Below, one piece after another: positions 1 to 64,000 of a stretch of DNA of 64,000 nt; position 1 is the first letter of the stretch, and the number at the start of each line of letters is the position of its first letter. Source of the DNA: a virus. Below the pieces are notes generated by a model, which was not told the DNA's origin, did not search any database, and saw only the letters and a program-made list of their open reading frames with translations. The DNA lies in IMG/VR virus record IMGVR_UViG_3300021371_000007, positions 17,947 through 81,946 of that record. One strand, 5' to 3'. A program made the position numbers and the translations under genes.

Positions 1-3000
1 ATGTTGCAGCTTTTGAAAAATTAGGTCAAGTAATTAGAAGTGATGATGGTAGTGTTACTACAACTACTGATAGAGCTGCAGAAGCAGTAAGAGAATTAAA
101 TCTTGCGGTAGCTAATAGAGAGTTTATGGAAAAATCTATTAAAGGTCTTTTATTAGGTCAAGTAGAGGCTGTAAAACAACAAACTAGAGAGCTTGAAAAG
201 CAATCAAGAATAGCTAGACAACAACTTCAACAGGCAACTTTAAAAGCAGAAATAGACATATCTAAGGCGCGACTTACTTCTCTTAATAAAGCTAGAGCAG
301 AAGAAATAAGTATTAGAAAAGTAAAAGCTGACGGTGCAGCAATATCTAGTGATCTAGCAGCAGCAGAGTTATCTATAGCTAGAGATATCTTATCTGAGAG
401 AGAAAAGTCTATAGATATACAACAAGAACAGCTTAAAATAGTATCTCAAATAGCAGAAGAAAGAATAAAAGGAGCTAAAGAAGAGCTATCAGCACAAAAA
501 CAAATGATATCTTTAGCTAAAGAGGGTCTAGCCTTTGATGACTCCTTCTTTGACAAAGATATTACTAAGATACTAAATTTACTTGCTGACATAGGATCAG
601 CTTCTTTAGACGTAGAAATATCTCAAAAAGAGACAGATTTAGCAGAAAAGCAAGCAGAAACAGCAGCTCAATTAGCAAAGTTAGAAGCAAATAAGCAAAC
701 TTTTGCAGCAGAAATACTGGCAAAAGAACAAGAACTATCTTTACTAGAGATAGACTCTAGAGTTGCAGATCTTAGTGCTCGTATAGAGATTTCAAGAGCA
801 GAGAGACAAAATGAAATTGATTCCCTCACTGAGAGACGCAGCATAGCTGAGTTAGAAGCACAACTAAAAAGAGAGACTTATGCAGCTAATCTAGAAAATA
901 AAAGAGAAGAGTTAAAAATACTAGACCAAAAAAGACAAGATACTATAAAACTAGTAGATTCTTTTAATAATCTAACTACTGATATGGGTACAGAGTTTGA
1001 TACCTTTATATCGGAATTACAAGCAACTTTAAGTACTCAAAAAATAGCACTAGAAGCAAAAGAGACTATTGTAGTAGACCCTTCTGATGACAAAAGTGCT
1101 GATCCTGTACAATCTAGTGCAGAGGCATTAAATAAATCCGCAGATTCTCTAGAAACTGTTGCTAAAGAAACATCTACTTTAGTAGAAGAAGTTACTAACA
1201 CAGGACAATCTTCTTTAGACTCTTTACAGGCGTTAGAAACTTCTGCACAAGCTACTAATGAGATAGCTAAAATAACTAATACTACGTTAGATACCACTAT
1301 TTCTAACAAAAAAATAGAAAATGATTTAATAAGTAAAAACGAAGATGAAAGACTTGCTGCTTTAGGAGCTGAAAGTGCTGCACTAAAAGAGAAACACGCA
1401 ATTGAGACTGAGAATAGTAATGCAGCACTAGAAACTGCAAACAAAACTGCTGAATTAGAAGAAGAAAAAGCCAAAAACGCCGAAGCTGCTTTACAAGCTC
1501 AAATAAAAGCAAACCAATTAGCTCAGAGACAAGCTGCTTTTCAGATTATGAATCAAACAGGAACCTTACTGAGAGAGCTATCAGTAGGTAGGGCTGAAAA
1601 AGCAAGAGATAAAGCAGCAGAGAGTAGAGATAAGGTACTGGATAAACAGGAGGAAGTACTATCTAGAGTAAGCTCTTTGAGAAGTTCTGAGGCCGATGCT
1701 ATGGCTGGAGCTGTTGATATTTTAAAAGAACGCAGAGCCTTAGAAAGAGATATAATTTCTTCTATTGCAGACAGTGATGCTAGTGGTTACTTAAAAACTA
1801 CAGAAGCTTATTTTCAAAACTTAAATGCCTTAGATGAGCAAACTAAAGTATTAAGTGAAGCTCAAGCTAATAGAGCTATAGCAGAAGCAGAGCTAGCTGT
1901 TCAAGACTATAAAGTTATAGAAGCGACTAATAACTTATCTAGTGCAGAAAAAGATTTAGAAAACGCACACAACAGTTTAGTAGGTAAAACAGGAGATGTA
2001 CTTCAAAAATTTGGAAGCTTAGGTAATAGTATGGTTAGCTTAGTAGGCTTAGCCCAACAACTAACGGGCGCCTTTACTACTCTAGGTAATACTTTAGTAG
2101 GCTCAGTAACTGGAGAGAGTAATAATCAAATTACTGAAGCAGTAAAAGATGGTTTTGATAAGTCAAAAGCTGCTGAAACTTCTGCTCAAGTTACAGGAAA
2201 TGTAGTTACAGACTTAAAAAACGTTCTTGTAGGTAGTGTAAGAGAGTTAGGTGGTGCATTTGAAAGATTTAATCAAGAAAGTATTGGAGCTGCAGGAGGC
2301 GCTGCTCAATATTTTGCAGAATCTGACGGTAGTTTAACAGATTTTGCTGCTGCGGGCTTAGGTAAAGCAGTTACTCCTATGATAACTGGGTTTATAGAAG
2401 ATTTTATTACCACAGCTTTAGGTCCTGTAGGTGGTATAGCTATGACTGCTATAGATTTTATAGCAGGAGACTTTATATCTGGAGTTATTGGTGACGCGCT
2501 AGAAGGTATTAGTAACTTTTTTGCTCCTCGTAAGTGGAATAGATCAACTGTTGATTTAACTACTGGTAATATAACAGATAGAAAAGATAGTGGAGTTGAT
2601 CTGGATCCTGTAGCTAAATCAGCATTTAAAATGAATCAAGCATTAGAAACTGTTACTGGAGGTCTTCAAAGATTTACTGAATCACAAGCAATACTAACCA
2701 CTAAAGGTTCAGATATTAGAGAAAGATTCTTAGAGCTAAGGGGCGGTGGAGCTGAGGCAGTTAGATTAGACTTTAATAGCGAAAACTTTGGTAAGGACTT
2801 ATTTGAAGGACTTATTAAAGGCTTAGATCCTAGATCTTTAACGGAAGACATGAAAACCGCTATAGGTAATATGGACTTCGGTAAAGAGATAGAAGATAAC
2901 ATGAAAGACCTTAATTTTGCTAAAGGCTTTGATGGTTTGATGACGCAATTAGAATCTGCAGGAGGTAAATTTACTAATCTTGGTGAGTTTATAGAATTAG

Positions 3001-6000
3001 TAAATATTAAAGCAGAAGCTGCAGCTGCTTCATTTGCGCAAGGAGCCTTACAGCAAGCATTAGACTTAATAGAAGAATCTGGAAGAGTGTTCGGAGAACA
3101 ATCTGAACAAGTACGAAGAGCAAAAGATGCAGCTCAGAATATGGTTTTAGCGCATTTAGATTTACATGTAGCGGAAGATCGCACTGTAAGCCTACTTAGT
3201 GATACGTCTACTAATTTGAGTGGCATGGCTATGGCTATGGAGACTGTAAAAGCAGAAATGAATGCTATGCAAGAAGCTATTGAGGCTACAGGGGTTAATG
3301 CTGACGAAGCTTCTAGAATAATAGAAGAAGGCATAACACTTAAAATTAGACAAATGGCTCAAGACTTTGGGGATGCGTTAAGTGACGTAATTCAGTTTGG
3401 TGATAGTCTAGAATCAAGCGCTGTTCAAGGATTAAAAGATGTTTTAGAATATCAACAGGCTATAGTAAGAGATGCTGCCCATATTCAAGAACAGCTAGGT
3501 AATGGTTATGATTTTATAGCTCGTGCAGAAAAAGCTTTAGCTATTCAAAGAGGTAATATAGTAGCTAAAGCTTCAGATCAAGAATTAAAAGCTCTTAGTG
3601 ATTTAGCAGGTGCAGGACAAGAATTTAGTAACGCTGCTATGAAAGCAGCTACTGATGCTGAAATAACTAGAAGAGTTATGAATAATATATTTGAGGGGGC
3701 AAAACAGCTTACTCAAGCACAAAGAAGTTCAAGATCTGTAGGAAGAGGTCTGGCTTTTGCTGAGGGAGGTTTTGTACCAGGTACCCCTGAACAACAAAAT
3801 AAAGACTCAGTGCCTGCATTACTAATGCCTGGAGAGTATGTATTAAATAAAGAAGCAGTTAAGAATGTTGGAGTAGGAACTTTAGCTGCTTTTAATTCTG
3901 GAGCTTTTAAAAAGATGGAAGCTGGGGGTAGTACTACTGGAGGAGTCATTACTCCTAATAAAATAGCTACTGATGCTTTTGGGGGTACTTTTGGTATAGA
4001 CCCTGCTACTCAAGCACTATTCAAAAACTTTAGTCAAGATATGACTACTACTTTAGAGTTTTATGAAGCTAGAGAGCTAGTTGCTCAAGCTAATATAGAA
4101 CTTTTTGAGACTTATTCAGACCTTAGAGAGGCTGCAGGGGCTAGCAATGATCTTATGAATGCTTTTGGTCTTATAGTAGATCATATAGAGCGAGGGGAAA
4201 TAGGTCTCGCTACTGCAGTATTTGATATAGCACATAATCTAACAGAAGCCACTAGCGCTACAGAAGCTTATACTCTTTCTCTATCTCAAAATCAAGCACA
4301 ACAAGCTTTAGCTTCTGCCGGTGTTAATTTACAAAATGAAAATATAGACACTTTAACAGATAACTTAACTAGTTTCTACACTAGTATAAATACGTCTTCT
4401 GTAACTGCTGGAGATTTAGAAGCTGTAATAAGTCAAATGAATATAGCGCTATCTCAAGGAGTTATATTTGGTAGTGAGTATGGATCAATACTAGATGATG
4501 TTACTTCAGATTTTGATAATGCTTTAGCAGCCTTAGATGAATATTCTTCTTTCTTCTTAGAGCTTCAAGATATTACTTTAGACCCTACAGGAATTATAAG
4601 CTCTATAAGATCTGTTCAGTATGCATTTGAAGATGGTATGAATACTATGACAGATGCGGTCACAGATGGATTTATAGATACAATAGAAGCTGCTACTGTA
4701 CAAGTTAGACTTAATAAAAGACTAGAAAAAGAAAGAATAGATTTAATTAAAAACTCTTCAGATGAGCAACTTAGAATAATTAGAGATACACAAGATTCAA
4801 TTGCAGACGCAACTTTTAAAACAGGCGCTATAGCAGAAATAGCTGTTAGAAAAATACTAGCAGTATCTTCTGCTTTTGGTACCTTTGAACAAGGATTAGT
4901 AGGTTTTTATAATAACTTAGTACAATCATCAGATAACTTTACTAGAACTTTAAGTGCTTCTGTAGTTAGTAGTATACAAGCAGCAGGTATAGTAATAGAT
5001 GATGAGTTAGATACTAATTTCTTAGGTACACTAACTAATTTTGCTACACTATCTAAAAGTGGTTCTTCAAGTGTTCAAGCACTATCTACTGCGTTAGAAC
5101 AATTAAATTATCAGTTAGAGATTGGAGAGACTATAGACACTGACACTTATAAAGAGGGAGTGGCCTTTTTACAGTCTTCCTTTATGGAGTTTTTAGATTT
5201 ATTTAGTGGTATGTCTAATGCCTTTAGAGAAGCAGAATCAAACCTTGATAATTTTAAAACTACTTTACACTCTTCTTTCACCTCTATAACTGATGAACTA
5301 GAAGCTTTACTTAAAACTTTAGTAACTACTTATAGAACTACTTTAGCAGATGTTAAGACTATGTATCAAGAAGCAGTATCTCAACAAAAAGAAGCAGAAG
5401 AGTCATTATATGGAGTATTATTTAGTGCGCAAAATGCCTTTATAGATGCTGGAGGACATTTAGATGGTCACATATCTAGAATAGATGATATTGTAAAAGG
5501 TTTAGATCCTACATATCAGGGATATGCAGGATTAGATCAGTATTTAAAACAACTTCAAATAGATGTTCAAGCAGGTATCACTTCTTTAGGCGATATAAAC
5601 ACATCTCAATCTTTAGCAGCACTACAAACTAATCTTTCTAATAGTTTAGCAGACTTAGCCATACTTCAAACACTTCCTGATTCTGCAGATAAATTTGTAA
5701 AAATAAGTAGAAAACTTTCAGAAATAGATGATATTAATAATCAAATATCTGCAGGAACTCAATCTACAGACGCACTAAAAGAAGCTACGTTAGACTTACT
5801 AAAAGTTGAAGAAGAGCTAAACTTTAATAATACTACTGCAGGACTACAACAAGTAGACTTAACCTTACAAGGTATAAGTCAAGATTTGCTTCAAAATGCT
5901 ATAGATGCTAGAACTGCATTTAATACTTCTAATCAACTTTTAGATGATTTCACTACAGCTTTAAACGCTAATTTTACTCCTAATTTAGTAGCTTCTACTA

Positions 6001-9000
6001 CTGCTGTTAATAGCAGCACATTAAGTCTGTCTTCCTTTATAGCAGAGATGCAATCTGCTAATCAAGTATTTTCAGACATAACTACTGCGGTTTCTGCTAT
6101 AAATGCTACAGGAATTCAAGAAATAATAGATACCTTAGATGTAATATCTAACCCTACGGATGAAGTGAATGTAGATGTAGTAGATACTAGTTATAGAGGT
6201 ATTTCAGATTTAAACGATATTTTAAGTAACTTTACTGGCATAGTCGCTGCCAAAACTGCTTTTGAAAATCTATATGGATCAATAGCTGCAGTAACTCCTG
6301 TTTTACCTTTACAAGAATTTAATGACTTAAATGCTGAATTTATAAATTTAGAAAATACAATAACTTCATTACTAGGTACTATGGGTAATAATAGTATTGC
6401 GGATATGGATGCAACTTTTGAGCAATTTGTATTAGACTCTATAGCTTTATTACAGAATCCTTTAACTTTATCAGGAGTTTCTACTTCAGGTTCTACAACT
6501 AATATAGCTGCTCAAGCTATTACAGGTTCAGGAGCTGTTAATAATCCTCAAATAAGTACTCAAACTTCTTTACTTCAACAAATTTTAACTCAAGGTTTAG
6601 GGGTTCAGAGTCCTGGCTACTTATTCTACACTAATCAAATATTAGAGCAAATAAGAACAGTATTAGAAGATATGTTAGTATTACAAGGAGGCACTCTACC
6701 TACTTATGCTAATATCACTTCTACCTTTACTGCTCCTACAGCAACTGGAAGTACTACTACTGCTACTGTGCCTACAGGAACTACTACAGGATTACCTAGT
6801 TTAAATCAATCAGGAATACTAGGCCTTACGGGTCAGCTATTTGAAGTAGAAGAGCCTATAACTAGACCTGCTGATTATTTTTATATTGTAATACCTAAAC
6901 TTGTTGCTATAGACGAATTTTATATAGTAGACCCTATTGAAGTAGATTATGAGTTTTTCTTTGATCTAACTCCTGTATCTGTTACTTCTATAGACACTGG
7001 TAATGGAGGGGATCATTTCTTTAATATAACTACAGTAGATACTGATTTTGATAAATGGTTTAATGCTCCAACTTTAATAGACACTGAATATAGTAAATGG
7101 TTTAATGATCCCACTGTAATAGATACTAACTTTAATAAGTGGTTAAAAATTGTAGAAGAAGAAACAGGTATTTTTGATTGGGTCACAATAACTAAGTCTG
7201 CAGCTAATTATCAAACATTCTTTGAGGCACCTACTAAGGTAAATCACTCTGTAGCTACTTGGTATAACTTACCTACCAAGTTAGATAATACAGCTAATTT
7301 ATGGTATAACTTACCTACCAAGAAAGATATAGACTATACAGATTGGTTTACGTTAAATAAAGTAGCTGTTAAATACTCGCAGTTTTTTGATCCCGAAGAT
7401 AAAATAGCTTTAACAGATCATATAGATCCTGTTACAGTAGCTGCAGATTCTTTATTTACTATAAACAAAAACTCAAAAGATGCTGATGATTTATACTCTA
7501 TAAACTCTATAGAAAAAGACTATTCAACCTTCTTTAAAATAACAGCTAAAGATTTTGATTATACAGATTTCTTTAAAATAGTTGAAAAAGATATTACTGA
7601 TTTTATACAAATATCAAAATCCACAAAGACGGCTATAGAGCTATTCACTATTCAAAAAAGTGAAGTAACAGGTAGCACTTTATTTTCTATAACAGCAGAT
7701 TCAGTAGCAGCGTCTACACTTATAACTGTAAAGGCCAATAATAGAATACAAGTAGGAGCAGATGAGATATTTGATAAACCTACCTCAAAAATGGCTTTAA
7801 GCTTGTCAGATATATTTAGTAATTATGAAAGCGGTGCTTTTGATTGGACAAAAGCTGTAATAAGTGTAGGCCAAGTAATTAATGAGGACAAGCTTAAAGA
7901 AGGTCTGGCAAATAAGGCTATTCTTGCTACGGGTGATATTTTTGATAACTGGAACGGTTCAGGCTTTGATATTGATAGTGTTGACATTAGCTACTTAGAT
8001 TTATTTAACTTAGCAGTTACAGATATAGAATATACAACACTATTTAAACTGCCTAATGATGCAGGCAAAGAAAGTTTACACTGGAGTAGCTGGTTTAAAG
8101 TAGATCCTGCAGATAAAATGGATGCAAGAGATTTATTTACTTTTATATCTCCTGAACCCGTATCCGCCCTTGATTTATTTAATCCTACATCTCAATCGGT
8201 AGATGGGTCTGCTCTTTTTGTATTAAGTAATACTTTACAAAAAATAGATGCTAATAATCTTTATGACATTGAAAAAGAAACTAAAGCGGCTACTGACTTC
8301 TTTACTATTACAGGAGTGCAACTTAAAGGCGCAGACTTTATTGATTTAAGTTACTTAGCCGACTCTAAATATATAGCAGAAGCTAAGAATGTATTAGACG
8401 TTACCGGTAAGCTTACTGTTCAATCTTCTGATGTATTCAAAGTATCCGGTACTTTAGATAAAACAGCTAATCAAGTATATAATATAACCAAGAGTGATAA
8501 AGCAGGAGCTGCTTTCTGGGAAGTTACTGCTAGTGAGCAATCAGGGGCTTCTTTCTTTACGCCTACTAAAAGTGAATTAGCAGGTTTAAATTTCTTTAGT
8601 CCTACTCAAAGCACTATAACAGCTAACGATTTATTTAACTTTAATAAAGTAAAAATAGATGTTAGCACTATGTTTGAATCTGAGTTATCTACTCTAACAG
8701 ATGCAGTTAATGATCAAGATAGCTACTTAATTACTAACTATGGCAAATTAGAAACTATAAAAAGTTATACTAAAGTATCTAGTGAGAAGCTTACAAATAT
8801 CGCAAAAGCAGATTCAGATTTTCATGCTGCTATATTAGAAGATACTGCCTACTTAGAAACTATTGCTACCTCTTTAGGAGATTTAGCTGATATTAAAGCT
8901 AATACTGCCGATATTAAAACTAATACTTCTGTAAACGTATCTAAGCTTACTAAAATAGAAAATAATACAGACGGTATAGAAGAGAAATTAGATCATATTT

Positions 9001-10373
9001 CTGATGATTTAGATGGTATTGCAAAAGACTTGGCAGATAAATTAGATCATATTTCTGATAATTTGGATACTTTAGAAAAAACTGCAAACGCTATTGAAGG
9101 GTATGTATTATATCTACCTGGCATGTCTACAGAGCTTACCGATCAAGGAAAAACTTTGGTTACTATAGATAGTGTATTAGACGCTATAGAAATAGACACT
9201 TCAAATATGGTTACCTACCTAGAAAGCATAGCTACTAATAGTGCATATCTTAAAACAATAGATCAAGATACAAGCCATTTAAAAACTAATGCAGATAATA
9301 AAATCTCTCATATTTCTGGTAATTTAGATGATATAATAAGTAATACAGATAAGAACAGAACTCGCTATAAATACTCAGGCGCTACATCAGTTAACTTAGC
9401 AACTGGAGGTCCTGTAGTGGGGCCAGGAACTTCTACTAGCGACTCTATTCCTGCCAACTTGTCCAACGGTGAGTATGTAATAAAAGCTTCTTCTGCTAAA
9501 AGTATGGGTAGAGAGGTGTTAGACATGCTTAATTCTACAGGGTCTATATCCTCACTAGGTAGAAAAGGAGATACAGAATTAGCGCATATTAACACTGTAG
9601 AAGCACAAATGCTTAAGTCAATAGGTGGTTCAGGCTCTAAAAATCCTCTTTCTGGTCTTAAAGAGTTTTTCTTTGATGACTTTAATCCTTTAACAGGTCT
9701 TAAAGACGCTGCACTCTCTGCTGCTAAATCAATTATAAGTAACACAAATAATCCAGAAGGTTATAGGCCAGAAAAAATAGGTAGTAATGCTAGTTGGAAT
9801 ACCGCAAACTTTGCTAATAATACTTTTGCTAAAAAAGTACTAGTAGAGCTTACAAGATATATAGCAGCTAATAGAGATGGAAAAGCCTTTACTCACTCTC
9901 AAGCCTTTAACTCTATTTCTGATGCATGGTTTGAGTATGATAAACCTAATATTATACAATTTAATAGAGGTTCCTCGTTTAACAACGGTATCAGAGGTAC
10001 AAGTAGTATAAGTAGCTTAATAACAAGACTTCAAAATGCTTATCCTTCTTTTGCTAACGGTGGTGAGATTTCAGGTGCTGGTACTAGTACTAGTGACTCT
10101 ATAATGGCTATGTTGTCGGACGGTGAGTATATTATTAGAAATTCATCTGTTGACAATGTGGGGGTAAATACTTTAGACTATATAAATAATACGGGACAAC
10201 TACCTCAAGGCGACACTAATGTAGAAGTAAATATTACTAATAATGGGTCTCCAGTGGACGTAGAAGCTGAGCCTAAAGTTAGTATAATAGACGGTAAGGT
10301 AGTGGTAGATGTTATACTTAAAGATTTAAGAACTAATGGTCCTATTAAGAAGACTATTAAGAAGATAAAGTAG
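1..10373 (+). CDS. Tail tape measure protein (5' end outside window)
   Basis: The reading frame is already open at base 3 and runs 3456 codons to a TAG, so the gene starts upstream; the ATG at 126 is internal. Tape measure proteins fill the tail tube, set tail length and enter the cell with DNA. The N-terminal part (to about nt 2000) is a Glu/Lys/Ala-rich coiled coil. A hydrophobic segment lies near nt 2347-2530. The 6860-8680 region is a long array of 13-14-residue repeats with paired aromatics (WF, FF, LF, WY). Three copies of a G-rich, SDSI...GEY(V/I) motif lie near nt 3764, 9402 and 10056, a motif I associate with phage tape measures. The location directly before M/L/K/I/J-like genes supports the call. 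Much larger than lambda gpH (853 aa). Confidence 0.93.
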   Translation, partial: VAAFEKLGQVIRSDDGSVTTTTDRAAEAVRELNLAVANREFMEKSIKGLLLGQVEAVKQQTRELEKQSRIARQQLQQATLKAEIDISKARLTSLNKARAEEISIRKVKADGAAISSDLAAAELSIARDILSEREKSIDIQQEQLKIVSQIAEERIKGAKEELSAQKQMISLAKEGLAFDDSFFDKDITKILNLLADIGSASLDVEISQKETDLAEKQAETAAQLAKLEANKQTFAAEILAKEQELSLLEIDSRVADLSARIEISRAERQNEIDSLTERRSIAELEAQLKRETYAANLENKREELKILDQKRQDTIKLVDSFNNLTTDMGTEFDTFISELQATLSTQKIALEAKETIVVDPSDDKSADPVQSSAEALNKSADSLETVAKETSTLVEEVTNTGQSSLDSLQALETSAQATNEIAKITNTTLDTTISNKKIENDLISKNEDERLAALGAESAALKEKHAIETENSNAALETANKTAELEEEKAKNAEAALQAQIKANQLAQRQAAFQIMNQTGTLLRELSVGRAEKARDKAAESRDKVLDKQEEVLSRVSSLRSSEADAMAGAVDILKERRALERDIISSIADSDASGYLKTTEAYFQNLNALDEQTKVLSEAQANRAIAEAELAVQDYKVIEATNNLSSAEKDLENAHNSLVGKTGDVLQKFGSLGNSMVSLVGLAQQLTGAFTTLGNTLVGSVTGESNNQITEAVKDGFDKSKAAETSAQVTGNVVTDLKNVLVGSVRELGGAFERFNQESIGAAGGAAQYFAESDGSLTDFAAAGLGKAVTPMITGFIEDFITTALGPVGGIAMTAIDFIAGDFISGVIGDALEGISNFFAPRKWNRSTVDLTTGNITDRKDSGVDLDPVAKSAFKMNQALETVTGGLQRFTESQAILTTKGSDIRERFLELRGGGAEAVRLDFNSENFGKDLFEGLIKGLDPRSLTEDMKTAIGNMDFGKEIEDNMKDLNFAKGFDGLMTQLESAGGKFTNLGEFIELVNIKAEAAAASFAQGALQQALDLIEESGRVFGEQSEQVRRAKDAAQNMVLAHLDLHVAEDRTVSLLSDTSTNLSGMAMAMETVKAEMNAMQEAIEATGVNADEASRIIEEGITLKIRQMAQDFGDALSDVIQFGDSLESSAVQGLKDVLEYQQAIVRDAAHIQEQLGNGYDFIARAEKALAIQRGNIVAKASDQELKALSDLAGAGQEFSNAAMKAATDAEITRRVMNNIFEGAKQLTQAQRSSRSVGRGLAFAEGGFVPGTPEQQNKDSVPALLMPGEYVLNKEAVKNVGVGTLAAFNSGAFKKMEAGGSTTGGVITPNKIATDAFGGTFGIDPATQALFKNFSQDMTTTLEFYEARELVAQANIELFETYSDLREAAGASNDLMNAFGLIVDHIERGEIGLATAVFDIAHNLTEATSATEAYTLSLSQNQAQQALASAGVNLQNENIDTLTDNLTSFYTSINTSSVTAGDLEAVISQMNIALSQGVIFGSEYGSILDDVTSDFDNALAALDEYSSFFLELQDITLDPTGIISSIRSVQYAFEDGMNTMTDAVTDGFIDTIEAATVQVRLNKRLEKERIDLIKNSSDEQLRIIRDTQDSIADATFKTGAIAEIAVRKILAVSSAFGTFEQGLVGFYNNLVQSSDNFTRTLSASVVSSIQAAGIVIDDELDTNFLGTLTNFATLSKSGSSSVQALSTALEQLNYQLEIGETIDTDTYKEGVAFLQSSFMEFLDLFSGMSNAFREAESNLDNFKTTLHSSFTSITDELEALLKTLVTTYRTTLADVKTMYQEAVSQQKEAEESLYGVLFSAQNAFIDAGGHLDGHISRIDDIVKGLDPTYQGYAGLDQYLKQLQIDVQAGITSLGDINTSQSLAALQTNLSNSLADLAILQTLPDSADKFVKISRKLSEIDDINNQISAGTQSTDALKEATLDLLKVEEELNFNNTTAGLQQVDLTLQGISQDLLQNAIDARTAFNTSNQLLDDFTTALNANFTPNLVASTTAVNSSTLSLSSFIAEMQSANQVFSDITTAVSAINATGIQEIIDTLDVISNPTDEVNVDVVDTSYRGISDLNDILSNFTGIVAAKTAFENLYGSIAAVTPVLPLQEFNDLNAEFINLENTITSLLGTMGNNSIADMDATFEQFVLDSIALLQNPLTLSGVSTSGSTTNIAAQAITGSGAVNNPQISTQTSLLQQILTQGLGVQSPGYLFYTNQILEQIRTVLEDMLVLQGGTLPTYANITSTFTAPTATGSTTTATVPTGTTTGLPSLNQSGILGLTGQLFEVEEPITRPADYFYIVIPKLVAIDEFYIVDPIEVDYEFFFDLTPVSVTSIDTGNGGDHFFNITTVDTDFDKWFNAPTLIDTEYSKWFNDPTVIDTNFNKWLKIVEEETGIFDWVTITKSAANYQTFFEAPTKVNHSVATWYNLPTKLDNTANLWYNLPTKKDIDYTDWFTLNKVAVKYSQFFDPEDKIALTDHIDPVTVAADSLFTINKNSKDADDLYSINSIEKDYSTFFKITAKDFDYTDFFKIVEKDITDFIQISKSTKTAIELFTIQKSEVTGSTLFSITADSVAASTLITVKANNRIQVGADEIFDKPTSKMALSLSDIFSNYESGAFDWTKAVISVGQVINEDKLKEGLANKAILATGDIFDNWNGSGFDIDSVDISYLDLFNLAVTDIEYTTLFKLPNDAGKESLHWSSWFKVDPADKMDARDLFTFISPEPVSALDLFNPTSQSVDGSALFVLSNTLQKIDANNLYDIEKETKAATDFFTITGVQLKGADFIDLSYLADSKYIAEAKNVLDVTGKLTVQSSDVFKVSGTLDKTANQVYNITKSDKAGAAFWEVTASEQSGASFFTPTKSELAGLNFFSPTQSTITANDLFNFNKVKIDVSTMFESELSTLTDAVNDQDSYLITNYGKLETIKSYTKVSSEKLTNIAKADSDFHAAILEDTAYLETIATSLGDLADIKANTADIKTNTSVNVSKLTKIENNTDGIEEKLDHISDDLDGIAKDLADKLDHISDNLDTLEKTANAIEGYVLYLPGMSTELTDQGKTLVTIDSVLDAIEIDTSNMVTYLESIATNSAYLKTIDQDTSHLKTNADNKISHISGNLDDIISNTDKNRTRYKYSGATSVNLATGGPVVGPGTSTSDSIPANLSNGEYVIKASSAKSMGREVLDMLNSTGSISSLGRKGDTELAHINTVEAQMLKSIGGSGSKNPLSGLKEFFFDDFNPLTGLKDAALSAAKSIISNTNNPEGYRPEKIGSNASWNTANFANNTFAKKVLVELTRYIAANRDGKAFTHSQAFNSISDAWFEYDKPNIIQFNRGSSFNNGIRGTSSISSLITRLQNAYPSFANGGEISGAGTSTSDSIMAMLSDGEYIIRNSSVDNVGVNTLDYINNTGQLPQGDTNVEVNITNNGSPVDVEAEPKVSIIDGKVVVDVILKDLRTNGPIKKTIKKIK

Positions 10374-10379
10374 AGGGAC

Positions 10380-10760
10380 ATGGCAACATACACATATCCA
10401 GATGATGCGTCAATGGACGATAGAAAACCAGATAGGGGCTATAGCATTGCTAGAGCCCCTAATAATACATCTTTTAGCTCTGTTTTAGGCTATGAAAAAA
10501 GAAAAAGATTATCTAGAAAGGTACTAAGAAAATTTACTTTTAGCTATACAAATATAAGTGAGGCTAGAAAAACTAGTATTGAAAATTTTTACTTAGACAG
10601 AGGTGGAAACTTTGAGACTTTTAAATTAGACTTAGCTCATTTTGGACTATCAGGAACCGCTAATGTTAAGTTTTCTGAATCTTTAGATATAAACCATGTA
10701 ATCTCTGGTGATAATACTGATATATTTAACATATCTCTAATACTAACTGAGGTGGCTTAA
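10380..10760 (+). CDS. Minor tail protein, lambda gpM-like
   Basis: A 126-residue protein with the gpM/Phage_min_tail pattern: a central FTFSYTNIS strand, then SIENFYLDRGGNFETFKLD, which matches the lambda family's 'long-side-chain strand followed by G-G-x-F-x-x-F' signature. It probably acts at the tail tip between the tape measure and the L-like protein. It starts six bases after the tape measure stop, behind AGAGGGAC. Its stop overlaps the next start as TAATG, so translation is coupled. Order M-L-K-I-J in this locus equals that of lambda, which strengthens a similarity that is modest from sequence alone. Confidence 0.8.
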   Translation: MATYTYPDDASMDDRKPDRGYSIARAPNNTSFSSVLGYEKRKRLSRKVLRKFTFSYTNISEARKTSIENFYLDRGGNFETFKLDLAHFGLSGTANVKFSESLDINHVISGDNTDIFNISLILTEVA

Positions 10761-12550
10761 TGTCTTCTCGTTCGTATGATTTTATACTTACACTGGCTGA
10801 TACAAGTAGCTTTTCTGTAGGAAATTCTGTGCTAGGAGTTTCTTCTAATGCTTTTGGTCAAGTAATATCTAAAGATAGCAGTAATCTAAAAGTAAAAGTA
10901 GCTAATTCTAAACACTACTTTATTTCTTCAGAAAATATAATTTCTAATGTGACAGTCAATACGTCTGCTACATATCAACAATCTTTTACTTCTACTCCTA
11001 TAGTAATAGACAGTAATTCTTATTCTATAAACGGTACAAGTAATACTTTTGCGCTACCTCATGTCCCCTTACATAAAGCAGAAATTGAAATATATGCTGA
11101 TAATGTATTTATAGAATCTGAAAAATATGTATGGCCTAGTACAGTTTTAGATGATGTAGGTGTAGATTTTAAAGACATAGAGATAATAACTTTTCCCGCA
11201 GCAAATGATAGAGCTATAGTATCTAGTGCTAATTTTCCTACTACGGGTACTAATAATTTAACCTTAAAAGTATCTACAGGAGATAAAGATTCTTTATCTT
11301 TTTTAGGCTCTAACACGCCTACTACTCAAATACAAACAGGAGCTAGTACCATAACTACTATACATCCTTCTAATTTTGTGCTAAATAGAAATGCTTTTGA
11401 AGAAGAACCTATTGTAAGATTATACTCTATTTATTATCCAGGAGAGTGGTATCCTGCTAATGATAAGGGTAATCCAACAGCAGAGGGTACAGGAAGACCT
11501 TGGCCTTACGGTTTTCCTATTAGATACGCAGAAATAATAGGAGAAGACTTTTCTATTGATGACTATACAATAACTCATCAAAGTAATAATTATGTATCTT
11601 TTCCTATTAACTATCCTGGAATATCTATTAGTTCTGATGGGTCTATAGGAGAGATAGACTTAGAAATAAGTAGTATTGATTTATCTCTACCTACCTTAGT
11701 AGAAGATCCGTTTTTAGTAGGCTATAATAATACTTCTGCAATATCTAGCACAGTTAATGGTGAAGTACTAACTAATATTGATCCAAGGACTGTACTTTCT
11801 AATCCTTCTTATGACGCAAATATAGTAGATTCTAGAGGAGAAAACCAGCCTTATGATCATTCTACTACTATTTCTCTAGGAGAAGAATGGGTATCTTTGA
11901 TGCCTGATAGTAGAGACTTACTAGGAGCAGTAGTAGAGGTAAGAAGCTACTATGCATCTTCACTAGAGTATTGGCCTGAGTTTTCTATTATAAGTAGTGT
12001 ATCTGGAAACTCTATAGGCTTAGAATCTACAGCTCCTTATAGAGTAGGAGACACAGTTAATAGTAATGTAAGTACTAGCACTGCTACTATCACTGCTGTA
12101 TATAGTAATAACTATATAAAATTAGATCAGTCTATTTCTGGTGCTGTGATAGGAGATAAGCTTTTAATAAATAATAGTAATTATGATCCTGATGCTTATG
12201 TAGAAAGAAAATTTACAATTAATAAACTTAACTCATATAATGATTCTTCTATTAGTTTCAACTTAGGAAGCAGAACAACTAATTTGCTAAAAGAAGTCCC
12301 AAGAAGAAAATTTTATAAAAACACTTGTCCTTGGAAATATAAAGGAGTAGAGTGTAAGTATCCTAGTGGTGGCACAGGAGTAATTAGCAATAGTATACTA
12401 CCTAAAACTGCTAATGGTATGTTTACTATAAACAATGTAGCTACTTCTGATCCCAACTTAGATAAATGTTCTAAAAGTATATCTGCTTGTAGATTAAGAA
12501 ATAATCTGTTAAATTGGGGAGGGTTTCCTGGTGTTAGAAACAAAATTTAA
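10760..12550 (+). CDS. Minor tail protein, lambda gpL-like, Cys-motif C-terminus
   Basis: The 596-residue product is more than twice lambda gpL (232 aa). The N-terminal 450 residues are beta-rich and Ser/Thr/Asn-rich with no recognised domain. The last 80 residues carry the gpL signature: NTCPWKYKGVECKYP, then DKCSKSISAC, then GGFPG. The four cysteines of the lambda protein bind an iron-sulfur cluster; the same spacing here suggests that this is kept. It should sit in the tail-tip complex. The end overlaps the following gene by 20 bases. The extra N-terminal length is probably a phage-specific insertion in the tip. Confidence 0.85.
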   Translation: MSSRSYDFILTLADTSSFSVGNSVLGVSSNAFGQVISKDSSNLKVKVANSKHYFISSENIISNVTVNTSATYQQSFTSTPIVIDSNSYSINGTSNTFALPHVPLHKAEIEIYADNVFIESEKYVWPSTVLDDVGVDFKDIEIITFPAANDRAIVSSANFPTTGTNNLTLKVSTGDKDSLSFLGSNTPTTQIQTGASTITTIHPSNFVLNRNAFEEEPIVRLYSIYYPGEWYPANDKGNPTAEGTGRPWPYGFPIRYAEIIGEDFSIDDYTITHQSNNYVSFPINYPGISISSDGSIGEIDLEISSIDLSLPTLVEDPFLVGYNNTSAISSTVNGEVLTNIDPRTVLSNPSYDANIVDSRGENQPYDHSTTISLGEEWVSLMPDSRDLLGAVVEVRSYYASSLEYWPEFSIISSVSGNSIGLESTAPYRVGDTVNSNVSTSTATITAVYSNNYIKLDQSISGAVIGDKLLINNSNYDPDAYVERKFTINKLNSYNDSSISFNLGSRTTNLLKEVPRRKFYKNTCPWKYKGVECKYPSGGTGVISNSILPKTANGMFTINNVATSDPNLDKCSKSISACRLRNNLLNWGGFPGVRNKI

Positions 12551-12908
12551 ATTACTGTTAGACGCTATAGGAAAATATTCTCAGTCTCAATATCCTTTAG
12601 AGGCTTGTGGGATAATTACTTTAGATTTTGAGTTTATACCTAGCAATAACTTAAGTAATAATCCTAGACATAGTTTTATAATCGATCCTATTATTGTTAA
12701 TAAGTATGATGGAAATATATGGGGTATTTTTCACTCTCACACAGATGAAAAGTTCGAGACCCCCTCCGAGTTAGATATGTCTTTAACAGTATATCCAGAC
12801 ATAAAATTTATATTATTCAATAATAAAAATTATTACATATATTGGTACGACACAGATAAAAATATTAAAAGGTACGAAAAGTTTAATGAAGATCACTGTA
12901 AATATTAA
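12531..12908 (+). CDS. Tail assembly protein with JAMM/Mov34 metalloprotease fold (gpK N-terminal-like)
   Basis: A 125-residue protein with a near-complete JAMM motif: Glu in LEACGII, then HSHTDEKFETPSELD, which is H-x-H-x(8)-P-S-x-x-D. JAMM domains bind zinc and cleave isopeptide or peptide bonds. In lambda gpK this domain is joined to an NlpC/P60 peptidoglycan hydrolase. Here the NlpC/P60 half is absent and no separate copy is seen next to it. The start is GTG at 12531, with a strong GGGGAGGG eight to nine bases upstream, inside the end of the L-like gene. Position between L-like and I-like genes supports a role in tail-tip assembly. Confidence 0.83.
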   Translation: MLETKFKLLLDAIGKYSQSQYPLEACGIITLDFEFIPSNNLSNNPRHSFIIDPIIVNKYDGNIWGIFHSHTDEKFETPSELDMSLTVYPDIKFILFNNKNYYIYWYDTDKNIKRYEKFNEDHCKY

Positions 12909-13503
12909 TAAGCCTCTTAGATCTTTCTTTGATGATAGATCTTCTATAATACTAGATGCATCAGACTATTTTGATATATACTCTGGTCTTAAGAATATGT
13001 TTCCTAAATTTAATAAGTTACTAAATTCTATAAAAAATACAGAGTCTAAATTTCAAGACGTAGTATTTATAGAAGATAATAAAATTATAGACGTATCTAA
13101 ATTTAAACTAATAATTAAAGAAAACTTAGCAGTATCGTTAACTCCCGTATTTTTTGGCGCAGCTCCCTCTTATACTTTTTCTAATCTATATAGCGATATC
13201 AAATCTAGTTTTATGTATCCTTTATTCGGTTTATCTACTGCTAGTACAGAGTCTTCTGACTTTGAAGGATTAGATAAAAGAATACTAGACTCATCCTTAT
13301 TTGGAAGAGCAGAAGAAGTATATGCAGCAGGTATGAGAACAGAAAATGATGTATTTGGAGAATTACAAATTAATACTAATGCAAAACTACCTATAGGACT
13401 TCACTATGGTCTTGTAAGAGTATCAGGTACTTTAATAAATAACTACACTAAAACATATAGATGTGATCCTGATGTGTTTAGAGTAAAGGATGTAATACCT
13501 TAA
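12886..13503 (+). CDS. Tail assembly protein, lambda gpI-like
   Basis: 205 residues. The first 110 residues resemble a ubiquitin-like/gpI N-terminal domain (KITVNINKPLRSFF start and an AVSLTPVFFGAAPSYTF Ala/Gly-rich hinge, the usual gpI feature). The rest is a small beta domain ending just before the J-like gene. It overlaps the JAMM gene by 23 bases and joins the next gene as TAATG. A JAMM protease preceding a ubiquitin-like gpI domain is the normal lambda arrangement. Assigned mainly by order and the hinge, so the fold remains an inference. Confidence 0.72.
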   Translation: MKITVNINKPLRSFFDDRSSIILDASDYFDIYSGLKNMFPKFNKLLNSIKNTESKFQDVVFIEDNKIIDVSKFKLIIKENLAVSLTPVFFGAAPSYTFSNLYSDIKSSFMYPLFGLSTASTESSDFEGLDKRILDSSLFGRAEEVYAAGMRTENDVFGELQINTNAKLPIGLHYGLVRVSGTLINNYTKTYRCDPDVFRVKDVIP

Positions 13504-15992
13504 TGGCTATTTCACCACTAACCCTGTCTGTAGGTCAAAATCAAACATTTCAAAAGCAATTAACTAAACTAAATACAGATATTCAGTTTAGTCATGTCGC
13601 TATTGGTGAAGGACCTATATACAGAATAAATCCTAACGGTGTTCAAGATATTAGAATAGATGGTAAGTTTATTGATGATTTAATAACTGTTAATAATGAA
13701 CCAGATCCTTATGTTTTTCAATATAAAAGTACTACTGGCAGTATTAATCAGCAAGTACTTACTCCTTTTAGTGACGAAGTAACAAACAATATAAGGTTTT
13801 CCTCTCCTATTGTTCTTAAATCTGGACAGATAAAAGGTGTTGTAACAGGAGTGCCTGAAGCTAATGTAGTATTTTTTCCTACTTCTGCTTCTGTAGGGGA
13901 TAATCCTATAGACACTTTAGTGTTTAAATTTTCTGTAGAAGAACTATATAAACAAGATACTAATAATAACTCTACTACAGGGCCTCAGAATCAAAGATTA
14001 GATTTAAGAATAGTAGTACACGACAGGAATGAAACAACTAACATAAATAATTATATTGCTTTAGTACAGCACTCTTTCACTGAGACTATTACTTTTGATA
14101 CTATATTAGAGGTGCCTATAAGCATACCTTCAGCTAATCAAAGCGAAAATGGATATAGAGTATCTGTATTAAAAGGCTCTGACGACACTTTAGATTCTGA
14201 GATTAGTTCTGAAGTTTCTTTTTTAGGATTTAATGAAATATCCCACGAACCTTTCTCTTATCCTAGAACAGCTAGTATAGGCTATGCCTTAAAAGCTACA
14301 GGACTGAGATCAGATGCTGTTTTAAATTACTCTAGTTTAGTAAAAGGTCTTATAGTCAAAGTTCCTTCTAATTATGATCAACCTATATTAAGTAATGGAG
14401 AAGTAGATTGGAGAGAAGTAGAAGTTGATGCTATAACTTCTACCGGGTACGAACTTCAATCCTCTCCAGGAACTATTCAATTTGATGCTAATCCTGTAGT
14501 TTATAAAGGTATTTGGGACGGTACTTTTAAGTATGATTGGACTCAGAACCCTGCATGGATTATATATGATTTATTAACTAATACTTCTTACGGCTATGGA
14601 ATACCCGAATCATATGTAGACAAATATAACTTTTATAAAGCTTCACAAATATTTGACGCAGTAGAGCCTGAAACAGGAAAATTTATAGGTGTTGAAACAT
14701 ATGCTGACGGTAGTATACGTCATAAACCTAGAGGACAATTTACTTCTATACTAGAAGATCAAATAGGTTTATCTTCATCTAAAATAATAAAAGAAAGAAG
14801 AATAGTATGTGATCTTAGTGTTACAGACTCTATAGAAACTTATGATCTTATAAATAAAATAGTAGCATCTGCCAAAGGTTATTTAGAAATTAGTAATGAT
14901 AAGATAGGATTGGTGTTAGACTATCCTAATTCTCTTCCAGAACAAATGTTTAATGAGGTTAATTTAACAGAAATAAAATACTCAGGAAATAGAGCAGAGG
15001 ATTACGTAACGGCGGTAGAAGTTTCTTTTAATGATGGTGCTAATAATTATAATAAAGACTTAATAAAGATATATGATCCTGATTCTGATATGCTAGAAGA
15101 AAAAGTAGCTAGTATAGACTTAATAGGCTGCTCTAGAAGAAGTGAGGCTATTAGATTTGCTCAATACATATTAGCCTCTAAAAAATATGTAAAAAGAAAA
15201 GTAGAATTTTCTACTTTTGTAACTACATCAGATTTAACTCCTGGAACTATTGTTTCTTTATCTACTCAGACAGTAGGATCTATATACGGATACAATGGTA
15301 TTATTCAAGATAACTCTGCGGCTAGCAGCGCTACAACAAATTTAAAACTACAACACATTTCTTATCCTCCAATTTCTAATGCCGTATTTGAAAGTAATAC
15401 TCAACCTCTAGCGTTACGTCACTACAGTCAAGAAAGTGGTAAATCTGAGCTTTATATTATAAGTAACACTCAAGTTTCTTACGCTACTACTGGTAATGTA
15501 CAAGGATCTTTGTCTGGCTATGATTTTATAGAAGTTAAAGCTTTAAGTAAATGGGACCCTTTAGTAAATACTTTTGTAGGAATTAGTACTTTTGATCCTT
15601 TTAATACTCCTAAAGAAAAAGATTTATGGGCTCTTGGAGAAATAGACCCTAGTAACTATTACTCTACTAACGCTGCAAAGTTATTTAGAGTAGACTCTAT
15701 ATATATGCCCTCTGGTGCAGAAACTAGTATTTCTGCTAGTGAATATGTACCAAAAGTATATATAGACAGTGAAAATATTATAAACTTTGAGCCTATACCT
15801 ATTAAAACAATAGCTAATCCTCTTATAAAACCTGCCCCTCCTATATTTTCTATTAGCCCTGTTTATACTAATACAGGTGCTGGTAATCCAATTTTAAACT
15901 TTTTATTTAATGTACAAAGCAGCTCGAATATTCAAATAGCTCAAGCTTTTATACCTAGTTCAAGCTTTGTACCTGTATTGGGGGCTATATAA
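13503..15992 (+). CDS. Tail tip / host specificity protein, lambda gpJ-like
   Basis: The 829-residue product holds the central tip-attachment region of gpJ-type proteins: PAWIIYDLLTNTSYGYGIP followed by VDKYNFYKASQIFD resembles the lambda J 'ly.lmt..ryG.G......D...ly..a...d' block. Downstream comes a DLTPGTIVSL motif typical of the same family. It forms the hub at the tail end. It starts with TAATG overlap and ends with TAATG into the next large protein. The receptor-binding C-terminal part of lambda J seems to be split off into that next gene. Confidence 0.87.
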   Translation: MAISPLTLSVGQNQTFQKQLTKLNTDIQFSHVAIGEGPIYRINPNGVQDIRIDGKFIDDLITVNNEPDPYVFQYKSTTGSINQQVLTPFSDEVTNNIRFSSPIVLKSGQIKGVVTGVPEANVVFFPTSASVGDNPIDTLVFKFSVEELYKQDTNNNSTTGPQNQRLDLRIVVHDRNETTNINNYIALVQHSFTETITFDTILEVPISIPSANQSENGYRVSVLKGSDDTLDSEISSEVSFLGFNEISHEPFSYPRTASIGYALKATGLRSDAVLNYSSLVKGLIVKVPSNYDQPILSNGEVDWREVEVDAITSTGYELQSSPGTIQFDANPVVYKGIWDGTFKYDWTQNPAWIIYDLLTNTSYGYGIPESYVDKYNFYKASQIFDAVEPETGKFIGVETYADGSIRHKPRGQFTSILEDQIGLSSSKIIKERRIVCDLSVTDSIETYDLINKIVASAKGYLEISNDKIGLVLDYPNSLPEQMFNEVNLTEIKYSGNRAEDYVTAVEVSFNDGANNYNKDLIKIYDPDSDMLEEKVASIDLIGCSRRSEAIRFAQYILASKKYVKRKVEFSTFVTTSDLTPGTIVSLSTQTVGSIYGYNGIIQDNSAASSATTNLKLQHISYPPISNAVFESNTQPLALRHYSQESGKSELYIISNTQVSYATTGNVQGSLSGYDFIEVKALSKWDPLVNTFVGISTFDPFNTPKEKDLWALGEIDPSNYYSTNAAKLFRVDSIYMPSGAETSISASEYVPKVYIDSENIINFEPIPIKTIANPLIKPAPPIFSISPVYTNTGAGNPILNFLFNVQSSSNIQIAQAFIPSSSFVPVLGAI

Positions 15993-18900
15993 TGGCTAAT
16001 TTAACTTTCTTAGTGGCTAACACCACTCCTTTTGTAGGGCAGCCTTCTGCAGCCTTATTTGGTAAAAACGGGTCTAAGTCCTCTTTAGGTACTGTAAAAC
16101 CTTTAGTTCTAAACACAGAATTAATAGATACTAGTATTACTTTTTCTGTTTCTAATCTGCACTTAATGTATGATGATAACTTTGACTCTCACTTACTAGA
16201 GGCTAGAAATAATACTCAGCTAGTAACTCTTAAAGGTCAGTCGCCAGATAACTTATTAAGGTATAATTTAAATATAAAATCAGCGTCTAATACCGCAGGA
16301 GTAGCTGAAAATACAGTAGGTCACGATTCTACCTTAGTTGCTTTAAGCTCTAATATAACTTCTTTTGATATTACAGCTAATACTTTAACTATAGACTATA
16401 ATACTGCAGAGGTAGCGACAGTAGTTAAAAATGCTTTACTACCTTCTCCTTTTTATGTTGAGCTTCAACAATTAATAGAGCCTACAATATCTAGTTCTAA
16501 TACTTTTTTTATATCTGGTGATCTTAATATCCTATCTAATACGCATAACGTAGCCAATCAAGCAGGAACTATGCTTTTACCTATAGGAGTAGCCCCTCCT
16601 GCTAAAGGTCTAATAAGTACTTTTGTGAATGGGAGCTTAGTTGAAGAAGAAGTAACTGAGTTTTCTTGGTCTGCAGGAGATAATTATATAAACCATAATA
16701 TATCATCAAGCGACTTAGAAATAATTACTTCAGTAGAAAACTACTCTTCTCCTGCATTTGAATCTAAAGATAATATATTTATAGTTGATAATGAGCAATT
16801 AAATACAATAAATTCAGTATCTTATATAGCTAGCTCTCCCACGTATAACACATCTTTAACTGCCTCTGATTTTTTTAAAGTAACGCTTACAGATAATATT
16901 GCTTCTTCAGTGGGTAAGACTACTATAATGAACACATCAGAAGATTTAATTGCTGATATTAGTTCTATTGACACTATAAACAAACAAGTGACCCTTACCT
17001 ATGACGAACTTAAATATGATAAAGGATATGAGCTTGCAAATAATGGTGTTTATATATTATGTCCTTTTAGCTATAATGACTTTAACTCTGTAACTTTAGT
17101 AGACAACAAAATACAAACTCCAGCTACAGCAGGCGTATTTGTATTTCAGGTATCTGCCGTAAATGAGTTTAATAGGTCTAGTGTGCCTATTACTCAATCT
17201 GTAGCTACAGCTTATCCACCATTAGGACAAGTATCTGAGACTGAAGTGGTGTTAACTGAAAACTTATTTAGAGATAGAACTAAAGGAGTAATGTCTAGAG
17301 TAATTGGGCAATTTCCTCACATTATAAATAGAAATGTAAAAACATACGATATAAGCTATAAAATAGTTCAATTATCAGGAGCAGATTCTCATCCTAGTGG
17401 TATGACTAATTTTACTAGTTTTATGGTAGATGCTAATGAGGCCGGAGAAGACGGTAACATTCACTTTGTTATAAGTAACTTAGATTTAGGACAAGCAGGA
17501 AACACTTACTCCCTTCAAGTAAAGATTTTACCTATAAATGGTCTTATATCTGGAATACCAGTATATAAATCTTTAACGCTATCAGGTAAATCTGATAGGC
17601 CTTTAGAATTAAATAGTTTTAACATAACCCAAACTAATGACTCTATAGTTTTTGATGTAGAATATCCTGTAGATTCACAAAATAATTTAGATGAGTTAGA
17701 TATCTTACATACAGAAGTAAGATCTTTAAAACCTGTAGTAGGAATAGACAATCAAAACAATATTAATGATGCTTTTTTAAGGGGAGATAAAGTAATGCTA
17801 TTACCCCATCCTTTAAGTAGGGCTGAAGTATCTTTAGACAGATTTACATCAGGATCCTATACCTTTACTGCTAAGACTGTTGATACTAGCGGTAATTATT
17901 CTTTAAATGCTTTAGCTAGAAATTTACAAGTAGAAATATCTACACAAACTGATACGCTAGCTATTTGGAATGAGGCTGCTCCTAATACTAATATATCTTC
18001 TTCAGTAGGGAACTATAACTATGGGGATAACGTTTTTGTAGGAGTTACAGAAGTAGATAACGGAGGATTAGTATATCACATAGATCCTATAACTTCTCCT
18101 ATACTAGGAGTAGATACTCCGTCCAGCTTAGCAGAAGATGCTAATGCTTCTGCTAATGGGTTTTCATGGGCGCAAGGCCAGAGTCAAGGCTTTGATAAAA
18201 CTGACTTACTTATTACTTCTGCTAACTCTGTTTATATTAGCCCTGTTAGAGATTTAGGATCTGTAGTAAGAGGTAATATTGTTGTATCTAGTTTAGTTAA
18301 TTCTTCATTGTTAGAAAAGTTTTTAGAAGTATCACAAGATTTAATAGTGGGAGTATCTGAAGGACATAGTTCTCATGCTAATGTTTTATTTGATTCTGAT
18401 TTTGAAATAGGTACTGTAACAGGCTATAATAATTCAGAATCTTCTTTTTCCTTTAGCAATACTCATAATACTATTATTGACGGTTCTGCCAATAATAAAG
18501 TATTTGTAATTGTAAATCCAGGACAGGAAGTCATAGGTTCTATGGACGCTGCAGACGATGTTTCTAATATACATAGTTATGCTCTTATAGCAGGCGCTAT
18601 AAATACTAATGCTATAGAACTCAGTGCCGTATACTATGCTAATGGAAAGCCCGTGCCTACAGGCAACTCTACTAATAGTACTGCTCTTTCTAACATAACT
18701 CAATCTGGCAGTACTTATAAATTAGTAGATATGAATCAATTTGTAGATGCTTTTGGAGCTAGAGACTTTTCTCCTGATGTAGAAGTATCTAAAAACGTTT
18801 ATGTGAGATTCTCATCTGCTAATGTTTTTGAAACTTCTGATAATGTTTCTTCTAAACCTCATGGAAATGTTAACATTTCTTTGTTTGATGAAGGGGATGA

Positions 18901-19291
18901 TGATGAAAACTGGCAATCAAACTACTTTGGTTTAAGACGCTTTAGATATTTTCAAGTTAAAACTGAATTTGATATAAATGATTACGGAGACTCAGCAAAT
19001 ACCTTTATAGATGAACTAAACTATGAAGTTAGGGGCATAAAAAAAGAATTTACAACAGTTGTGAGCTCTGCTAATAAAGTTCAAGGAAACTTAGTAGTAG
19101 ACTATAGCAGTGCAGAATTTTTTAGAACACCTACAGTGTTTACTCAAATACTATCGGCTAATACCAGCCTCATATCTAGAACTAGCGATTTGACAAATGA
19201 AAGTTGCAATGTTACTATATTTAATACACAGAATGGAAATGTTGTTGACAATGCAGATGTCGAAATAACTATTTCAGCTACAGGAGCATAA
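15992..19291 (+). CDS. Large tail fibre / tip protein (candidate receptor-binding protein)
   Basis: 1099 residues, beta-strand-rich, Ser/Thr/Asn-rich, without predicted membrane segments. Segments such as YDISYKIVQL and VFDVEYPV followed by GSYTFTAKTVDTSGNYS look like fibronectin type III-like modules, as in the C-terminal half of lambda J. It is translated directly after the J-like gene (TAATG) and is followed by a second fibre-like protein. Function as the central tail fibre or receptor-binding protein is inferred from position and composition. No lectin or depolymerase motif was recognised. Confidence 0.72.
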   Translation: MANLTFLVANTTPFVGQPSAALFGKNGSKSSLGTVKPLVLNTELIDTSITFSVSNLHLMYDDNFDSHLLEARNNTQLVTLKGQSPDNLLRYNLNIKSASNTAGVAENTVGHDSTLVALSSNITSFDITANTLTIDYNTAEVATVVKNALLPSPFYVELQQLIEPTISSSNTFFISGDLNILSNTHNVANQAGTMLLPIGVAPPAKGLISTFVNGSLVEEEVTEFSWSAGDNYINHNISSSDLEIITSVENYSSPAFESKDNIFIVDNEQLNTINSVSYIASSPTYNTSLTASDFFKVTLTDNIASSVGKTTIMNTSEDLIADISSIDTINKQVTLTYDELKYDKGYELANNGVYILCPFSYNDFNSVTLVDNKIQTPATAGVFVFQVSAVNEFNRSSVPITQSVATAYPPLGQVSETEVVLTENLFRDRTKGVMSRVIGQFPHIINRNVKTYDISYKIVQLSGADSHPSGMTNFTSFMVDANEAGEDGNIHFVISNLDLGQAGNTYSLQVKILPINGLISGIPVYKSLTLSGKSDRPLELNSFNITQTNDSIVFDVEYPVDSQNNLDELDILHTEVRSLKPVVGIDNQNNINDAFLRGDKVMLLPHPLSRAEVSLDRFTSGSYTFTAKTVDTSGNYSLNALARNLQVEISTQTDTLAIWNEAAPNTNISSSVGNYNYGDNVFVGVTEVDNGGLVYHIDPITSPILGVDTPSSLAEDANASANGFSWAQGQSQGFDKTDLLITSANSVYISPVRDLGSVVRGNIVVSSLVNSSLLEKFLEVSQDLIVGVSEGHSSHANVLFDSDFEIGTVTGYNNSESSFSFSNTHNTIIDGSANNKVFVIVNPGQEVIGSMDAADDVSNIHSYALIAGAINTNAIELSAVYYANGKPVPTGNSTNSTALSNITQSGSTYKLVDMNQFVDAFGARDFSPDVEVSKNVYVRFSSANVFETSDNVSSKPHGNVNISLFDEGDDDENWQSNYFGLRRFRYFQVKTEFDINDYGDSANTFIDELNYEVRGIKKEFTTVVSSANKVQGNLVVDYSSAEFFRTPTVFTQILSANTSLISRTSDLTNESCNVTIFNTQNGNVVDNADVEITISATGA

Positions 19292-19292
19292 G

Positions 19293-19919
19293 ATGGCTAT
19301 AACTACTTCAAATACTTTTCATACAGCTGCTATCTCTGACACTATATCAAGTGCCAGAGGATATTGGAATTCTAGTTTTCAAGCACTGCTAAGAAATTTT
19401 AATAGTGCCAATGCTACTCCTAATTCTAATAATTTAAATTTTGAAGGAGCACTCACTACTGAGCCTGACGGTATGTTATATTATAATAATACTACTGGAG
19501 GGATGTACTTACATACTACTAAGTTTGGTCAAGGTCCTTACGGTAATTTTAGAAGAGCAGGACTAGGCACTAGACCCTACACTACTGTAGCAGCTGCTGC
19601 ACTAGATAGTGCTGCATTAGACCCTGGAGAGTTAATAGTAGTAATTAATGATACAGGAGGCACTGCTGCTAATAATAGAGTTTATTTAGTATCAGATGAT
19701 AATAAACATTTAATTGATGTAGGAATACCTACTACAGACGGGGTTATAGCTAATAATACTATAGTATCGAAAAGTATTACAGGAAATGAAATAGCAGATA
19801 ACGCTATTACTTCAGATCACATAGCTCCAGGTACTGTTATTGAAACGGATTTTGCAGATGAGTCAGTTACAGATAGTAAATTAGACTCTTCCCTAGTTAT
19901 GTTGAGCATGGTACTATAA
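19293..19919 (+). CDS. Tail fibre-associated protein
   Basis: 208 residues. The C-terminal half contains the repeated pattern ITGNEIADNAITSDHIAPGT followed by DESVTDSKLD, a heptad-like 'I..nsItsdkI' repeat common in trimeric phage tail fibres and baseplate decorations. The N-terminal half holds TTEPDGMLYYNNTTGGMYLH, resembling small beta-structured fibre heads. One base separates it from the preceding fibre gene and it overlaps the i-spanin start as TAATG. Likely a structural component of the tail end; exact role unknown. Confidence 0.65.
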   Translation: MAITTSNTFHTAAISDTISSARGYWNSSFQALLRNFNSANATPNSNNLNFEGALTTEPDGMLYYNNTTGGMYLHTTKFGQGPYGNFRRAGLGTRPYTTVAAAALDSAALDPGELIVVINDTGGTAANNRVYLVSDDNKHLIDVGIPTTDGVIANNTIVSKSITGNEIADNAITSDHIAPGTVIETDFADESVTDSKLDSSLVMLSMVL

Positions 19920-20272
19920 TGTTTTCAAAAGTTTTATTTGGATTTTTGTTAGCTAGTCTTACTGCTTCTGGATTTTTATTTTGGCAAAATAACGTCTTAA
20001 AAGAGAATCTAGTGAAAATAGAAGCAGTTTATGAGCGTCAAAAAACGACTATTTTAAAAATGGAAAAAAGTTTTTCAACTTCTGTTGAAGAAAATTCTAG
20101 ATTACAAAAAGCTTTAACAGCACAAGAAAACGCTATAGATAGTTTACGAAAGACACTAACTAAACATGACTTAACTAAGATTGCTAAATCTAAACCAGAA
20201 ATATTAGAAAAGAAGATAAATGATGCGACTAACGAATTATTTAATGATATTACCTCTTTTACTAGCGACTAG
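19919..20272 (+). CDS. Inner-membrane spanin subunit (Rz-like)
   Basis: 117 residues: a single N-terminal transmembrane segment (about residues 4-22, FSKVLFGFLLASLTASGFLF) followed by a long charged coiled coil. This is the architecture of i-spanins, which connect inner and outer membranes and fuse them at lysis. The decisive context is the next gene, a lipoprotein starting inside this one by 53 bases in another frame, exactly as in overlapping Rz/Rz1 pairs. Start at TAATG with the fibre gene. Confidence 0.82.
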   Translation: MFSKVLFGFLLASLTASGFLFWQNNVLKENLVKIEAVYERQKTTILKMEKSFSTSVEENSRLQKALTAQENAIDSLRKTLTKHDLTKIAKSKPEILEKKINDATNELFNDITSFTSD

Positions 20273-20570
20273 TTGTGGTATAATACCTAGAGAAATAGAA
20301 GTTGTTGAAACTGAAATAGAAATTCCTATTATTTTTCAAGACTCTCCTAAGCCTGTTGAAACTTATCCGATAAATTTTAAAGTTATCAATGAAGAGAACT
20401 TAGAAGCTTTTTTAAATGAGCTTAGATCTTTAGAAGGTGAGGTAGTTTTTGTGGCTTTAGATGTTAGAGACTATGAAAAATTAGCACTAAATACTCAGGA
20501 TCTAGTTAGATATATAAAACAACAAAAAGAAATAATAATTTACTATGAAACACTATTAGAGGGAGATTAA
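20220..20570 (+). CDS. Outer-membrane spanin lipoprotein (Rz1-like)
   Basis: 116 residues with a signal sequence ending in the lipobox LLLATSCG (Cys at about residue 19), so the mature protein should be an outer-membrane lipoprotein. It begins within the i-spanin gene. Two adjacent ATGs at 20220 and 20223 follow a purine-rich AGAAGATAA. Compared with lambda Rz1 it is long and less proline-rich, with a predicted helical C-terminal part that could pair with the i-spanin coiled coil. Assigned by lipobox plus overlap. Confidence 0.8.
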   Translation: MMRLTNYLMILPLLLATSCGIIPREIEVVETEIEIPIIFQDSPKPVETYPINFKVINEENLEAFLNELRSLEGEVVFVALDVRDYEKLALNTQDLVRYIKQQKEIIIYYETLLEGD

Positions 20571-20574
20571 AGTG

Positions 20575-20603
20575 TTACATTAATATAAGGCTTTAAATAA
20601 TAT
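20575..20603 (+). promoter_or_regulatory. Sigma70-like promoter
   Basis: TTACAT, 17-base spacer, TAATAT. It lies in the only clear gap after the spanins and precedes a strong GGAGG site for the gene at 20633. It would let the small membrane-protein cluster be expressed apart from the tail operon. Confidence 0.5.
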
Positions 20604-20632
20604 ATTATTTATAGCATACGGAGGCGATATAA

Positions 20633-21115
20633 ATGATAGATCCAATAACGGCTATTAGCGCAGCAACAGCTGCGTTTAATGGTGTGAAAAAGCTTGTTGC
20701 TGCCGGTAGAGAGATAGAAGATGTAGTAGGTCAACTAGGTAAATGGTATGGCGCAGCTGCTGACTTAAACCGAGCAGAGCAACAAAGAAAAAACCCCCCT
20801 ATATTCAGTAAACTATTCAATGGGGGTTCAATAGAAGAAGAAGCTTTAGGTATAATAGTACAAAAGAAAAAATTAGAAGAACAAGAAAAGCAACTTCAAG
20901 ACTTACTAAACATAAGATTTGGTTTTGGTACTTGGAAAGAGATGGTAGAACTTCGTCGCAAAATTAAAAAAGAACGAGAAGAGACTATGTATAAACAAGA
21001 AGAGCGTAAAGCGGCTTTTTTTGAGGGGTTACTTCTTATATTTTTAATCACTTTAGGTGCAGGAGTCATAGGTATAACTACATTTTTAGTGGGTACCGGC
21101 GCTGGTTGGTGGTAA
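20633..21115 (+). CDS. Unknown protein with C-terminal membrane helix
   Basis: 160 residues. The N-terminal part is Ala-rich and amphipathic, the middle (about residues 70-125) is a charged coiled coil, and residues about 130-155 form one hydrophobic helix (GLLLIFLITLGAGVIGITTFLVG). It starts behind CGGAGGCG, one of the strongest ribosome sites in the window, and follows its own promoter. Its place between the spanins and other small membrane proteins suggests a role in lysis or membrane association, but no family with known function was recognised. Confidence 0.75.
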   Translation: MIDPITAISAATAAFNGVKKLVAAGREIEDVVGQLGKWYGAAADLNRAEQQRKNPPIFSKLFNGGSIEEEALGIIVQKKKLEEQEKQLQDLLNIRFGFGTWKEMVELRRKIKKEREETMYKQEERKAAFFEGLLLIFLITLGAGVIGITTFLVGTGAGWW

Positions 21116-21285
21116 TATGGCCTTTAGTCTACACTACTCTAACTATGATCTTTATTGATAATCAACCCCCTTCAACCTTAGTACGAGTATGTAGATATCA
21201 ACATCCAGAAATTGTATGGAAAAAGCGTCAATACTGGATATGGGAGTGGCAGCAATGCCCTCCAGGAATTATTAGAGATAATTAA
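21109..21285 (+). CDS. Small Trp-rich protein with hydrophobic N-terminus
   Basis: An open frame of 58 codons lies between two confident genes. A GTG at 21109 overlaps the preceding stop by seven bases and gives a hydrophobic N-terminus (VIWPLVYTTLTMIFID) and a Trp-rich tail (WKKRQYWIWEWQQCPPG). An ATG at 21145 would give a 46-residue form without the hydrophobic segment. Neither start has a good Shine-Dalgarno site, so translation would depend on coupling. The gene would fill an otherwise empty gap. Function unknown. Confidence 0.45.
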   Translation: MVIWPLVYTTLTMIFIDNQPPSTLVRVCRYQHPEIVWKKRQYWIWEWQQCPPGIIRDN

Positions 21286-21304
21286 TTTCAAAGGAGAACT
21301 ACAT

Positions 21305-21673
21305 ATGGCAGCAGCAAAAACACTACAGCCTGACTCTATTTTTGCAGAGCTAGATACAGATGGTGATGGAGTTATTACAGACGAAGAAATGGCACGCGCA
21401 AAAGAAATAGCTGAATTTGAACATAAGCGTAAAATGCAAGAAAATGAAGATAAGAAAGAAGATCAAATCAGAGCTATGGCGTGGTTTGCTCTTTGGGGCA
21501 TGCTATTATATCCTATATTAATACTAGCAACTTCTTTCTTAGGAGTAAAAGACGCCGCACAATTAATAGGAGATATAGCTCCTACTTATTTTGTAGCTAT
21601 TGCAGGATTAGTTGCAGCATTCTTTGGTGCACAGGCGTATTCAAAAAATAAAGCTAATGCTGATAAAAAATAA
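21305..21673 (+). CDS. EF-hand small membrane protein
   Basis: 122 residues from the ATG at 21305, which has AAAGGAGA nine bases upstream; a longer in-frame start at 21212 lacks this. Residues about 15-26 are DTDGDGVITDEE, a canonical EF-hand calcium-binding loop (D1, D3, D5, G6, I8, E12). After a charged linker come two hydrophobic segments (about residues 60-80 and 92-110). The topology suggests a two-helix membrane protein with a calcium-binding head. Holin-like function is possible from the neighbours (spanins upstream, a second two-helix protein downstream) but unproven. Confidence 0.83.
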   Translation: MAAAKTLQPDSIFAELDTDGDGVITDEEMARAKEIAEFEHKRKMQENEDKKEDQIRAMAWFALWGMLLYPILILATSFLGVKDAAQLIGDIAPTYFVAIAGLVAAFFGAQAYSKNKANADKK

Positions 21674-21687
21674 AAGGAGATAAGAAA

Positions 21688-21915
21688 TTGGAAAATAAAT
21701 ATCAAAAATGGATAGACATGGCAACAGCTGTAGATTCTTGGAGAATTTTTCCTAGACTATTTATTACTACTTATATATACTTATTATATAAAGTAGTTGT
21801 ATGGTATATGGGAATAGAAGATCCTACGATGGAGCAATCAGGCCTAGTAAGCATAGTAGTTGGTGCTGGGGCTGCATGGTTTGGTTTATATACCGGATCA
21901 GGAAAAACTAAATAA
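21688..21915 (+). CDS. Two-helix small membrane protein (holin-like candidate)
   Basis: 75 residues, start TTG at 21688 behind AAAAGGAGA. Two hydrophobic stretches (LFITTYIYLLYKVVVWYMG and SIVVGAGAAWFGLYTGSG) are separated by a short acidic loop. The size and topology are compatible with class II holins, but many unrelated small phage membrane proteins look similar. It lies directly after the EF-hand protein and is probably translated from the same message. Confidence 0.75.
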   Translation: MENKYQKWIDMATAVDSWRIFPRLFITTYIYLLYKVVVWYMGIEDPTMEQSGLVSIVVGAGAAWFGLYTGSGKTK

Positions 21916-22076
21916 AAAAAGTAAATGTTACTATAGAAGATTTAATTCTGTTTATAGTAATTTTAATTGTATGGTTAGATACCTCTTGGTTGGATATATA
22001 CTATTCAAATCATATACTTAGAGTACAAGAGTTTGTTTTAAGTATCTTTCCTTTTATATCTGTTTTATTATATTAA
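21912..22076 (+). CDS. Possible small membrane protein with non-standard ATA start
   Basis: A 54-codon frame from 21912 to a TAA at 22074-22076 encodes a strongly hydrophobic peptide (EDLILFIVILIVWLDTSWLD near the N-terminus). There is no ATG, GTG or TTG before the hydrophobic part. An ATA at 21912 overlaps the preceding stop and lies nine bases after AGGA. It fills the gap up to the terminator, and its composition looks like coding sequence. If ATA is not used, the stretch is simply a 160-base 3' leader. Confidence 0.35.
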   Translation: MKKVNVTIEDLILFIVILIVWLDTSWLDIYYSNHILRVQEFVLSIFPFISVLLY

Positions 22077-22080
22077 ACTA

Positions 22081-22110
22081 AAAAGAGGGCTTTCGCCCTC
22101 TTTTTTTTTA
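22081..22110. terminator. Bidirectional rho-independent terminator
   Basis: A perfect ten-pair stem (AAAAGAGGGC with GCCCTCTTTT, loop TTTC) is flanked by an A-run on the left and nine T on the right. It therefore works for both strands and stands exactly where the plus-strand tail/lysis block meets the minus-strand block. Confidence 0.92.
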
Positions 22111-22497
22111 TCCAGTTGCTTCTTTCATAGTTGAAAAATAGTTTCTTGAGTAGTAACTTTCAAGTTCTTTATAACTTCCTAGTAGCTTACCGTTTTGATA
22201 AATACAAGGGGAATAGTTTAAACCTTTTCCTATAGCTTCTTGAGCAGAAGACTGACTATGTGTTTGATGATGAATATGTTGTTCTCCATGCTTTCTTAAT
22301 AAATCTAAGGCTTTTTGAGACCAGTCACAGTTTGGAATAGACACCATACTCCAAACTACTTTTTTGGAGTTATCTTTTAGCCAGCTTGCTGGCTTAGGCG
22401 GAGACGGTATAGTCTCTTCTTTTTTTATGGGTGTAGCCTTCTTAATAGTATTACTCTTATTAGTAGTTTTAGGTGTTGTAATAGTTTTTTCTGTCAT
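22108..22497 (-). CDS. Glutaredoxin-like protein with Lys/Thr/Pro-rich N-terminal extension
   Basis: 129 residues. Residues 1-45 are a Lys/Thr/Pro-rich tail of low complexity. The rest is a thioredoxin fold: SIPNCDWSQKA supplies a single active-site Cys57 in place of CxxC (second Cys replaced by Ser), SPCIY carries the conserved cis-proline near residue 97, and GSYKEL is the usual C-terminal glutaredoxin block. Monothiol glutaredoxins act on glutathione mixed disulfides or carry Fe-S clusters. It is last in a minus-strand unit with GroES, ThyX and a flap nuclease. The extension is unusual. Confidence 0.82.
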   Translation of the reverse strand: MTEKTITTPKTTNKSNTIKKATPIKKEETIPSPPKPASWLKDNSKKVVWSMVSIPNCDWSQKALDLLRKHGEQHIHHQTHSQSSAQEAIGKGLNYSPCIYQNGKLLGSYKELESYYSRNYFSTMKEATG

Positions 22498-22508
22498 AAT
22501 TAACTCCT

Positions 22509-22796
22509 TTAGTGTACTATGCCTAAAATATCAGATTCTTTTACTATTAGAAGATCTTCTCCATCAATAGTTACTTCTGTTCCTGACCATTTACCAAACA
22601 AAATAGTATCTCCAGTAGATACAGATAAGGGTATTAATTCTCCGTTATCTTTTCTTAGTCCTTTACCACAAGCTACTACCGTACCCTCTGCAGGTTTTTC
22701 TTTAGCACTTTCAGGAATTATAATACCCCCAGAAGTAGTTTCTTCTACTTCTGTTCGCCTAATAAGTACACGATCTTGAAGAGGTGTTAATGCCAT
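22509..22796 (-). CDS. groES: GroES-like co-chaperonin
   Basis: 95 residues, the normal length of GroES. Recognisable blocks: [12 protein letters not shown] at the N-terminus, the mobile loop [11 protein letters not shown] (binding GroEL via GIII), [24 protein letters not shown] and a final DILGIV. It should cap the host GroEL, like T4 gp31, perhaps tuned for phage capsid folding. No groEL gene lies in the window. It starts behind GGAGAAAAT, 12 bases after the ThyX stop. Confidence 0.96.
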
Positions 22797-22808
22797 AATA
22801 TTTTCTCC

Positions 22809-23474
22809 TTATGTTAATTTATTTACTATCGGGAATATAGATGCAATAGCCTTTGCACAAGCATGTGCAATATCCATATGCTCCTGCTGTGTACCATTAG
22901 CACCACGTAGTTCAATGTAATGTACCCAACTACGTAGAGTTCCATTCATATATAAACGTGTTTTAGTATTTCCTTCTGGTAATACTGCACGAGCTTGTTC
23001 TTTGGCAATACCATTCGCAATTGCCCAGTCGTATGCGTTTGATGCAGCCGCCCATACATTTCGTTGATGTTGTTCCCATGAAACATGTAAATTTACATCA
23101 TCTGTAATTATACTGTTTTGTCTGTTCTTAGTGTCTTGTAATCGTGCTTTACGCATTACAAATGCATTTCCCATCTCTGAGGGTTCTGCATAGCGTTGGC
23201 TAAATTCTTGAAATGCAAATGAACGATGACGCACTATCTGGTGTGCAATATCACGTGTTGTTTCTATCTCCATTACAGCATTTGCCATTTCTAAGGGTGA
23301 CCAATGTTGATGCTTAATTAAATACTTAATAAGTCTTTCACTGGTTTCTGTATTGATCTGTGCGCTAGGGTTTGATACTTTTGCACAAAAAGCAATTAAT
23401 TCTTGTAAGTTAGTTAATCCTTCTTCTTCAAATATATCTGTAGCCTTACTATAGCTTATTAATCTTACTTTCAT
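22809..23474 (-). CDS. thyX: Flavin-dependent thymidylate synthase ThyX
   Basis: 221 residues with the signature RHRx7S (RHRSFAFQEFSQR, residues 82-94) that binds FAD/dUMP, plus the C-terminal LYMNGTLRSWVHYIELR block for substrate binding. It converts dUMP to dTMP using methylenetetrahydrofolate and NADPH. With NrdAB it gives the phage its own dTTP supply. It follows the flap nuclease gene by two bases. Its base composition is visibly richer in G+C (a 60-base sample about 43%) than its neighbours, suggesting separate acquisition or different codon selection. Confidence 0.97.
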   Translation of the reverse strand: MKVRLISYSKATDIFEEEGLTNLQELIAFCAKVSNPSAQINTETSERLIKYLIKHQHWSPLEMANAVMEIETTRDIAHQIVRHRSFAFQEFSQRYAEPSEMGNAFVMRKARLQDTKNRQNSIITDDVNLHVSWEQHQRNVWAAASNAYDWAIANGIAKEQARAVLPEGNTKTRLYMNGTLRSWVHYIELRGANGTQQEHMDIAHACAKAIASIFPIVNKLT

Positions 23475-23476
23475 TA

Positions 23477-24328
23477 TTATACCTTTGCTAGGGCTTCGCC
23501 CATTATTGTTTTTATAACTTCAGGGTTTTCTGACATATTAATAGCTTCTTCTAAATAAGTATTTAGATCCATTAGTTGTTTATTAAGTAATAATATTTCT
23601 TTACCACTATTCAAGTTTTGTATATATTTAGCTTTACCTGCTATAGGTAGATTGTTTATTAAATTATCTAGACTTTTGTATTCTTTTACTAAGGATTGAC
23701 TACGTTTTTTACCTATACCATCAATACCCATAATACCATCACTCTTATCGCCCTCAATAATCCTAGAAAATAGAAACTCTTGAGGAGTAAATTGCCAATC
23801 TTCGTGTAAAGAGTCTAGAGTTATCTCTTTTCTAGAGAATAGATTGAATATATTAACATTATGGTCTAATAGTTGATATAAGTCTCTATCACTAGAGACA
23901 ATCCATACGTTATCGTATTGCTCTTTTAAATTATTTGCTAAATAAGTTATTAGGTCATCAGCTTCAATACCTTTGAACTTATAGTGTTCAAAAGGTAATA
24001 ATTCTGTAGTGTCTTTTAAACAGTTGAAAAAACCTGTGAATCTAATTTTTTCTTCTTCTGTTCTCTCTACTTTTCTATTTTGTTTATACCCAGGATAAAT
24101 AGCTTTTCTATAAGAAGAAGCACCTACATCAAAACAGCAAACTATTCTTTTTGCAGAATAGCTTTTTCCTAAACTACTAATAGTCTTAATATATTCTTGA
24201 GAGTAGTCATCAAAATTAGGTCTATGTAGGTATCTGAAAGCTACATTATTAGCATCAATCAAAAGAAGGTTATTTTCTTCGTATTTATTTTGTTCTAGTT
24301 CGGCTAGATCATTCCAACTTGCACTCAT
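23477..24328 (-). CDS. 5'-3' exonuclease / flap endonuclease
   Basis: 283 residues of the FEN/T5 exonuclease/T4 RNase H family. Acidic metal-site motifs are visible: LLIDANN near the N-terminus, CFDVGASSYRK...YPGYKQNR (helical arch region), GIEADDLI, VSSDRDLYQL and IIEGDKSDGIMGIDGIGKKRS (helix-hairpin-helix DNA binding). It should remove RNA primers and 5' flaps during replication, a job complementary to the family A polymerase encoded here, which lacks this domain. First gene of a unit preceded by a good promoter. Confidence 0.95.
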   Translation of the reverse strand: MSASWNDLAELEQNKYEENNLLLIDANNVAFRYLHRPNFDDYSQEYIKTISSLGKSYSAKRIVCCFDVGASSYRKAIYPGYKQNRKVERTEEEKIRFTGFFNCLKDTTELLPFEHYKFKGIEADDLITYLANNLKEQYDNVWIVSSDRDLYQLLDHNVNIFNLFSRKEITLDSLHEDWQFTPQEFLFSRIIEGDKSDGIMGIDGIGKKRSQSLVKEYKSLDNLINNLPIAGKAKYIQNLNSGKEILLLNKQLMDLNTYLEEAINMSENPEVIKTIMGEALAKV

Positions 24329-24353
24329 TAAATTTTCTCCATATTTATACTTT

Positions 24354-24382
24354 ATAATATAATATATTTAATCACTAAGCAA
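24354..24382 (-). promoter_or_regulatory. Sigma70-like promoter, TTGCTT-N17-TATTAT
   Basis: On the minus strand TTGCTT (24382-24377) is followed by a 17-base spacer and TATTAT (24359-24354), about 25 bases before the flap-nuclease ATG, which has GGAG. It would drive the flap nuclease, ThyX, GroES and glutaredoxin unit up to the terminator at 22081. The same hexamers and spacing recur at 63939. Confidence 0.65.
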
Positions 24383-24394
24383 GTTAAATCTAAC

Positions 24395-24841
24395 TTAAAT
24401 AGGTTCTAATTTTACAGCCTCTAATACCCACTCATCAAATAAACCCATTTTAAAATATAAGTCATCCACTCTAACAGTTATTTGATTACGCACTTCAACC
24501 TGATTAGACCAGCAACAGTATATTTTACTCCTATCCCACTTATATATTAATAGTGGTTCTTTTTTCATAGTATCGGCTTCTCTTATAGTTTGTTTCCAAA
24601 AATCTAATAGTAGCGCAGATTTTTTAGCTGTTAATAAGTTATTCCAATTTATTTCTTTATGATGTTTAGCCTCTATACAATATGTAAAATTTGGAAGCCA
24701 AGGACAATAGACATCACCCTTAAGATACTCTAATGCTCCTGATAACGGTACTCTTTCAAACTTATTATTAAAGTGATTAGAAAAAAGATCTCTAACTACA
24801 TACTCAAAACTTCTTCCTTTAGTCTTACTTTTACTACTCAT
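24395..24841 (-). CDS. Holliday-junction-resolvase-like PD-(D/E)XK nuclease
   Basis: 148 residues. KGRSFEYVVRDLF near the N-terminus, then VPLSGALEYLKGDVY, then CIEAKHHKEINW match the archaeal Hjc/resolvase layout: Glu in the first helix, Asp in GD, and E-x-K in the last catalytic strand. This fold cuts branched DNA. In a phage with PolA, UvsW-type helicase and Mre11/Rad50 it could resolve recombination intermediates before packaging. Other small PD-(D/E)XK nucleases look similar, so the substrate is inferred. It begins behind AAAGGAG. Confidence 0.75.
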   Translation of the reverse strand: MSSKSKTKGRSFEYVVRDLFSNHFNNKFERVPLSGALEYLKGDVYCPWLPNFTYCIEAKHHKEINWNNLLTAKKSALLLDFWKQTIREADTMKKEPLLIYKWDRSKIYCCWSNQVEVRNQITVRVDDLYFKMGLFDEWVLEAVKLEPI

Positions 24842-24896
24842 AATATCTCCTTTGTATAATACTAATATAAAAAAGAACCATAAGTCTAATATAATA

Positions 24897-24926
24897 TAAA
24901 AAAAGAGCCCTTATTGGACTCTTTTT
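24897..24926 (-). terminator. Rho-independent terminator-like hairpin
   Basis: AAAAAGAG pairs with CTCTTTTT around a CC/GG extension with one mismatch. Read on the minus strand, the T-run (24904-24898) follows. It lies just after the small-protein operon and before the resolvase-like gene. Confidence 0.65.
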
Positions 24927-24935
24927 ACTTTTATA

Positions 24936-25109
24936 CTATAAATACTTACCATCAATGCTATGAGTTCTTGAGTTATACCAAGCCCATATAAAACAATTAA
25001 TCTTACTATAACGACTATACCAAGGGCCTGTGTGTGTTACTCCAAGACACCAGCCTTGATATCTTAAGTGATAATACCAGTCAAGAATTCTTTTATATCG
25101 TAGGATCAT
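24936..25109 (-). CDS. Small Trp/Tyr-rich protein, unknown
   Basis: 57 residues if started at the ATG at 25109, which has GGAG six bases upstream; an in-frame ATG at 25121 would add four residues. The product is rich in aromatic residues (DWYYHLRYQGWCLG, then FIWAWYNSR). It overlaps the end of the upstream lipoprotein-like gene by 17 bases and is the last gene before a terminator-like hairpin. I do not recognise the family. Confidence 0.6.
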   Translation of the reverse strand: MILRYKRILDWYYHLRYQGWCLGVTHTGPWYSRYSKINCFIWAWYNSRTHSIDGKYL

Positions 25110-25281
25110 ACTGTTCTCCATTATAGCCTGGATACGTATCTTTATCTTGAACACCAGAGTTGCATCCTACAACTACAATTAATAAAAATACTATAGACCA
25201 TAACGTTACTCTTTTGCTCCACACTATAAACGCATTAAAAGTATTCTCTGCTTCTATTTGTGCTTGCTCTCTAGGAGTCAT
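25093..25281 (-). CDS. Small lipoprotein-like membrane protein
   Basis: 62 residues from the ATG at 25281, behind AAAGGAAAT; a longer frame to 25443 crosses another gene and is not credible. Residues about 23-40 form one hydrophobic helix (RVTLWSIVFLLIVVVGC) ending in VVGC, which resembles a lipobox, although the 20 charged residues before it are long for a signal peptide. It could be a lipoprotein or a single-pass protein with a short acidic periplasmic tail. It comes one base after the preceding stop. Function unknown. Confidence 0.7.
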   Translation of the reverse strand: MTPREQAQIEAENTFNAFIVWSKRVTLWSIVFLLIVVVGCNSGVQDKDTYPGYNGEQYDPTI

Positions 25282-25282
25282 T

Positions 25283-25465
25283 TTATTTCCTTTTGTTACG
25301 CATTTCTTGAACCTGTAATATACAACGTTTCGCTTCCTCGTGATATCCCATTCTTGCGAGCTCCGCTGCCGCTCTGGAGTACCCAATCGTCTGCGTAAAC
25401 CGATCGAAGGAAGACCACAAACCCGATAAGGGTGAGAATACATAATTGCTTACCAATGCTGTCAT
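25283..25465 (-). CDS. Small helical protein, DUF1127-operon companion
   Basis: 60 residues; the C-terminal half reads SRAAAELARMGYHEEAKRCIL, an amphipathic helix pair that I associate with small alphaproteobacterial proteins. It begins by TAATG overlap with the DUF1127-like gene and ends one base before the lipoprotein-like gene, so it belongs to a tight operon. Function unknown; the host-like character is a family impression, not a tested match. Confidence 0.68.
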   Translation of the reverse strand: MTALVSNYVFSPLSGLWSSFDRFTQTIGYSRAAAELARMGYHEEAKRCILQVQEMRNKRK

Positions 25466-25698
25466 TATAGTCCCTCCCTATTTTTAATATTAGATCCTGA
25501 ACGAGCTACAGCATAAATGTCACCCCGTGTAAGACCTATGTCTTCTAAATCATAATCTGATAATCTAGATAATTCTTTAATAGTTTGTTTAGCTATACGC
25601 TTATCTCTACGGTATTCTACAAGAGTTCGTAAAGATTCAATTAAGTTTTCAATTATTCTTGTAGAAAAACTATGTGCTATTAATATGTGTTGTGTCAT
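25465..25698 (-). CDS. DUF1127-like small protein
   Basis: 77 residues from the ATG at 25698, whose first bases overlap the preceding stop as TAATG; an in-frame upstream GTG at 25707 is less likely. The C-terminal TIKELSRLSDYDLEDIGLTRGDIYAVAR matches the DUF1127 core (ReL..LsdreL.DIGltR.dI...v). These short Arg-rich proteins are abundant in alphaproteobacteria; some affect small-RNA turnover, stress and phosphate responses. A phage copy could mimic a host regulator. It supports an alphaproteobacterial host. Confidence 0.83.
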   Translation of the reverse strand: MTQHILIAHSFSTRIIENLIESLRTLVEYRRDKRIAKQTIKELSRLSDYDLEDIGLTRGDIYAVARSGSNIKNREGL

Positions 25699-25859
25699 TA
25701 TACCCATCCTCTTAAATTAGGATTCATATTTCCGTATATTAATTTTTTTTGTCTTCTCTCTAAGTCTACTAAGTCAGTAGATTTAGCTAAGTATTCTGTA
25801 ATTCTTTCTTGTTCTGTTTTCGGTTTTAACTTGTTAAATAGTTTTCTTAAAAGTTTCAT
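25698..25859 (-). CDS. DUF3563-like small protein
   Basis: A 53-residue frame with ATG at 25859 behind AAGGAGAA. The core YLAKSTDLVDLERRQKKL matches the DUF3563 pattern (yLa.S.Dl.DLErR.r.l) of short proteobacterial proteins with no known function. It is the first gene of the small-protein operon and joins the DUF1127-like gene as TAATG. Pairing of two 'domain of unknown function' proteins typical of alphaproteobacteria is notable in a phage. Confidence 0.78.
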   Translation of the reverse strand: MKLLRKLFNKLKPKTEQERITEYLAKSTDLVDLERRQKKLIYGNMNPNLRGWV

Positions 25860-25871
25860 ATTTTTCTCCTT

Positions 25872-25903
25872 CTATAATTATAGTATATAATAAAAAGCTT
25901 CAA
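25872..25903 (-). promoter_or_regulatory. Putative promoter with palindrome over the -10
   Basis: On the minus strand TATAAT (25882-25877) lies 18 bases before the DUF3563-like ATG, with a weak TTGAAG 15 bases further up. The -10 is embedded in the perfect palindrome CTATAATTATAG (25872-25883). A second, imperfect copy lies at 25911-25920. Confidence 0.45.
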
Positions 25904-25976
25904 AAAACAACTATAATTATGTCAAACCCGGTATGCACAGTTTGCATAGCTTAGAGGTAAAAAACGCTAAAATAAA

Positions 25977-26002
25977 ATAACCAGAGAATGCTCTCTGGTT
26001 AT
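25977..26002 (-). terminator. Rho-independent terminator after tRNA-Thr
   Basis: An eleven-pair perfect stem (ATAACCAGAGA / TCTCTGGTTAT, four-base loop) is followed on the minus strand by TTTATTTTA. It lies seven bases beyond the encoded CCA of the tRNA and ends the NrdA-NrdB-tRNA transcript. Confidence 0.85.
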
Positions 26003-26008
26003 AATTAA

Positions 26009-26084
26009 TGGTGCTCCCACACGGACTCGAACCGCGGACCTATTGATTACAAATCAATTGCTCTACCAGCTGAGCTATAGGAGC
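26009..26084 (-). tRNA. tRNA-Thr (anticodon UGU)
   Basis: A full 76-base cloverleaf read on the minus strand. Acceptor GCTCCTA pairs with TGGGAGC (one T-G wobble). The D-arm contains AGCTCAGCTGGTAGAGC, the anticodon loop is TTTGTAA on an ATTGA/TCAAT stem, the T-loop is GGTTCGAGTCC-like, and a CCA is encoded. Anticodon TGT reads ACA, a threonine codon favoured by AT-rich genes. It follows the NrdB stop by one base and is cut from the same transcript, ending at a strong terminator. Confidence 0.95.
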
Positions 26085-26085
26085 T

Positions 26086-27216
26086 TTATAAACTAAATCC
26101 TTCGAAGGATTTATCGCTAACATCTTTTTTTGTACCGCCAATAACGTAGCTAGAAATTTCAGTTTCTTGAGGAGCCACTTGAACTTCTGCCCCGCTTATC
26201 CATTTTTGAGTCCAAGGAAGAGGGTTAGCTCTAGGAACACTAAAGTCAGGTTTTACACCTGCAGCTACTAGTCTTTTATGAGTTATCCACTCTACATAGT
26301 CACTCAGTAATTTAGCATTTAAACCGATCATAGAGCCATCTTTAAATAAGTACTCTGCCCATTGTTTTTCTTGCTCCATAGCTTCTGTAAACATACTTCT
26401 AACAGTACTTTCACACTCTGGAATAATAGTAGCATAATCAGGATCATCTTTAGGTAATAACTTAATCATTTGCTGTGTAGATGCAAGATGTAAGTTTTCG
26501 TCGCGGGCAATTAACTTAATAATCTTAGCATTACCTTCCATCTTCTTTAATTCGGCAAATGCCCAACTACATGCAAAGCTTACATAAAAACGAACACCCT
26601 CTAAAATATTAACACTAGCTATACAAAGATACAATAATTTTTTAAGCTCATACATATCAACTATATACTTTTCACCGTTAATTGTGTGGGTTCCTTCACC
26701 AAACAATTGATATAATTTGCTTAATTTTAAAAGTTCATCATAGTACTTAGTAATGTCAGAGGCGCAGTCTGTTATTTCGGTGACGTTCATCATTTCATCA
26801 AATATAACACTAGGATTAGTATAAATATTTCTAATAATATGAGTATAGCTACGAGAGTGAATAGACTCACTAAAAGTCCAAGTTAAAATCCAATTTTCTA
26901 ATTCTGGAAGCCCTACTATACCCCCAAAAGCTTCTACAGGGGCTCTTCCTTGAACAGAGTCTAGTAAGATTTGACGTTTTAAGTTCGCAGTAAAAATATG
27001 CTGCTCGTGTTCTGTTAAACCTCTAAAATCTTTACTATCTTTAGTTACGTCTATTTCTTCTGGTCGCCAAAAGAAACCTAACTGTTTGTCTGTAAGCTTG
27101 TCAAATTGTTTATACTTTAAAGTATCATACCTCTGAATGTCTACTCCTCCTTCTGGATCTAAAAACATTAAAGAGGTTAAGTGCTTATTTCTACTATTTT
27201 CATTTAATACTGACAT
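26086..27216 (-). CDS. nrdB: Ribonucleotide reductase class Ia, beta subunit
   Basis: 376 residues from the ATG at 27216 (AAAGGAAAA upstream). Close to E. coli NrdB throughout: RYDTLKYKQFDKL, QLGFFWRPEE, SESIHSRSYTHIIRNI with the radical tyrosine in SRSY, LIARDENLHL and MEGNAKII for the di-iron site, and the C-terminal tail (FEGFSL) that docks on NrdA. It holds the di-iron/tyrosyl radical needed for reduction of ribonucleotides. It follows nrdA by 11 bases. Confidence 0.97.
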   Translation of the reverse strand: MSVLNENSRNKHLTSLMFLDPEGGVDIQRYDTLKYKQFDKLTDKQLGFFWRPEEIDVTKDSKDFRGLTEHEQHIFTANLKRQILLDSVQGRAPVEAFGGIVGLPELENWILTWTFSESIHSRSYTHIIRNIYTNPSVIFDEMMNVTEITDCASDITKYYDELLKLSKLYQLFGEGTHTINGEKYIVDMYELKKLLYLCIASVNILEGVRFYVSFACSWAFAELKKMEGNAKIIKLIARDENLHLASTQQMIKLLPKDDPDYATIIPECESTVRSMFTEAMEQEKQWAEYLFKDGSMIGLNAKLLSDYVEWITHKRLVAAGVKPDFSVPRANPLPWTQKWISGAEVQVAPQETEISSYVIGGTKKDVSDKSFEGFSL

Positions 27217-27227
27217 AATTTTTTCCT

Positions 27228-29543
27228 TTATAATACACAACTTTCACAATAGTCATCATACTCTTCATCTGAGTCAAAACTATCTCTGTCTAATTCTTCT
27301 TTATCTTCTAAGCTATTTAAGTCTAGTTCGCCTTGACCATCATAGGTATTAAAGTAATATAATTGTTTACCTCCATACTTATAAAACATTAATAAGTGTT
27401 GTAACATTAAACTCATAGGTATTTTTTCTTCTTCAAAATACTGAGGGTTATAGCTTGTATTAACACTAATACCTTGATCAATATATTTTTGTAGTACAGC
27501 CATAATCTTAATATATCCTTCTGGAGAACGTTGGTTCCATAATAAATCATATTTATTTTTTAGCTTGTGTATTCCAGGAACTACTTGTTTTAATACTCCA
27601 TGTTTAGATTGCTTAATACTTACTAAGCTTCTAGGAGGTTCAATACCATTAGTACTATTACTTATCTGAGCACTAGTTTCTGCGGGCATAAGAGCCATTA
27701 GCGTTGAGTTACGGATACCTGTTGTTTTTAGTTGTTCACGTAGTCCTGACCAATCCATACGTTCTATGTGTGGGACTAGCTCGTCTACGTCTTTCTTGTA
27801 TGTTTGATTAGGGGTAATACCATGTCCATATTTTGTTTCCATAACTCCTGGGCATGCACCTTTATCAACGGCTAAATCTGCACTTGCTTTAATTAAGTAA
27901 TAACTCCATGCTTCTGCCCACTCATCTATAAGAGATAATCCTTGCTCATCTATATCTTGATAATTAAGATTATTTTTAGCTAACCAATACGCAAAATTAA
28001 TAATACCAACGCCTAAAGGTCTTCTTTTTTCTGTAGATAACTGTGCTGCACGTAAAGGGTAATCTTGATAGCTTAGTAGGGCGTCTAAACCTCTTATGGC
28101 TAAAGCCCCTACTCTCTCAAAGTCTTCTTTACATTTTACATTACCCCAATTAACAGCACTTAAAGTACATAGGCTTATCTCTCCTTCTTCATCGAATATA
28201 TCTTTTAAAGGCTTGGTAGGTAAGTCTATCTCTGCACATAAATTAGACTGATGAATAGGAGCTACTTTCTCATCAAAACTAGAATGTGTATTAGCATGGT
28301 CCACATTTTGTAAGTATATACGTCCTGTATTTTTACGTTCTTCCATAAATGAAGAAAATAAGTCAATAGCACTTACAGTTTTCTTTCGTAGCTTTGTATT
28401 TTTTTCTGCTCCCTCATACATTATTTTAAAAGTATCAGGATCGTTAAAGAATGAGTCATACAACCCTGGAACATCGCTAGGAGAAAATAGAGTTATATCT
28501 CCTCCAGTAATTAAGCGTTCGTAAAACAACTTATTAAATTGTACGCCATAATCCATATGTCTTACACGATTTTCTTCTGTGCCTTTGTTATTTTTTAGTA
28601 CGAGTAAGTCTTCAACCTCTAAGTGCCAAATTGGGTAATATAAAGTTGCTGCTCCATTTCTAACACCGCCTTGAGAACAGCTCCTTGTAGCTGCTTGAAA
28701 CATCTTATAAAAAGGAATTACCCCTGTGTGATAGGCATCTCCTTTACGTATGGGAGAACCGATAGACCTAATTCTTCCTGCTCCAATACCAATACCTGCT
28801 TTTTGACTGACGTACTTAACAATACTAGAACTAGTAGCATTAATACTGTCAAGACTATCATCAGCTTCAATAAGTACACAAGAAGAGAATTGTCGTTGTG
28901 GAGTACGCAGACCCGCCATGATAGGAGTAGGCAAGCTAAGCTCATGTAAACTAATAGCATCATAGTAATCTTTTACCCATTTTAATCTAGTTTCTTTAGG
29001 ATAGTTAGCAAATAGTGTCATAGATATTAACATATAGGCTACCTGAGGAGTTTCATATATAATCTCTTCAACTCTATTTTGTACTAAATATTTACCTCTA
29101 AATTGCTCCATAGCAACATAAGTTAATTTATCATCTCGTACATGTTTGATATATTTATTAATAGTTGAAAATTCTTTTTTAGAGTAAGTTTCTATAAGCT
29201 CACGATCATAAAACCCTAATTTTACATTTTTTTCTACTATAGAATACAGATCAGGAGGATCAAACTGCCCATATACCTCTTTACGAAGGTTGTAGTTTAT
29301 TAGTCTTCCTGCAACCCATTGATAATTAGGAGTTTGCTCTGAGATTAAGTCTGCGGCACTTTTTATAAGTGTTTCTTGTACGTCTGATGTTTTAATACCA
29401 TCAAAAAACTGTATTTTACTTTTAATCTCTACCTCACTAGGGCTTACTCCTGCTATACCCTCACAAGCTAAAAAAACTACCTTATGTAGTTTTTCAATGT
29501 TTAGATCTTCTTTTTTACCTGTTCTTTTTATAACTTGTATCAT
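27228..29543 (-). CDS. nrdA: Ribonucleotide reductase class Ia, alpha subunit
   Basis: 771 residues. An N-terminal ATP-cone (residues 1-90, VIKRTGKKEDLNIEKLHKVV) suggests allosteric activity control. Catalytic parts: SSCVLIEADDSLDSI (first redox Cys), SNLCAEIDLP (N-x-C-x-E triad), the second redox Cys region, MALMPAETSAQISNSTNGIEPPRS, and QLYYFNTYD with the tandem tyrosines. The C-terminus carries CESC, the swinging dithiol reduced by thioredoxin or glutaredoxin. It makes deoxyribonucleotides with NrdB. It starts behind AAAGGAG. Confidence 0.97.
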   Translation of the reverse strand: MIQVIKRTGKKEDLNIEKLHKVVFLACEGIAGVSPSEVEIKSKIQFFDGIKTSDVQETLIKSAADLISEQTPNYQWVAGRLINYNLRKEVYGQFDPPDLYSIVEKNVKLGFYDRELIETYSKKEFSTINKYIKHVRDDKLTYVAMEQFRGKYLVQNRVEEIIYETPQVAYMLISMTLFANYPKETRLKWVKDYYDAISLHELSLPTPIMAGLRTPQRQFSSCVLIEADDSLDSINATSSSIVKYVSQKAGIGIGAGRIRSIGSPIRKGDAYHTGVIPFYKMFQAATRSCSQGGVRNGAATLYYPIWHLEVEDLLVLKNNKGTEENRVRHMDYGVQFNKLFYERLITGGDITLFSPSDVPGLYDSFFNDPDTFKIMYEGAEKNTKLRKKTVSAIDLFSSFMEERKNTGRIYLQNVDHANTHSSFDEKVAPIHQSNLCAEIDLPTKPLKDIFDEEGEISLCTLSAVNWGNVKCKEDFERVGALAIRGLDALLSYQDYPLRAAQLSTEKRRPLGVGIINFAYWLAKNNLNYQDIDEQGLSLIDEWAEAWSYYLIKASADLAVDKGACPGVMETKYGHGITPNQTYKKDVDELVPHIERMDWSGLREQLKTTGIRNSTLMALMPAETSAQISNSTNGIEPPRSLVSIKQSKHGVLKQVVPGIHKLKNKYDLLWNQRSPEGYIKIMAVLQKYIDQGISVNTSYNPQYFEEEKIPMSLMLQHLLMFYKYGGKQLYYFNTYDGQGELDLNSLEDKEELDRDSFDSDEEYDDYCESCVL

Positions 29544-29552
29544 GGCACTCCT

Positions 29553-31376
29553 TTATACTATCCTACTCATATTATTTTCTTTTACTATCTCTATCTTAGG
29601 TATTAGAGGGTGGTTATAGTCGTGACTAATAAGAAAAACATTTAATCCTTCTTCTACAGATAAAACTTCAAATAGCTTTTCTTTTCCTGCCTCGTCTAGT
29701 ACACCTGTTATCTCATCTAAAAATAGTAGATTTAAACTATTACCGCCTATTTTAGAAAGAGTAGATCTTACTGCGAGTAATACGCTTGTTTGTACCCTAC
29801 TAAACTCTCCCCCTGATAAAGACTCTATAGTTACTTCCTTACCTTCATTAATAACAATTACATTCAGTTTTTCTCCTGTTAATCTAAATAGTACTGAAAA
29901 CTGACCGTCAGACAGTATAGATAAATATTTATTAATAGTTTGTTCTAAATCTTTTGCTACATTCTCTAGTTTAAATGCTACAATACCCGAAGAAGAAAAC
30001 GCTTTTTTAAGTATTTGAATATTGTTAACCTTATCTTGAAGATTTAGTATATCATTTCTTAATACTAGCTGTCTAGATAAAAATTTTTCCTTTTCCTCTG
30101 AAAATAGATCTACTTTTGTGTTGTGCACCCTAATATCTTCGTTTATTTTTTCTGTATAATTTTTTTCTGTTTTTTGAATTTTTAAGGTATTTTTTAAAGT
30201 ACTTAATTCTGCTTGTATTTCTCTCTTATCAGGAACCTCAGTAGGAAGAGTCTTATCAATTAGATTAGAAATAGTCTCAAACTTTTCTATATTTTTTTGA
30301 TTTATTTCATATTTTTTAAGTAAAGATTTATACACATCATTTTTAGCGGTTAAAGAAATAAACTTATCTTTATAGTTACTATAAATAATCTTACTATCTT
30401 CTATTTGTTGCTCAAATTTATTTTTTTGTATTATAGATTGAGATATATCTAATTCTTGACCACATGCATAACATTTATCTTCTAAGTCTAGACCTTTTAA
30501 TTTTTTATTAGTATCTTCAACAACTCTTTTAGCATTATTAGCCGTTTCTCTGGCCTCTTGTATTTCTTTATCTAAGTTTGGGTCTTCTGGCTTTTCTAAA
30601 GACACATCAAAATAAATAGATTCTAACTCTTTGATATTTATATTATTCTTGTCTATCTGTCTAGTATCTTTTTCTAGATTAGATAGAGAAGCTTCTAGCT
30701 TAATAATTTCTTCTTCTAAGGAGGGGTCTATATCTATTATCTGTACAAATTCTTTTTTACTTCCTATATTTATATTTGAAATACTAGTTTCTACTGCTTT
30801 TTGTTCGCCTTTAAAAGAAACTAATTTTCGTTCTTCTTCTGTTCCTGTCTTTTTTATCTCTTCTCCAATAGTTAAATATTTTTCTAAACTAAATAGATTT
30901 ATTAAGAACTTTTTTCTGTTAGAGTCTGTAGCTTTTAAAAAGTCTAGTAAGTCTGTTGAGCTTTGATAAGATAACTGAGAAAATACTTCAAAAGTCATAC
31001 CGAATAGAGAGTGTAGTTTCTTATAAGTATCTAGAACTTTATGTTCTGATATATCTTCTTTTCCTTTATATAAAACTACTTTAGTCTGTGCCCCTGATCT
31101 TTTAACATCTAACGCGTACTCTATAGAATCGACAGAAAAAATTAAGTTAGCAGACCAGTTTTTTGAGTTGGAATACTTGTTTAGTATATCCCCCTTTTTA
31201 ATTCCTTTAATATTTTTATTAAAAAGTATTTCTTGTAGTATAAAAGCAATAGAGCTTTTACCGCTACCGTTAGGCGCAGATAATTGAGTTATTTTTTCTT
31301 TATCTAACTGTATAGATATATTTTCTCCATAACTATACATATTACTAAATTTTAAAGTTTTTAGAATAATAGACAT
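29553..31376 (-). CDS. Rad50/SbcC-type recombination ATPase (T4 gp46-like)
   Basis: 607 residues. Walker A APNGSGKSS near residue 40, a CYACG zinc-hook CxxC near residue 300 between two coiled coils, ABC signature LSGGEFSRVQ, Walker B LLFLDEITGVLD and a His-switch ISHDYNH. It works with the Mre11-like nuclease encoded directly upstream (three bases apart) to process DNA ends. In T4 the equivalent gp46/gp47 drives recombination-dependent replication and host DNA breakdown. Short coiled coils make it about half the size of bacterial SbcC. Confidence 0.95.
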   Translation of the reverse strand: MSIILKTLKFSNMYSYGENISIQLDKEKITQLSAPNGSGKSSIAFILQEILFNKNIKGIKKGDILNKYSNSKNWSANLIFSVDSIEYALDVKRSGAQTKVVLYKGKEDISEHKVLDTYKKLHSLFGMTFEVFSQLSYQSSTDLLDFLKATDSNRKKFLINLFSLEKYLTIGEEIKKTGTEEERKLVSFKGEQKAVETSISNINIGSKKEFVQIIDIDPSLEEEIIKLEASLSNLEKDTRQIDKNNINIKELESIYFDVSLEKPEDPNLDKEIQEARETANNAKRVVEDTNKKLKGLDLEDKCYACGQELDISQSIIQKNKFEQQIEDSKIIYSNYKDKFISLTAKNDVYKSLLKKYEINQKNIEKFETISNLIDKTLPTEVPDKREIQAELSTLKNTLKIQKTEKNYTEKINEDIRVHNTKVDLFSEEKEKFLSRQLVLRNDILNLQDKVNNIQILKKAFSSSGIVAFKLENVAKDLEQTINKYLSILSDGQFSVLFRLTGEKLNVIVINEGKEVTIESLSGGEFSRVQTSVLLAVRSTLSKIGGNSLNLLFLDEITGVLDEAGKEKLFEVLSVEEGLNVFLISHDYNHPLIPKIEIVKENNMSRIV

Positions 31377-31379
31377 AAT

Positions 31380-32345
31380 TTATTTTATACCTAACTCTTT
31401 AAATTGATTTATAATAGGTTCTTTATCTTCTATTTTTATATAAGATAAGTACTCTTCTAATTCCTCTACCAAGCTTTTATTTCTAAGATCCAACTTAGAG
31501 TCTTCTGCAGGCTGTATAGCTATTTTTTTATCTATTAAGTCTGAGTTCTCTATCTTAGATACTTCATCTATAGACCCTGTAATTTCATATATTACATGGT
31601 CGTAGTCATGAGGAATTATGTCTTTTTGTTTAGATACTGTTTTTCTAATTAATTTAGGAAGCTTTAAATCAACAAATTCTCGTGAATAGTTTTGAGAATC
31701 TATACAGTTAAATATATCTATACCATATTGCCTTTTAAAATCTCTATCGAAGTGAGTGTTTAAAGGGCTGCCAGGATAGTAAGCATTATAATCTTTATAC
31801 TTATGATTAAAATGTAAGTCTCCTAGTAATATTAAAGGCCAGTCTCTTAACTGTTCAAAATCAAACTCTTCACTTACATGAGGAGGAACTTCTCCTCTTA
31901 TATGTGTTACTAAAATATCATCTTTTACATATTTAGGTATATTACCTATTTGCATTTCCCCATAAGGAAAAAACTGAAACCATTTGTTATGTGACGAATA
32001 TCTAGCATTTTTTGTTACTATTTTTACTTTCGTATTAGTTATAGCATTATCTTGATTAAAGTACTCTAAAAAGGTTTCTCCTTTTTTAGTAGCTTCATGA
32101 TTTCCTGGTATTATAAAAGTATCTATAGTTACTGAGTTAATATAACTAAGAAACAGACAAATCTCATCGGGTTCAGGTTTTTTATCAAAAACATCTCCTG
32201 CTATAATATGAATGTCACAAGAAGATTCAAGCTCACGCAACTTTTGAAACATGAGCTTAAATCTATTTTCTTGCCAAGCATATGGCACTTTCTTTTTTCT
32301 TAATAGTATATGCCAGTCTGCGCTGGAAAGAATTTTAACCGCCAT
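31380..32345 (-). CDS. Mre11/SbcD-type nuclease (T4 gp47-like)
   Basis: 321 residues of the calcineurin-like phosphoesterase family. Metal ligands in order: SSADWH, AGDVFD, PGNHEAT, THIRGE, LLGDLHFNH. It should be the nuclease partner of the Rad50-like protein downstream. It overlaps the upstream glycosyltransferase-like gene by 11 bases. The C-terminal 80 residues carry no motif and probably bind the Rad50 coiled-coil base. Confidence 0.94.
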   Translation of the reverse strand: MAVKILSSADWHILLRKKKVPYAWQENRFKLMFQKLRELESSCDIHIIAGDVFDKKPEPDEICLFLSYINSVTIDTFIIPGNHEATKKGETFLEYFNQDNAITNTKVKIVTKNARYSSHNKWFQFFPYGEMQIGNIPKYVKDDILVTHIRGEVPPHVSEEFDFEQLRDWPLILLGDLHFNHKYKDYNAYYPGSPLNTHFDRDFKRQYGIDIFNCIDSQNYSREFVDLKLPKLIRKTVSKQKDIIPHDYDHVIYEITGSIDEVSKIENSDLIDKKIAIQPAEDSKLDLRNKSLVEELEEYLSYIKIEDKEPIINQFKELGIK

Positions 32346-33348
32346 AATTAAATATTTTGTTTAAGTTTCCTTGAAAAGTAAAAGAACCAACATGATTAAG
32401 TTTAGTATTAGGATCTACCCATATTTTACCACCTAAAGCTTGCCATCTTCTACAGAAAGTATAGTCCTCAGATAAATATCTATTATCTTTAGGATCGTGT
32501 ATTGTATCAAATAGAGAGTAGCAATACTTATTAAACTTTGGATCTATAGAGCTATCATTCTTATAAAATAAGTCTGGATACGCTTCAAACATCGCTTTAA
32601 CTACTTCTTTTTTTACTATAAAGAATCCTGTAGAAGCATCTAATACTTCTACGGCACCGTCTGAACTCGCTACTTTTTTAGTTTCTCTATTTTCAAACTT
32701 TAAATTTATAGCATACTCAGCACCAAAAGTTGCAGGGTCTTCTTCTTTTCTTTCTACTGCTCTACTAACTCCTGCCCAATCTACTGTTTTCTTTGGGTAT
32801 GCAGCAGCAGTTATATTTTTATTCATGGCTAACATTCTTAATACTGAGTCAGCCTCGAATTCTATATCAGCATCAATAAACATTAAATGGGTAGCTGATT
32901 CATCTGCCATAAACATAGCTGTTAATATGTTTCTAGCTCTAGTTACTAAGCTTTCATTTCTTAAGGTTGTAATTCTAAAATTAATACCATTTTGAATCAT
33001 AGCTTGAGACAGCTTAAACATACTTAAAAAATATTGATCTGTAACCATCCCCCCATAACAAGGAGTAGCAAAGAATATATTCATTTTTTTAAGCTCTTCA
33101 GAGTCTAACTTTACTTGTTGAGGGCCTACTTGATTAAAATACGCTTTTCCATCTTCAGGTATTTTTACGCCCTCTAAAGAGGGATTTCCTATTCCTTTAG
33201 GAGTAGATAGTTCTTTAAAAGCTTTAGTATCAATAGATATTTCTGATTGAGCTGCTTTAGGTTTGTTATTAGCCTCAGAAGAAGTTTTAGGGGAGCTGGA
33301 AGGCTCCCCTTTACTACCTGAGTACTCAGATAATTTTTTCTTAGTCAT
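32335..33348 (-). CDS. GT-A type glycosyltransferase-like protein
   Basis: 337 residues. A low-complexity Ser/Lys/Pro-rich N-terminus (about 85 residues) precedes a glycosyltransferase A fold: FFATPCYGGMVTDQYF, ESLVTRARNIL, then THLMFIDADIEFE with the DxD-type metal motif, AYPKK, DASTGFFIVKK and YLSEDYTFCRRW. The target could be DNA bases, phage protein or host glycan. Its location, between SSB and Mre11 in the replication block and away from the sugar genes, hints at DNA or protein modification rather than surface glycan, but this is inference. Confidence 0.8.
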   Translation of the reverse strand: MTKKKLSEYSGSKGEPSSSPKTSSEANNKPKAAQSEISIDTKAFKELSTPKGIGNPSLEGVKIPEDGKAYFNQVGPQQVKLDSEELKKMNIFFATPCYGGMVTDQYFLSMFKLSQAMIQNGINFRITTLRNESLVTRARNILTAMFMADESATHLMFIDADIEFEADSVLRMLAMNKNITAAAYPKKTVDWAGVSRAVERKEEDPATFGAEYAINLKFENRETKKVASSDGAVEVLDASTGFFIVKKEVVKAMFEAYPDLFYKNDSSIDPKFNKYCYSLFDTIHDPKDNRYLSEDYTFCRRWQALGGKIWVDPNTKLNHVGSFTFQGNLNKIFNYGG

Positions 33349-34016
33349 TAAATATCTTCCATTCTTTCATCATCATCTACTCTTAAATCAGCAGCTACTG
33401 CTTCTGAAAAGTAGGCGGTATTGCGAAGTAAAAATTCTTTTTGAGCTTCATATGTTGGACGTTTAAATATCTTCTCTAGCTCAAAAAGTTCAGCATTTTT
33501 TTCTTCATCTGTAAGAGGTACAGTTCTTCTAGAAGGGATACAAGTATATTTTACATTCATAACTTGTGGTCCAGTCTTTTCTTTCTTGATAGTAATATCG
33601 TATCCTTCTTCTGTATCTGAAGGATTACCGTACTCTGGGTTCATAGCATAGTCTAAGATTTGTCTATATATAGTAGGCTTAAGATCAAATAATTTAATAG
33701 ACCCGTCTTTTCTATCTACTGCATTACACACATAAGAAAATACAGGTTTATCTTGATAGATGTCAGGATCAATTTCTTTTACAGGATCAATACCTTCCTG
33801 TTCTTGGAAAGTTTCGTTTTCTCTTACGAAACTTAGACATTCAATAGGGGTTCTTTTTCCTTCGTTATTGGTTACCCAATAAACAAAACGAGGCATTACA
33901 TCCCCAATTAATCTAATCTTATTTTCTCCTTCTGTGAGCTTAATACGCTCAATATTTCTATTCCCACCACTATTATTTGCGGGTTGTACTTTTAAGTTTG
34001 TCCATTGTAAGGCCAT
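33348..34016 (-). CDS. Single-stranded DNA-binding protein (phage gp32-like)
   Basis: 222 residues. The block IRLIGDVMPRFVYWVTNNEG, Cys/Tyr-rich CNAVDRKDGSIKLFDLK, DYAMNPEYGNP and the conserved GYDITIKKEKTGPQ are typical of a phage SSB family built on an OB fold. The acidic tail DDDERMEDI resembles SSB tails that recruit partner proteins. It joins the next gene as TAATG. It would coat ssDNA for the phage polymerase, UvsW-type helicase and Rad50/Mre11. A strong promoter 430 bases upstream could boost its level. Confidence 0.82.
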   Translation of the reverse strand: MALQWTNLKVQPANNSGGNRNIERIKLTEGENKIRLIGDVMPRFVYWVTNNEGKRTPIECLSFVRENETFQEQEGIDPVKEIDPDIYQDKPVFSYVCNAVDRKDGSIKLFDLKPTIYRQILDYAMNPEYGNPSDTEEGYDITIKKEKTGPQVMNVKYTCIPSRRTVPLTDEEKNAELFELEKIFKRPTYEAQKEFLLRNTAYFSEAVAADLRVDDDERMEDI

Positions 34017-34017
34017 A

Positions 34018-34455
34018 TTATTTCTCCAATATAAGTTTTATTTTCCGATCAGAATGATTTATAAGAGGATTTTTATGATATTTTGTATCTACAAAGTAAT
34101 CAGGTAAAAATCTATTTTTATTATCTAAACTTCTCTGACCAAGGATATGTAAGTAATCGCTTTTGATATTACTAGGAAGAGAATAGTGTAGCCATGAACC
34201 GTTTGTCATATAACACTGAGGCTCTTCTATTGTAAATCTAGAGACGATTTTATCAGGATATTTATCAAAATATCCTTTAGTAATAAGAAATTGTGGAAAG
34301 TTATCTATTTTTAACTTTTCTTTTAGGTTATAAAAGTTATTAGATATTATTTTATTAGGTCCTATAGCTAAAGCAAAGGTTAATAAAATTTCTGCGTCTT
34401 TGATATTTTTAGCAGCTTTTTTTATTTCTAATATATTTAATAGTATACGCTTCAT
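34018..34455 (-). CDS. Unknown protein
   Basis: 145 residues from the ATG at 34455, which has GCAGGT upstream; an in-frame TTG at 34470 lacks a site. Leu/Ile/Lys-rich N-terminus, then Tyr/Asn-rich sequence (NGSWLHYSLPSN). No motif was recognised. It sits between the helicase and SSB genes. The start region contains an excellent minus-strand promoter, which raises the possibility that the 5' part of this gene doubles as control DNA. Confidence 0.62.
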   Translation of the reverse strand: MKRILLNILEIKKAAKNIKDAEILLTFALAIGPNKIISNNFYNLKEKLKIDNFPQFLITKGYFDKYPDKIVSRFTIEEPQCYMTNGSWLHYSLPSNIKSDYLHILGQRSLDNKNRFLPDYFVDTKYHKNPLINHSDRKIKLILEK

Positions 34456-34470
34456 GAGACCTGCTGTCAA
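34442..34470 (-). promoter_or_regulatory. Strong sigma70-like promoter inside gene start
   Basis: TTGACA (34470-34465), 17-base spacer, TATACT (34447-34442) on the minus strand: the best consensus match in the window. It overlaps the first codons of the 145-residue gene, so transcripts would start inside it and serve the SSB gene downstream. Confidence 0.6.
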
Positions 34471-34472
34471 TA

Positions 34473-35780
34473 TTAATTTGAATTTATATGAAATTGTTGC
34501 TTATCATACCATTGTAATCTTTTTTCTTGCATGTTTTTTACTATAGGTCCTCGCAACCAAAAGTCTACAATTAGAGGAAATTTCTTTTCTTCGTGTTCTC
34601 TTACTATTCTTCCTATTCTCTGTTCCAGTTTAGCATAGTTATTTTGAGGACAAGTAAAAAATATAGTATCTAACCTATGGCAAGATATTCCTTCATCAAA
34701 TATCTTTGTACTCAATATAGCATTAACAGATTTACCAGCGTTTTCTAGTATAGATTCTCTATCAGAGTTTTTAGTCGCACCTACTAAAAGTCTAGAGCCT
34801 TCTAGTTTTTCATGTATACCGTTTAACATATCAATTCGCTCACTTACTATTAGTATACATCTACCTAATGCTATTTTTCTTCTAGCCGTGTCACATATTA
34901 AATCTATATAGTTGTCATTTCTGGCTAAAGTGTTTAAAGCTAGTGCCCAGTCTCTAGCAGGGTTTCTTATTCTAAAATTAATATCTGTACGTACAACCTC
35001 TACTGACGGCGTAAGCCGTGCTTTGTCTACTGCAGTTATTCTATTAGGACCAAAATAGTCAGATAGGACTATGTGCATACCATCTTTTCTAGTTGGGGTA
35101 GCAGATAACGCTATTTTAGTTCTAGCACTTAAACCATTAACTACTCTACTAAACATTTCAGCGGGGCATAAATGTGCTTCATCTACTAGTACTACTTCAA
35201 AATTATTTTTTAGCGTATCTAAGTGATTTATAAGAGTCTTATATATAGCTACTGTAATATCTTTTACTTGTAACTTGCCATCTCCAATAAAGCCTATATC
35301 TTCTCCAGGTATTAGCTCTTTTAAAGAGTCATACCATTGATATGCTAGTAGCTTAGTATGTACTATAATAACAGTAGGCTTAGAGTTATTAGCTATCAAA
35401 TAGCAACCAAGAAAAGTTTTACCCCAACCACAAGGAGCTTTTATAAGACCGTTATACAGTCTTTCATTTTTATATATTTTATTAGCTACTTGTTGTTGTT
35501 CTGTTTTTAAAATACCTTTAAACTTCCAATTTCTTCTGTTAAAAAGAGGTCTATTGTCTACGACATTTTTAAAATCTATTTTGTAGAAAGACCCTGAAGG
35601 TATAGAATGAACATCTTCTCCCTCTTCAGGAAACTGAAAAGTAGTAGCAAATTCATCACCTATTTTATAATGAAAATGATCATAAAATATATCATCCACA
35701 TCTTGTTCTAAATCTTCTTTTTTGAAATAGATTTTATCTGAGATTGTAGCATTTTTTAAGACAAATTTAGTATAGCTCAT
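34473..35780 (-). CDS. SF2 helicase, UvsW/XPB-like
   Basis: 435 residues. Helicase motifs: APCGWGKT (I), VIIVHTKLL (Ia), LVDEAHL (II, DEAH), LSATPTR (III), LSTKIFDEGISC (V) and EQRIGRIVREH (VI). The order and spacing are those of UvsW/ComFA/XPB-type enzymes. T4 UvsW unwinds branched DNA and R-loops, switching origin-dependent to recombination-dependent replication. The N-terminal 100 residues should be a DNA-binding domain. It overlaps the upstream gene by four bases (ATGA). Confidence 0.92.
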   Translation of the reverse strand: MSYTKFVLKNATISDKIYFKKEDLEQDVDDIFYDHFHYKIGDEFATTFQFPEEGEDVHSIPSGSFYKIDFKNVVDNRPLFNRRNWKFKGILKTEQQQVANKIYKNERLYNGLIKAPCGWGKTFLGCYLIANNSKPTVIIVHTKLLAYQWYDSLKELIPGEDIGFIGDGKLQVKDITVAIYKTLINHLDTLKNNFEVVLVDEAHLCPAEMFSRVVNGLSARTKIALSATPTRKDGMHIVLSDYFGPNRITAVDKARLTPSVEVVRTDINFRIRNPARDWALALNTLARNDNYIDLICDTARRKIALGRCILIVSERIDMLNGIHEKLEGSRLLVGATKNSDRESILENAGKSVNAILSTKIFDEGISCHRLDTIFFTCPQNNYAKLEQRIGRIVREHEEKKFPLIVDFWLRGPIVKNMQEKRLQWYDKQQFHINSN

Positions 35781-36301
35781 AATCTTATTCTATCCTTTTT
35801 ATTATAGAAAGCGCTAAATTCATAAATATGCCAACAAAAATCTATGTATACTAATCCTGCCCATAAGTTTTTTAAATTTTCAATATTAAGTAAAAATTTA
35901 GGTAGCTCAAAAGGATGACTTATATTTTCTACCCAAAAAGCAGTCTCTTTTACTTTTATTATTTTTCTATAACTCATTTTATAGTGCTTATAGTAATTAT
36001 CAAAGTAGTGAGTATTTAAATTACTGTCATACCCCCAATTACTTTTACTAAGTAGTAATGCGCTTAAATTTGTACAAGTATAATCATATTTTATAGTATA
36101 ATTATTAACACTATTTAAATATTCTAATCTCTTTAAATAGTTATCATCAGACATATTGTCCCAGCTATCTACTAATAGCAAACTATCAGAGGAAATAAAA
36201 TCCTTTTTAATAAATAACTTTTTATCTCTAAATATCTCATCTACGGGAGAATTTTTTAAAGTAAATATAGGATATTTTATATTATAAAATTTACTTCTCA
36301 T
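35777..36301 (-). CDS. Unknown Tyr/Asn-rich protein
   Basis: 174 residues rich in Tyr, Asn and Lys (for example TIKYDYTCTN, HYFDNYYKHYKMSY). No signal peptide, membrane segment or catalytic motif was recognised. It overlaps the sulfotransferase-like gene by 11 bases upstream and the helicase by four bases downstream, so it is co-translated with replication genes. It may act with the sulfotransferase-like protein, but that is only an inference from adjacency. Confidence 0.62.
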   Translation of the reverse strand: MRSKFYNIKYPIFTLKNSPVDEIFRDKKLFIKKDFISSDSLLLVDSWDNMSDDNYLKRLEYLNSVNNYTIKYDYTCTNLSALLLSKSNWGYDSNLNTHYFDNYYKHYKMSYRKIIKVKETAFWVENISHPFELPKFLLNIENLKNLWAGLVYIDFCWHIYEFSAFYNKKDRIRL

Positions 36302-36932
36302 AGCCTCTTAGTCTTAACCAATTATTTAGTCTGCTGTTATATTTATAGTTTTTTTCAGATAGGTAATTTTTAAAATCTGTATGTTTTAGATTGATATGAT
36401 TATGATGATACATAGTAATAGGATCTTGCTCACCTGTACTTAATTTATTTGCTATCAGTATATTCTTTTGTATAGTGTTACTATCAGATAACTCATCTAA
36501 TATATACTTAGGCAATAATAAATTTAAGTGCCTAACTATTTTATAAATTGCTCTATCTATATTTAGAATATCATACTCATACCTAAGACTAAGTATTTTT
36601 AAATCCTCTTTTAAAGCTTTATCAAATACTAAATAATCATACTCTAGTAAGAAGTCAAACCAATCTTTAAAAGTATTTACATTAAATTGCTTATACGACC
36701 ACTCACAAAATTCTTCTTCTGTTAAGTTTCTTTTTCTCATAATAGATGCAGTTATAGATCTTAAGTCTCTATAGGAATATATATTAAAGTCTCTATCACT
36801 TACAGGATACGTTATCCACTTTTCATGACATTTTTTTACGTTTGTAACTATAAATCTTTTATTTATTAACTGTTTACAAATATTAAAAGAAACAGTAGTT
36901 CCGCTTCTATAAAGCCCGTTTACATATATCAT
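36291..36932 (-). CDS. Sulfotransferase-like P-loop protein
   Basis: 213 residues. The N-terminal IYVNGLYRSGTTVSFN resembles the 5'-phosphosulfate-binding loop of sulfotransferases, which has the pattern yRSGTT. YSYRDLRSITASIMRKRN matches the 3'-phosphate-binding RDpR...S helix. It would transfer sulfate from PAPS to an unknown acceptor. Kinases and other P-loop proteins are alternatives. It lies between the DNA polymerase (ATGA overlap) and a gene of unknown function, an odd place for a sugar-modifying enzyme. Confidence 0.68.
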   Translation of the reverse strand: MIYVNGLYRSGTTVSFNICKQLINKRFIVTNVKKCHEKWITYPVSDRDFNIYSYRDLRSITASIMRKRNLTEEEFCEWSYKQFNVNTFKDWFDFLLEYDYLVFDKALKEDLKILSLRYEYDILNIDRAIYKIVRHLNLLLPKYILDELSDSNTIQKNILIANKLSTGEQDPITMYHHNHINLKHTDFKNYLSEKNYKYNSRLNNWLRLRGYEK

Positions 36933-39172
36933 CTATAGTCTTTAAGCTCCCCCCAACTAGGACCTACTTCAATATCTACTTTAATAGGTTTGCCCTCGAT
37001 AAACACGCCTCTATCTTTTTGTAAATTCAAAGATAAGTTATCTGCATAGATATCTATATAGTCTTCTCTAACTTCTGCAATAGTAGAATCATGTACTGTA
37101 GCAAAAATTCTAATGTTATCCTGATGCTGATTATCTTGTACCCATTTAACGGTATCTACAATACCTAATAAGTTAATGTCTGATGCGACACTTTGAATTA
37201 AGAAGTTTAGACCAGATCTCTCTGCATGAGCGGCCACCCCTCTAGAATCAGCGCCTGCTTCTGGAAGACGTCTTTTACGACCGAAGGCGCTGTAAGTAAA
37301 GTGATTTTCTTTAATAAAAGAAATATTACCATCAATCCATCTTTTTAAGTCTTTTGCTTGAGTAAAGTACAATTTGATAAAGCGTTTAGCTTCCTCAATA
37401 GATACATTAGCAGTTTCTGCAATTTTAGACGGCCCAGCACCATATAAAATACCAAAAGTAATAGCTTTTGCGTTTTGTCTTTCAGCAGCGTATAAATTTT
37501 TTACTTCATCAATCTCACAAGGAAGTTTAAACATACTGTGAGCTACATAAGAGTGAAAGTCTAATTCTTCTACAAAAGCTCGCTGTAAAAAAGAATCTTC
37601 AGCTAACGCCGCAGCTACATATACTTCTGCTGTTCCTAAGTCTGCTTGTACTATTTTAAATCCTGGAGAGGCTTTAAAAAACTTTTTAATACCTGAATCT
37701 TTATCTCTAGGAAGATTTTGGTAATTAAGAACTCCAGAAGACGATAGACGTCCTGCAGCAGTTCCAATAATATTAAAACTAGAGCGAAGCCTATTATCTG
37801 TATCTACTCCGTTCTTGATATTTTTAATATAAGTTGTAGAAAGTTTTACTTTCTTACGGAGGTCAAGGATAGCATCTGCAAGAGGATTATTCATTTCAGA
37901 AAGCACTTCTGCATCTGTAGATTTAGCACCTGTTGCAGTTTTCTTAGTAGAAGGAAGTTTTAATATGTTAAATAGCACCTCTCGTAAGTGAAAAGTACTA
38001 TTAGGATTAAAAGTCTTTTTCTCTTGTTCTTCAAAAATTTTAATAGCAGGGTGCATAGATATTTCAGCCATACATTCTTCAATATCAATTTTAAAATCTT
38101 CTTCAATATCAGTTAATACTTGAAGTTCAATAGGCCCTCCAGTATCTTCTAAATACATAAGAGCTTCAGTCGCAGGTTTTAATAGTTCTTTGTATACATA
38201 AGAAAATTTAGAGTTCTTATCTATTAAAGGCTTAAATTTATCATAAAGCTGAAAAGTAGCATCGGCGTCTTTACAAGCATATGGAGATAAAATATCTAAA
38301 GGCAGCATACCATAGTTAAAATCTGCTAGTAAGATTTTATTTTTTCTACAAAACTCTTTCTTATAATCATGTAGGTCTTTGTCATAATCTCCTAAGTCTG
38401 TGAATTTCATAGCTAACTGTTTTAACCCGTGAGAGCCTACTGTTTCATCTAAGCAATAGTGCATAAGAATAGTATCTTCAAATTTTGGAAATTCAAACTT
38501 CAATGCTTGATACATAAACTGTACATCAAATTTAGCGTTGTGTAATACAATAGTTTTGTCTATAAACATTTGTTTTACTTCATCATAAAACTCTTCTATC
38601 ACATCACAAGCTACAAAAATACCTTGATGAGCTCTAGCAGACATAGCTATACCAATAATAGAACCTTTTCTAGCAGATAAAGCAGTAGTCTCAATATCTA
38701 CAACTAAAGTATCTGCATTGTTAAACTGCTCTAAATAGGGTAAAAACTCTTCTGAAGTACTAACATAAGCATAGTCTTTTTCATATACTAAAGGCTGTTC
38801 TCCTGCTAAAACACTTCTTACCTTATCAAAACATTTTTGCAATTCTAATCGGTATTGAGGCTTTATAGATAACATATTAGGATCAATAATAGGTATGTAC
38901 TTTTCTTCTACTATCTGACCTGCATACTTAAGTATGCCTGTAAGACCGGAAGTATATTTTAAAGATTCTGCACCCACAGGACAAATAATATCATACTCAT
39001 CTAGAGTGGTTAAGTCTAGATCTACATTTTTCTTTAGAATTTTTTCTAAAGGTTCAGAAGATAGATACTTCACTTCAAAATCAATTCCCTTAGAGAAAGA
39101 TTTTAATTTTGATACAGTATCTGCTTTTAAAGGATTACTAAGCACTAAAGCTACTTTTAAATCTTTACTCAT
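36929..39172 (-). CDS. polA: DNA polymerase, family A
   Basis: 747 residues from the ATG at 39172 with GGAGAAG upstream. An N-terminal 150-residue part of unknown function is followed by a 3'-5' exonuclease (VVDIETTALSARKG near residue 160, LHNAKFDVQFMYQAL) and a polymerase domain: GRLSSSGVLNYQNLPRD, VQADLGTAEVYVAAAL (motif A; the usual YSQIE is changed to LGTAE), RQNAKAITFGILYGAG (motif B) and ATVHDSTIAEV (motif C). The residue equal to E. coli 762 is Phe, a state linked to lytic phages. No 5'-3' exonuclease domain; that function is supplied by the separate flap nuclease. Confidence 0.97.
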   Translation of the reverse strand: MSKDLKVALVLSNPLKADTVSKLKSFSKGIDFEVKYLSSEPLEKILKKNVDLDLTTLDEYDIICPVGAESLKYTSGLTGILKYAGQIVEEKYIPIIDPNMLSIKPQYRLELQKCFDKVRSVLAGEQPLVYEKDYAYVSTSEEFLPYLEQFNNADTLVVDIETTALSARKGSIIGIAMSARAHQGIFVACDVIEEFYDEVKQMFIDKTIVLHNAKFDVQFMYQALKFEFPKFEDTILMHYCLDETVGSHGLKQLAMKFTDLGDYDKDLHDYKKEFCRKNKILLADFNYGMLPLDILSPYACKDADATFQLYDKFKPLIDKNSKFSYVYKELLKPATEALMYLEDTGGPIELQVLTDIEEDFKIDIEECMAEISMHPAIKIFEEQEKKTFNPNSTFHLREVLFNILKLPSTKKTATGAKSTDAEVLSEMNNPLADAILDLRKKVKLSTTYIKNIKNGVDTDNRLRSSFNIIGTAAGRLSSSGVLNYQNLPRDKDSGIKKFFKASPGFKIVQADLGTAEVYVAAALAEDSFLQRAFVEELDFHSYVAHSMFKLPCEIDEVKNLYAAERQNAKAITFGILYGAGPSKIAETANVSIEEAKRFIKLYFTQAKDLKRWIDGNISFIKENHFTYSAFGRKRRLPEAGADSRGVAAHAERSGLNFLIQSVASDINLLGIVDTVKWVQDNQHQDNIRIFATVHDSTIAEVREDYIDIYADNLSLNLQKDRGVFIEGKPIKVDIEVGPSWGELKDYR

Positions 39173-40046
39173 ATTCTTCTCCAAATAATTTCATTAATTC
39201 TGACTTATTTAAGTCTCCGGCATCTCTGCCTTCAGGGGGCTGAACAATAATAGTTTCTATATCTCTAGCCTCTAGTAGTGCAGTAATATTTTCTGCAGCT
39301 TTGTTACCACTTATATCATTATCCATGAATATAGTAACTCTGGTACACCCTAAGTTATCTATCATAGACGCTTTTTCCTTACGAAAATTGTTTGTTCCGA
39401 AAATACAAACTGTATTTTTATATCCGTGTTGCCATAAGTTTAACATATCAAATAAGCCTTCAACAAGTATTAAATGACTTTTATCTACTATTTTGTCTAT
39501 AGGGAATAATAAATCACTGGTAGCAGCGTTTGAAGGCTTTCTCATATATCTTGGACTTTGTGTTTTGACGTTTAATATTTTGTATCTTCCTTCTATAAAT
39601 CTAAGCTTTCCTTGTTGATAAACAGGAAAACATAAGTAGTCTACTAATCCTAATTGTCCCGTAGTGAAACTTTCAAACTCTTTCATTATAGAACCATTTA
39701 CTCCTTTAAAATCTAGAGTAAAATTTATCTTATCTGAAGGCAATATTATATTCATTCCAAAAAACTTAGAATGAAGTTTATTTTTTAGCTTTTTAATCTT
39801 ATAAGTCTGTTTAGTTTCTATTTCTACAGAAGAATCTTCTCCTATAGCTTTTAGCAACTTTTTATAGCTTCCTCCAAACCCACAAGAAAAACAATTAAAT
39901 ACGTTTTTATCTAAGTTAAATCGCATACTAGGATTGGAATCTTCATGCAGACCGCTAACACACTTAATAAGAATTTCTTCACTATGATTAGGATTATTTT
40001 CGTACTCAATTTGTTTTTTATCTAATATAGAGTATATATCATGCAT
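39165..40046 (-). CDS. DNA primase, zinc-finger plus TOPRIM
   Basis: 293 residues. A CHC2-like zinc finger lies in the first 60 residues (KCVSGLHEDSNPSMRF...FNCFSCGFGG). The TOPRIM domain is marked by LILVEGLFDMLN and VTIFMDNDISG with the catalytic Glu and DxD. It would lay RNA primers for the lagging strand, with the helicase encoded next (adjacent, one-base overlap). This is a split version of the T7 gp4 primase-helicase. Confidence 0.93.
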   Translation of the reverse strand: MHDIYSILDKKQIEYENNPNHSEEILIKCVSGLHEDSNPSMRFNLDKNVFNCFSCGFGGSYKKLLKAIGEDSSVEIETKQTYKIKKLKNKLHSKFFGMNIILPSDKINFTLDFKGVNGSIMKEFESFTTGQLGLVDYLCFPVYQQGKLRFIEGRYKILNVKTQSPRYMRKPSNAATSDLLFPIDKIVDKSHLILVEGLFDMLNLWQHGYKNTVCIFGTNNFRKEKASMIDNLGCTRVTIFMDNDISGNKAAENITALLEARDIETIIVQPPEGRDAGDLNKSELMKLFGEEYE

Positions 40047-41422
40047 TAACCTAAATCCCTGCCCTGCTCTTTACTATCATCGCCATACTTATTTAGTATC
40101 CTACCGCCAATAGCCTTAGACTTATTAGAGTCTATTCTTAGACAATCCCAATCCATATGTACGTTAAACTTTATAGCTTTACCATTTCTAATCTTAGCTA
40201 CTTCAAAAGGTAAGGCAGTAGGATCTTCTGATAAATCACTAGGCATAAACCTAAAACTTTTATCAGCACTATCAAGAACACCTTTAGCAAATCTAGCTTC
40301 TCCTGACGCATCAATTTGATAGGGAGAGATCATAATAACTTTATACTTTCTTGCAAGAGTTTTTAGAGAATCAGATATATTAATTTGACTCTTCCAATCC
40401 ATACGGTCTTCTACTTTTACAATGTTTAAATAATCAATAACACACATTTTAATATTATGTTTAGTAGTCATCATATTTAGATAGTGATCTATTCTAGCGA
40501 GACTTAATTGTACATCATCAATAATATGAAAACGATTATCTTTAAAAGGAACTATCCCTCTTTTAAGCTCTTGATCAAAATTATTAAAACTACCAGAAGT
40601 CAACAGATTACTGTATACAGAATCAGATGCTTCACCCGGTTTATAAAAAGTATTCAATTTACTTTTAGCTATAGAAAACTTCTGATCTTTAGTTAAATTA
40701 TTAAGCATAAAATCACTAAAAGGCACACCACTAATCATACTCATGAGACGATAGTACACTTCTACATAGCGCATTTCAATACTCATGAACATTACAGAGT
40801 TATTAAGCAAGAAGTTATTTAAAGCCATATTCAAAGTGATAATAGACTTGCCTGATCCTCTTCTGCCTCCAAAAAGCACTAGCTCTTCTAAGCCAAAACC
40901 TCCATTTGCAGAATCAAAGTCAGTGCTTAGACCACTAGGAAACATAACAAAGTTATCTTCTTTAGGTACTGTTTCAATAGTTGCTACATCAAACAGTTCT
41001 TCTCCTTCTGGAATAAACTTTTGTACAGATAATACATGTTCTTGAATTTTATCTATAATCTCAGTCTGTTCTAAATTCTCTAAGTCGTCTATAAATTTAT
41101 CAATAAAACTAATAGTTTCTTCTCTTATATAATAATCTTGTAATTGAGAAGAAATAAAATTAGAATCAATAGAAGTTTCACCTTCTAAAGTAATATCTAT
41201 TAATTCTGAGCGCAAGTAAGCTTTAGAGCTTTCTTGTTTTTGTATTTCATAGAACTCCTGCATAGAAGGAATTCTTAAGTTTTTAGTATAGAAATTGTTA
41301 ATTTTTCTAAACAGCACAAGATTATTACCTGTGAAATATTTATTCACAAGTTTATTGAAAAAATCAGGGCTCTGAGTTGTTAATAGCCTTTTTAAGGCCA
41401 ACTTTTGTAAATCTACTGACAT
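40046..41422 (-). CDS. Replicative DNA helicase, DnaB/SF4 family
   Basis: 458 residues. A helical N-terminal domain (to about 150) precedes a RecA-like core: LVLFGGRRGSGKSIITLNMA (Walker A), MFMSIEMRYVEVYYRL (motif H1a, Glu after strand 2), KMCVIDYLNIVK (Walker B), and MISPYQIDASGEAR (motif H3, polar residue). It should form the hexameric helicase at the phage fork. Adjacent to primase downstream and an HTH protein upstream. Start ATG at 41422, next to the preceding stop. Confidence 0.94.
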   Translation of the reverse strand: MSVDLQKLALKRLLTTQSPDFFNKLVNKYFTGNNLVLFRKINNFYTKNLRIPSMQEFYEIQKQESSKAYLRSELIDITLEGETSIDSNFISSQLQDYYIREETISFIDKFIDDLENLEQTEIIDKIQEHVLSVQKFIPEGEELFDVATIETVPKEDNFVMFPSGLSTDFDSANGGFGLEELVLFGGRRGSGKSIITLNMALNNFLLNNSVMFMSIEMRYVEVYYRLMSMISGVPFSDFMLNNLTKDQKFSIAKSKLNTFYKPGEASDSVYSNLLTSGSFNNFDQELKRGIVPFKDNRFHIIDDVQLSLARIDHYLNMMTTKHNIKMCVIDYLNIVKVEDRMDWKSQINISDSLKTLARKYKVIMISPYQIDASGEARFAKGVLDSADKSFRFMPSDLSEDPTALPFEVAKIRNGKAIKFNVHMDWDCLRIDSNKSKAIGGRILNKYGDDSKEQGRDLG

Positions 41423-42178
41423 CTATTTTTTAATTACCGGAAATAATTCATGACGAGGAACAAACATTCTTTGGTGAGAATAATCACCTTCTATCCATAA
41501 AAGATAGCTTTCTCTTCCATAGTCTTCAATATGTTTTAATACAGCCTTAATATGATTTTTTAAAGAAGGAAGTTTCCACGTTACTCCATCTTCTAAAATC
41601 CAATAAATATTAAAGTGTACATCTTCTATAGGCTCTTTATGTTTTTTATAGTCAAAAGGGATAAGCTCTACATATTTTTGTATTCCTTGCTGTAAGTACT
41701 CTATATAATCTTCATCCATAGTTTTTTCTATAACAGCGAAACAATTAGTAGGACCATGAAATACTTTATCACCCTTAGAAAATCTAATATCTAAGTCTTG
41801 AACAACGTGATCTGTTTGAGCGGGAGCACTCTTTTTTCTAGAACGAATAGGCACTCCTAGTTCTAGTAAAAAAGATTTTACTTTTTGAGAAGATATATAG
41901 TTTCTCTTTGCTATACCACTTACACTATCTCCATCTTGATAGTCTTTAGCCATAGCCGTTTTTTCTGCGTTAGTAAACTCTTTAGTTTTAGCAGCTTTTT
42001 TAAGTCTAAGAGTTCTCTCTTCTTTTTCTAAAAAGTCATTAATAATATTATCTAATCTTTTAGTATTATATGCGATACCTAAATGTTCACAAATAGCCTT
42101 CTTAGTTTTTTTACTTTTAATCATCCAAAGAGCTTGACGTATTTTTGCTTCTGGAATTTCTACATTTTTAATAACCAT
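41423..42178 (-). CDS. Putative HTH DNA-binding regulator
   Basis: 251 residues. Two helix-turn-helix-like stretches (KKTKKAICEHLGIAYNTKRL near residue 25 and GDSVSGIAKRNYISSQKVKSFL near residue 85) are followed by a beta-rich C-terminal domain (FSKGDKVFHGPTNCFAVIEK). It resembles phage transcription regulators found upstream of replication genes. First gene after a good promoter, next to the helicase gene; it could be a regulator or a replication initiation factor. Confidence 0.65.
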   Translation of the reverse strand: MVIKNVEIPEAKIRQALWMIKSKKTKKAICEHLGIAYNTKRLDNIINDFLEKEERTLRLKKAAKTKEFTNAEKTAMAKDYQDGDSVSGIAKRNYISSQKVKSFLLELGVPIRSRKKSAPAQTDHVVQDLDIRFSKGDKVFHGPTNCFAVIEKTMDEDYIEYLQQGIQKYVELIPFDYKKHKEPIEDVHFNIYWILEDGVTWKLPSLKNHIKAVLKHIEDYGRESYLLWIEGDYSHQRMFVPRHELFPVIKK

Positions 42179-42204
42179 TTAAGCCTCCATATTAACTTAA
42201 TACC

Positions 42205-42234
42205 AGTATATAGTATAGAAGGTCTAAGTGTCAA
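42205..42234 (-). promoter_or_regulatory. Sigma70-like promoter for the replication block
   Basis: On the minus strand TTGACA (42234-42229), 18-base spacer and TATACT (42210-42205) lie about 27 bases before the ATG at 42178. It would start transcription of HTH, helicase, primase and polymerase genes. Confidence 0.6.
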
Positions 42235-42242
42235 TATATAAT

Positions 42243-42563
42243 TTAATTAATCTGATACTTATACTCTGCCATCATAAAATATAAGTCATTACTTAACTCT
42301 CTAACTAGTCCTGTTTTTGTGTATACACAGGTAAAAGAGTCGGCTATTTCTTCGTCTTGTCTAAATACATACTCTAAAGCAAAACTAGCATTATATGCTT
42401 TTATTAATCCTTCAAACTCTTCTGCAGACTCTACGTCTGGATAAAATCTCTTTATTAAATTGGTAAAGTACATTATTTTATCTTCTCCAGACATATTTAA
42501 AATATCTTGAAGTACCTTATCAGGTAAATTATGTAAAAATAAAGAACTGTCACTATTACTCAT
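42243..42563 (-). CDS. Unknown acidic protein
   Basis: 106 residues from the ATG at 42563, preceded by GGGGTAAT; a longer frame to 42593 would run through a terminator hairpin. The protein is helical and acidic (YPDVESAEEFEGLIKAYNA). No domain was recognised. It sits directly after a terminator and before a promoter, so it is probably expressed by read-through from the HTH-repeat gene. Confidence 0.62.
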   Translation of the reverse strand: MSNSDSSLFLHNLPDKVLQDILNMSGEDKIMYFTNLIKRFYPDVESAEEFEGLIKAYNASFALEYVFRQDEEIADSFTCVYTKTGLVRELSNDLYFMMAEYKYQIN

Positions 42564-42574
42564 TTGATTACCCC

Positions 42575-42607
42575 ATAAAAAAGGGCACGACAATTGCTTG
42601 CCGTGCC
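42575..42607 (-). terminator. Rho-independent terminator with GCAA loop
   Basis: A ten-pair stem, GGCACGGCAA with TTGTCGTGCC (one G-T pair) and a GCAA tetraloop, is followed on the minus strand by CTTTTTTAT. It terminates the HTH-repeat gene 26 bases after its stop. Confidence 0.88.
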
Positions 42608-42633
42608 AGTTATTGCAGTTAATATTATAATTC

Positions 42634-43329
42634 TTAGGCTTCTAAAGCTTTTGGAGTATAATCTGTTGCAGAAATTCCGCGACGAGTTAACACAGTTTTA
42701 ACACCGCGCTCACTTTTGCCAAATTGATCTGCTAACTCTGCAACACTCATACTGGTTGCCATATCTTCAATTCCTTCATAGGAATCGCTCTTAGCTGCTT
42801 TTTTATCACGCTGAGGTGCTTTAAGCTGCATAGAAAGAAGTTTTCCGCGAACGGAGTTTACAGATTTGCCAAGGGCTTCTGCAATATCTTCTAAGAAAGC
42901 GCCCGAACCCGCCATATCAGAAATCTGAGCTTCTTCCGCCTCTGAATAGGTGCGTGGAGCTACTTTTTTCTCAGCCGGTTTAATATGAGCTGTCATTTCT
43001 AATGAAAGAGCCTTACCGTTAACTTGACGAGAAGTTACGTCACGACCCCACTCAGCACTAAAGTGAGTTGCAATTTCTTCCGCAGTGTGTACACCGCTAT
43101 TGCTTTCTAGAAATGATGTTAAAGCGGCTGTTTCGTCTGCATCAAATGCAGGAGCTGCTTTAGGTTTTGTTGGAACGTCGTAACCAAGTTTACGAAGTTT
43201 CGCAGTTACAGAGCGACGTGGAAAGTCAAACTCATCGCAAAGAGCGATAATAGTATCTTCCGTAATGCCGCCTGCACATACTTGCTCCATACGAGCAACC
43301 ATGTCTTCAGTATATTCAAATTTTGCCAT
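42634..43329 (-). CDS. Tandem HTH DNA-binding protein
   Basis: 231 residues with at least three or four short helix-turn-helix units: TEDTIIALCDEFDFPRRSV, HTAEEIATHFSAEWGRDV, LEDIAEALGKSVNSVRGKL and VAELADQFGKSERGVKTVL, separated by Lys/Ala/Pro linkers. It looks like a phage DNA-binding regulator or nucleoid protein. It has its own promoter with a palindrome over the -10 and its own terminator, so it is a strong single-gene unit, perhaps autoregulated. Its base composition is near 45% G+C in samples, much higher than flanking genes. Confidence 0.78.
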   Translation of the reverse strand: MAKFEYTEDMVARMEQVCAGGITEDTIIALCDEFDFPRRSVTAKLRKLGYDVPTKPKAAPAFDADETAALTSFLESNSGVHTAEEIATHFSAEWGRDVTSRQVNGKALSLEMTAHIKPAEKKVAPRTYSEAEEAQISDMAGSGAFLEDIAEALGKSVNSVRGKLLSMQLKAPQRDKKAAKSDSYEGIEDMATSMSVAELADQFGKSERGVKTVLTRRGISATDYTPKALEA

Positions 43330-43398
43330 TTTTATTCCCCTCTGGTTTCAAATGTTTTGTGTTATTAATAAATGTGAAACTTTTTGTTTCGATAAGAT

Positions 43399-43428
43399 GA
43401 TATTATCAAATATCAGTATACTTAGCAA
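43399..43428 (-). promoter_or_regulatory. Promoter with operator-like palindrome
   Basis: TTGCTA (43428-43423), 17-base spacer, TAATAT (43405-43400) on the minus strand. The palindrome GATATTATCAAATATC (43399-43414) covers the -10. About 70 bases of leader with AGAGGGGAA precede the ATG at 43329. Confidence 0.62.
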
Positions 43429-43503
43429 GAAAAATATGAAAGTGTTTTTGTTTTTTGGTTGTTATTTTATAAATTGCTAAATTCATATATTTGTAATTTT
43501 ATC

Positions 43504-43818
43504 TTATATTACTATCTTACCTTTTAAAGCATCAACAAGCAACTCTAAATTTGCTTTTTTTGTCAGGTTTAGACCTTCTATTTCAATTTCTAACATTTCT
43601 TCTATGTCTCTAATCATAGTTTTGACACTACGCTTATCTTCTTTTTCTTCTTCTGGTTTTCTATATATCTTCATTTGGACTAGTTTACTTATTACACTTC
43701 TGTGTCCTTTTTTAAAGTGATCTGCTACGTCATATACGTCTAGCCCTTCATCTACATATAATCTTGTTAGAATCTCTTCTTCTTCATCACTCCAGGCTTT
43801 ATTAGATTTAGTTGCCAT
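43504..43818 (-). CDS. Myb/SANT-like HTH protein
   Basis: 104 residues. KAWSDEEEEILTRLYVDEGL followed by DVADHFKKGHRSVISKLVQMKIY is a Myb/SANT-like or GcrA-like helix-turn-helix with the 'W-S-x-E-E' start and 'RSVISKLV' recognition helix seen in many marine phages. The C-terminal half is helical. It joins the PC4-like gene as TAATG. Likely a transcription modulator. No clear terminator follows. Confidence 0.75.
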   Translation of the reverse strand: MATKSNKAWSDEEEEILTRLYVDEGLDVYDVADHFKKGHRSVISKLVQMKIYRKPEEEKEDKRSVKTMIRDIEEMLEIEIEGLNLTKKANLELLVDALKGKIVI

Positions 43819-44102
43819 TAAGATTCTCCTTCATCTTCAAATAATTCTAATTGTTTACTTTTAATTTTACTTAAATAAGTCTTGGTAAGTATATCTCCCG
43901 CCTTATCTAAAAGGTGAGCAGCCATATCTACAAACTCTGGTCTTAGCGCTAGTCCTTTTTTAGTAGGAAACCAGTTACCTGTATCTCCATCTTTCATATA
44001 CTCTCTTATATGAATGTACTCTTGCCCTCTAAACTCGTTTATAGTTATTTTTATAGCTTTATCTTCTGTTATATATCCTACAAAACCTAAATCAATTTCC
44101 AT
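43818..44102 (-). CDS. PC4-like ssDNA-binding / transcription coactivator protein
   Basis: 94 residues. The sequence ITINEFRGQEYIHIREYM then TGNWFPTKKGLAL matches the PC4 (p15) core (fkGk..vdIReyy....g.w.PtkKGI.L), a beta-sheet plus helix fold that binds ssDNA as a dimer. Phage PC4 homologues act in recombination and transcription. Here it is next to an HTH protein, suggesting a role in gene-expression switching or in opening DNA. The tail is acidic (LELFEDEGES). Confidence 0.8.
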   Translation of the reverse strand: MEIDLGFVGYITEDKAIKITINEFRGQEYIHIREYMKDGDTGNWFPTKKGLALRPEFVDMAAHLLDKAGDILTKTYLSKIKSKQLELFEDEGES

Positions 44103-45225
44103 GAACTCTTTTTATCCTTGGATAATCATGTATCTTTTTAAGAGCATGATTATACATAATCCCTGCTTCTTCCCAGTTTTTTATCTTACTACTTTTAGGA
44201 ATAGCACGTTTCTTGCTATCGTATAACATTTTCATTTTGGATATCAAGTCTTGAACTTCTGGTTCTAATAACCAAGTATGAGAACCCATTAAGTTAAAGC
44301 TATCTCCTGGTTTACCTGCAAAAATGTTATTAATGTCTACGATTTTTTGAGAAGACTTTATTTTATAGTCTGTAACAAATTCATCGGTACAGCCTCCTCC
44401 AGTAACTAAAGGAATAGTCCCACAAGCTATTGCTTCTTGAACAGGCATTCCAAAACCCTCACCCCTATAAGGATGAACTAACACGTCAACACTTCTATAT
44501 AGATCTGCCATATCTTTTTCGGAATAGGAATCGTCTATATAAGTTATTTTAGCTAAGTTATTAGTATACTGTAATTTAATTAATTGTTCTTGTAATGATG
44601 TTTTTCCATAAACTTGAGGAGTATCTTTTACTATAAGTTCTACATTATCTTCTTTTTTAAATGTATTAGCCCATGCTTGTAGTAGTATATCAAAACCTTT
44701 TCTATACTGGTCGCATCCTACAAATAGAAAAGTGTACTTACTTCTCTTAGAAGTGTCTCTGTCTACATAAAATATATTTGGATCATACCCTATTGGAATA
44801 CAAAAAAGCCTTTCTGGGTTAATACCCCCTTCTTGGTACACTGCACCTGTCCAACGAGTAAAAGTAATAAGAGCATCAGCAAAAGTTTCAAATTTATACT
44901 GCCACTCAAAGGGTACTTTTGTAAATTCCCAAGGTTGTATGTATACTACTTTTGTATCATTAGAATGAGGCCATCTCCATATAGGAGGATAACTATGTCT
45001 TATTTGTATGTCAGGAACTACAGCAGTTTCTTCTTTAGGAAGTAAATTTTGTAAGCTTTGTAAGGTTTCTTGACTAATCTTAGCCTCTGAAGAAAAACTA
45101 TCTATAGGAGAAATAACTACATTATTATACTTAGATAATTCAATAGCTAAGTACCTATTTACAATAGACAAAGAGTGGTTATCATAAAATTTACCTATAA
45201 TTTCTAAATTAATATTATTTTGCAT
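44092..45225 (-). CDS. Glycosyltransferase, GT4-like
   Basis: 377 residues with a GT-B fold. The nucleotide-sugar signature HPYRGEGFGMPVQEAIACGTIPLVT (E-x7-E type) lies near residues 250-275, and FLFVGCDQYRKGFDILLQAW precedes it. It transfers a sugar to a growing glycan, in the cytoplasm. It is the last gene of the minus-strand sugar block, overlapping the upstream gene by 11 bases. Confidence 0.9.
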   Translation of the reverse strand: MQNNINLEIIGKFYDNHSLSIVNRYLAIELSKYNNVVISPIDSFSSEAKISQETLQSLQNLLPKEETAVVPDIQIRHSYPPIWRWPHSNDTKVVYIQPWEFTKVPFEWQYKFETFADALITFTRWTGAVYQEGGINPERLFCIPIGYDPNIFYVDRDTSKRSKYTFLFVGCDQYRKGFDILLQAWANTFKKEDNVELIVKDTPQVYGKTSLQEQLIKLQYTNNLAKITYIDDSYSEKDMADLYRSVDVLVHPYRGEGFGMPVQEAIACGTIPLVTGGGCTDEFVTDYKIKSSQKIVDINNIFAGKPGDSFNLMGSHTWLLEPEVQDLISKMKMLYDSKKRAIPKSSKIKNWEEAGIMYNHALKKIHDYPRIKRVHGN

Positions 45226-46036
45226 ACATAATCACCGCTTGCTCTTTACAATATTCTAATAAATCTTTTTCTTTAATTTTTAATAAAGATTCCCATTGAG
45301 GGCCCATATTACTAGTTTTAAAGTTTTTTAATTGTGTGTAGTTGTTAATATCTACTTTAGCTTGTATATCATAAAACGGGTCTTGCTTACTTTCAATACT
45401 GTGTCCAAAGTTATTAATTTTTAAATCTAACTCGTCTTCTGGTCTGCAGAAACTCCAATGCAATATTGCCAAAGGAGATTGAATTCTTTTTTGATTATTA
45501 GTCCATCTACAATAATTAAAGGTATTATGTTTTAAAGTAGTAAAACCTTGAACTTCATTATTAGGAATACTTTTTCTATCTTCTTTAGATATCACTAGTA
45601 TTTCACCGTCTCCAACTCTTTTATAAGGTAAAACCCAATAAAACATTAAATCTACATCATAATTCTCTACTATAGGACAAAACTTATTAAAAAAGTCATC
45701 TGCATTTATTAGTATTTCATCAGCATCAAAAGAAAAAATCCAGTCATTAGAGCATTGCTCTTTTAAAAAGTTTCTTTCATAGTTATCATTTTCAATAGGC
45801 ACAGCACTCCTATGAAAATTTCCTTCTACTACTTCTATCTTATTGTCACCATCAATATTACTTAGCTCTTTCCACAATTTATCTTCGTCAAAAGAAAACT
45901 TATTACGGCTCCAAGATATTCTATCTCTGTCTAAGCCTAATACTATTTCATCTACATAATTGTAATAACTTTTTATAGAATTTACTAAATAACTAGCATC
46001 ATAAGATATTAGACTAATTACACTTTTTTTACGCAT
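45215..46036 (-). CDS. Glycosyltransferase, GT2-like (GT-A)
   Basis: 273 residues from the ATG at 46036 (an upstream TTG at 46042 is also possible). ISYDASYLVNSIKSYYNYVDEIVLGLDRD at the N-terminus resembles 'glycosyltransferase family 2/92' starts, and NDWIFSFDADEIL contains the metal-binding DxD. Its stretch WTNNQKRIQSP followed by HWSFCRPEDEL may form the acceptor site. Part of the surface-sugar block. Confidence 0.8.
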   Translation of the reverse strand: MRKKSVISLISYDASYLVNSIKSYYNYVDEIVLGLDRDRISWSRNKFSFDEDKLWKELSNIDGDNKIEVVEGNFHRSAVPIENDNYERNFLKEQCSNDWIFSFDADEILINADDFFNKFCPIVENYDVDLMFYWVLPYKRVGDGEILVISKEDRKSIPNNEVQGFTTLKHNTFNYCRWTNNQKRIQSPLAILHWSFCRPEDELDLKINNFGHSIESKQDPFYDIQAKVDINNYTQLKNFKTSNMGPQWESLLKIKEKDLLEYCKEQAVIMYAK

Positions 46037-46799
46037 TTTCAACTACTCTATCTACTGTTTCAAATTCTTTTTTACCTATCCACTTATCCATAAATATAGA
46101 TCTATTTATAGACCATTTTTCTTGTAGATTTGGATTTTGAGCTAATAATCTTTTGTTATCTTTTCCTTCAAAATGAAGTAACGGTATACCCGTTTGATAA
46201 ATTTTATGACCAGCGCGGCGGGCAGAAAGACACCAATCCACATCACGATAGTAAGTCCAATAGAACTCAGGATCAAAATTACCAACGGAAGCCCTAACAG
46301 AAGCTTTGAGGTAAACTCCGCCCATTGTAACCCAGGCAACTTCTCTGACTTTGTCGTATTGGCCCTCATCGACTTCCAATTCTTGATTTGCTTTTCCATC
46401 ATAGAGGTTAAGTCCTCCTCCGAAATGTACTGCTTCACCATTTTTACTAAATCTCCCGCCAGCGTGCTGAATTATATATTTATCTTCCTCTGTTTTTTGA
46501 GGATATAAAAGTTTCATTCCAAATATATCAGCTTCTGGATATTTAACTACAGTATTTATTAATTCTGTATACCATTTATTTTCTGTGTCCTCTTGTAGAG
46601 GCAACATATCTGCATGTAATATAATTACATCTCTATCTTTATGTTTATTCCATAAATATTGATAAGCCATATCACTGCCTATCTGACCTGTATCTTGCCA
46701 AAACTCATATTCAAGCTTCCATCCAAGGGCGGCTTTTAGTTGTTGTATCTCTTGTTCAAATAAATAAGGAACTATAATAATAGGATTAGGAGTTGTCAT
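46029..46799 (-). CDS. Glycosyltransferase, GT2-like
   Basis: 256 residues. IIVPYLFEQEIQQL at the N-terminus, HADMLPL as metal motif, then GGVYLKASVRASVGNFDPEFYWTYYRDVDWCLSARRAGHKI: the 'G.fdp.f....D.Dw..R....G' block of rhamnosyl-type GT2 enzymes. It probably extends an O-antigen-like chain. A patch of roughly 250 bases (46190-46440), which encodes this block, is visibly richer in G+C than the rest of the gene. Confidence 0.86.
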   Translation of the reverse strand: MTTPNPIIIVPYLFEQEIQQLKAALGWKLEYEFWQDTGQIGSDMAYQYLWNKHKDRDVIILHADMLPLQEDTENKWYTELINTVVKYPEADIFGMKLLYPQKTEEDKYIIQHAGGRFSKNGEAVHFGGGLNLYDGKANQELEVDEGQYDKVREVAWVTMGGVYLKASVRASVGNFDPEFYWTYYRDVDWCLSARRAGHKIYQTGIPLLHFEGKDNKRLLAQNPNLQEKWSINRSIFMDKWIGKKEFETVDRVVENA

Positions 46800-47775
46800 T
46801 GTAAATATCTAACCAATTTTTAAATTCTTCTAATACGCTTTCAGCATTATGAGTTTTAGTACATGCAAAACTAGTACTAGTATGAGGACAATGTCTTGGC
46901 CAAAAAGTAAAATTAGCTGTAGGATTACCGGGTTCTATATTAGTATCTGCATCTTTACTTAATTTAGGAACTATGCACTTAAAATCCCCACAATGATTAT
47001 CAGTAGATGGTTTTATAGTTTTGTGATACCCGTCAGAGTAAAACTCAGGACTATCATATTCTATAGGAAAAACACTAGGAATACTAATAGTATTTACGTT
47101 CATAGCTGCCGAAGCATGAACTAAAGATCCTAAAGGAGATATAAATAAGTCTTGTCGCTTTAATATCTGTAAAGACTGATATAAATTAAAATTTCCACAC
47201 TCTATACCTAAAAAAGATAATTCATGTTCTATATTTTTATTATTTAGTATCTCTCTTATACCCTGTATTATATCTAATCTCATTGTTTCTGACTGTAATT
47301 TTCTGTTCCAATCTAGAGGGCCTGACATTCCTATTCTTAATATTTTATCATCGGGCTTAACAGAGTCTATGTTTAGTATAGTATTACCATCTAAAAACTG
47401 ATCTTCAGTAATATATTCTTTTATAGGTAAATTAGCACTTTTAGAAATTCCTAAATCTGAGAACCAACGCCAGTGTAAAAACATTTTATCTACTTTTTTA
47501 AACTGCTCTTCACTCTTATTTAGATTTACGTTTTTTACTTGACCCCTATTATCAAACTCTATCAGTCCTATAGAATCTAACCAAGGCTGTTTACTAATAA
47601 CTTCTAAAACTTCTGATATTCCGCTAGGTTGTTCATGAGTAGTAAGCATAAAATTACTTCTTAAACAATAACTTACTAAATGATCAGGGTTATTTTCTTT
47701 ATATCGTCTAGCCGCATTTATGCCTAGAATTACGTCTCCAAATGCTTGTGTATTTGCAAATAGTACATGAGTCAT
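46786..47775 (-). CDS. Heptosyltransferase-like protein (GT9)
   Basis: 329 residues. FANTQAFGDVILGINAARRYKENNP has the GT9 'giGDvi...P....l...~p' start. The C-terminal DLFISPLGSLVHASAAMNVNTISIPSVF matches the donor site 'D.~is.dtg..HlAaa...p.v.lfg'. GT9 enzymes use ADP-heptose, which fits the HldE-like kinase and nucleotidyltransferase encoded near 58-59 kb. A Cys/His-rich segment (NHCGDFKCIVP, WPRHCPHTSTSFACTK) is not typical of the family and could bind metal. Confidence 0.78.
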   Translation of the reverse strand: MTHVLFANTQAFGDVILGINAARRYKENNPDHLVSYCLRSNFMLTTHEQPSGISEVLEVISKQPWLDSIGLIEFDNRGQVKNVNLNKSEEQFKKVDKMFLHWRWFSDLGISKSANLPIKEYITEDQFLDGNTILNIDSVKPDDKILRIGMSGPLDWNRKLQSETMRLDIIQGIREILNNKNIEHELSFLGIECGNFNLYQSLQILKRQDLFISPLGSLVHASAAMNVNTISIPSVFPIEYDSPEFYSDGYHKTIKPSTDNHCGDFKCIVPKLSKDADTNIEPGNPTANFTFWPRHCPHTSTSFACTKTHNAESVLEEFKNWLDIYNDNS

Positions 47776-48803
47776 TTATTAAATAGCCTATCTGTCCATG
47801 TTTTAGGTGTTTTATCATTTATTATTTCTAAATCTATATGATAATCAAAATCTCTAGTAGTTTGGTCTCTCATCCACACTACAGTATCTCTTATAGTTTC
47901 TTCAATATCTGTGTCGGCTTTATAGTTTAGTATATCCTCTGCCTTATCAGTAGATACCCAAGCATTTTTTACTTCTCTAGGTCTTTCAGGGACAAAGTTT
48001 ATTTCTGCAGTTTTGTTAAAATATTTAGCCACTTTATTTGCTAGAGTGGCTATAGAAGTCTCAGTCCCATGACTTGGACCTATATTAAATACTTCTTTGC
48101 TTTCTATTATATCTCTTTTATTATAAACTGTTACAAAAGCTTCTACACAATCTTTTACATGAGAAAAAGATCTTTTTTGAGTGCCATCACCATAAATATA
48201 CACAGGTTTATCTTTAGATATTAGATTTGCAAAAATACTCATAACATTCCTAAAAGGATCACTATAACACTGATGGGGGCCACATACATTATGAGGAACC
48301 ATGTGAAATACTTTTATACCATGAATATCACTCATTAAGTTTAAGTGTTGCTCTGCGTGTAACTTAGCTAACCCATAAGGATCTACGGGATTAGGAATGT
48401 CATTTTCTTGAAAAGGAGGATTTCCTTCTCCATATCTTGCCATAGAAGTAGTATTTATAAATATAGGTACATTATTACTTACAGAAGCACTACATACAGA
48501 AGCTGTTCCTGCATATATATTCTCAACTATTTTTTTAGGAGAAAAAACACTCAAGCCTTCGTGTGCTAAAGCAGCACAGTGTATTACAAGCACGGGAGAA
48601 TAAATACTCATTACATTAGATAACTCTTTAGTATCTAATATATCTTGTTCATAATAAAAAAAGTTTTTATTATCAGGCATATTAGTTATATAACCGCCTA
48701 TTAAACAATCTATACCTATTACTCTATATCCCAACTCTAAATACTTATAACATAGATGACTACCTATTAAGCCTGCAGATCCTGTAATTACCACTGATTC
48801 CAT
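47772..48803 (-). CDS. NAD-dependent sugar epimerase/dehydratase (extended SDR)
   Basis: 343 residues. GSAGLIGSHL is the Rossmann TGxxGxxG, followed by IDCL, the D-I-x-D equivalent QDILD, NTTSMARYGEGN and YGLAKLHAEQ with the catalytic YxxxK. The C-terminal YGDGTQKRSFSHVKDC is typical of UDP-glucose 4-epimerase / dTDP-glucose dehydratase relatives. It makes or interconverts a nucleotide sugar for the transferases around it. The exact substrate is unclear; an ADP-heptose epimerase role would complete the pathway but the sequence does not show this. Confidence 0.87.
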   Translation of the reverse strand: MESVVITGSAGLIGSHLCYKYLELGYRVIGIDCLIGGYITNMPDNKNFFYYEQDILDTKELSNVMSIYSPVLVIHCAALAHEGLSVFSPKKIVENIYAGTASVCSASVSNNVPIFINTTSMARYGEGNPPFQENDIPNPVDPYGLAKLHAEQHLNLMSDIHGIKVFHMVPHNVCGPHQCYSDPFRNVMSIFANLISKDKPVYIYGDGTQKRSFSHVKDCVEAFVTVYNKRDIIESKEVFNIGPSHGTETSIATLANKVAKYFNKTAEINFVPERPREVKNAWVSTDKAEDILNYKADTDIEETIRDTVVWMRDQTTRDFDYHIDLEIINDKTPKTWTDRLFNK

Positions 48804-49561
48804 ACGTCATTCCAATCTACTAAGGGGGTTACACAATTATCTTGTAGGTGAGTAGCAGTACCAGGTAAAGGACAAACAGCTACATTTTGTCTAAAAGCTT
48901 TCCAAGTCCAAGAATCGTCTGAAAACAGACCTGCTTGTAATATAGAAAACTTAAACGGTAAGAATGTTTTTCCTTTTGCAGCTAAAGTTAATGTTGCGCT
49001 GCTAACTGTTTTTAAGTGACAATCAGGGCCTACTAATACTTCTACCATTCTATCTTTATCAAAATATCTATCTGGGTAATCATAAGGCAAATAAAAACCT
49101 TCATACCCTGCTTTAAAAACATTTTTCATAGTTTTTATGGCAGTTTTAGTATGAAGGTAGTCGTCTTCGCATAAATATATTAGCTCTTCAGTATTTGCTT
49201 CTGCTATTTCTATTAAGTTTTCCATTAAAGGAATACAAGTATTTACTGTAACAGGATGATACTGAGGGTAAGGATGCTCTCCAAAAGGAGGCACTTCAGT
49301 TCTGTTTGGTATATCTTTTATTTCTAATTTAGTAGGTATAGAACACGTTTCTCGCATCCAAGATTTAGTTTCTTCAGTAACTGTATCTGCTAATACTATA
49401 ATTTTATCATCCCAGCCTTCTAAATCTTGCTGTAAAGAAAGCCAACATTTTCTAAAGATCTCGTCTTTCTTTTTTCCATTCCATCTGGGCTTATCTTGTG
49501 AGCCGTCTGATGTACTTCCTGGAGACTTATTAGCTTCTGAAGCTCTATATACTATTATCAT
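48788..49561 (-). CDS. Glycosyltransferase-like protein (GT-A)
   Basis: 257 residues. IIVYRASEANKSPG start, IIVLADTVTEET, then LIYLCEDDYLHTKTA, whose EDD occupies the DxD position of GT-A enzymes, followed by aromatic acceptor-site residues (FYLPYDYPDRYF). It overlaps the epimerase gene by 16 bases and the acyltransferase-like gene by four bases. Assigned as sugar transferase by motif and location; substrate unknown. Confidence 0.68.
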   Translation of the reverse strand: MIIVYRASEANKSPGSTSDGSQDKPRWNGKKKDEIFRKCWLSLQQDLEGWDDKIIVLADTVTEETKSWMRETCSIPTKLEIKDIPNRTEVPPFGEHPYPQYHPVTVNTCIPLMENLIEIAEANTEELIYLCEDDYLHTKTAIKTMKNVFKAGYEGFYLPYDYPDRYFDKDRMVEVLVGPDCHLKTVSSATLTLAAKGKTFLPFKFSILQAGLFSDDSWTWKAFRQNVAVCPLPGTATHLQDNCVTPLVDWNDVWNQW

Positions 49562-50154
49562 TTTGTTACTTTTTTTCTTGAGAAATTTCTATACTCATCA
49601 ATAATACTTATAAGATAAGGATCTAAAGGTTCTATACCTTCTCTTACAAATTTTTCTATCTCATCTTTTTGTGTATTATTAAAGTTATTTTTATAAATAG
49701 AAGAACGATATACTCCTCTTGTTTTAGAAGGATTACCAAACACTTTAGAAAAAGGTTTTACGTCTTTTATTATAGGAGAAAATGTTCCTATAAAAGAATG
49801 ACTACCTACTGTAGAATAATTTTGTATATGAGCATTATACTCTATATAAACATTATTTTGAATAACACTATGAAAACCTAAGTAACAACAACCTGTTATA
49901 GTATTATTATTGCCTATCAAAGTATCACTATTAATAGTAGTACTTGGGCCTATATAATTGCCACTTCCTATAACAGTACTTTCTCTATAACCAGTTGCGC
50001 AGTTAATAACACATGCTGAAAGTATAGTATTGTTTTTACCTAGTGATATTCCATATTTATCATCTTTTACTAAAAACACAACTGAAGGGTCAATAGTATT
50101 AGAAGAATCTATAGAAAATTCTATAATAGCTTTGGAGGCAGAGTATACTTTCAT
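49558..50154 (-). CDS. Left-handed beta-helix (LpxA-like) acyl/acetyltransferase
   Basis: 198 residues from the ATG at 50154. A GTG at 50181 would run into the tmRNA 3' hairpin and is not favoured. Several hexapeptide repeats (VIGSGNYIGPSTTI, TLIGNNNTITG, HSVIQNNVYIEYNAHIQN) form a left-handed beta-helix, and KPFSKVFGNPSKTRGVY is the usual C-terminal turn of sugar acetyl- or acyltransferases. It probably acetylates an amino sugar or transfers an acyl group in LPS synthesis. First gene of the sugar block. Confidence 0.82.
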   Translation of the reverse strand: MKVYSASKAIIEFSIDSSNTIDPSVVFLVKDDKYGISLGKNNTILSACVINCATGYRESTVIGSGNYIGPSTTINSDTLIGNNNTITGCCYLGFHSVIQNNVYIEYNAHIQNYSTVGSHSFIGTFSPIIKDVKPFSKVFGNPSKTRGVYRSSIYKNNFNNTQKDEIEKFVREGIEPLDPYLISIIDEYRNFSRKKVTK

Positions 50155-50175
50155 AGTGTTATTCAAAATAATGAG

Positions 50176-50470
50176 TGTCACTTTTTCTGTTGCTAGGCAA
50201 GTGACCAGCCCCCTTAATTATGCAGCTAGTGCGTAATTAGATGGTGCAAAGTTATCGTTTGCATTTGTAAAGTTTGGCTGAATATCGTAGGCCAACACGG
50301 TAATCTACTCTCATCTCTTCACGTCAGTCGATCCTAGTTCAGCCCCATCAAAAACACACTGTTGCTCAAGGTTGCGATCCTACAAGACTTACTGACGCCT
50401 AAACGTACTCAGTGTGCTTATGGTGGAGCTGCGCGGTACTGCCCCGCGGTCCTGTCCATGTGTTGACTTG
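50176..50470 (-). ncRNA. ssrA: tmRNA, circularly permuted two-piece form
   Basis: Minus strand. The acceptor piece comes first and ends CAGCTCC-A-CCA (50431-50421). A 74-base intervening segment follows, closed by CACACTG/CAGTGTG. The coding piece then starts GGGGCTG (50346). GGGGCTG and CAGCTCC form a seven-pair acceptor stem with the G3-U pair that AlaRS needs. The acceptor piece has GGAC, a T-stem CGCGG/CCGCG and a non-canonical T-loop. In the coding piece, GTAG/CTAC and TTGGC/GCCAA make a PK1-type pseudoknot 11 bases before the resume codon, and GTCACTT/AAGTGAC forms a 3' hairpin. Such permuted genes are typical of alphaproteobacteria. The 5' end (about 50470) is approximate. Confidence 0.93.
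50218..50262 (-). other. tmRNA tag reading frame (ANDNFAPSNYALAA)
   Basis: Starting at GCA (50262), 14 codons give ANDNFAPSNYALAA and a TAA (50220-50218). ANDN is the usual alphaproteobacterial start (E. coli has ANDE). The hydrophobic ALAA end is the recognition site for ClpXP-type proteases. The frame begins 11 bases after the PK1 candidate. Confidence 0.92.
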
Positions 50471-50483
50471 TATCAACGATTAC

Positions 50484-50530
50484 AAAAAAGAGGTTTAATA
50501 CGATAGAGATATCGCAGTTAGTGACCTCTT
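50484..50530 (-). terminator. Terminator-like hairpin before the tmRNA
   Basis: On the minus strand AAGAGGT pairs with ACCTCTT, with an inner CGATA/TATCG hairpin, followed by TTTTTT. It overlaps the end of the 39-residue gene and lies just upstream of the tmRNA acceptor piece. It could terminate the small-gene message or mark an RNA processing point. Confidence 0.5.
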
Positions 50531-50637
50531 AATTCCTTATTTATTTTTTGTCTTATCTTCTTATTAGACAGCTGTTTTAGTTTCTTTTTCCATGACTTAG
50601 ATAGTGCATGAGGTATTACTCCATTTTTAGGATTCAT
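50518..50637 (-). CDS. Small basic protein, 39 aa
   Basis: ATG at 50637 with AGGAGAAT upstream. The product (start MNPKNGVIPHALSKSWKKK) is very basic (Lys/Arg near 30%), which suggests RNA or ribosome binding. It lies between another tiny gene and the tmRNA. No family was recognised; the good ribosome site and the tight packing support it as real. Confidence 0.6.
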   Translation of the reverse strand: MNPKNGVIPHALSKSWKKKLKQLSNKKIRQKINKELRGH

Positions 50638-50646
50638 TATATTCTC

Positions 50647-50814
50647 CTATAAAGAAACTATACTAGTACTTCCTTTTTCTTTATTGGTAATTCTAGCATT
50701 ATAGTTTCTAAGCCTATTAAACCGGCTAGGCCGTTTATAAGGTGCAAACTTCAAAGGATTATTATGGAGTTTTTCTACAGCTTCGTTAATAATTTTATCT
50801 TTTTCAGTATTCAT
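50647..50814 (-). CDS. Small basic protein, 55 aa
   Basis: ATG at 50814 following a purine-rich AAGAGAG and a good promoter. The C-terminal half PYKRPSRFNRLRNYNARI is Arg/Tyr/Asn-rich. The stop TAG forms part of the next gene's AGGAG site. Function unknown. It leads the unit with the 39-residue gene and perhaps the tmRNA. Confidence 0.6.
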   Translation of the reverse strand: MNTEKDKIINEAVEKLHNNPLKFAPYKRPSRFNRLRNYNARITNKEKGSTSIVSL

Positions 50815-50843
50815 GCGGTACTCTCTTTTTTATTATATAGTTA

Positions 50844-50872
50844 ATATTAACACTAAAAATAGTAGTTAGCAA
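50844..50872 (-). promoter_or_regulatory. Sigma70-like promoter, TTGCTA-N17-TAATAT
   Basis: TTGCTA (50872-50867), 17-base spacer, TAATAT (50849-50844), read on the minus strand. Identical hexamers and spacing to the promoter at 43400. It would transcribe the two tiny basic genes and possibly the tmRNA. Confidence 0.65.
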
Positions 50873-50885
50873 CAAAAATTTAAAT

Positions 50886-51152
50886 TTAAGATTTGGAGTT
50901 TGGTGTATTTTTTTGCTTCTTTGTGTAGCCTGCTTTTCTTTCTAACTTTTGCATTAGCGCTTGTCTTTTAGCTTCTGCTTTTCTGTATCTAGCTTTACCA
51001 GCTTTTTTAGCTTCTCTAAGCTTTTCAGATTTAGAAATATAGTAACTTTGTCTTTTAGCATCTGTATAAAACCCATCAGCATTTAATTTTCTCATCATAA
51101 TTTTATATGCTTTAGAGACGTCATTATTATATTTTTTTATACTTATTTTCAT
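50886..51152 (-). CDS. rpsU: Ribosomal protein bS21 homologue
   Basis: 88 residues from the ATG at 51152 (AAAGGTAAA upstream, TAATG with the preceding stop). MKISIKKYNNDVSKAYKIMMRKL then YTDAKRQSYYISKSEKLREAKKA follows the bS21 pattern: beta strand, 'v.kAlr.fKR.l...G', 'R.yy.kps..rr.k...a.kr'. bS21 sits on the small subunit near the anti-Shine-Dalgarno sequence and helps start selection. Phage copies are known to occur and may replace the host protein on ribosomes. A 20-residue Lys/Asn tail extends past the normal end. Confidence 0.82.
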   Translation of the reverse strand: MKISIKKYNNDVSKAYKIMMRKLNADGFYTDAKRQSYYISKSEKLREAKKAGKARYRKAEAKRQALMQKLERKAGYTKKQKNTPNSKS

Positions 51153-51460
51153 TAATTTACCTTTATATAGTTTTGTATCCAGGAAGATAAGTGACCTGCA
51201 CAATATTTACCTATAAGTTTGGATATAATTCCATTATTTTTAGTTACCACAAACATAGGTGTTGTAATATTTTTTGAGAGGTCCGCACTGTTTACACTTT
51301 CTGTATTAATTCCTAGATCTTGCAGTGTGAGCAGTTCTCGTTGCACATAGGTTTTATTAAATTTGTTAAAATATCCTGTAACCTTCTTCAACTTGTTTCT
51401 CCTATTAGTCTGACACTTTTTAAGAGTAGACATATTTTGATTTAATTTTATTCTTGCCAT
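51152..51460 (-). CDS. Unknown basic protein upstream of bS21
   Basis: 102 residues. The N-terminal third is basic (KLNQNMSTLKKCQTNRRNKLKK), the rest mixed. ATG at 51460 lies about 12 bases after the expected transcription start with no Shine-Dalgarno site. It joins bS21 as TAATG, so bS21 translation depends on it. The basic head suggests nucleic-acid binding. Function unknown. Confidence 0.68.
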   Translation of the reverse strand: MARIKLNQNMSTLKKCQTNRRNKLKKVTGYFNKFNKTYVQRELLTLQDLGINTESVNSADLSKNITTPMFVVTKNNGIISKLIGKYCAGHLSSWIQNYIKVN

Positions 51461-51482
51461 TTATAATTTTTCATGCTAATAT
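51454..51482 (+). promoter_or_regulatory. Plus-strand promoter, TTGCCA-N17-TAATAT
   Basis: TTGCCA (51454-51459), 17-base spacer, TAATAT (51477-51482), then an AGGTAAG before the ATG at 51512. Its -35 overlaps the first codons of the divergent gene. Confidence 0.55.
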
Positions 51483-51506
51483 TAATTTATAACAACAGGT
51501 AAGCAA
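51479..51506 (-). promoter_or_regulatory. Minus-strand promoter overlapping the divergent one
   Basis: TTGCTT (51506-51501), 16-base spacer, TAATAT (51484-51479) on the minus strand. The two -10 boxes share the palindrome TAATATTA (51477-51484), so the two directions should compete for polymerase. Confidence 0.5.
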
Positions 51507-51511
51507 ATAAT

Positions 51512-51751
51512 ATGAAAGATTATCAGAATGAATTGAGCCGTTGTCTATCCGTAGTAAAGTGGAATCCTAATGAAGCACTCTCTGAGATGAACCTCTTAAG
51601 AGACGAAGCATTAAGTTCTCCTTTAAAAGAAAAACTTTGGAAGCGTAAGGCTCGTGAAATAAATAACTTTTTAGATTCTTTAGAAAACACTCGTTACTAT
51701 AAAGAATCTGAATTCTGGAAAAACTCAAAACCAAGTAGGTTAATAATATAA
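51512..51751 (+). CDS. Unknown small helical protein
   Basis: 79 residues, mostly alpha-helical by composition (NEALSEMNLLRDEAL, LKEKLWKRKAREINNFLDSL). It starts the rightward block, with AGGTAAG upstream, and joins the next gene as TAATG. No family was recognised. Confidence 0.68.
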   Translation: MKDYQNELSRCLSVVKWNPNEALSEMNLLRDEALSSPLKEKLWKRKAREINNFLDSLENTRYYKESEFWKNSKPSRLII

Positions 51752-52086
51752 TGAATAAGTATCAACAAGACTTTAACTCTTTAAAAACACTATTAACTAG
51801 CCCTTTTACCTCTGTAGAAGATGTTGTAAAGCTAGTTAAACCACTTTTGTTAAAGATGAATAATCCAACCTTTTATAAAAAGTATTTATACACTAAGCCC
51901 GAAGAGGCTTACGGGGGAGTAGGGAGTTATTCCAATAATATGTTTACCATATTTACTAACGAGTGTATCAAAATTATTAATGAATGTCAAGACTTAAATG
52001 AAATGCTCAGGAAGCTACAAGTAGAATACTCATGGACAAATCGACACTCCGAGCCCTACTGGTTTAAAAATACAAAAAATACTTAG
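51751..52086 (+). CDS. Unknown protein
   Basis: 111 residues, coupled to the preceding gene by TAATG and followed by a good terminator, so the pair forms a two-gene unit. Contains EDVVKLVKPLLLKMNNPTFY and a Gly/Tyr-rich turn (YGGVGSYSNN). No motif gives a function. Early-expressed host-takeover roles are common for such genes next to divergent promoters, but this is only inference. Confidence 0.66.
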   Translation: MNKYQQDFNSLKTLLTSPFTSVEDVVKLVKPLLLKMNNPTFYKKYLYTKPEEAYGGVGSYSNNMFTIFTNECIKIINECQDLNEMLRKLQVEYSWTNRHSEPYWFKNTKNT

Positions 52087-52104
52087 TATAAGTACAAATA
52101 AAAT

Positions 52105-52136
52105 CAGCTGCAGGCCACTCTTGCGGCTGTTTTTTA
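52105..52136 (+). terminator. Rho-independent terminator
   Basis: CAGCTGCA pairs with TGCGGCTG (one T-G pair) around a nine-base loop and is followed by TTTTTT. It ends the two-gene unit at 51512-52086. Confidence 0.85.
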
Positions 52137-52157
52137 TTAACATAAGGGGAGTAGTGT

Positions 52158-52631
52158 ATGATAAAATCAATAACTATTTTTTTATTATTACTTGGTGCAA
52201 AAAGCGCATTAGCGGATACAAGTAAAGAAATAGAATGCTTGGCAAAAAATATTTACTTTGAATCTCGTAACCAATCAGTAAGAGGTCAAATAGCTGTAGG
52301 AAATGTAACCATAAATAGAGTAAAAGATAGTAGATTTCCAAACTCAGTGTGTAAGGTAGTAACTCAAGCCAAAAAAGACAAAAATAATAATATAATACTT
52401 AACAAATGCCAATTTAGTTGGTATTGTGATGGTATAAAAGATACTATGTTAAACAAAGAAGTAAAAGAATTTTCTTTTAAACTAGCTAAGGCGTTAATTT
52501 TAGGGCAAATATCAGACGTAACAAACAACTCAACGCATTATCATAGTAAAAAAGTCAAACCTTATTGGAGTAGACACCTATCAAAAACGGTTACTATAGA
52601 AGATCATCACTTTTATAGGTGGGAAAAATAA
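52158..52631 (+). CDS. Secreted cell-wall hydrolase, SleB-like (endolysin candidate)
   Basis: 157 residues. A signal peptide (KSITIFLLLLGAKSALA, cleavage after ALA) is followed by ECLAKNIYFESRNQSVRGQIAVGNVTINRV, KCQFSWYCDG and STHYHSKKVKPYWSR: the Hydrolase_2/SleB fold with catalytic Glu in YFESRN. It cleaves peptidoglycan, in the periplasm after Sec export. It is the only clear muralytic enzyme in the window, so it probably is the endolysin. AGGGGAG lies upstream. The next gene encodes a membrane protein. Confidence 0.87.
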   Translation: MIKSITIFLLLLGAKSALADTSKEIECLAKNIYFESRNQSVRGQIAVGNVTINRVKDSRFPNSVCKVVTQAKKDKNNNIILNKCQFSWYCDGIKDTMLNKEVKEFSFKLAKALILGQISDVTNNSTHYHSKKVKPYWSRHLSKTVTIEDHHFYRWEK

Positions 52632-52641
52632 AAATTTAAGA

Positions 52642-52671
52642 TTGACTAACATAACAAGCGTTTGATAAAAT
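52642..52671 (+). promoter_or_regulatory. Sigma70-like promoter with a leaderless start
   Basis: TTGACT (52642-52647), 18-base spacer, TAAAAT (52666-52671). The ATG at 52677 begins only six bases after the -10 and has no Shine-Dalgarno site, so the message would start at or near the A of ATG. Confidence 0.45.
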
Positions 52672-52676
52672 AAAAA

Positions 52677-52988
52677 ATGATAGAAGAAAGTGACTTAACT
52701 GACGACATCAAAAAAAATATAAACTGGCTACACGAAAGGTCACAGAAAACAAAAAGCGATTTAGAAACTCATGAAGCTGTGTGTGCTGAGCGATATATTC
52801 ATATTAGTCAGTCTTTAGCCGCCTTAAATACAAGCATAGAACAAAGTAATATAAGGATACAAGAACTCCATGACACTGTATCAGCTAGTAAAGTAAGTTT
52901 AAAAACTCTAATGTTTATAGGTTCTTTCATATTAGCAGTTTCAGGATTTATTTATACTATTATAGGGATACTTAATCAAACACAATGA
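52677..52988 (+). CDS. Coiled-coil protein with C-terminal membrane helix (holin-like candidate)
   Basis: 103 residues: an acidic/coiled-coil part (residues 1-75, with CAERYIHISQSLAALNTSIEQS) and a C-terminal transmembrane helix (TLMFIGSFILAVSGFIYTIIG). Similar small 'one-helix, cytoplasmic coiled-coil' proteins occur beside endolysins and are often proposed as holins. The hydrolase upstream carries a signal peptide, so a pore is not strictly needed for export. It overlaps the next gene as ATGA. Role uncertain. Confidence 0.72.
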   Translation: MIEESDLTDDIKKNINWLHERSQKTKSDLETHEAVCAERYIHISQSLAALNTSIEQSNIRIQELHDTVSASKVSLKTLMFIGSFILAVSGFIYTIIGILNQTQ

Positions 52989-53335
52989 CTAGAGAAAAAG
53001 AAAAAGAATTATTAAAATATCTGCTATCTAGTCCTCCTATGGATGTTTACAATGAAGATAACATGGATATTCAAGAAAGTAATTTAGAATTAGTAGAGCC
53101 TAGACCTATTAAAGCTACTGAGGAAGAGCTAGAGTCTAGAGAGATTGGTTCAGCTAATTTGTTTTTAGCTTCAGCATTTTTGAGCACTATAAATGACATT
53201 GATTTACCTGCTAAATCAGACGAAGACGTAACTAAGGCTCAAAAACTATGGCAACAATGGATGACAGAGCTTAAAGAAGATAATTTCTTACGAGAAAAAC
53301 CTAATACATTACGAGAAAGTTTTAAAATTGTTTAA
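52985..53335 (+). CDS. Unknown acidic protein
   Basis: 116 residues, strongly acidic in the middle (DVYNEDNMDIQESNLELVE). No domain was recognised. It is coupled to the membrane-protein gene (ATGA) and overlaps the nuclease start by eight bases. Probably part of the same transcript as the PD-(D/E)XK nuclease and PhoH. Confidence 0.66.
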   Translation: MTREKEKELLKYLLSSPPMDVYNEDNMDIQESNLELVEPRPIKATEEELESREIGSANLFLASAFLSTINDIDLPAKSDEDVTKAQKLWQQWMTELKEDNFLREKPNTLRESFKIV

Positions 53336-54020
53336 CTATGAAAAGTGTTTAGAAGCGTATAATATAGATAAAGAATCTGGAAGAGTATATAAAACTCCAG
53401 ATGGGGAGTATCCTAGCATAACTACTATTTTAGGAGCTACCTCAAATAATTCTTTTTTACATAAGTGGAGAGAAAGAGTAGGAGAAGAAGAAGCTAATAG
53501 GATATCTAAAGAAGCTACTGATAGAGGTACTGCGGTACATGACTATATAGAACAGTACTATTTACAAGAAGATAGAGTTTTTAGCGATTGGTTTGTATCT
53601 TCTGGACTTTCCAAAGAGCCAAGAAAAATTAAACAACCTGCTAGAGACATTATAAAAGAGTGTGATAGAAATAATTTTACTCCTTATGCCCAAGAAATAC
53701 CTTTATGGCATCCTAAACTAAAATTTGCAGGAAGAGTAGATGGTATTGGATTATGGAATGGCGTATTATCTATAATAGATTTTAAAACTTCAAAAAAGAA
53801 AAAGTACACCTCTCAAATAAAAAACTACTATATACAAGCTACTGCATATGCTGTTGCACATAATTACTTATTTAATACTGCTATAAATAATTTTTCAATA
53901 GTTATTGGAGTAGATGAAAAAGAATCTCAATGTTTTACAGGTAAAGTAGTAAATTTTATACCTGAGCTTAAATACAGAGTCAGATCTTTTTACACTCAAC
54001 AGAAAGGAATTGAATATTAA
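53328..54020 (+). CDS. PD-(D/E)XK exonuclease, RecB/Cas4-like
   Basis: 230 residues from a TTG at 53328. PSITTILGAT, RGTAVHDYIEQYY, KLKFAGRVDGIGLWNGVLSIIDFKTSKKKK and YYIQATAYAVAHNYLF are the usual blocks of the RecB-like/PDDEXK_1 family: His in the first helix, D in GRVDGIG, D-x-K in DFKTS, and Q-x-x-A-Y. It should degrade DNA ends or flaps. It may work in recombination or in host DNA breakdown. It overlaps phoH by 11 bases. Confidence 0.85.
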   Translation: MFNYEKCLEAYNIDKESGRVYKTPDGEYPSITTILGATSNNSFLHKWRERVGEEEANRISKEATDRGTAVHDYIEQYYLQEDRVFSDWFVSSGLSKEPRKIKQPARDIIKECDRNNFTPYAQEIPLWHPKLKFAGRVDGIGLWNGVLSIIDFKTSKKKKYTSQIKNYYIQATAYAVAHNYLFNTAINNFSIVIGVDEKESQCFTGKVVNFIPELKYRVRSFYTQQKGIEY

Positions 54021-54705
54021 GAACTCTTCAAAACAACAAGAATACTATCGTCTAATAGAAAAATACGACTTATTATTTTTAACAGGCGCCGCTGGAACCG
54101 GAAAAACTTATGTAGCGTGTAACTCAGCTTTAAATTTTTTAGAAAGAGGTCTTATTGAAAAAATTATTATAACAAGACCTGTTGTAGCTACAGAAGATAT
54201 AGGTTTTTTGCCAGGAACTTTAGAAGAAAAAATAAATCCTTTTATGGACCCTATAGTAGGGGTATTATCTGAGATTTATAACTCTAAAGAAATAAAAAAG
54301 ATGATTGCTAATAACGTAATAGAGGCAGTTCCTTTAGCTTATATGAGAGGAAGAACGTTTTCTAACTCTTTTATAATACTTGACGAAGCTCAGAATACTA
54401 CTCAAAAACAAATGAGTATGTTTTTAACTAGGTTTGGTAGAAATATTAAGTGTTGCATAACAGGAGACTTATTACAGTCAGATTTACCTACTAGAGAAAA
54501 TGGACTAAACTGGGCATCGTCAAAACTAAGTCCCTCAGACTTAGTAGCTTTTCTTACTTTTACTAGTGATCACGTTGTAAGAAGTCCTTTAGTCAAAGAA
54601 ATTATGAGATATTTATATGCAGAAGAAACGTCGTATCCCATTAAAAAAGCTTTTAGAGCTGGAAGCCTTGAGTCTATTGCCCCGAGAGAGGTCGTTAATA
54701 GTTAG
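54010..54705 (+). CDS. phoH: PhoH-like ATPase
   Basis: 231 residues, TTG start at 54010 behind AAAGGA. FLTGAAGTGKTYVACN (Walker A), IIITRPVVATEDIGFLPGT, FIILDEAQNTTQKQM (Walker B, DEAQ) and ITGDLLQSDLP are all PhoH signatures. PhoH proteins are RNA-helicase-like ATPases, common in marine phages, with unclear role. It sits between the exonuclease and an array of tiny proteins. Confidence 0.95.
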   Translation: MNIKNSSKQQEYYRLIEKYDLLFLTGAAGTGKTYVACNSALNFLERGLIEKIIITRPVVATEDIGFLPGTLEEKINPFMDPIVGVLSEIYNSKEIKKMIANNVIEAVPLAYMRGRTFSNSFIILDEAQNTTQKQMSMFLTRFGRNIKCCITGDLLQSDLPTRENGLNWASSKLSPSDLVAFLTFTSDHVVRSPLVKEIMRYLYAEETSYPIKKAFRAGSLESIAPREVVNS

Positions 54706-54808
54706 CATTAAAAAGGCTCAAAGAGACTACCCTCAAATAACTCCTAAAATGTATGCAGCGTTTAATGGTATATACGATAGCTATTTTTATACAGGAGAAG
54801 ATCAATGA
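54617..54808 (+). CDS. Small basic protein overlapping phoH
   Basis: 63 residues from the ATG at 54617, which overlaps the end of phoH by 89 bases in another frame. Later TTG codons near 54670 would reduce the overlap. The distal part (SIKKAQRDYPQITPKMYAAFNGIYDSYF) outside phoH looks like a normal coding sequence and the stop overlaps the next ATG (ATGA), supporting a real gene. Start uncertain; function unknown. Confidence 0.55.
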   Translation: MQKKRRIPLKKLLELEALSLLPRERSLIVSIKKAQRDYPQITPKMYAAFNGIYDSYFYTGEDQ

Positions 54809-54966
54809 TAAGTAAAGAAAGATATTGTAAGTCTTGTGGGCATAGATGCCACTGTTATTCTCCTGATTGTTCTGAATGTAAAAATGATGTATGCATAAGC
54901 TGTAAATGCTCTTCTAGTGAAAAGAGCTTTTGGCCTGATAATCCAGGGGAAGCGTACTCTATTTAA
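54805..54966 (+). CDS. Small Cys-rich, zinc-ribbon-like protein
   Basis: 53 residues, ATG at 54805 within ATGA of the preceding gene. Nine cysteines in 30 residues (YCKSCGHRCHCYSPDCSECK then VCISCKC), arranged as CxxC pairs, suggest binding of one or two zinc ions. The tail is acidic/aromatic (FWPDNPGEAY). Likely binds nucleic acid or protein. No known family was recognised. Confidence 0.68.
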   Translation: MISKERYCKSCGHRCHCYSPDCSECKNDVCISCKCSSSEKSFWPDNPGEAYSI

Positions 54967-54976
54967 GGAGATTTTT

Positions 54977-55111
54977 ATGCCCGTAAAAAAAGTAAAAGGT
55001 GGCTATAAGTGGGGAACCACTGGAAAAGTTTACAAAACTAAAAAAGCTGCAACTAAGCAAGCTAGAGCCGCGTATGCAAACGGTTATAAAGGTAAAAAAA
55101 GGAGAAAGTAA
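54977..55111 (+). CDS. Tiny basic protein, 44 aa
   Basis: ATG at 54977 behind AAGGAGA. MPVKKVKGGYKWGTTGKVY then TKKAATKQARAAYANGYKG: Lys/Ala/Gly-rich, of a type I recognise as common in marine phage genomes, where it has no known function. The high positive charge suggests DNA or RNA binding, possibly virion-associated. One base separates it from the next basic protein. Confidence 0.75.
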   Translation: MPVKKVKGGYKWGTTGKVYKTKKAATKQARAAYANGYKGKKRRK

Positions 55112-55112
55112 T

Positions 55113-55265
55113 ATGCCTAAAATGAAAACAAAAGCCCCTAAATATACAGCAGGTAAGAAACCAACAAAAAAAGATACAGCAAAAAAAGGACTTACTGCTG
55201 CTCAAAAAAAGCTTCCCCCAGCACTTCAAAAAGCTATACTTAAAAAAATGAAAGCCAAGAAGTAA
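55113..55265 (+). CDS. Tiny Lys-rich protein, 50 aa
   Basis: ATG at 55113 with AAAGGAGAAAG upstream. About one third Lys (KMKTKAPKYTAGKKPTKKDT), no hydrophobic segment. A histone-like or nucleic-acid-condensing role would fit the charge. Part of the small basic gene array. Function not known. Confidence 0.72.
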   Translation: MPKMKTKAPKYTAGKKPTKKDTAKKGLTAAQKKLPPALQKAILKKMKAKK

Positions 55266-55280
55266 ATTTATATATTATAA

Positions 55281-55961
55281 ATGGTTGAAGAAGACTTTCA
55301 AGCGTGGCAAGCTTATCCTGAGCTTAGGTGGGTATTTAATAAACTAGATATTAGTTTAAAACTGGGATATAGTTGTGGGCCCGCAGGAGTTCCTATATCT
55401 AAAAAAGGTATGTATATAATAAGACCCATATATAATCTTTATGGTATGGGAATTGGAGCGCATAAAAAATATTTAGACCCTGATTTACATTCAAAAGATA
55501 TGATAGCGCACAAATATATACCTCCTGGTTATTTCTGGTGTGAATGGCTAGAAGGTGTTCATCAAAGTATAGATTTTATCAAACATAACGATAAGTGGGA
55601 ACCTTTTAGTACTATGATAGGCATTCATGAGTCAGAAGATAATTTAGTCACTTTTAAACAGTGGGAAGTTATTAATAATTCTTTTATTCTTCCCGACTGG
55701 GTACATAGTATAAATACAGAAAAGTATTTAAATATTGAGACTAAAGGTAATAATATAATTGAAATACATTTAAGAAGTGGTAATGACCACATATGGGACT
55801 TACCAATAGGAACAAAAATAATACCTGTATGGGAAGGTAAAGATTATTCTGAGTACCACCACTTAAAGTTTATAGGCAACCTACATTCTGATACTTTTTT
55901 ATATAAAGCAGATGGTCATTTATCTAATATAAGAAAGGGTTATTATATACAACCCGTTTAA
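55281..55961 (+). CDS. Unknown conserved-looking enzyme-like protein
   Basis: 226 residues. The stretch YSCGPAGVPISKKGMYIIRPIYNLYGMGIGA resembles the start of an ATP-grasp-like domain (basic and Gly-rich loop), and FWCEWLEGVHQSIDF plus GSNDHIW-like Asp/His residues could belong to a catalytic site. I cannot assign the family with confidence. It is the only mid-sized protein in the tiny-gene array and has no clear Shine-Dalgarno site. Confidence 0.6.
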   Translation: MVEEDFQAWQAYPELRWVFNKLDISLKLGYSCGPAGVPISKKGMYIIRPIYNLYGMGIGAHKKYLDPDLHSKDMIAHKYIPPGYFWCEWLEGVHQSIDFIKHNDKWEPFSTMIGIHESEDNLVTFKQWEVINNSFILPDWVHSINTEKYLNIETKGNNIIEIHLRSGNDHIWDLPIGTKIIPVWEGKDYSEYHHLKFIGNLHSDTFLYKADGHLSNIRKGYYIQPV

Positions 55962-55974
55962 AAAGGAACAATAC

Positions 55975-56151
55975 ATGGCATCAAAACCAACTAATCCAAG
56001 CCTATGGTCAAGAGCTAAGACAGAGGCAAAAAAGAAATTTAATGTTTATCCTTCAGCATATGCTAATGCGTGGGCCGCAAAATGGTATAAGTCTAAGGGC
56101 GGTAAATGGAAAGGTGCTCCTACTAATAAAGTGAGAAAAAAAAGTGGCTAA
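55975..56151 (+). CDS. Small basic 'YPSAYAN' protein, 58 aa
   Basis: ATG at 55975 behind AAAAGGAAC. NPSLWSRAKTEAKKKFNVYP then SAYANAWAAKWYKSKGGKW is a recognised pattern in phage and bacterial small proteins (W..AK..AK.KF.VYPSAYAN....K.YK..GG.W). Function unknown; the basic Trp-rich character suggests nucleic acid binding. It overlaps the following gene by eight bases, which starts at its GTG. Confidence 0.75.
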   Translation: MASKPTNPSLWSRAKTEAKKKFNVYPSAYANAWAAKWYKSKGGKWKGAPTNKVRKKSG

Positions 56152-56371
56152 GGGCGGATTAGGTAAATGGTTTTCAGAAGAATGGGTAGATGTTAAAACA
56201 GGTAAACCTTGTGGTCGTTCAGGAAAAAAAGATAAGAGAAAATATCCTGCTTGTAGACCTAAAGCAGTAGCTTCTAGAATAACAAAACAAGAAGCTTCTA
56301 AGAAAAAAGGCCGTAAAAAAGTAAAATGGTCTGTGACGTCTTCTGGAAAAAGAAGAAAGTCTAAAAAATAA
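56144..56371 (+). CDS. Small basic DUF5872-like protein
   Basis: 75 residues starting at GTG 56144. GGLGKWFSEEWVDVKTGKPCGR then GKKDKRKYPACRPK contains the Cys pair and 'W.dV....PCGR......YPaCrP' pattern of a family of small DNA-associated proteins (I associate it with DUF5872). The tail is Lys/Arg/Ser-rich. It forms a coupled pair with the 'YPSAYAN' protein; such pairs occur in other phages and large viruses. Confidence 0.72.
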   Translation: MAKGGLGKWFSEEWVDVKTGKPCGRSGKKDKRKYPACRPKAVASRITKQEASKKKGRKKVKWSVTSSGKRRKSKK

Positions 56372-56383
56372 AGGAGAATCATA

Positions 56384-56551
56384 ATGATTACTAGAACATT
56401 ATCGTGGATAAAGTCAAAACTAAAAGAAAGAACTTCATGGGATGGCGCTGCTTTAATAGCTACCGGAATAGTTATGCTTATGATGCCTATAGACTTAGTA
56501 GCCTATGCAGCTATTGCTTGGGGTATATGGACTATATGGAAAAGTGAATAA
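56384..56551 (+). CDS. Small membrane protein, 55 aa
   Basis: ATG at 56384 with AAAGGAGA upstream. After a basic head (WIKSKLKERTSW) comes one long or two short hydrophobic helices (AALIATGIVMLMM and LVAYAAIAWGIWTIW). Together with the next gene it forms a pair of small membrane proteins. Function unknown. Confidence 0.68.
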   Translation: MITRTLSWIKSKLKERTSWDGAALIATGIVMLMMPIDLVAYAAIAWGIWTIWKSE

Positions 56552-56557
56552 ATATTT

Positions 56558-56836
56558 ATGTGGGATATGATTGAACGTATGTCTTCAGACAGATTATGGT
56601 TATATACTGCTTTAGCAGGAAGTATTTTTGGTGCTATATTTGTAGCCTATATTAGTACTACTAGGTTAGGGCTATGGTGTTATTCAAAAATAGATATAAT
56701 ATTAGATATCTTGATAGTTAAATTAGGATGGAGTTGGTTACAACAACCAAAAGAAGTTTGGAGAACTAAGCTTCCTGCTGGTCTTATAAAAAAAATAGAT
56801 GATATGGAGACACGAATAAAACATTTAGAAAAGTAA
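56558..56836 (+). CDS. Membrane protein with C-terminal coiled coil
   Basis: 92 residues. A hydrophobic helix at residues 14-34 (LYTALAGSIFGAIFVAYIS), a second partly hydrophobic stretch (IDIILDILIVKLGW), then a charged tail (KKIDDMETRIKHLEK). Six bases after the preceding stop, without a strong ribosome site. Possible membrane anchor. Function unknown. Confidence 0.65.
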   Translation: MWDMIERMSSDRLWLYTALAGSIFGAIFVAYISTTRLGLWCYSKIDIILDILIVKLGWSWLQQPKEVWRTKLPAGLIKKIDDMETRIKHLEK

Positions 56837-56844
56837 TAATTACT

Positions 56845-56873
56845 TTGCTGGCTAGGTTAATATGTGTTAAAAT
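56845..56873 (+). promoter_or_regulatory. Sigma70-like promoter, TTGCTG-N17-TAAAAT
   Basis: TTGCTG (56845-56850), 17-base spacer, TAAAAT (56868-56873), followed by AAGGAGAT and the ATG at 56886. It restarts transcription after the tiny-gene array. Confidence 0.6.
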
Positions 56874-56885
56874 AAGGAGATAATT

Positions 56886-57245
56886 ATGGCAAAAGCAAAA
56901 GATGCTAGAAGGCTGCCTAGTGGAAAAATAGAATACAGAGGGGAAAGCTATCCAGGGTTTAACAAACCTAAAAGAAATACCTCTTCTTCAAAACACAAAC
57001 AGGTTGTACTAGCAAAAAAAGGTGATGAAATAAAAGTAGTAAGATTCGGTCATAAAGACTATGGACATAATTATTCTGAAGAAGCTAGAAAGAACTATCT
57101 TCAAAGAAGTGCAGGAATTAAAGATAAATCAGGAAGACTTACTAAAGATGATAAATTTTCTGCTAACTATTGGGCAAGAAAAAAACTATGGGCAGGAGCA
57201 GGGGGTTCTAAAAAGTCCCCTAAAAAAGGAGGTCCTAGAAAATGA
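56886..57245 (+). CDS. Basic protein, unknown
   Basis: 119 residues, very basic. GKIEYRGESYPGFNKPKR, then VVRFGHKDYGHNYSEEARKNYLQRSAGI and DDKFSANYWARKKLW make a pattern that I recognise from other marine phages but whose function is not known. Tyr/His/Arg clusters may bind nucleic acid. It has a strong AAGGAGA site and its own promoter, and overlaps the next gene by four bases (ATGA). Confidence 0.74.
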   Translation: MAKAKDARRLPSGKIEYRGESYPGFNKPKRNTSSSKHKQVVLAKKGDEIKVVRFGHKDYGHNYSEEARKNYLQRSAGIKDKSGRLTKDDKFSANYWARKKLWAGAGGSKKSPKKGGPRK

Positions 57246-57829
57246 AAATAAATAAAAATGGGCATACAGATGTATCTTCCTCTCGAAGAATGTGTGATAT
57301 GATTATTGAAGATTCTCAAGAAATATTAGCTGCTTTACCCTCTAATTCAGAAGCATCTTTACCTACTTGGTGGACTAATAAGCTAGCTGTTTGTTCAGCA
57401 TATATGAATAGTTCTAGAGACTATTTAGTACACATGGAATCTTCAAGTGTTGCTTTAGATTATGAAAATACTAAAGAGCATACAGAAAATGAATCTGTAC
57501 AGGTTGGAGAATATGTAACTAAACATTTTGATATATGTCCGAGCGCTCAAGAGTTGTACTCTGATATTACTAATAAAACAGATATGATTCATCTAGTAGT
57601 AGAGGCTGCTATGCTACATGACTTGTTTTTTAAAAGAGAAAAACAAATCATAGCTATGGGAGCTGCAGATCAAGACTCAGTTGATAAAGCTCAACACTAC
57701 GCAGATATGATTATTAGTTTAGCAGAACAAATGAATTTAGTTAGTGAACATTCTTATATAGAAGACGTACACATGGCAAAAATTAAAGATATAGCTAATC
57801 AAGAAGCTTCTATAGAAATAATCATGTAA
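57242..57829 (+). CDS. Unknown helical protein
   Basis: 195 residues, mostly helical. GHTDVSSSRRMCDMIIEDSQEIL, LPTWWTNKLAVCSAYMNSSRDYL and HYADMIISLAEQM resemble a marine phage family of unknown role. No signal peptide or membrane segment. It is coupled to the basic protein upstream (ATGA) and directly abuts the SET-domain gene. A virion or DNA-associated role is possible. Confidence 0.68.
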   Translation: MKINKNGHTDVSSSRRMCDMIIEDSQEILAALPSNSEASLPTWWTNKLAVCSAYMNSSRDYLVHMESSSVALDYENTKEHTENESVQVGEYVTKHFDICPSAQELYSDITNKTDMIHLVVEAAMLHDLFFKREKQIIAMGAADQDSVDKAQHYADMIISLAEQMNLVSEHSYIEDVHMAKIKDIANQEASIEIIM

Positions 57830-58243
57830 ATGAGTAACTCATACTTAACTTTAGAAGCATTTAACAATGTCTTTTGTAACTTAGCACCTTCACCTATTCA
57901 TGGTGTGGGTGTTTTTGCTCTGAAAGATATACCAAAAAATATAGTTATTTTTTCTCCTATAGCATGGGAAAAATTAGATAATTTTACATTAAAAAAATTA
58001 GATGATAATATTTTTTCTACCTATAAAAAAACATTTAAAATAACTAATAGCGGTATGAATATACCTTCTAAAGGCTATAATTCAATAGATTTTAGGTTTT
58101 ATATTAATCATTCTTATTCTCCTAATCTTAATTATGATTCAGAAAATGATTTAATAATTACTAAAAATACTATACCTAGTAATACAGAGTTAACAATTAA
58201 CTATAAAGCTTACGGATTTTATATTGATAACAGTTTTCACTAA
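57830..58243 (+). CDS. SET-domain protein lysine methyltransferase-like
   Basis: 137 residues. SPIHGVGVFALKDIPKN is the first SET block (hGvGvfA...I..g), RFYINHSYSPN the central NHSxxPN block, and ITKNTIPSNTELTINYKAYG the last (a...I..GeElt.~Y). These bind S-adenosylmethionine and a lysine substrate. The compact form without pre- or post-SET is typical of bacterial and viral versions. Substrate could be a ribosomal, host or phage protein. ATG directly follows the upstream stop. Confidence 0.85.
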   Translation: MSNSYLTLEAFNNVFCNLAPSPIHGVGVFALKDIPKNIVIFSPIAWEKLDNFTLKKLDDNIFSTYKKTFKITNSGMNIPSKGYNSIDFRFYINHSYSPNLNYDSENDLIITKNTIPSNTELTINYKAYGFYIDNSFH

Positions 58244-58622
58244 TGGATGTTATGATATACTACATCCTGGTCATATAGATTTATTTAATTATGCTTCTAC
58301 ATTAGGAGATAGGTTAATAGTGTGTCTAGACAGCGATGATAGAGTAAGAAAAAATAAAGGTCTTTGCAGGCCTATAAACACTTTAGCCATTAGATCTAAA
58401 ATTATAAGCGCTTTAAAACCTGTAACATCAGTAATATCTTTTGATTCTGATGAAGATTTATGTTCTATATTTGATACTTATAATGCAGACTTACTAGTCA
58501 TTGGAGAAGAATATAAGTATAAAAATATTGTAGGCGAAGATTTTGTAAAGAAAGTTATATTTTATGAACGAGACACTAGATACTCAACAACTAACATCAT
58601 TAAAAATATTAATAATAGGTGA
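58224..58622 (+). CDS. Nucleotidyltransferase, HldE C-terminal-like (ADP-heptose synthesis)
   Basis: 132 residues, TTG start at 58224 inside the SET gene; no ATG precedes the first motif. TNGCYDILHPGHIDLF holds the cytidylyltransferase HxGH, followed by VCLDSDDRVRKNKGLCRPIN and ERDTRYSTTNII, which is the ISTT-like end motif. This equals the RfaE2/HldE adenylyltransferase that makes ADP-glycero-manno-heptose. The matching kinase is the next gene. In many bacteria both are one bifunctional protein; here they are split. Confidence 0.87.
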   Translation: MITVFTNGCYDILHPGHIDLFNYASTLGDRLIVCLDSDDRVRKNKGLCRPINTLAIRSKIISALKPVTSVISFDSDEDLCSIFDTYNADLLVIGEEYKYKNIVGEDFVKKVIFYERDTRYSTTNIIKNINNR

Positions 58623-59358
58623 ATCTTGTCTAGACGAGTATAGACTAGGTTCTGTAACTAGAATATCTCCAGAGGCTCCTGTGCCTGTTATACAGTTTAA
58701 AGAACTGAATACTGTAGAAGGCATGGCTGCTAATGTTAAAAATAATGTTAAAGCTTTTAACATATCTAAAATAGATTTGATAACTAATACTTCTAAAATT
58801 ATTAAAAGAAGATTTATAGATATAAAATCTAATCAACAACTACTACGAGAAGATATAGGAGATTCTGTCTCTTCTTTGATAGACTATAATATTAAAGTGA
58901 TGAATTCTGAGGATTATGATATAGTCATAATTTCTGACTATTGCAAAGGGCTACTAACACCTGATACTGCCAAACTAGTATGTGAGAAATTCAAACATAA
59001 AGTGTATGTAGACACTAAAAAAGAAGACTTAAGTTGTTTTCCAAACTCTATTATAAAAATAAATGAGTATGAGGACAATAGCAGTTATAATCTACCAATA
59101 TCTTCTACTAAAATAGTAACTTTAGGATCTAAAGGTTCAGTATGTGAGGGTGTATTCTCTAGACCTTCTCCTGTAAAAGTTCATGATGTTACAGGAGCAG
59201 GAGATGTATTTTTAGCCTCTCTTGCGGTATTAAACAGGTTTAAGTCTATTCATGAATCTATAGACTTAGCAAATAAACTTGCATCTTACTCAGTAGAACA
59301 CTTTGGAACGTATGTTATAAATCAATTAGATATAGAAAGGGCTTTTAATGAGACTTGA
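58564..59358 (+). CDS. PfkB-family sugar kinase, HldE N-terminal-like
   Basis: 264 residues. IGESCLDEYRLGSVTRISPEAPVP is the classic HldE/RfaE1 start, GMAANVKNNV the G-G-A-xN-V block, IISDYCKGLLT a substrate part, and VTGAGDVFLASLA the PfkB active site with catalytic Asp in GAGD. It phosphorylates a heptose phosphate (or similar sugar) at C1. It is somewhat shorter than the bacterial domain (about 310 aa). It overlaps the adenylyltransferase gene by 59 bases and the cupin by 11. Confidence 0.88.
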   Translation: MNETLDTQQLTSLKILIIGESCLDEYRLGSVTRISPEAPVPVIQFKELNTVEGMAANVKNNVKAFNISKIDLITNTSKIIKRRFIDIKSNQQLLREDIGDSVSSLIDYNIKVMNSEDYDIVIISDYCKGLLTPDTAKLVCEKFKHKVYVDTKKEDLSCFPNSIIKINEYEDNSSYNLPISSTKIVTLGSKGSVCEGVFSRPSPVKVHDVTGAGDVFLASLAVLNRFKSIHESIDLANKLASYSVEHFGTYVINQLDIERAFNET

Positions 59359-59701
59359 AGGTTTTGTAAAAAAAGGATGGGGTCACGAACTTATTTGGGC
59401 AACAAATGATAAATATTGTGGCAAGCTGATGAAGTTTAATGAAGGTGCTAAGTTTTCTATGCATTTTCATAAAAATAAAGAAGAGACTTGGTACGTATTA
59501 GAGGGAGAGTTTATAGTTCACTGGATTAATACTTTTGACGCTTCTAAGATAAGTACAAAAATTAAACAGGGAGATACTTGGCATAATGAGCCTTGCAGCC
59601 CTCATCAATTAGAATGTTTAAAAGAGGGGACTATATTAGAAGTTAGTACTCCTGACAGCGTAGAAGACAATTATAGGGTGTCTCCTGGAGATTCTCAATG
59701 A
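59348..59701 (+). CDS. Cupin, sugar-phosphate isomerase-like
   Basis: 117 residues. KKGWGHELIWATNDKYCGK, then SMHFHKNKEETWYVLEGE carries the metal-binding H-x-H...E of cupin motif 1, and TWHNEPCSPHQLE the motif 2 histidine. Similar small cupins are found next to HldE-like genes and may isomerise a sugar phosphate (for example mannose-6-phosphate isomerase type II relatives). Last gene of the heptose cluster, before a promoter. Confidence 0.8.
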   Translation: MRLEGFVKKGWGHELIWATNDKYCGKLMKFNEGAKFSMHFHKNKEETWYVLEGEFIVHWINTFDASKISTKIKQGDTWHNEPCSPHQLECLKEGTILEVSTPDSVEDNYRVSPGDSQ

Positions 59702-59711
59702 TACAATTAAT

Positions 59712-59740
59712 TTGACACTTACTTTTTTATTAAGTATTAT
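59712..59740 (+). promoter_or_regulatory. Strong sigma70-like promoter, TTGACA-N17-TATTAT
   Basis: TTGACA (59712-59717), 17-base spacer, TATTAT (59735-59740), 25 bases before the ATG of the UV endonuclease gene at 59766. Near-consensus. Confidence 0.75.
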
Positions 59741-59765
59741 ATAGTATAACCATATAGGATACACA

Positions 59766-60833
59766 ATGGAATATTTCAATAAAACTAGTGAAGACTGGAG
59801 AATCTCTCAGTGCTGTCAGTTTCACGATAAAGTAAAAGCTAAAGCTTACAATTTTGGAACTACTACTAAAACTTATGCACTAAAAGAAGGCGGAAAAGAA
59901 AGAGTACAACAAAAAGCTTTGCATAACTGTAATCAGCTTTTATCTGTGTTAAAAAATTATTTTCCTACACAACCTAAAAATCTAAGAGCTTGGAGAATAT
60001 CTTCAGAGCTTTTTCCGTGCTATACTCTAGATTTTACTAAGCCTTGGTATGAAGAAATTTGGGATGATATTTGTGCTATATTAGAAGAGTGCGGCAGGCT
60101 AGCAAAAAAACATGAAGTAAGACTGAGTGTACATCCTGGTCAATATACTGTTCTAGCCTCTAATAAAGCCGAAGTAGTAGAAAATTCTATTAAAGATTTA
60201 GAATATCATGCTCTATATGGAAGTTTGATGGGATTACCGGCTAAAGACTTTGTTATGAACATTCATCTTCAAGGTCTTTATGGAGGAAAGCATGAAGACG
60301 GTATAAAGCGTTTTGCTACTAATTTTCCTTACTTATCTGACTATGCTCAACAATGTCTAACCGTAGAAAACGAAGATAAACCTAATGGATATGATATAAG
60401 ACACACCATAGAATTGTCTAAGCGCATACCTATTCGTTGTTGTTTAGATACTCATCACTATGCGTGCCATAGAATGAGAGAGTCAGAAAAAGTCGTACTA
60501 GAAGGTAAAACTGTTAATAGGAAAATTAGAGATGTAGAACATATTACTTACATGCATGAGTATTTTGTTGAAGCTGTAAAATCTTGGAAAGGCGTTAGAC
60601 CTTTATTTCATGTATCTCAATCTTTTCCACCAGAAAATTCTGCATATTGGATGAAACCTAACGCGCACTCAGAAGTATTTTGGGATGAAGAACTTATGGC
60701 AAATCATGTACCTATGTTACAGTATGCAGACTTTGATATAGAAGCTAAACATAAAGAAGTAGCTGTACTAGGTTTTTACAATTTTATAAAAGAAGAAGAA
60801 GAGCTAGCAGGAGAGCCTTTAGTAGCGATATGA
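59766..60833 (+). CDS. uvsE: UV damage endonuclease, UvdE/UvsE family
   Basis: 355 residues. A TIM-barrel endonuclease fold: LRAWRISSELFPCYTLD, RLSVHPGQYTVLASNK, LEYHALYGSLMGLPAKDFVMNIHLQGLYGGK, LTVENEDK and CCLDTHHYACH contain the His/Glu/Asp residues that bind three metals. It nicks DNA 5' of UV photoproducts. Suited to a phage in sunlit water. Its own promoter starts a new unit. It overlaps the DUF3310-like gene as ATGA. Confidence 0.94.
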   Translation: MEYFNKTSEDWRISQCCQFHDKVKAKAYNFGTTTKTYALKEGGKERVQQKALHNCNQLLSVLKNYFPTQPKNLRAWRISSELFPCYTLDFTKPWYEEIWDDICAILEECGRLAKKHEVRLSVHPGQYTVLASNKAEVVENSIKDLEYHALYGSLMGLPAKDFVMNIHLQGLYGGKHEDGIKRFATNFPYLSDYAQQCLTVENEDKPNGYDIRHTIELSKRIPIRCCLDTHHYACHRMRESEKVVLEGKTVNRKIRDVEHITYMHEYFVEAVKSWKGVRPLFHVSQSFPPENSAYWMKPNAHSEVFWDEELMANHVPMLQYADFDIEAKHKEVAVLGFYNFIKEEEELAGEPLVAI

Positions 60834-61102
60834 TAGATTATAAATTTAATGAAGATCAATATATAAAAGAGCTTAAAAAGTACGTTGATTCCACTTATGG
60901 TCAACACTATTCTAATAATAAATTTCAATCTACTGAAGTAATTATTGATAGGGGACATGGAACAGGTTTTTGCATGGGAAGCATAGATAAATATTCTAAT
61001 AGATACGGTAAGAAGGGTACTGCAGCAGACGCTCGTAAAGACTTAATGAAAATATTACACTATACGCTACTTCAATTATATATACACGATAGTGATTATT
61101 AG
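60830..61102 (+). CDS. DUF3310-like small protein
   Basis: 90 residues. YGQHYSNNKFQSTEVI then GSIDKYSNRYGKKGTAADARKDLMKILHY matches DUF3310 (HY...k.q.iEvi......f..Gn.iKYi.RyG.K.g...DL.Ka..Y.), a frequent phage family linked in annotation to nucleotide metabolism but of unproven function. Coupled to uvsE by ATGA. Confidence 0.82.
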   Translation: MIDYKFNEDQYIKELKKYVDSTYGQHYSNNKFQSTEVIIDRGHGTGFCMGSIDKYSNRYGKKGTAADARKDLMKILHYTLLQLYIHDSDY

Positions 61103-61113
61103 AGGAGTTATTG

Positions 61114-61509
61114 ATGACTAAATATTTATTCAGAAACCCAGAAGTTCCAGGACAAGTAGAACGAGAAATAATTGCTAGAAATCTAGTAAGAAATCTAGAA
61201 AAGCTAGGCAAGTTTCAAATAGAACAGTTATCTGGAGAAAGCTGGACACATTTAAAAATACACGCACCCGATAACTTACTTAAAATATTTAAAGGAATAA
61301 AAAGTACTAAGTATAAACCTATTATAAAAGGTAAATATGTATTTATGTATATAGATAGTAATGTTACCTCATTAGACGTTAGAATGTTTATAGGAGAGTT
61401 AATAGAGTGTATAAATACTAAGAATAATAAATTATCCCATAGAATTAGAAGAAAAATAGGAATTTTTCTATTTAATTTAGCAAAACTAATATACAAACCT
61501 AAAAAATAA
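61114..61509 (+). CDS. Unknown basic protein
   Basis: 131 residues from the ATG at 61114, preceded by AGAGGAG; a TTG three bases earlier is possible. ARNLVRNLEKLGKFQIEQL then SWTHLKIHAPDNLLKIF suggests a mixed alpha/beta fold. The C-terminal part is basic (HRIRRKIGIFLFNLAKL). No catalytic motif recognised. Between DUF3310-like and a coiled-coil protein. Confidence 0.66.
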   Translation: MTKYLFRNPEVPGQVEREIIARNLVRNLEKLGKFQIEQLSGESWTHLKIHAPDNLLKIFKGIKSTKYKPIIKGKYVFMYIDSNVTSLDVRMFIGELIECINTKNNKLSHRIRRKIGIFLFNLAKLIYKPKK

Positions 61510-61518
61510 GGAATAACT

Positions 61519-61788
61519 ATGTCAGAAAATAAAGATGTGAAAAAACCTATTAAGGCTATTAACCCAGAAGATGTAGCAGAGCAGCTAGATATTATTGTGT
61601 CTTTCTTAGGAGCAATAGAAAACTCCAGAGATGAAATTAATAAAAGAGTAAAGCATTTAAAAGACGAATACGGCTTACAGTCAACAGCTGTTAGAGCTGC
61701 TGCTACTGTTTTACATAAGCAAAATCAAGAACAGTTAGATGAAAAAGAGTCTCAAATTAGAAACATTTTAGATATTTGTAAAGGTTAG
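61519..61788 (+). CDS. Small coiled-coil protein (GapR-like pattern)
   Basis: 89 residues. EINKRVKHLKDEYGLQSTAVRAAATVLHKQNQEQLDEK resembles the helix pattern of GapR (DUF2312), an alphaproteobacterial DNA-binding protein (I..l...k.e...~G.d..alr.iv.lrkq...e). The match is weak and the basic residues are fewer, so this is only a suggestion. Start ATG at 61519 with AAGGAATA. Confidence 0.6.
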   Translation: MSENKDVKKPIKAINPEDVAEQLDIIVSFLGAIENSRDEINKRVKHLKDEYGLQSTAVRAAATVLHKQNQEQLDEKESQIRNILDICKG

Positions 61789-61791
61789 AAT

Positions 61792-62601
61792 ATGTCTAGT
61801 ATAGTACTGGTTACTGGAGGTTTTGACCCTCTTCATTCTGGGCATATAGCTTATTTTAAAGAAGCTAAAAGATTGGGACAAAAATTAGTGGTAGGACTAA
61901 ATAGTGATGATTGGCTAACAAGAAAAAAAGGTAGACCATTTATGAGCTGGTCTGAAAGAGCTGAGATACTTGAAAACATAAGCTGTATTGATAGAGTTAT
62001 TAAATTTAATGACTTAGATGATACTGCTAATGATGCTATATATAGAACCTTAAAAATGTCTCCCGATAGTAGAATAATTTTTGCTAATGGAGGAGATAGA
62101 ACTATGGGTAATACTCCTGAGGAAAAAACTTATGGAGGAGTTCCTTGGGTTAGATTTGAGTGGGGAGTAGGAGGAGAGAATAAAGTAAATAGTTCTTCTT
62201 GGATTCTAGACCAATGGAAAACTCAAAAAACAGAAAGAGATTGGGGATACTGGAGAGTTTTAGATGATAAACAGCCAGAGCTACCTCAAAAGATAAAAGA
62301 GCTAGTTATTTATCCTAATTGTAGCTTATCTGATCAAAAACATTTACATCGCTCAGAGCATTGGTATTTATTGGAAGGTGATTTACAAATAGAACTAGAG
62401 TATCCAGATGCTTCTTGGAAAATAATGGTTCTTAGCCCTCATACTACCTTTGTTATACCTACTAATACTTGGCATAAAACTACTAATATAGGCAGTTTTA
62501 ACGCTCATGTGCTTGAAGTACAATACGGAACTAAATGTATTGAGTCAGACATTGAGCGAAGGCAGATACTTAATGAAAAGAATAAACGAGACGACGTATA
62601 A
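61792..62601 (+). CDS. Nucleotidyltransferase-cupin fusion
   Basis: 269 residues. The N-terminal domain (residues 1-130) is a cytidylyltransferase: TGGFDPLHSGHIAYFKEAKRLG (HxGH), VGLNSDDWLTRKKGRPF and VNSSSWIL, which stands in place of ISTT. The C-terminal domain (about 150-255) is a cupin: LSDQKHLHRSEHWYLLEGDLQIE and IPTNTWHKTTN with metal-binding His/Glu. It probably activates and isomerises a sugar or polyol phosphate in one protein. Such fusions occur in marine phages. Confidence 0.85.
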   Translation: MSSIVLVTGGFDPLHSGHIAYFKEAKRLGQKLVVGLNSDDWLTRKKGRPFMSWSERAEILENISCIDRVIKFNDLDDTANDAIYRTLKMSPDSRIIFANGGDRTMGNTPEEKTYGGVPWVRFEWGVGGENKVNSSSWILDQWKTQKTERDWGYWRVLDDKQPELPQKIKELVIYPNCSLSDQKHLHRSEHWYLLEGDLQIELEYPDASWKIMVLSPHTTFVIPTNTWHKTTNIGSFNAHVLEVQYGTKCIESDIERRQILNEKNKRDDV

Positions 62602-63067
62602 TCAGTCTACCTATCCTACAGAGGTAGAAAACTTAATAATAGAACACCTAGATAATACAGATAAATTAATATTCAGCTGGGGAAGAGATAGTTCTACTTT
62701 TTGGCTAGCTAGACGATGTACTTCTATGTGTATAGTAGAACATGATCTTGCATCCTTTAATGCAACAAAAGACTTTTTATCTTTTAAAAATATTAATAAT
62801 ATAAAGACTAGGTATTCAAAAGAAAATTATGTAGATAGTATAAAAGAATATCCAAGTAATATATTTGATACTATTATTATAGATGAGCACGAAAAAGAAA
62901 AGTGTTTTGTGTCTGCAATATCAGAAGCTAGATCAGGAGGTATTATAATAGCTCCTTATCTCAATATAGACTTATTAGAAGAATATTCTAATAGAGTTAA
63001 AAGCTACTCATCTTTCTCAGGAAAAGGGTATATAAATGAAGAAACGGTTATTATCCGGAAAAAATAA
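62573..63067 (+). CDS. SAM-dependent methyltransferase-like protein
   Basis: 164 residues from the ATG at 62573 (a longer frame from 62507 lies inside the preceding gene). LIFSWGRDSSTFWLARRC resembles motif I of class I methyltransferases with a changed loop (E-x-G-S-G-x-S-T becomes SWGRDSST), followed by MCIVEHDLASF (motif II) and FDTIIIDEHE (motif IV), then GGIIIAPYL. The Gly-rich loop is degenerate, so activity is uncertain. Small methyltransferases of this kind often modify sugars or lipids. Confidence 0.7.
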   Translation: MKRINETTYNQSTYPTEVENLIIEHLDNTDKLIFSWGRDSSTFWLARRCTSMCIVEHDLASFNATKDFLSFKNINNIKTRYSKENYVDSIKEYPSNIFDTIIIDEHEKEKCFVSAISEARSGGIIIAPYLNIDLLEEYSNRVKSYSSFSGKGYINEETVIIRKK

Positions 63068-63443
63068 AACTATTCCTTTTATACCTTTTTATATAAGAAG
63101 AGCAGGAGGATGGGTAATACCTACTGCGTATGATATATTTACAGACAAAAAAAGTTTAATTATTTTTTTAAAAGGTGCATATATAGATAGTAAATTATTA
63201 GTTCATTATGATAATTCTGATTTAATATCGAATTATAATAATACTTATTGTTGTTGCCCTAATGACTCCTATGTAATGAATCAATGGGCTACTGACTTAA
63301 ATATTAAAAATATAGATATGTTACCTGACGGTAATAAAGAATTTTTTGACTATTTAGACTTACTAGAAAAAGAAACTCCTATACGTCAAAAGATAGAAAT
63401 AAGTAATTCAGAAATAAAGTATTTAGGAGATGTAAGTGTCTAA
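63036..63443 (+). CDS. Peroxiredoxin-5-like protein lacking the active-site cysteine
   Basis: 135 residues. KKSLIIFLKGAYIDS aligns with the Prx5 strand carrying PGAFTPTCS, but T-P-T-C is missing. NDSYVMNQWATDLNIKNIDMLPDGNKEF matches the family's 'ND.fVM.aW........mlaDg.~.F'. The fold is thus probably kept and the peroxidatic Cys lost. The only cysteines are YCCC near residue 70. It may be a binding protein. It overlaps the methyltransferase by 32 bases and the next gene by eight. Confidence 0.68.
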   Translation: MKKRLLSGKNKTIPFIPFYIRRAGGWVIPTAYDIFTDKKSLIIFLKGAYIDSKLLVHYDNSDLISNYNNTYCCCPNDSYVMNQWATDLNIKNIDMLPDGNKEFFDYLDLLEKETPIRQKIEISNSEIKYLGDVSV

Positions 63444-63696
63444 AGTTATAGTTTATTCTTTACCTAGCTGTATAGCATCTAATGATTTTATTATATACTG
63501 TAAGAGTAAGGTACGTGACTTAGAAACCTATGTAGTAAAAGACTCTTCTTGGCCCCAGATTAGACATGATATAACTATAGACTCTTTAGAGAGTAAGTAT
63601 AATAGAAAATTTTTTAGTTATCCTATTATATATATAAACAATCAATATGTAAATTCAATACAAGAAGCAAAGAAGATTATAACAAAAGGACTATAA
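63436..63696 (+). CDS. Degenerate glutaredoxin-like protein
   Basis: 86 residues, GTG start at 63436 behind AGGAGAT. VIVYSLPSCIASNDFIIYC gives a thioredoxin-type first strand with a single Cys in the CxxC site (C-I-A-S), FSYPIIYIN has the cis-proline and QYVNSIQEAKK the C-terminal helix. It is shorter in conserved glutathione contacts than a normal glutaredoxin. Placed between the Prx-like protein and an intact glutaredoxin. Confidence 0.68.
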   Translation: MSKVIVYSLPSCIASNDFIIYCKSKVRDLETYVVKDSSWPQIRHDITIDSLESKYNRKFFSYPIIYINNQYVNSIQEAKKIITKGL

Positions 63697-63697
63697 T

Positions 63698-63925
63698 ATG
63701 GATATACTTATATACTCTAAAACAAACTGCAACTTTTGTGTGAAGGCAAAAAACTTATTAAATATAAAAAATCTAAAATTCACTGAGAAGGTACTAGATA
63801 AAGACTTCACTAAAGAACAATTATTAGAGATATTACCTAATGTAAAAACATTACCACAAATACAAATAAATGGCAAGCATATAGGTGGTTATAGAGAATT
63901 AGAAAACTATTTAAATACTAATTAA
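63698..63925 (+). CDS. grx: Glutaredoxin
   Basis: 75 residues, standard glutaredoxin length. YSKTNCNFCVKAKNLL has a dithiol CNFC site, KTLPQIQINGKHIGGYRELENYL the TxP loop and GG-x-x-E/D glutathione-binding motif. It reduces disulfides with glutathione and could donate electrons to the NrdA C-terminal CESC. It begins directly after the previous stop. Confidence 0.93.
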   Translation: MDILIYSKTNCNFCVKAKNLLNIKNLKFTEKVLDKDFTKEQLLEILPNVKTLPQIQINGKHIGGYRELENYLNTN

Positions 63926-63938
63926 TGTAACTTATTAG

Positions 63939-63967
63939 TTGCTTAATAGTTTATATTTAATTATTAT
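63939..63967 (+). promoter_or_regulatory. Sigma70-like promoter, TTGCTT-N17-TATTAT
   Basis: TTGCTT (63939-63944), 17-base spacer, TATTAT (63962-63967), the same elements as the minus-strand promoter at 24354. The next ATG (63974) is six bases after the -10. Confidence 0.6.
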
Positions 63968-63973
63968 TATATA

Positions 63974-64000
63974 ATGGAAAATTTATTTAACGCTTTTATA
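63974..64000 (+). CDS. Possible gene start running off the window
   Basis: ATG at 63974 opens a frame (MENLFNAFI) that remains open to the window end. No Shine-Dalgarno site; the expected transcription start falls at or next to the ATG. Too short to judge. Confidence 0.3.

Follow-up and report, generated by a model that had tools for sequence, protein, structure and literature searches.

The window, a 64,000-base stretch of DNA from an uncultured phage (bases 17947-81946 of an 81,946-base IMG/VR record that may be incomplete), carries on its minus strand what we judge from sequence data, with a probability of roughly 0.85, to be a working gene for a phage-borne tmRNA of the permuted, alphaproteobacterial type. 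By ARAGORN, by Rfam and in the sequence itself, the acceptor piece lies upstream of the coding piece. The preliminary description of this DNA had claimed a phage-encoded, permuted two-piece tmRNA, and that claim is borne out by matches to RF04321 and RF01849 above their cut-offs, by the permuted call of ARAGORN, by conservation in sibling phages and by covariation. The most likely role is ordinary trans-translation that would support phage protein synthesis. In that case, a divergent T5-like siphovirus lineage keeps its own ribosome-rescue RNA under selection, and the gene adds evidence that aquatic phages manage the translation quality control of their hosts.

A complete permuted tmRNA gene

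RF04321 (tmRNA_permuted) matches the locus at 112 bits (cut-off 47, E 5e-21, model positions 1-213), and RF01849 (alpha_tmRNA) does so at 97.8 bits (cut-off 50, E 2e-25, model positions 1-355). The alphaproteobacterial type had been staked on the latter model in the preliminary description, and it stands at this score. ARAGORN calls a permuted tmRNA with the tag ANDNFAPSNYALAA. Better limits for the gene are 50483-50174 on the minus strand, within which it is complete; the locus and strand had been given correctly, and the original interval of 50176-50470 falls about 13 nt short of the full acceptor piece. Each of the features first listed is present: the CAGCTCC-A-CCA end of the acceptor piece (50431-50421), the GGGGCTG that pairs with it over 7 bp, a G3-U wobble (G3 at 50344 with U70 at 50427, an alanine identity element), a PK1 with 11 nt between its end and the resume GCA (50262), and a tag ending in ALAA (Table 1).

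A one-piece tmRNA (RF00023) at this locus was rejected, as the CCA-ending acceptor lies upstream of the tag and the permuted-form models alone matched. The only other RNA gene that Rfam finds in the window is a tRNA-Thr(UGU) at 26012-26084. The G+C content of the tmRNA gene is 47% versus 33% for the genome, and the minimum free energy fold of the precursor is only 2 sd better than shuffles. A blastn search of the window tmRNA against phages returned no match even at E 1, a result that is uninformative here because permuted tmRNAs do exist among those phages.

Table 1. Features of the tmRNA locus, in positions of the window
Feature	Position	Strand	Details	Evidence
Terminator-like stem with T-run	50484..50530	minus	AAGAGGT 50530-50524, ACCTCTT 50494-50488	sequence, siblings
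Acceptor piece (tRNA-like 3' part)	50421..50483	minus		RF04321, RF01849, ARAGORN; T-stem and acceptor covariation, 37 phage sequences
P2 region, 5' strand	within acceptor piece 50421..50483	minus		
T-arm stem	50448-50444 with 50436-50432	minus	loop GGCAGTA, resembles alpha consensus	
Acceptor 3' strand	50431-50425	minus	discriminator A 50424, encoded CCA 50423-50421	
Intervening sequence (IVS, spacer)	50347..50420	minus	74 nt; removal predicted	
IVS-closing helix	50420-50410 with 50361-50351	minus	11 positions; directly after CCA, 4 nt before G1	
Coding piece	50174..50346	minus	acceptor 5' strand, D-like region, PK1, tag ORF, PK2	ARAGORN, Rfam, sequence
Acceptor 5' strand	50346-50340	minus	GGGGCTG; pairs with 50431-50425, 7 bp	
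PK1, H-type	50274..50299	minus	CGUG/UACG and UUGGC/GCCAA	sequence, pseudoknot scan, S2 covariation (21 variants)
PK1 stems	S1 50299-50296 with 50289-50286; S2 50295-50291 with 50278-50274	minus		
Tag reading frame	50218..50262	minus	resume GCA 50262, tag ANDNFAPSNYALAA, stop TAA 50220-50218	ARAGORN
PK2, downstream of tag	~50177..50209	minus		RF01849 match reaches 50174
PK2 stems	S2 50205-50199 with 50183-50177; S1 50209 to about 50192	minus	S2 GTCACTT with AAGTGAC	

Conservation in siblings and covariation among relatives

Four sibling records extend as far as the locus, and each of them has the gene. Identity across these four is 90-97% in the flanks, 94-100% in the coding piece and 79-100% in the acceptor piece, and the tag ANDNFAPSNYALAA is common to all of them, followed by TAA or TGA. 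In three of the four, the IVS is 28-35% identical and measures 30, 94 or 111 nt versus 74 nt in the window, and the helix that closes it is retained despite replacement of the spacer. Conservation of the two pieces together with replacement of the IVS is as selection on a two-piece product predicts. By this comparison, the IVS is a length-variable element that would lie outside the mature RNA.

A wider set of relatives consists of IMG/VR contigs that match one exact 21-mer of the resume region (at least 119 contigs); these are metagenomic contigs gathered with a single exact 21-mer, and frequencies among them are not population estimates. Among the matches listed, 111 of 119 contigs have a perfect permuted acceptor upstream, with ACCA and G3-U70, the wobble pair being present in 111/111 of those with such an acceptor; most of the remaining 8 of the 119 listed run into a contig end or deviate from the strict pattern. 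A 5-8 bp S2 stem of PK2 is found in 100 of 112 relatives among the matches listed. We rejected a chance origin of the arrangement, which is shared by 111 relatives among the matches listed and turned up at 3 of 398 random anchor points in an equivalent scan. A truly split tmRNA was likewise considered for 44 relatives with no permuted acceptor in the first scan, and rejected when Rfam and a wider scan revealed that these genes are permuted too, their 5' region being short or their IVS long.

Across 37 distinct phage sequences, 96.1% of the cells in the tmRNA structure are paired, compared with 73.4% when columns are shuffled and no more than 53.2% in slid versions, and double-change cells number 202 versus 55.5 in shuffles. 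The acceptor stem is paired in 100% of cells, with double changes in 3 pairs and an invariant U-G column, and the T-stem covaries as well; the acceptor set of this alignment was filtered with ARAGORN, which biases it toward acceptor and T-stem pairing. To our knowledge, that filter takes no account of the spacer helix, which has compensatory double changes in 10 of its 11 pairs across the 37 sequences. For S2 of PK1, 95% of cells are paired in 21 hand-aligned variants versus 80% in shuffles, a percentage that is inflated since the arms were picked by pairing, and double changes occur at three positions. Per-sequence pseudoknot scoring did not separate the sequences decisively from shuffles (38/58 versus 37%). 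Sequence and covariation together show a paired tRNA-like domain with G3-U70, a spacer helix, PK1 and an ALAA tag.

The phage and the origin of the gene

The terminase and DNA polymerase of the window phage are nearest to those of T5-like siphophages, at about 38-40% identity. Other genes found encode head, portal, tail and tape-measure proteins, ribonucleotide reductase, ThyX, DnaB and UvdE. An N4-like phage, suggested by a 3415-residue ORF, was rejected, since that ORF matches tape-measure families and the terminase and DNA polymerase are T5-like. The tmRNA is followed directly (49558-44092, minus strand) by sugar-modification genes, which encode a hexapeptide transferase, an NAD-dependent epimerase/dehydratase, a glycosyltransferase and others without a function call. 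Tyrosine integrase (PF00589) was not found in the 81.9 kb record, which may be incomplete; as far as that record extends, the result is compatible with a lytic-type lifestyle.

Could the gene be a relic of the host? tmRNA genes are classic integration sites, and a prophage origin has been discussed for the tmRNA gene of phage Melnitz (PMC9004378). By this route, imprecise prophage excision or an attachment site would have left a copy or fragment of host ssrA with no function of its own. We consider this very unlikely for the window gene, which is complete, is retained, with compensatory changes, in sibling phages, contains no 15-mer that is repeated in the 82 kb record, and is accompanied by no PF00589 in that possibly incomplete record. 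An attachment-site remnant was rejected on similar grounds: neither a fragmentary gene, nor PF00589, nor a duplicated core of at least 15 nt was found in the record, which may be incomplete. The tag also speaks against a host remnant. The pattern ANDNFAxxx[YF]ALAA has a single match among 84,980 species with one genome per species, and the contig concerned carries T4-like phage clamp, clamp-loader and dCTP-deaminase-like genes (named by eye) within a MAG. Because the sole match is a phage contig, this tag type seems to be mainly phage-borne, given a strict pattern and a collection from which the true host may be missing.

The same distribution bears on a further reading, in which the tmRNA works and its main benefit lies in a tag of the phage's own that suits, or evades, a particular host protease or adaptor and would thereby redirect protein turnover during infection. 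Tags of 14 residues with this pattern do recur in unrelated phages and are nearly missing from sequenced bacterial species. However, the C-terminal ALAA for ClpX is retained, which implies no change of protease, and the residues before it are variable; the search used a strict pattern, on a collection that may lack host species. We therefore regard a tuned tag as a doubtful explanation of the benefit.

Comparison with known phage tmRNAs

A permuted form had been called unusual in a lytic-type phage, and this part of the preliminary description is not supported: 53 two-piece forms appear in a published survey (PMC9004378), more than 100 occur in IMG/VR, and several isolates have them. The survey covered 18,146 phage genomes and found 133 unique tmRNAs, with 50 of the 53 two-piece forms from marine or aquatic phages (PMC9004378). 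The phage entries of the tmRNA database comprise 79 sequences (PMC11915505). The window gene is an addition to two-piece phage tmRNAs that are already published.

The window gene resembles alphaproteobacterial two-piece tmRNA (RF01849, RF04321) in its piece order, GGCAGUA-type T-loop, G3-U70, PK1, GCA, ALAA and PK2. It differs in lying in a phage genome, in its tag ANDNFAPSNYALAA and in having its host partner genes off the record. A close counterpart is the ssrA of the Methylophilales phage Melnitz (MZ577097; PMC9004378), a virulent aquatic phage with a permuted alphaproteobacterial-type tmRNA that is annotated in GenBank and has the tag ANDNYVPVDYALAA. In Melnitz, a T4-like myophage, a glutamine riboswitch follows ssrA. 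The window phage, by contrast, is a siphovirus whose terminase and DNA polymerase are T5-like, and no riboswitch in the window reached the Rfam threshold. Permuted tmRNAs above the Rfam cut-off are also found in the phages DSS3_MAL1, MD18, vB_RpoS-V10, RcXuper, RcSimone-Hastad, Phosso and vB_EliS-L02. Among these seven roseophage and alphaproteobacterial phage records, DSS3_MAL1 is the sole one with an annotated tmRNA, and their tags, for example ANTNAAPMEMAIAA and VNDNDVVVARDEVRLAA, differ from that of the window.

Several of these loci have other RNA genes nearby. The unannotated permuted tmRNA of Erythrobacter phage vB_EliS-L02 (OL955261, 72797-78830), with the tag VNDNDVVVARDEVRLAA, ends a predicted array of 23 tRNAs. 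In DSS3_MAL1, vB_RpoS-V10 and MD18, a GOLLD RNA (RF02032) precedes the permuted tmRNA by a few hundred bases and overlaps a tRNA-Arg gene in two of the three phages. A permuted alpha-type tmRNA is also carried by a contig of a T4-like phage (NHBR02000136.1) that is binned in a Bacteroidota MAG ('Muricauda').

One-piece and tag-less phage tmRNAs, including that of mycobacteriophage DS6A (PMC11915505), are phage-borne too but are non-permuted or tag-less. The tag-less DS6A tmRNA inhibits the endogenous tmRNA in E. coli (PMC11915505), a precedent for a decoy or dominant-negative RNA that would compete for SmpB, AlaRS or ribosomes and so block or re-route host trans-translation. Such a role is unlikely here: the window tmRNA has an intact, conserved ALAA tag, PK1, PK2, a complete acceptor stem and CCA, and should therefore act as a full tmRNA.

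Proposed function and expression

If the gene is a working tmRNA, a single precursor transcript would contain the acceptor piece, then the spacer, then the coding piece. Host RNase P would cleave before G1 (50346), 3' processing would yield the CCA end at 50421, and the spacer would be thrown away. Host AlaRS would charge the tmRNA with alanine, and host SmpB would bring it to ribosomes that have stalled on broken mRNAs. Once translation had restarted at GCA, the nascent chain would gain ANDNFAPSNYALAA and pass to host ClpXP or ClpAP. Processing by RNase P and 3' enzymes, alanine charging and SmpB delivery are attributed to Keiler, Shapiro and Williams (2000), as cited in PMC9004378. SmpB (PF01668) was not found in the phage record, and the window tmRNA therefore depends on its host; its partners are probably host SmpB, AlaRS and ClpXP. 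The phage would most likely benefit from the recycling of ribosomes and the clearing of truncated proteins during host mRNA degradation. The roles proposed earlier, namely ribosome rescue, recycling through ClpXP and replacement of a blocked host tmRNA, are all plausible.

Expression is the weak point of the functional reading, because the window and its siblings have a terminator-like stem and no strong promoter. The stem abuts the 5' end of the acceptor piece and is conserved in the four siblings, and a strong sigma-70-like promoter was not found upstream of the tmRNA in the window or its siblings. Among the matches listed, a near-consensus sigma-70 promoter (at least 10/12) lies just upstream in 65% of relatives, versus 3% of control regions.

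tmRNAs with little or no room for PK1

How would a natural tmRNA set its reading frame without a full PK1? The question is raised by relatives whose coding piece begins so close to the resume codon that little or no room is left for PK1. This distance is 47-58 nt in 40 of 111 relatives and 77-86 nt in most others, among the matches listed. The short loci include L013, L025, L038, L082 and 36 others, and nearly all of those tested with Rfam pass the cut-offs. In Pelagibacter ubique, the intergenic region that bears the tmRNA is 217 bp only (PMC2704228), and this bacterium is a possible host precedent for the short form. Forms without room for a full PK1 may be new.

Putative genes within the spacer

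We think it fairly likely, from sequence comparison of relatives, that phages exchange the IVS as a portable site for cargo, which often holds a complete small gene (mostly for a one-helix membrane protein, in some cases an HNH endonuclease-like ORF), so that the precursor would be both pre-tmRNA and mRNA. Among the matches listed, 9 of 35 distinct long spacers have a spanning ORF with a ribosome-site-like motif, compared with 0.35 expected from shuffles. The spacer ORFs start 13-20 nt into the spacer and end at its far end, and dN/dS for homologous pairs is about 0.11-0.32. If these genes are translated, one precursor RNA would serve as mRNA and pre-tmRNA simultaneously, and the permuted layout would readily accommodate incoming small genes and homing endonucleases. 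In the literature searched, we found no description of spacer-encoded genes in tmRNA, which does not prove their absence; the spacer swapping and spacer genes of the relatives may be new.

At the window locus itself, the 111-nt IVS of one sibling record (G002; loci L133/L116) contains an ORF of 34 residues, MSDIVTYLSLKFVQYALIIILFGSLLEVFLMGLK, which resembles a membrane helix and has a GGAG like that of a ribosome site. It runs into the tmRNA coding piece, with which its final codons and stop overlap. The ORF also occurs at L038, L058, L106, L220 and L221, and its pattern, found in 6 contigs, lies inside a tmRNA spacer in 6/6. Moreover, the 111-nt spacer is 89% identical to the spacer of a different phage whose tmRNA has no room for PK1, which indicates exchange between phages. 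Two further spacers contain other ORFs: that of L114 (IVS 514 nt) is HNH-homing-endonuclease-like (E 1.7e-11), and that of L077/L089 (IVS 327 nt) has an HNH-like C-terminus. These HNH-like ORFs suggest that the spacer may be a landing site for mobile genes.

Of the 68 IMG/VR loci of a second family, membrane-protein-like and of about 72 residues, 7 lie within a tmRNA spacer and 61 elsewhere. The members inside a spacer (L011, L115, L032, L152-L155, L157, L161 and L212) include both tmRNA forms, and the 61 other loci are among L156-L219. The family also occurs as a free-standing phage gene, which sometimes adjoins the tmRNA.
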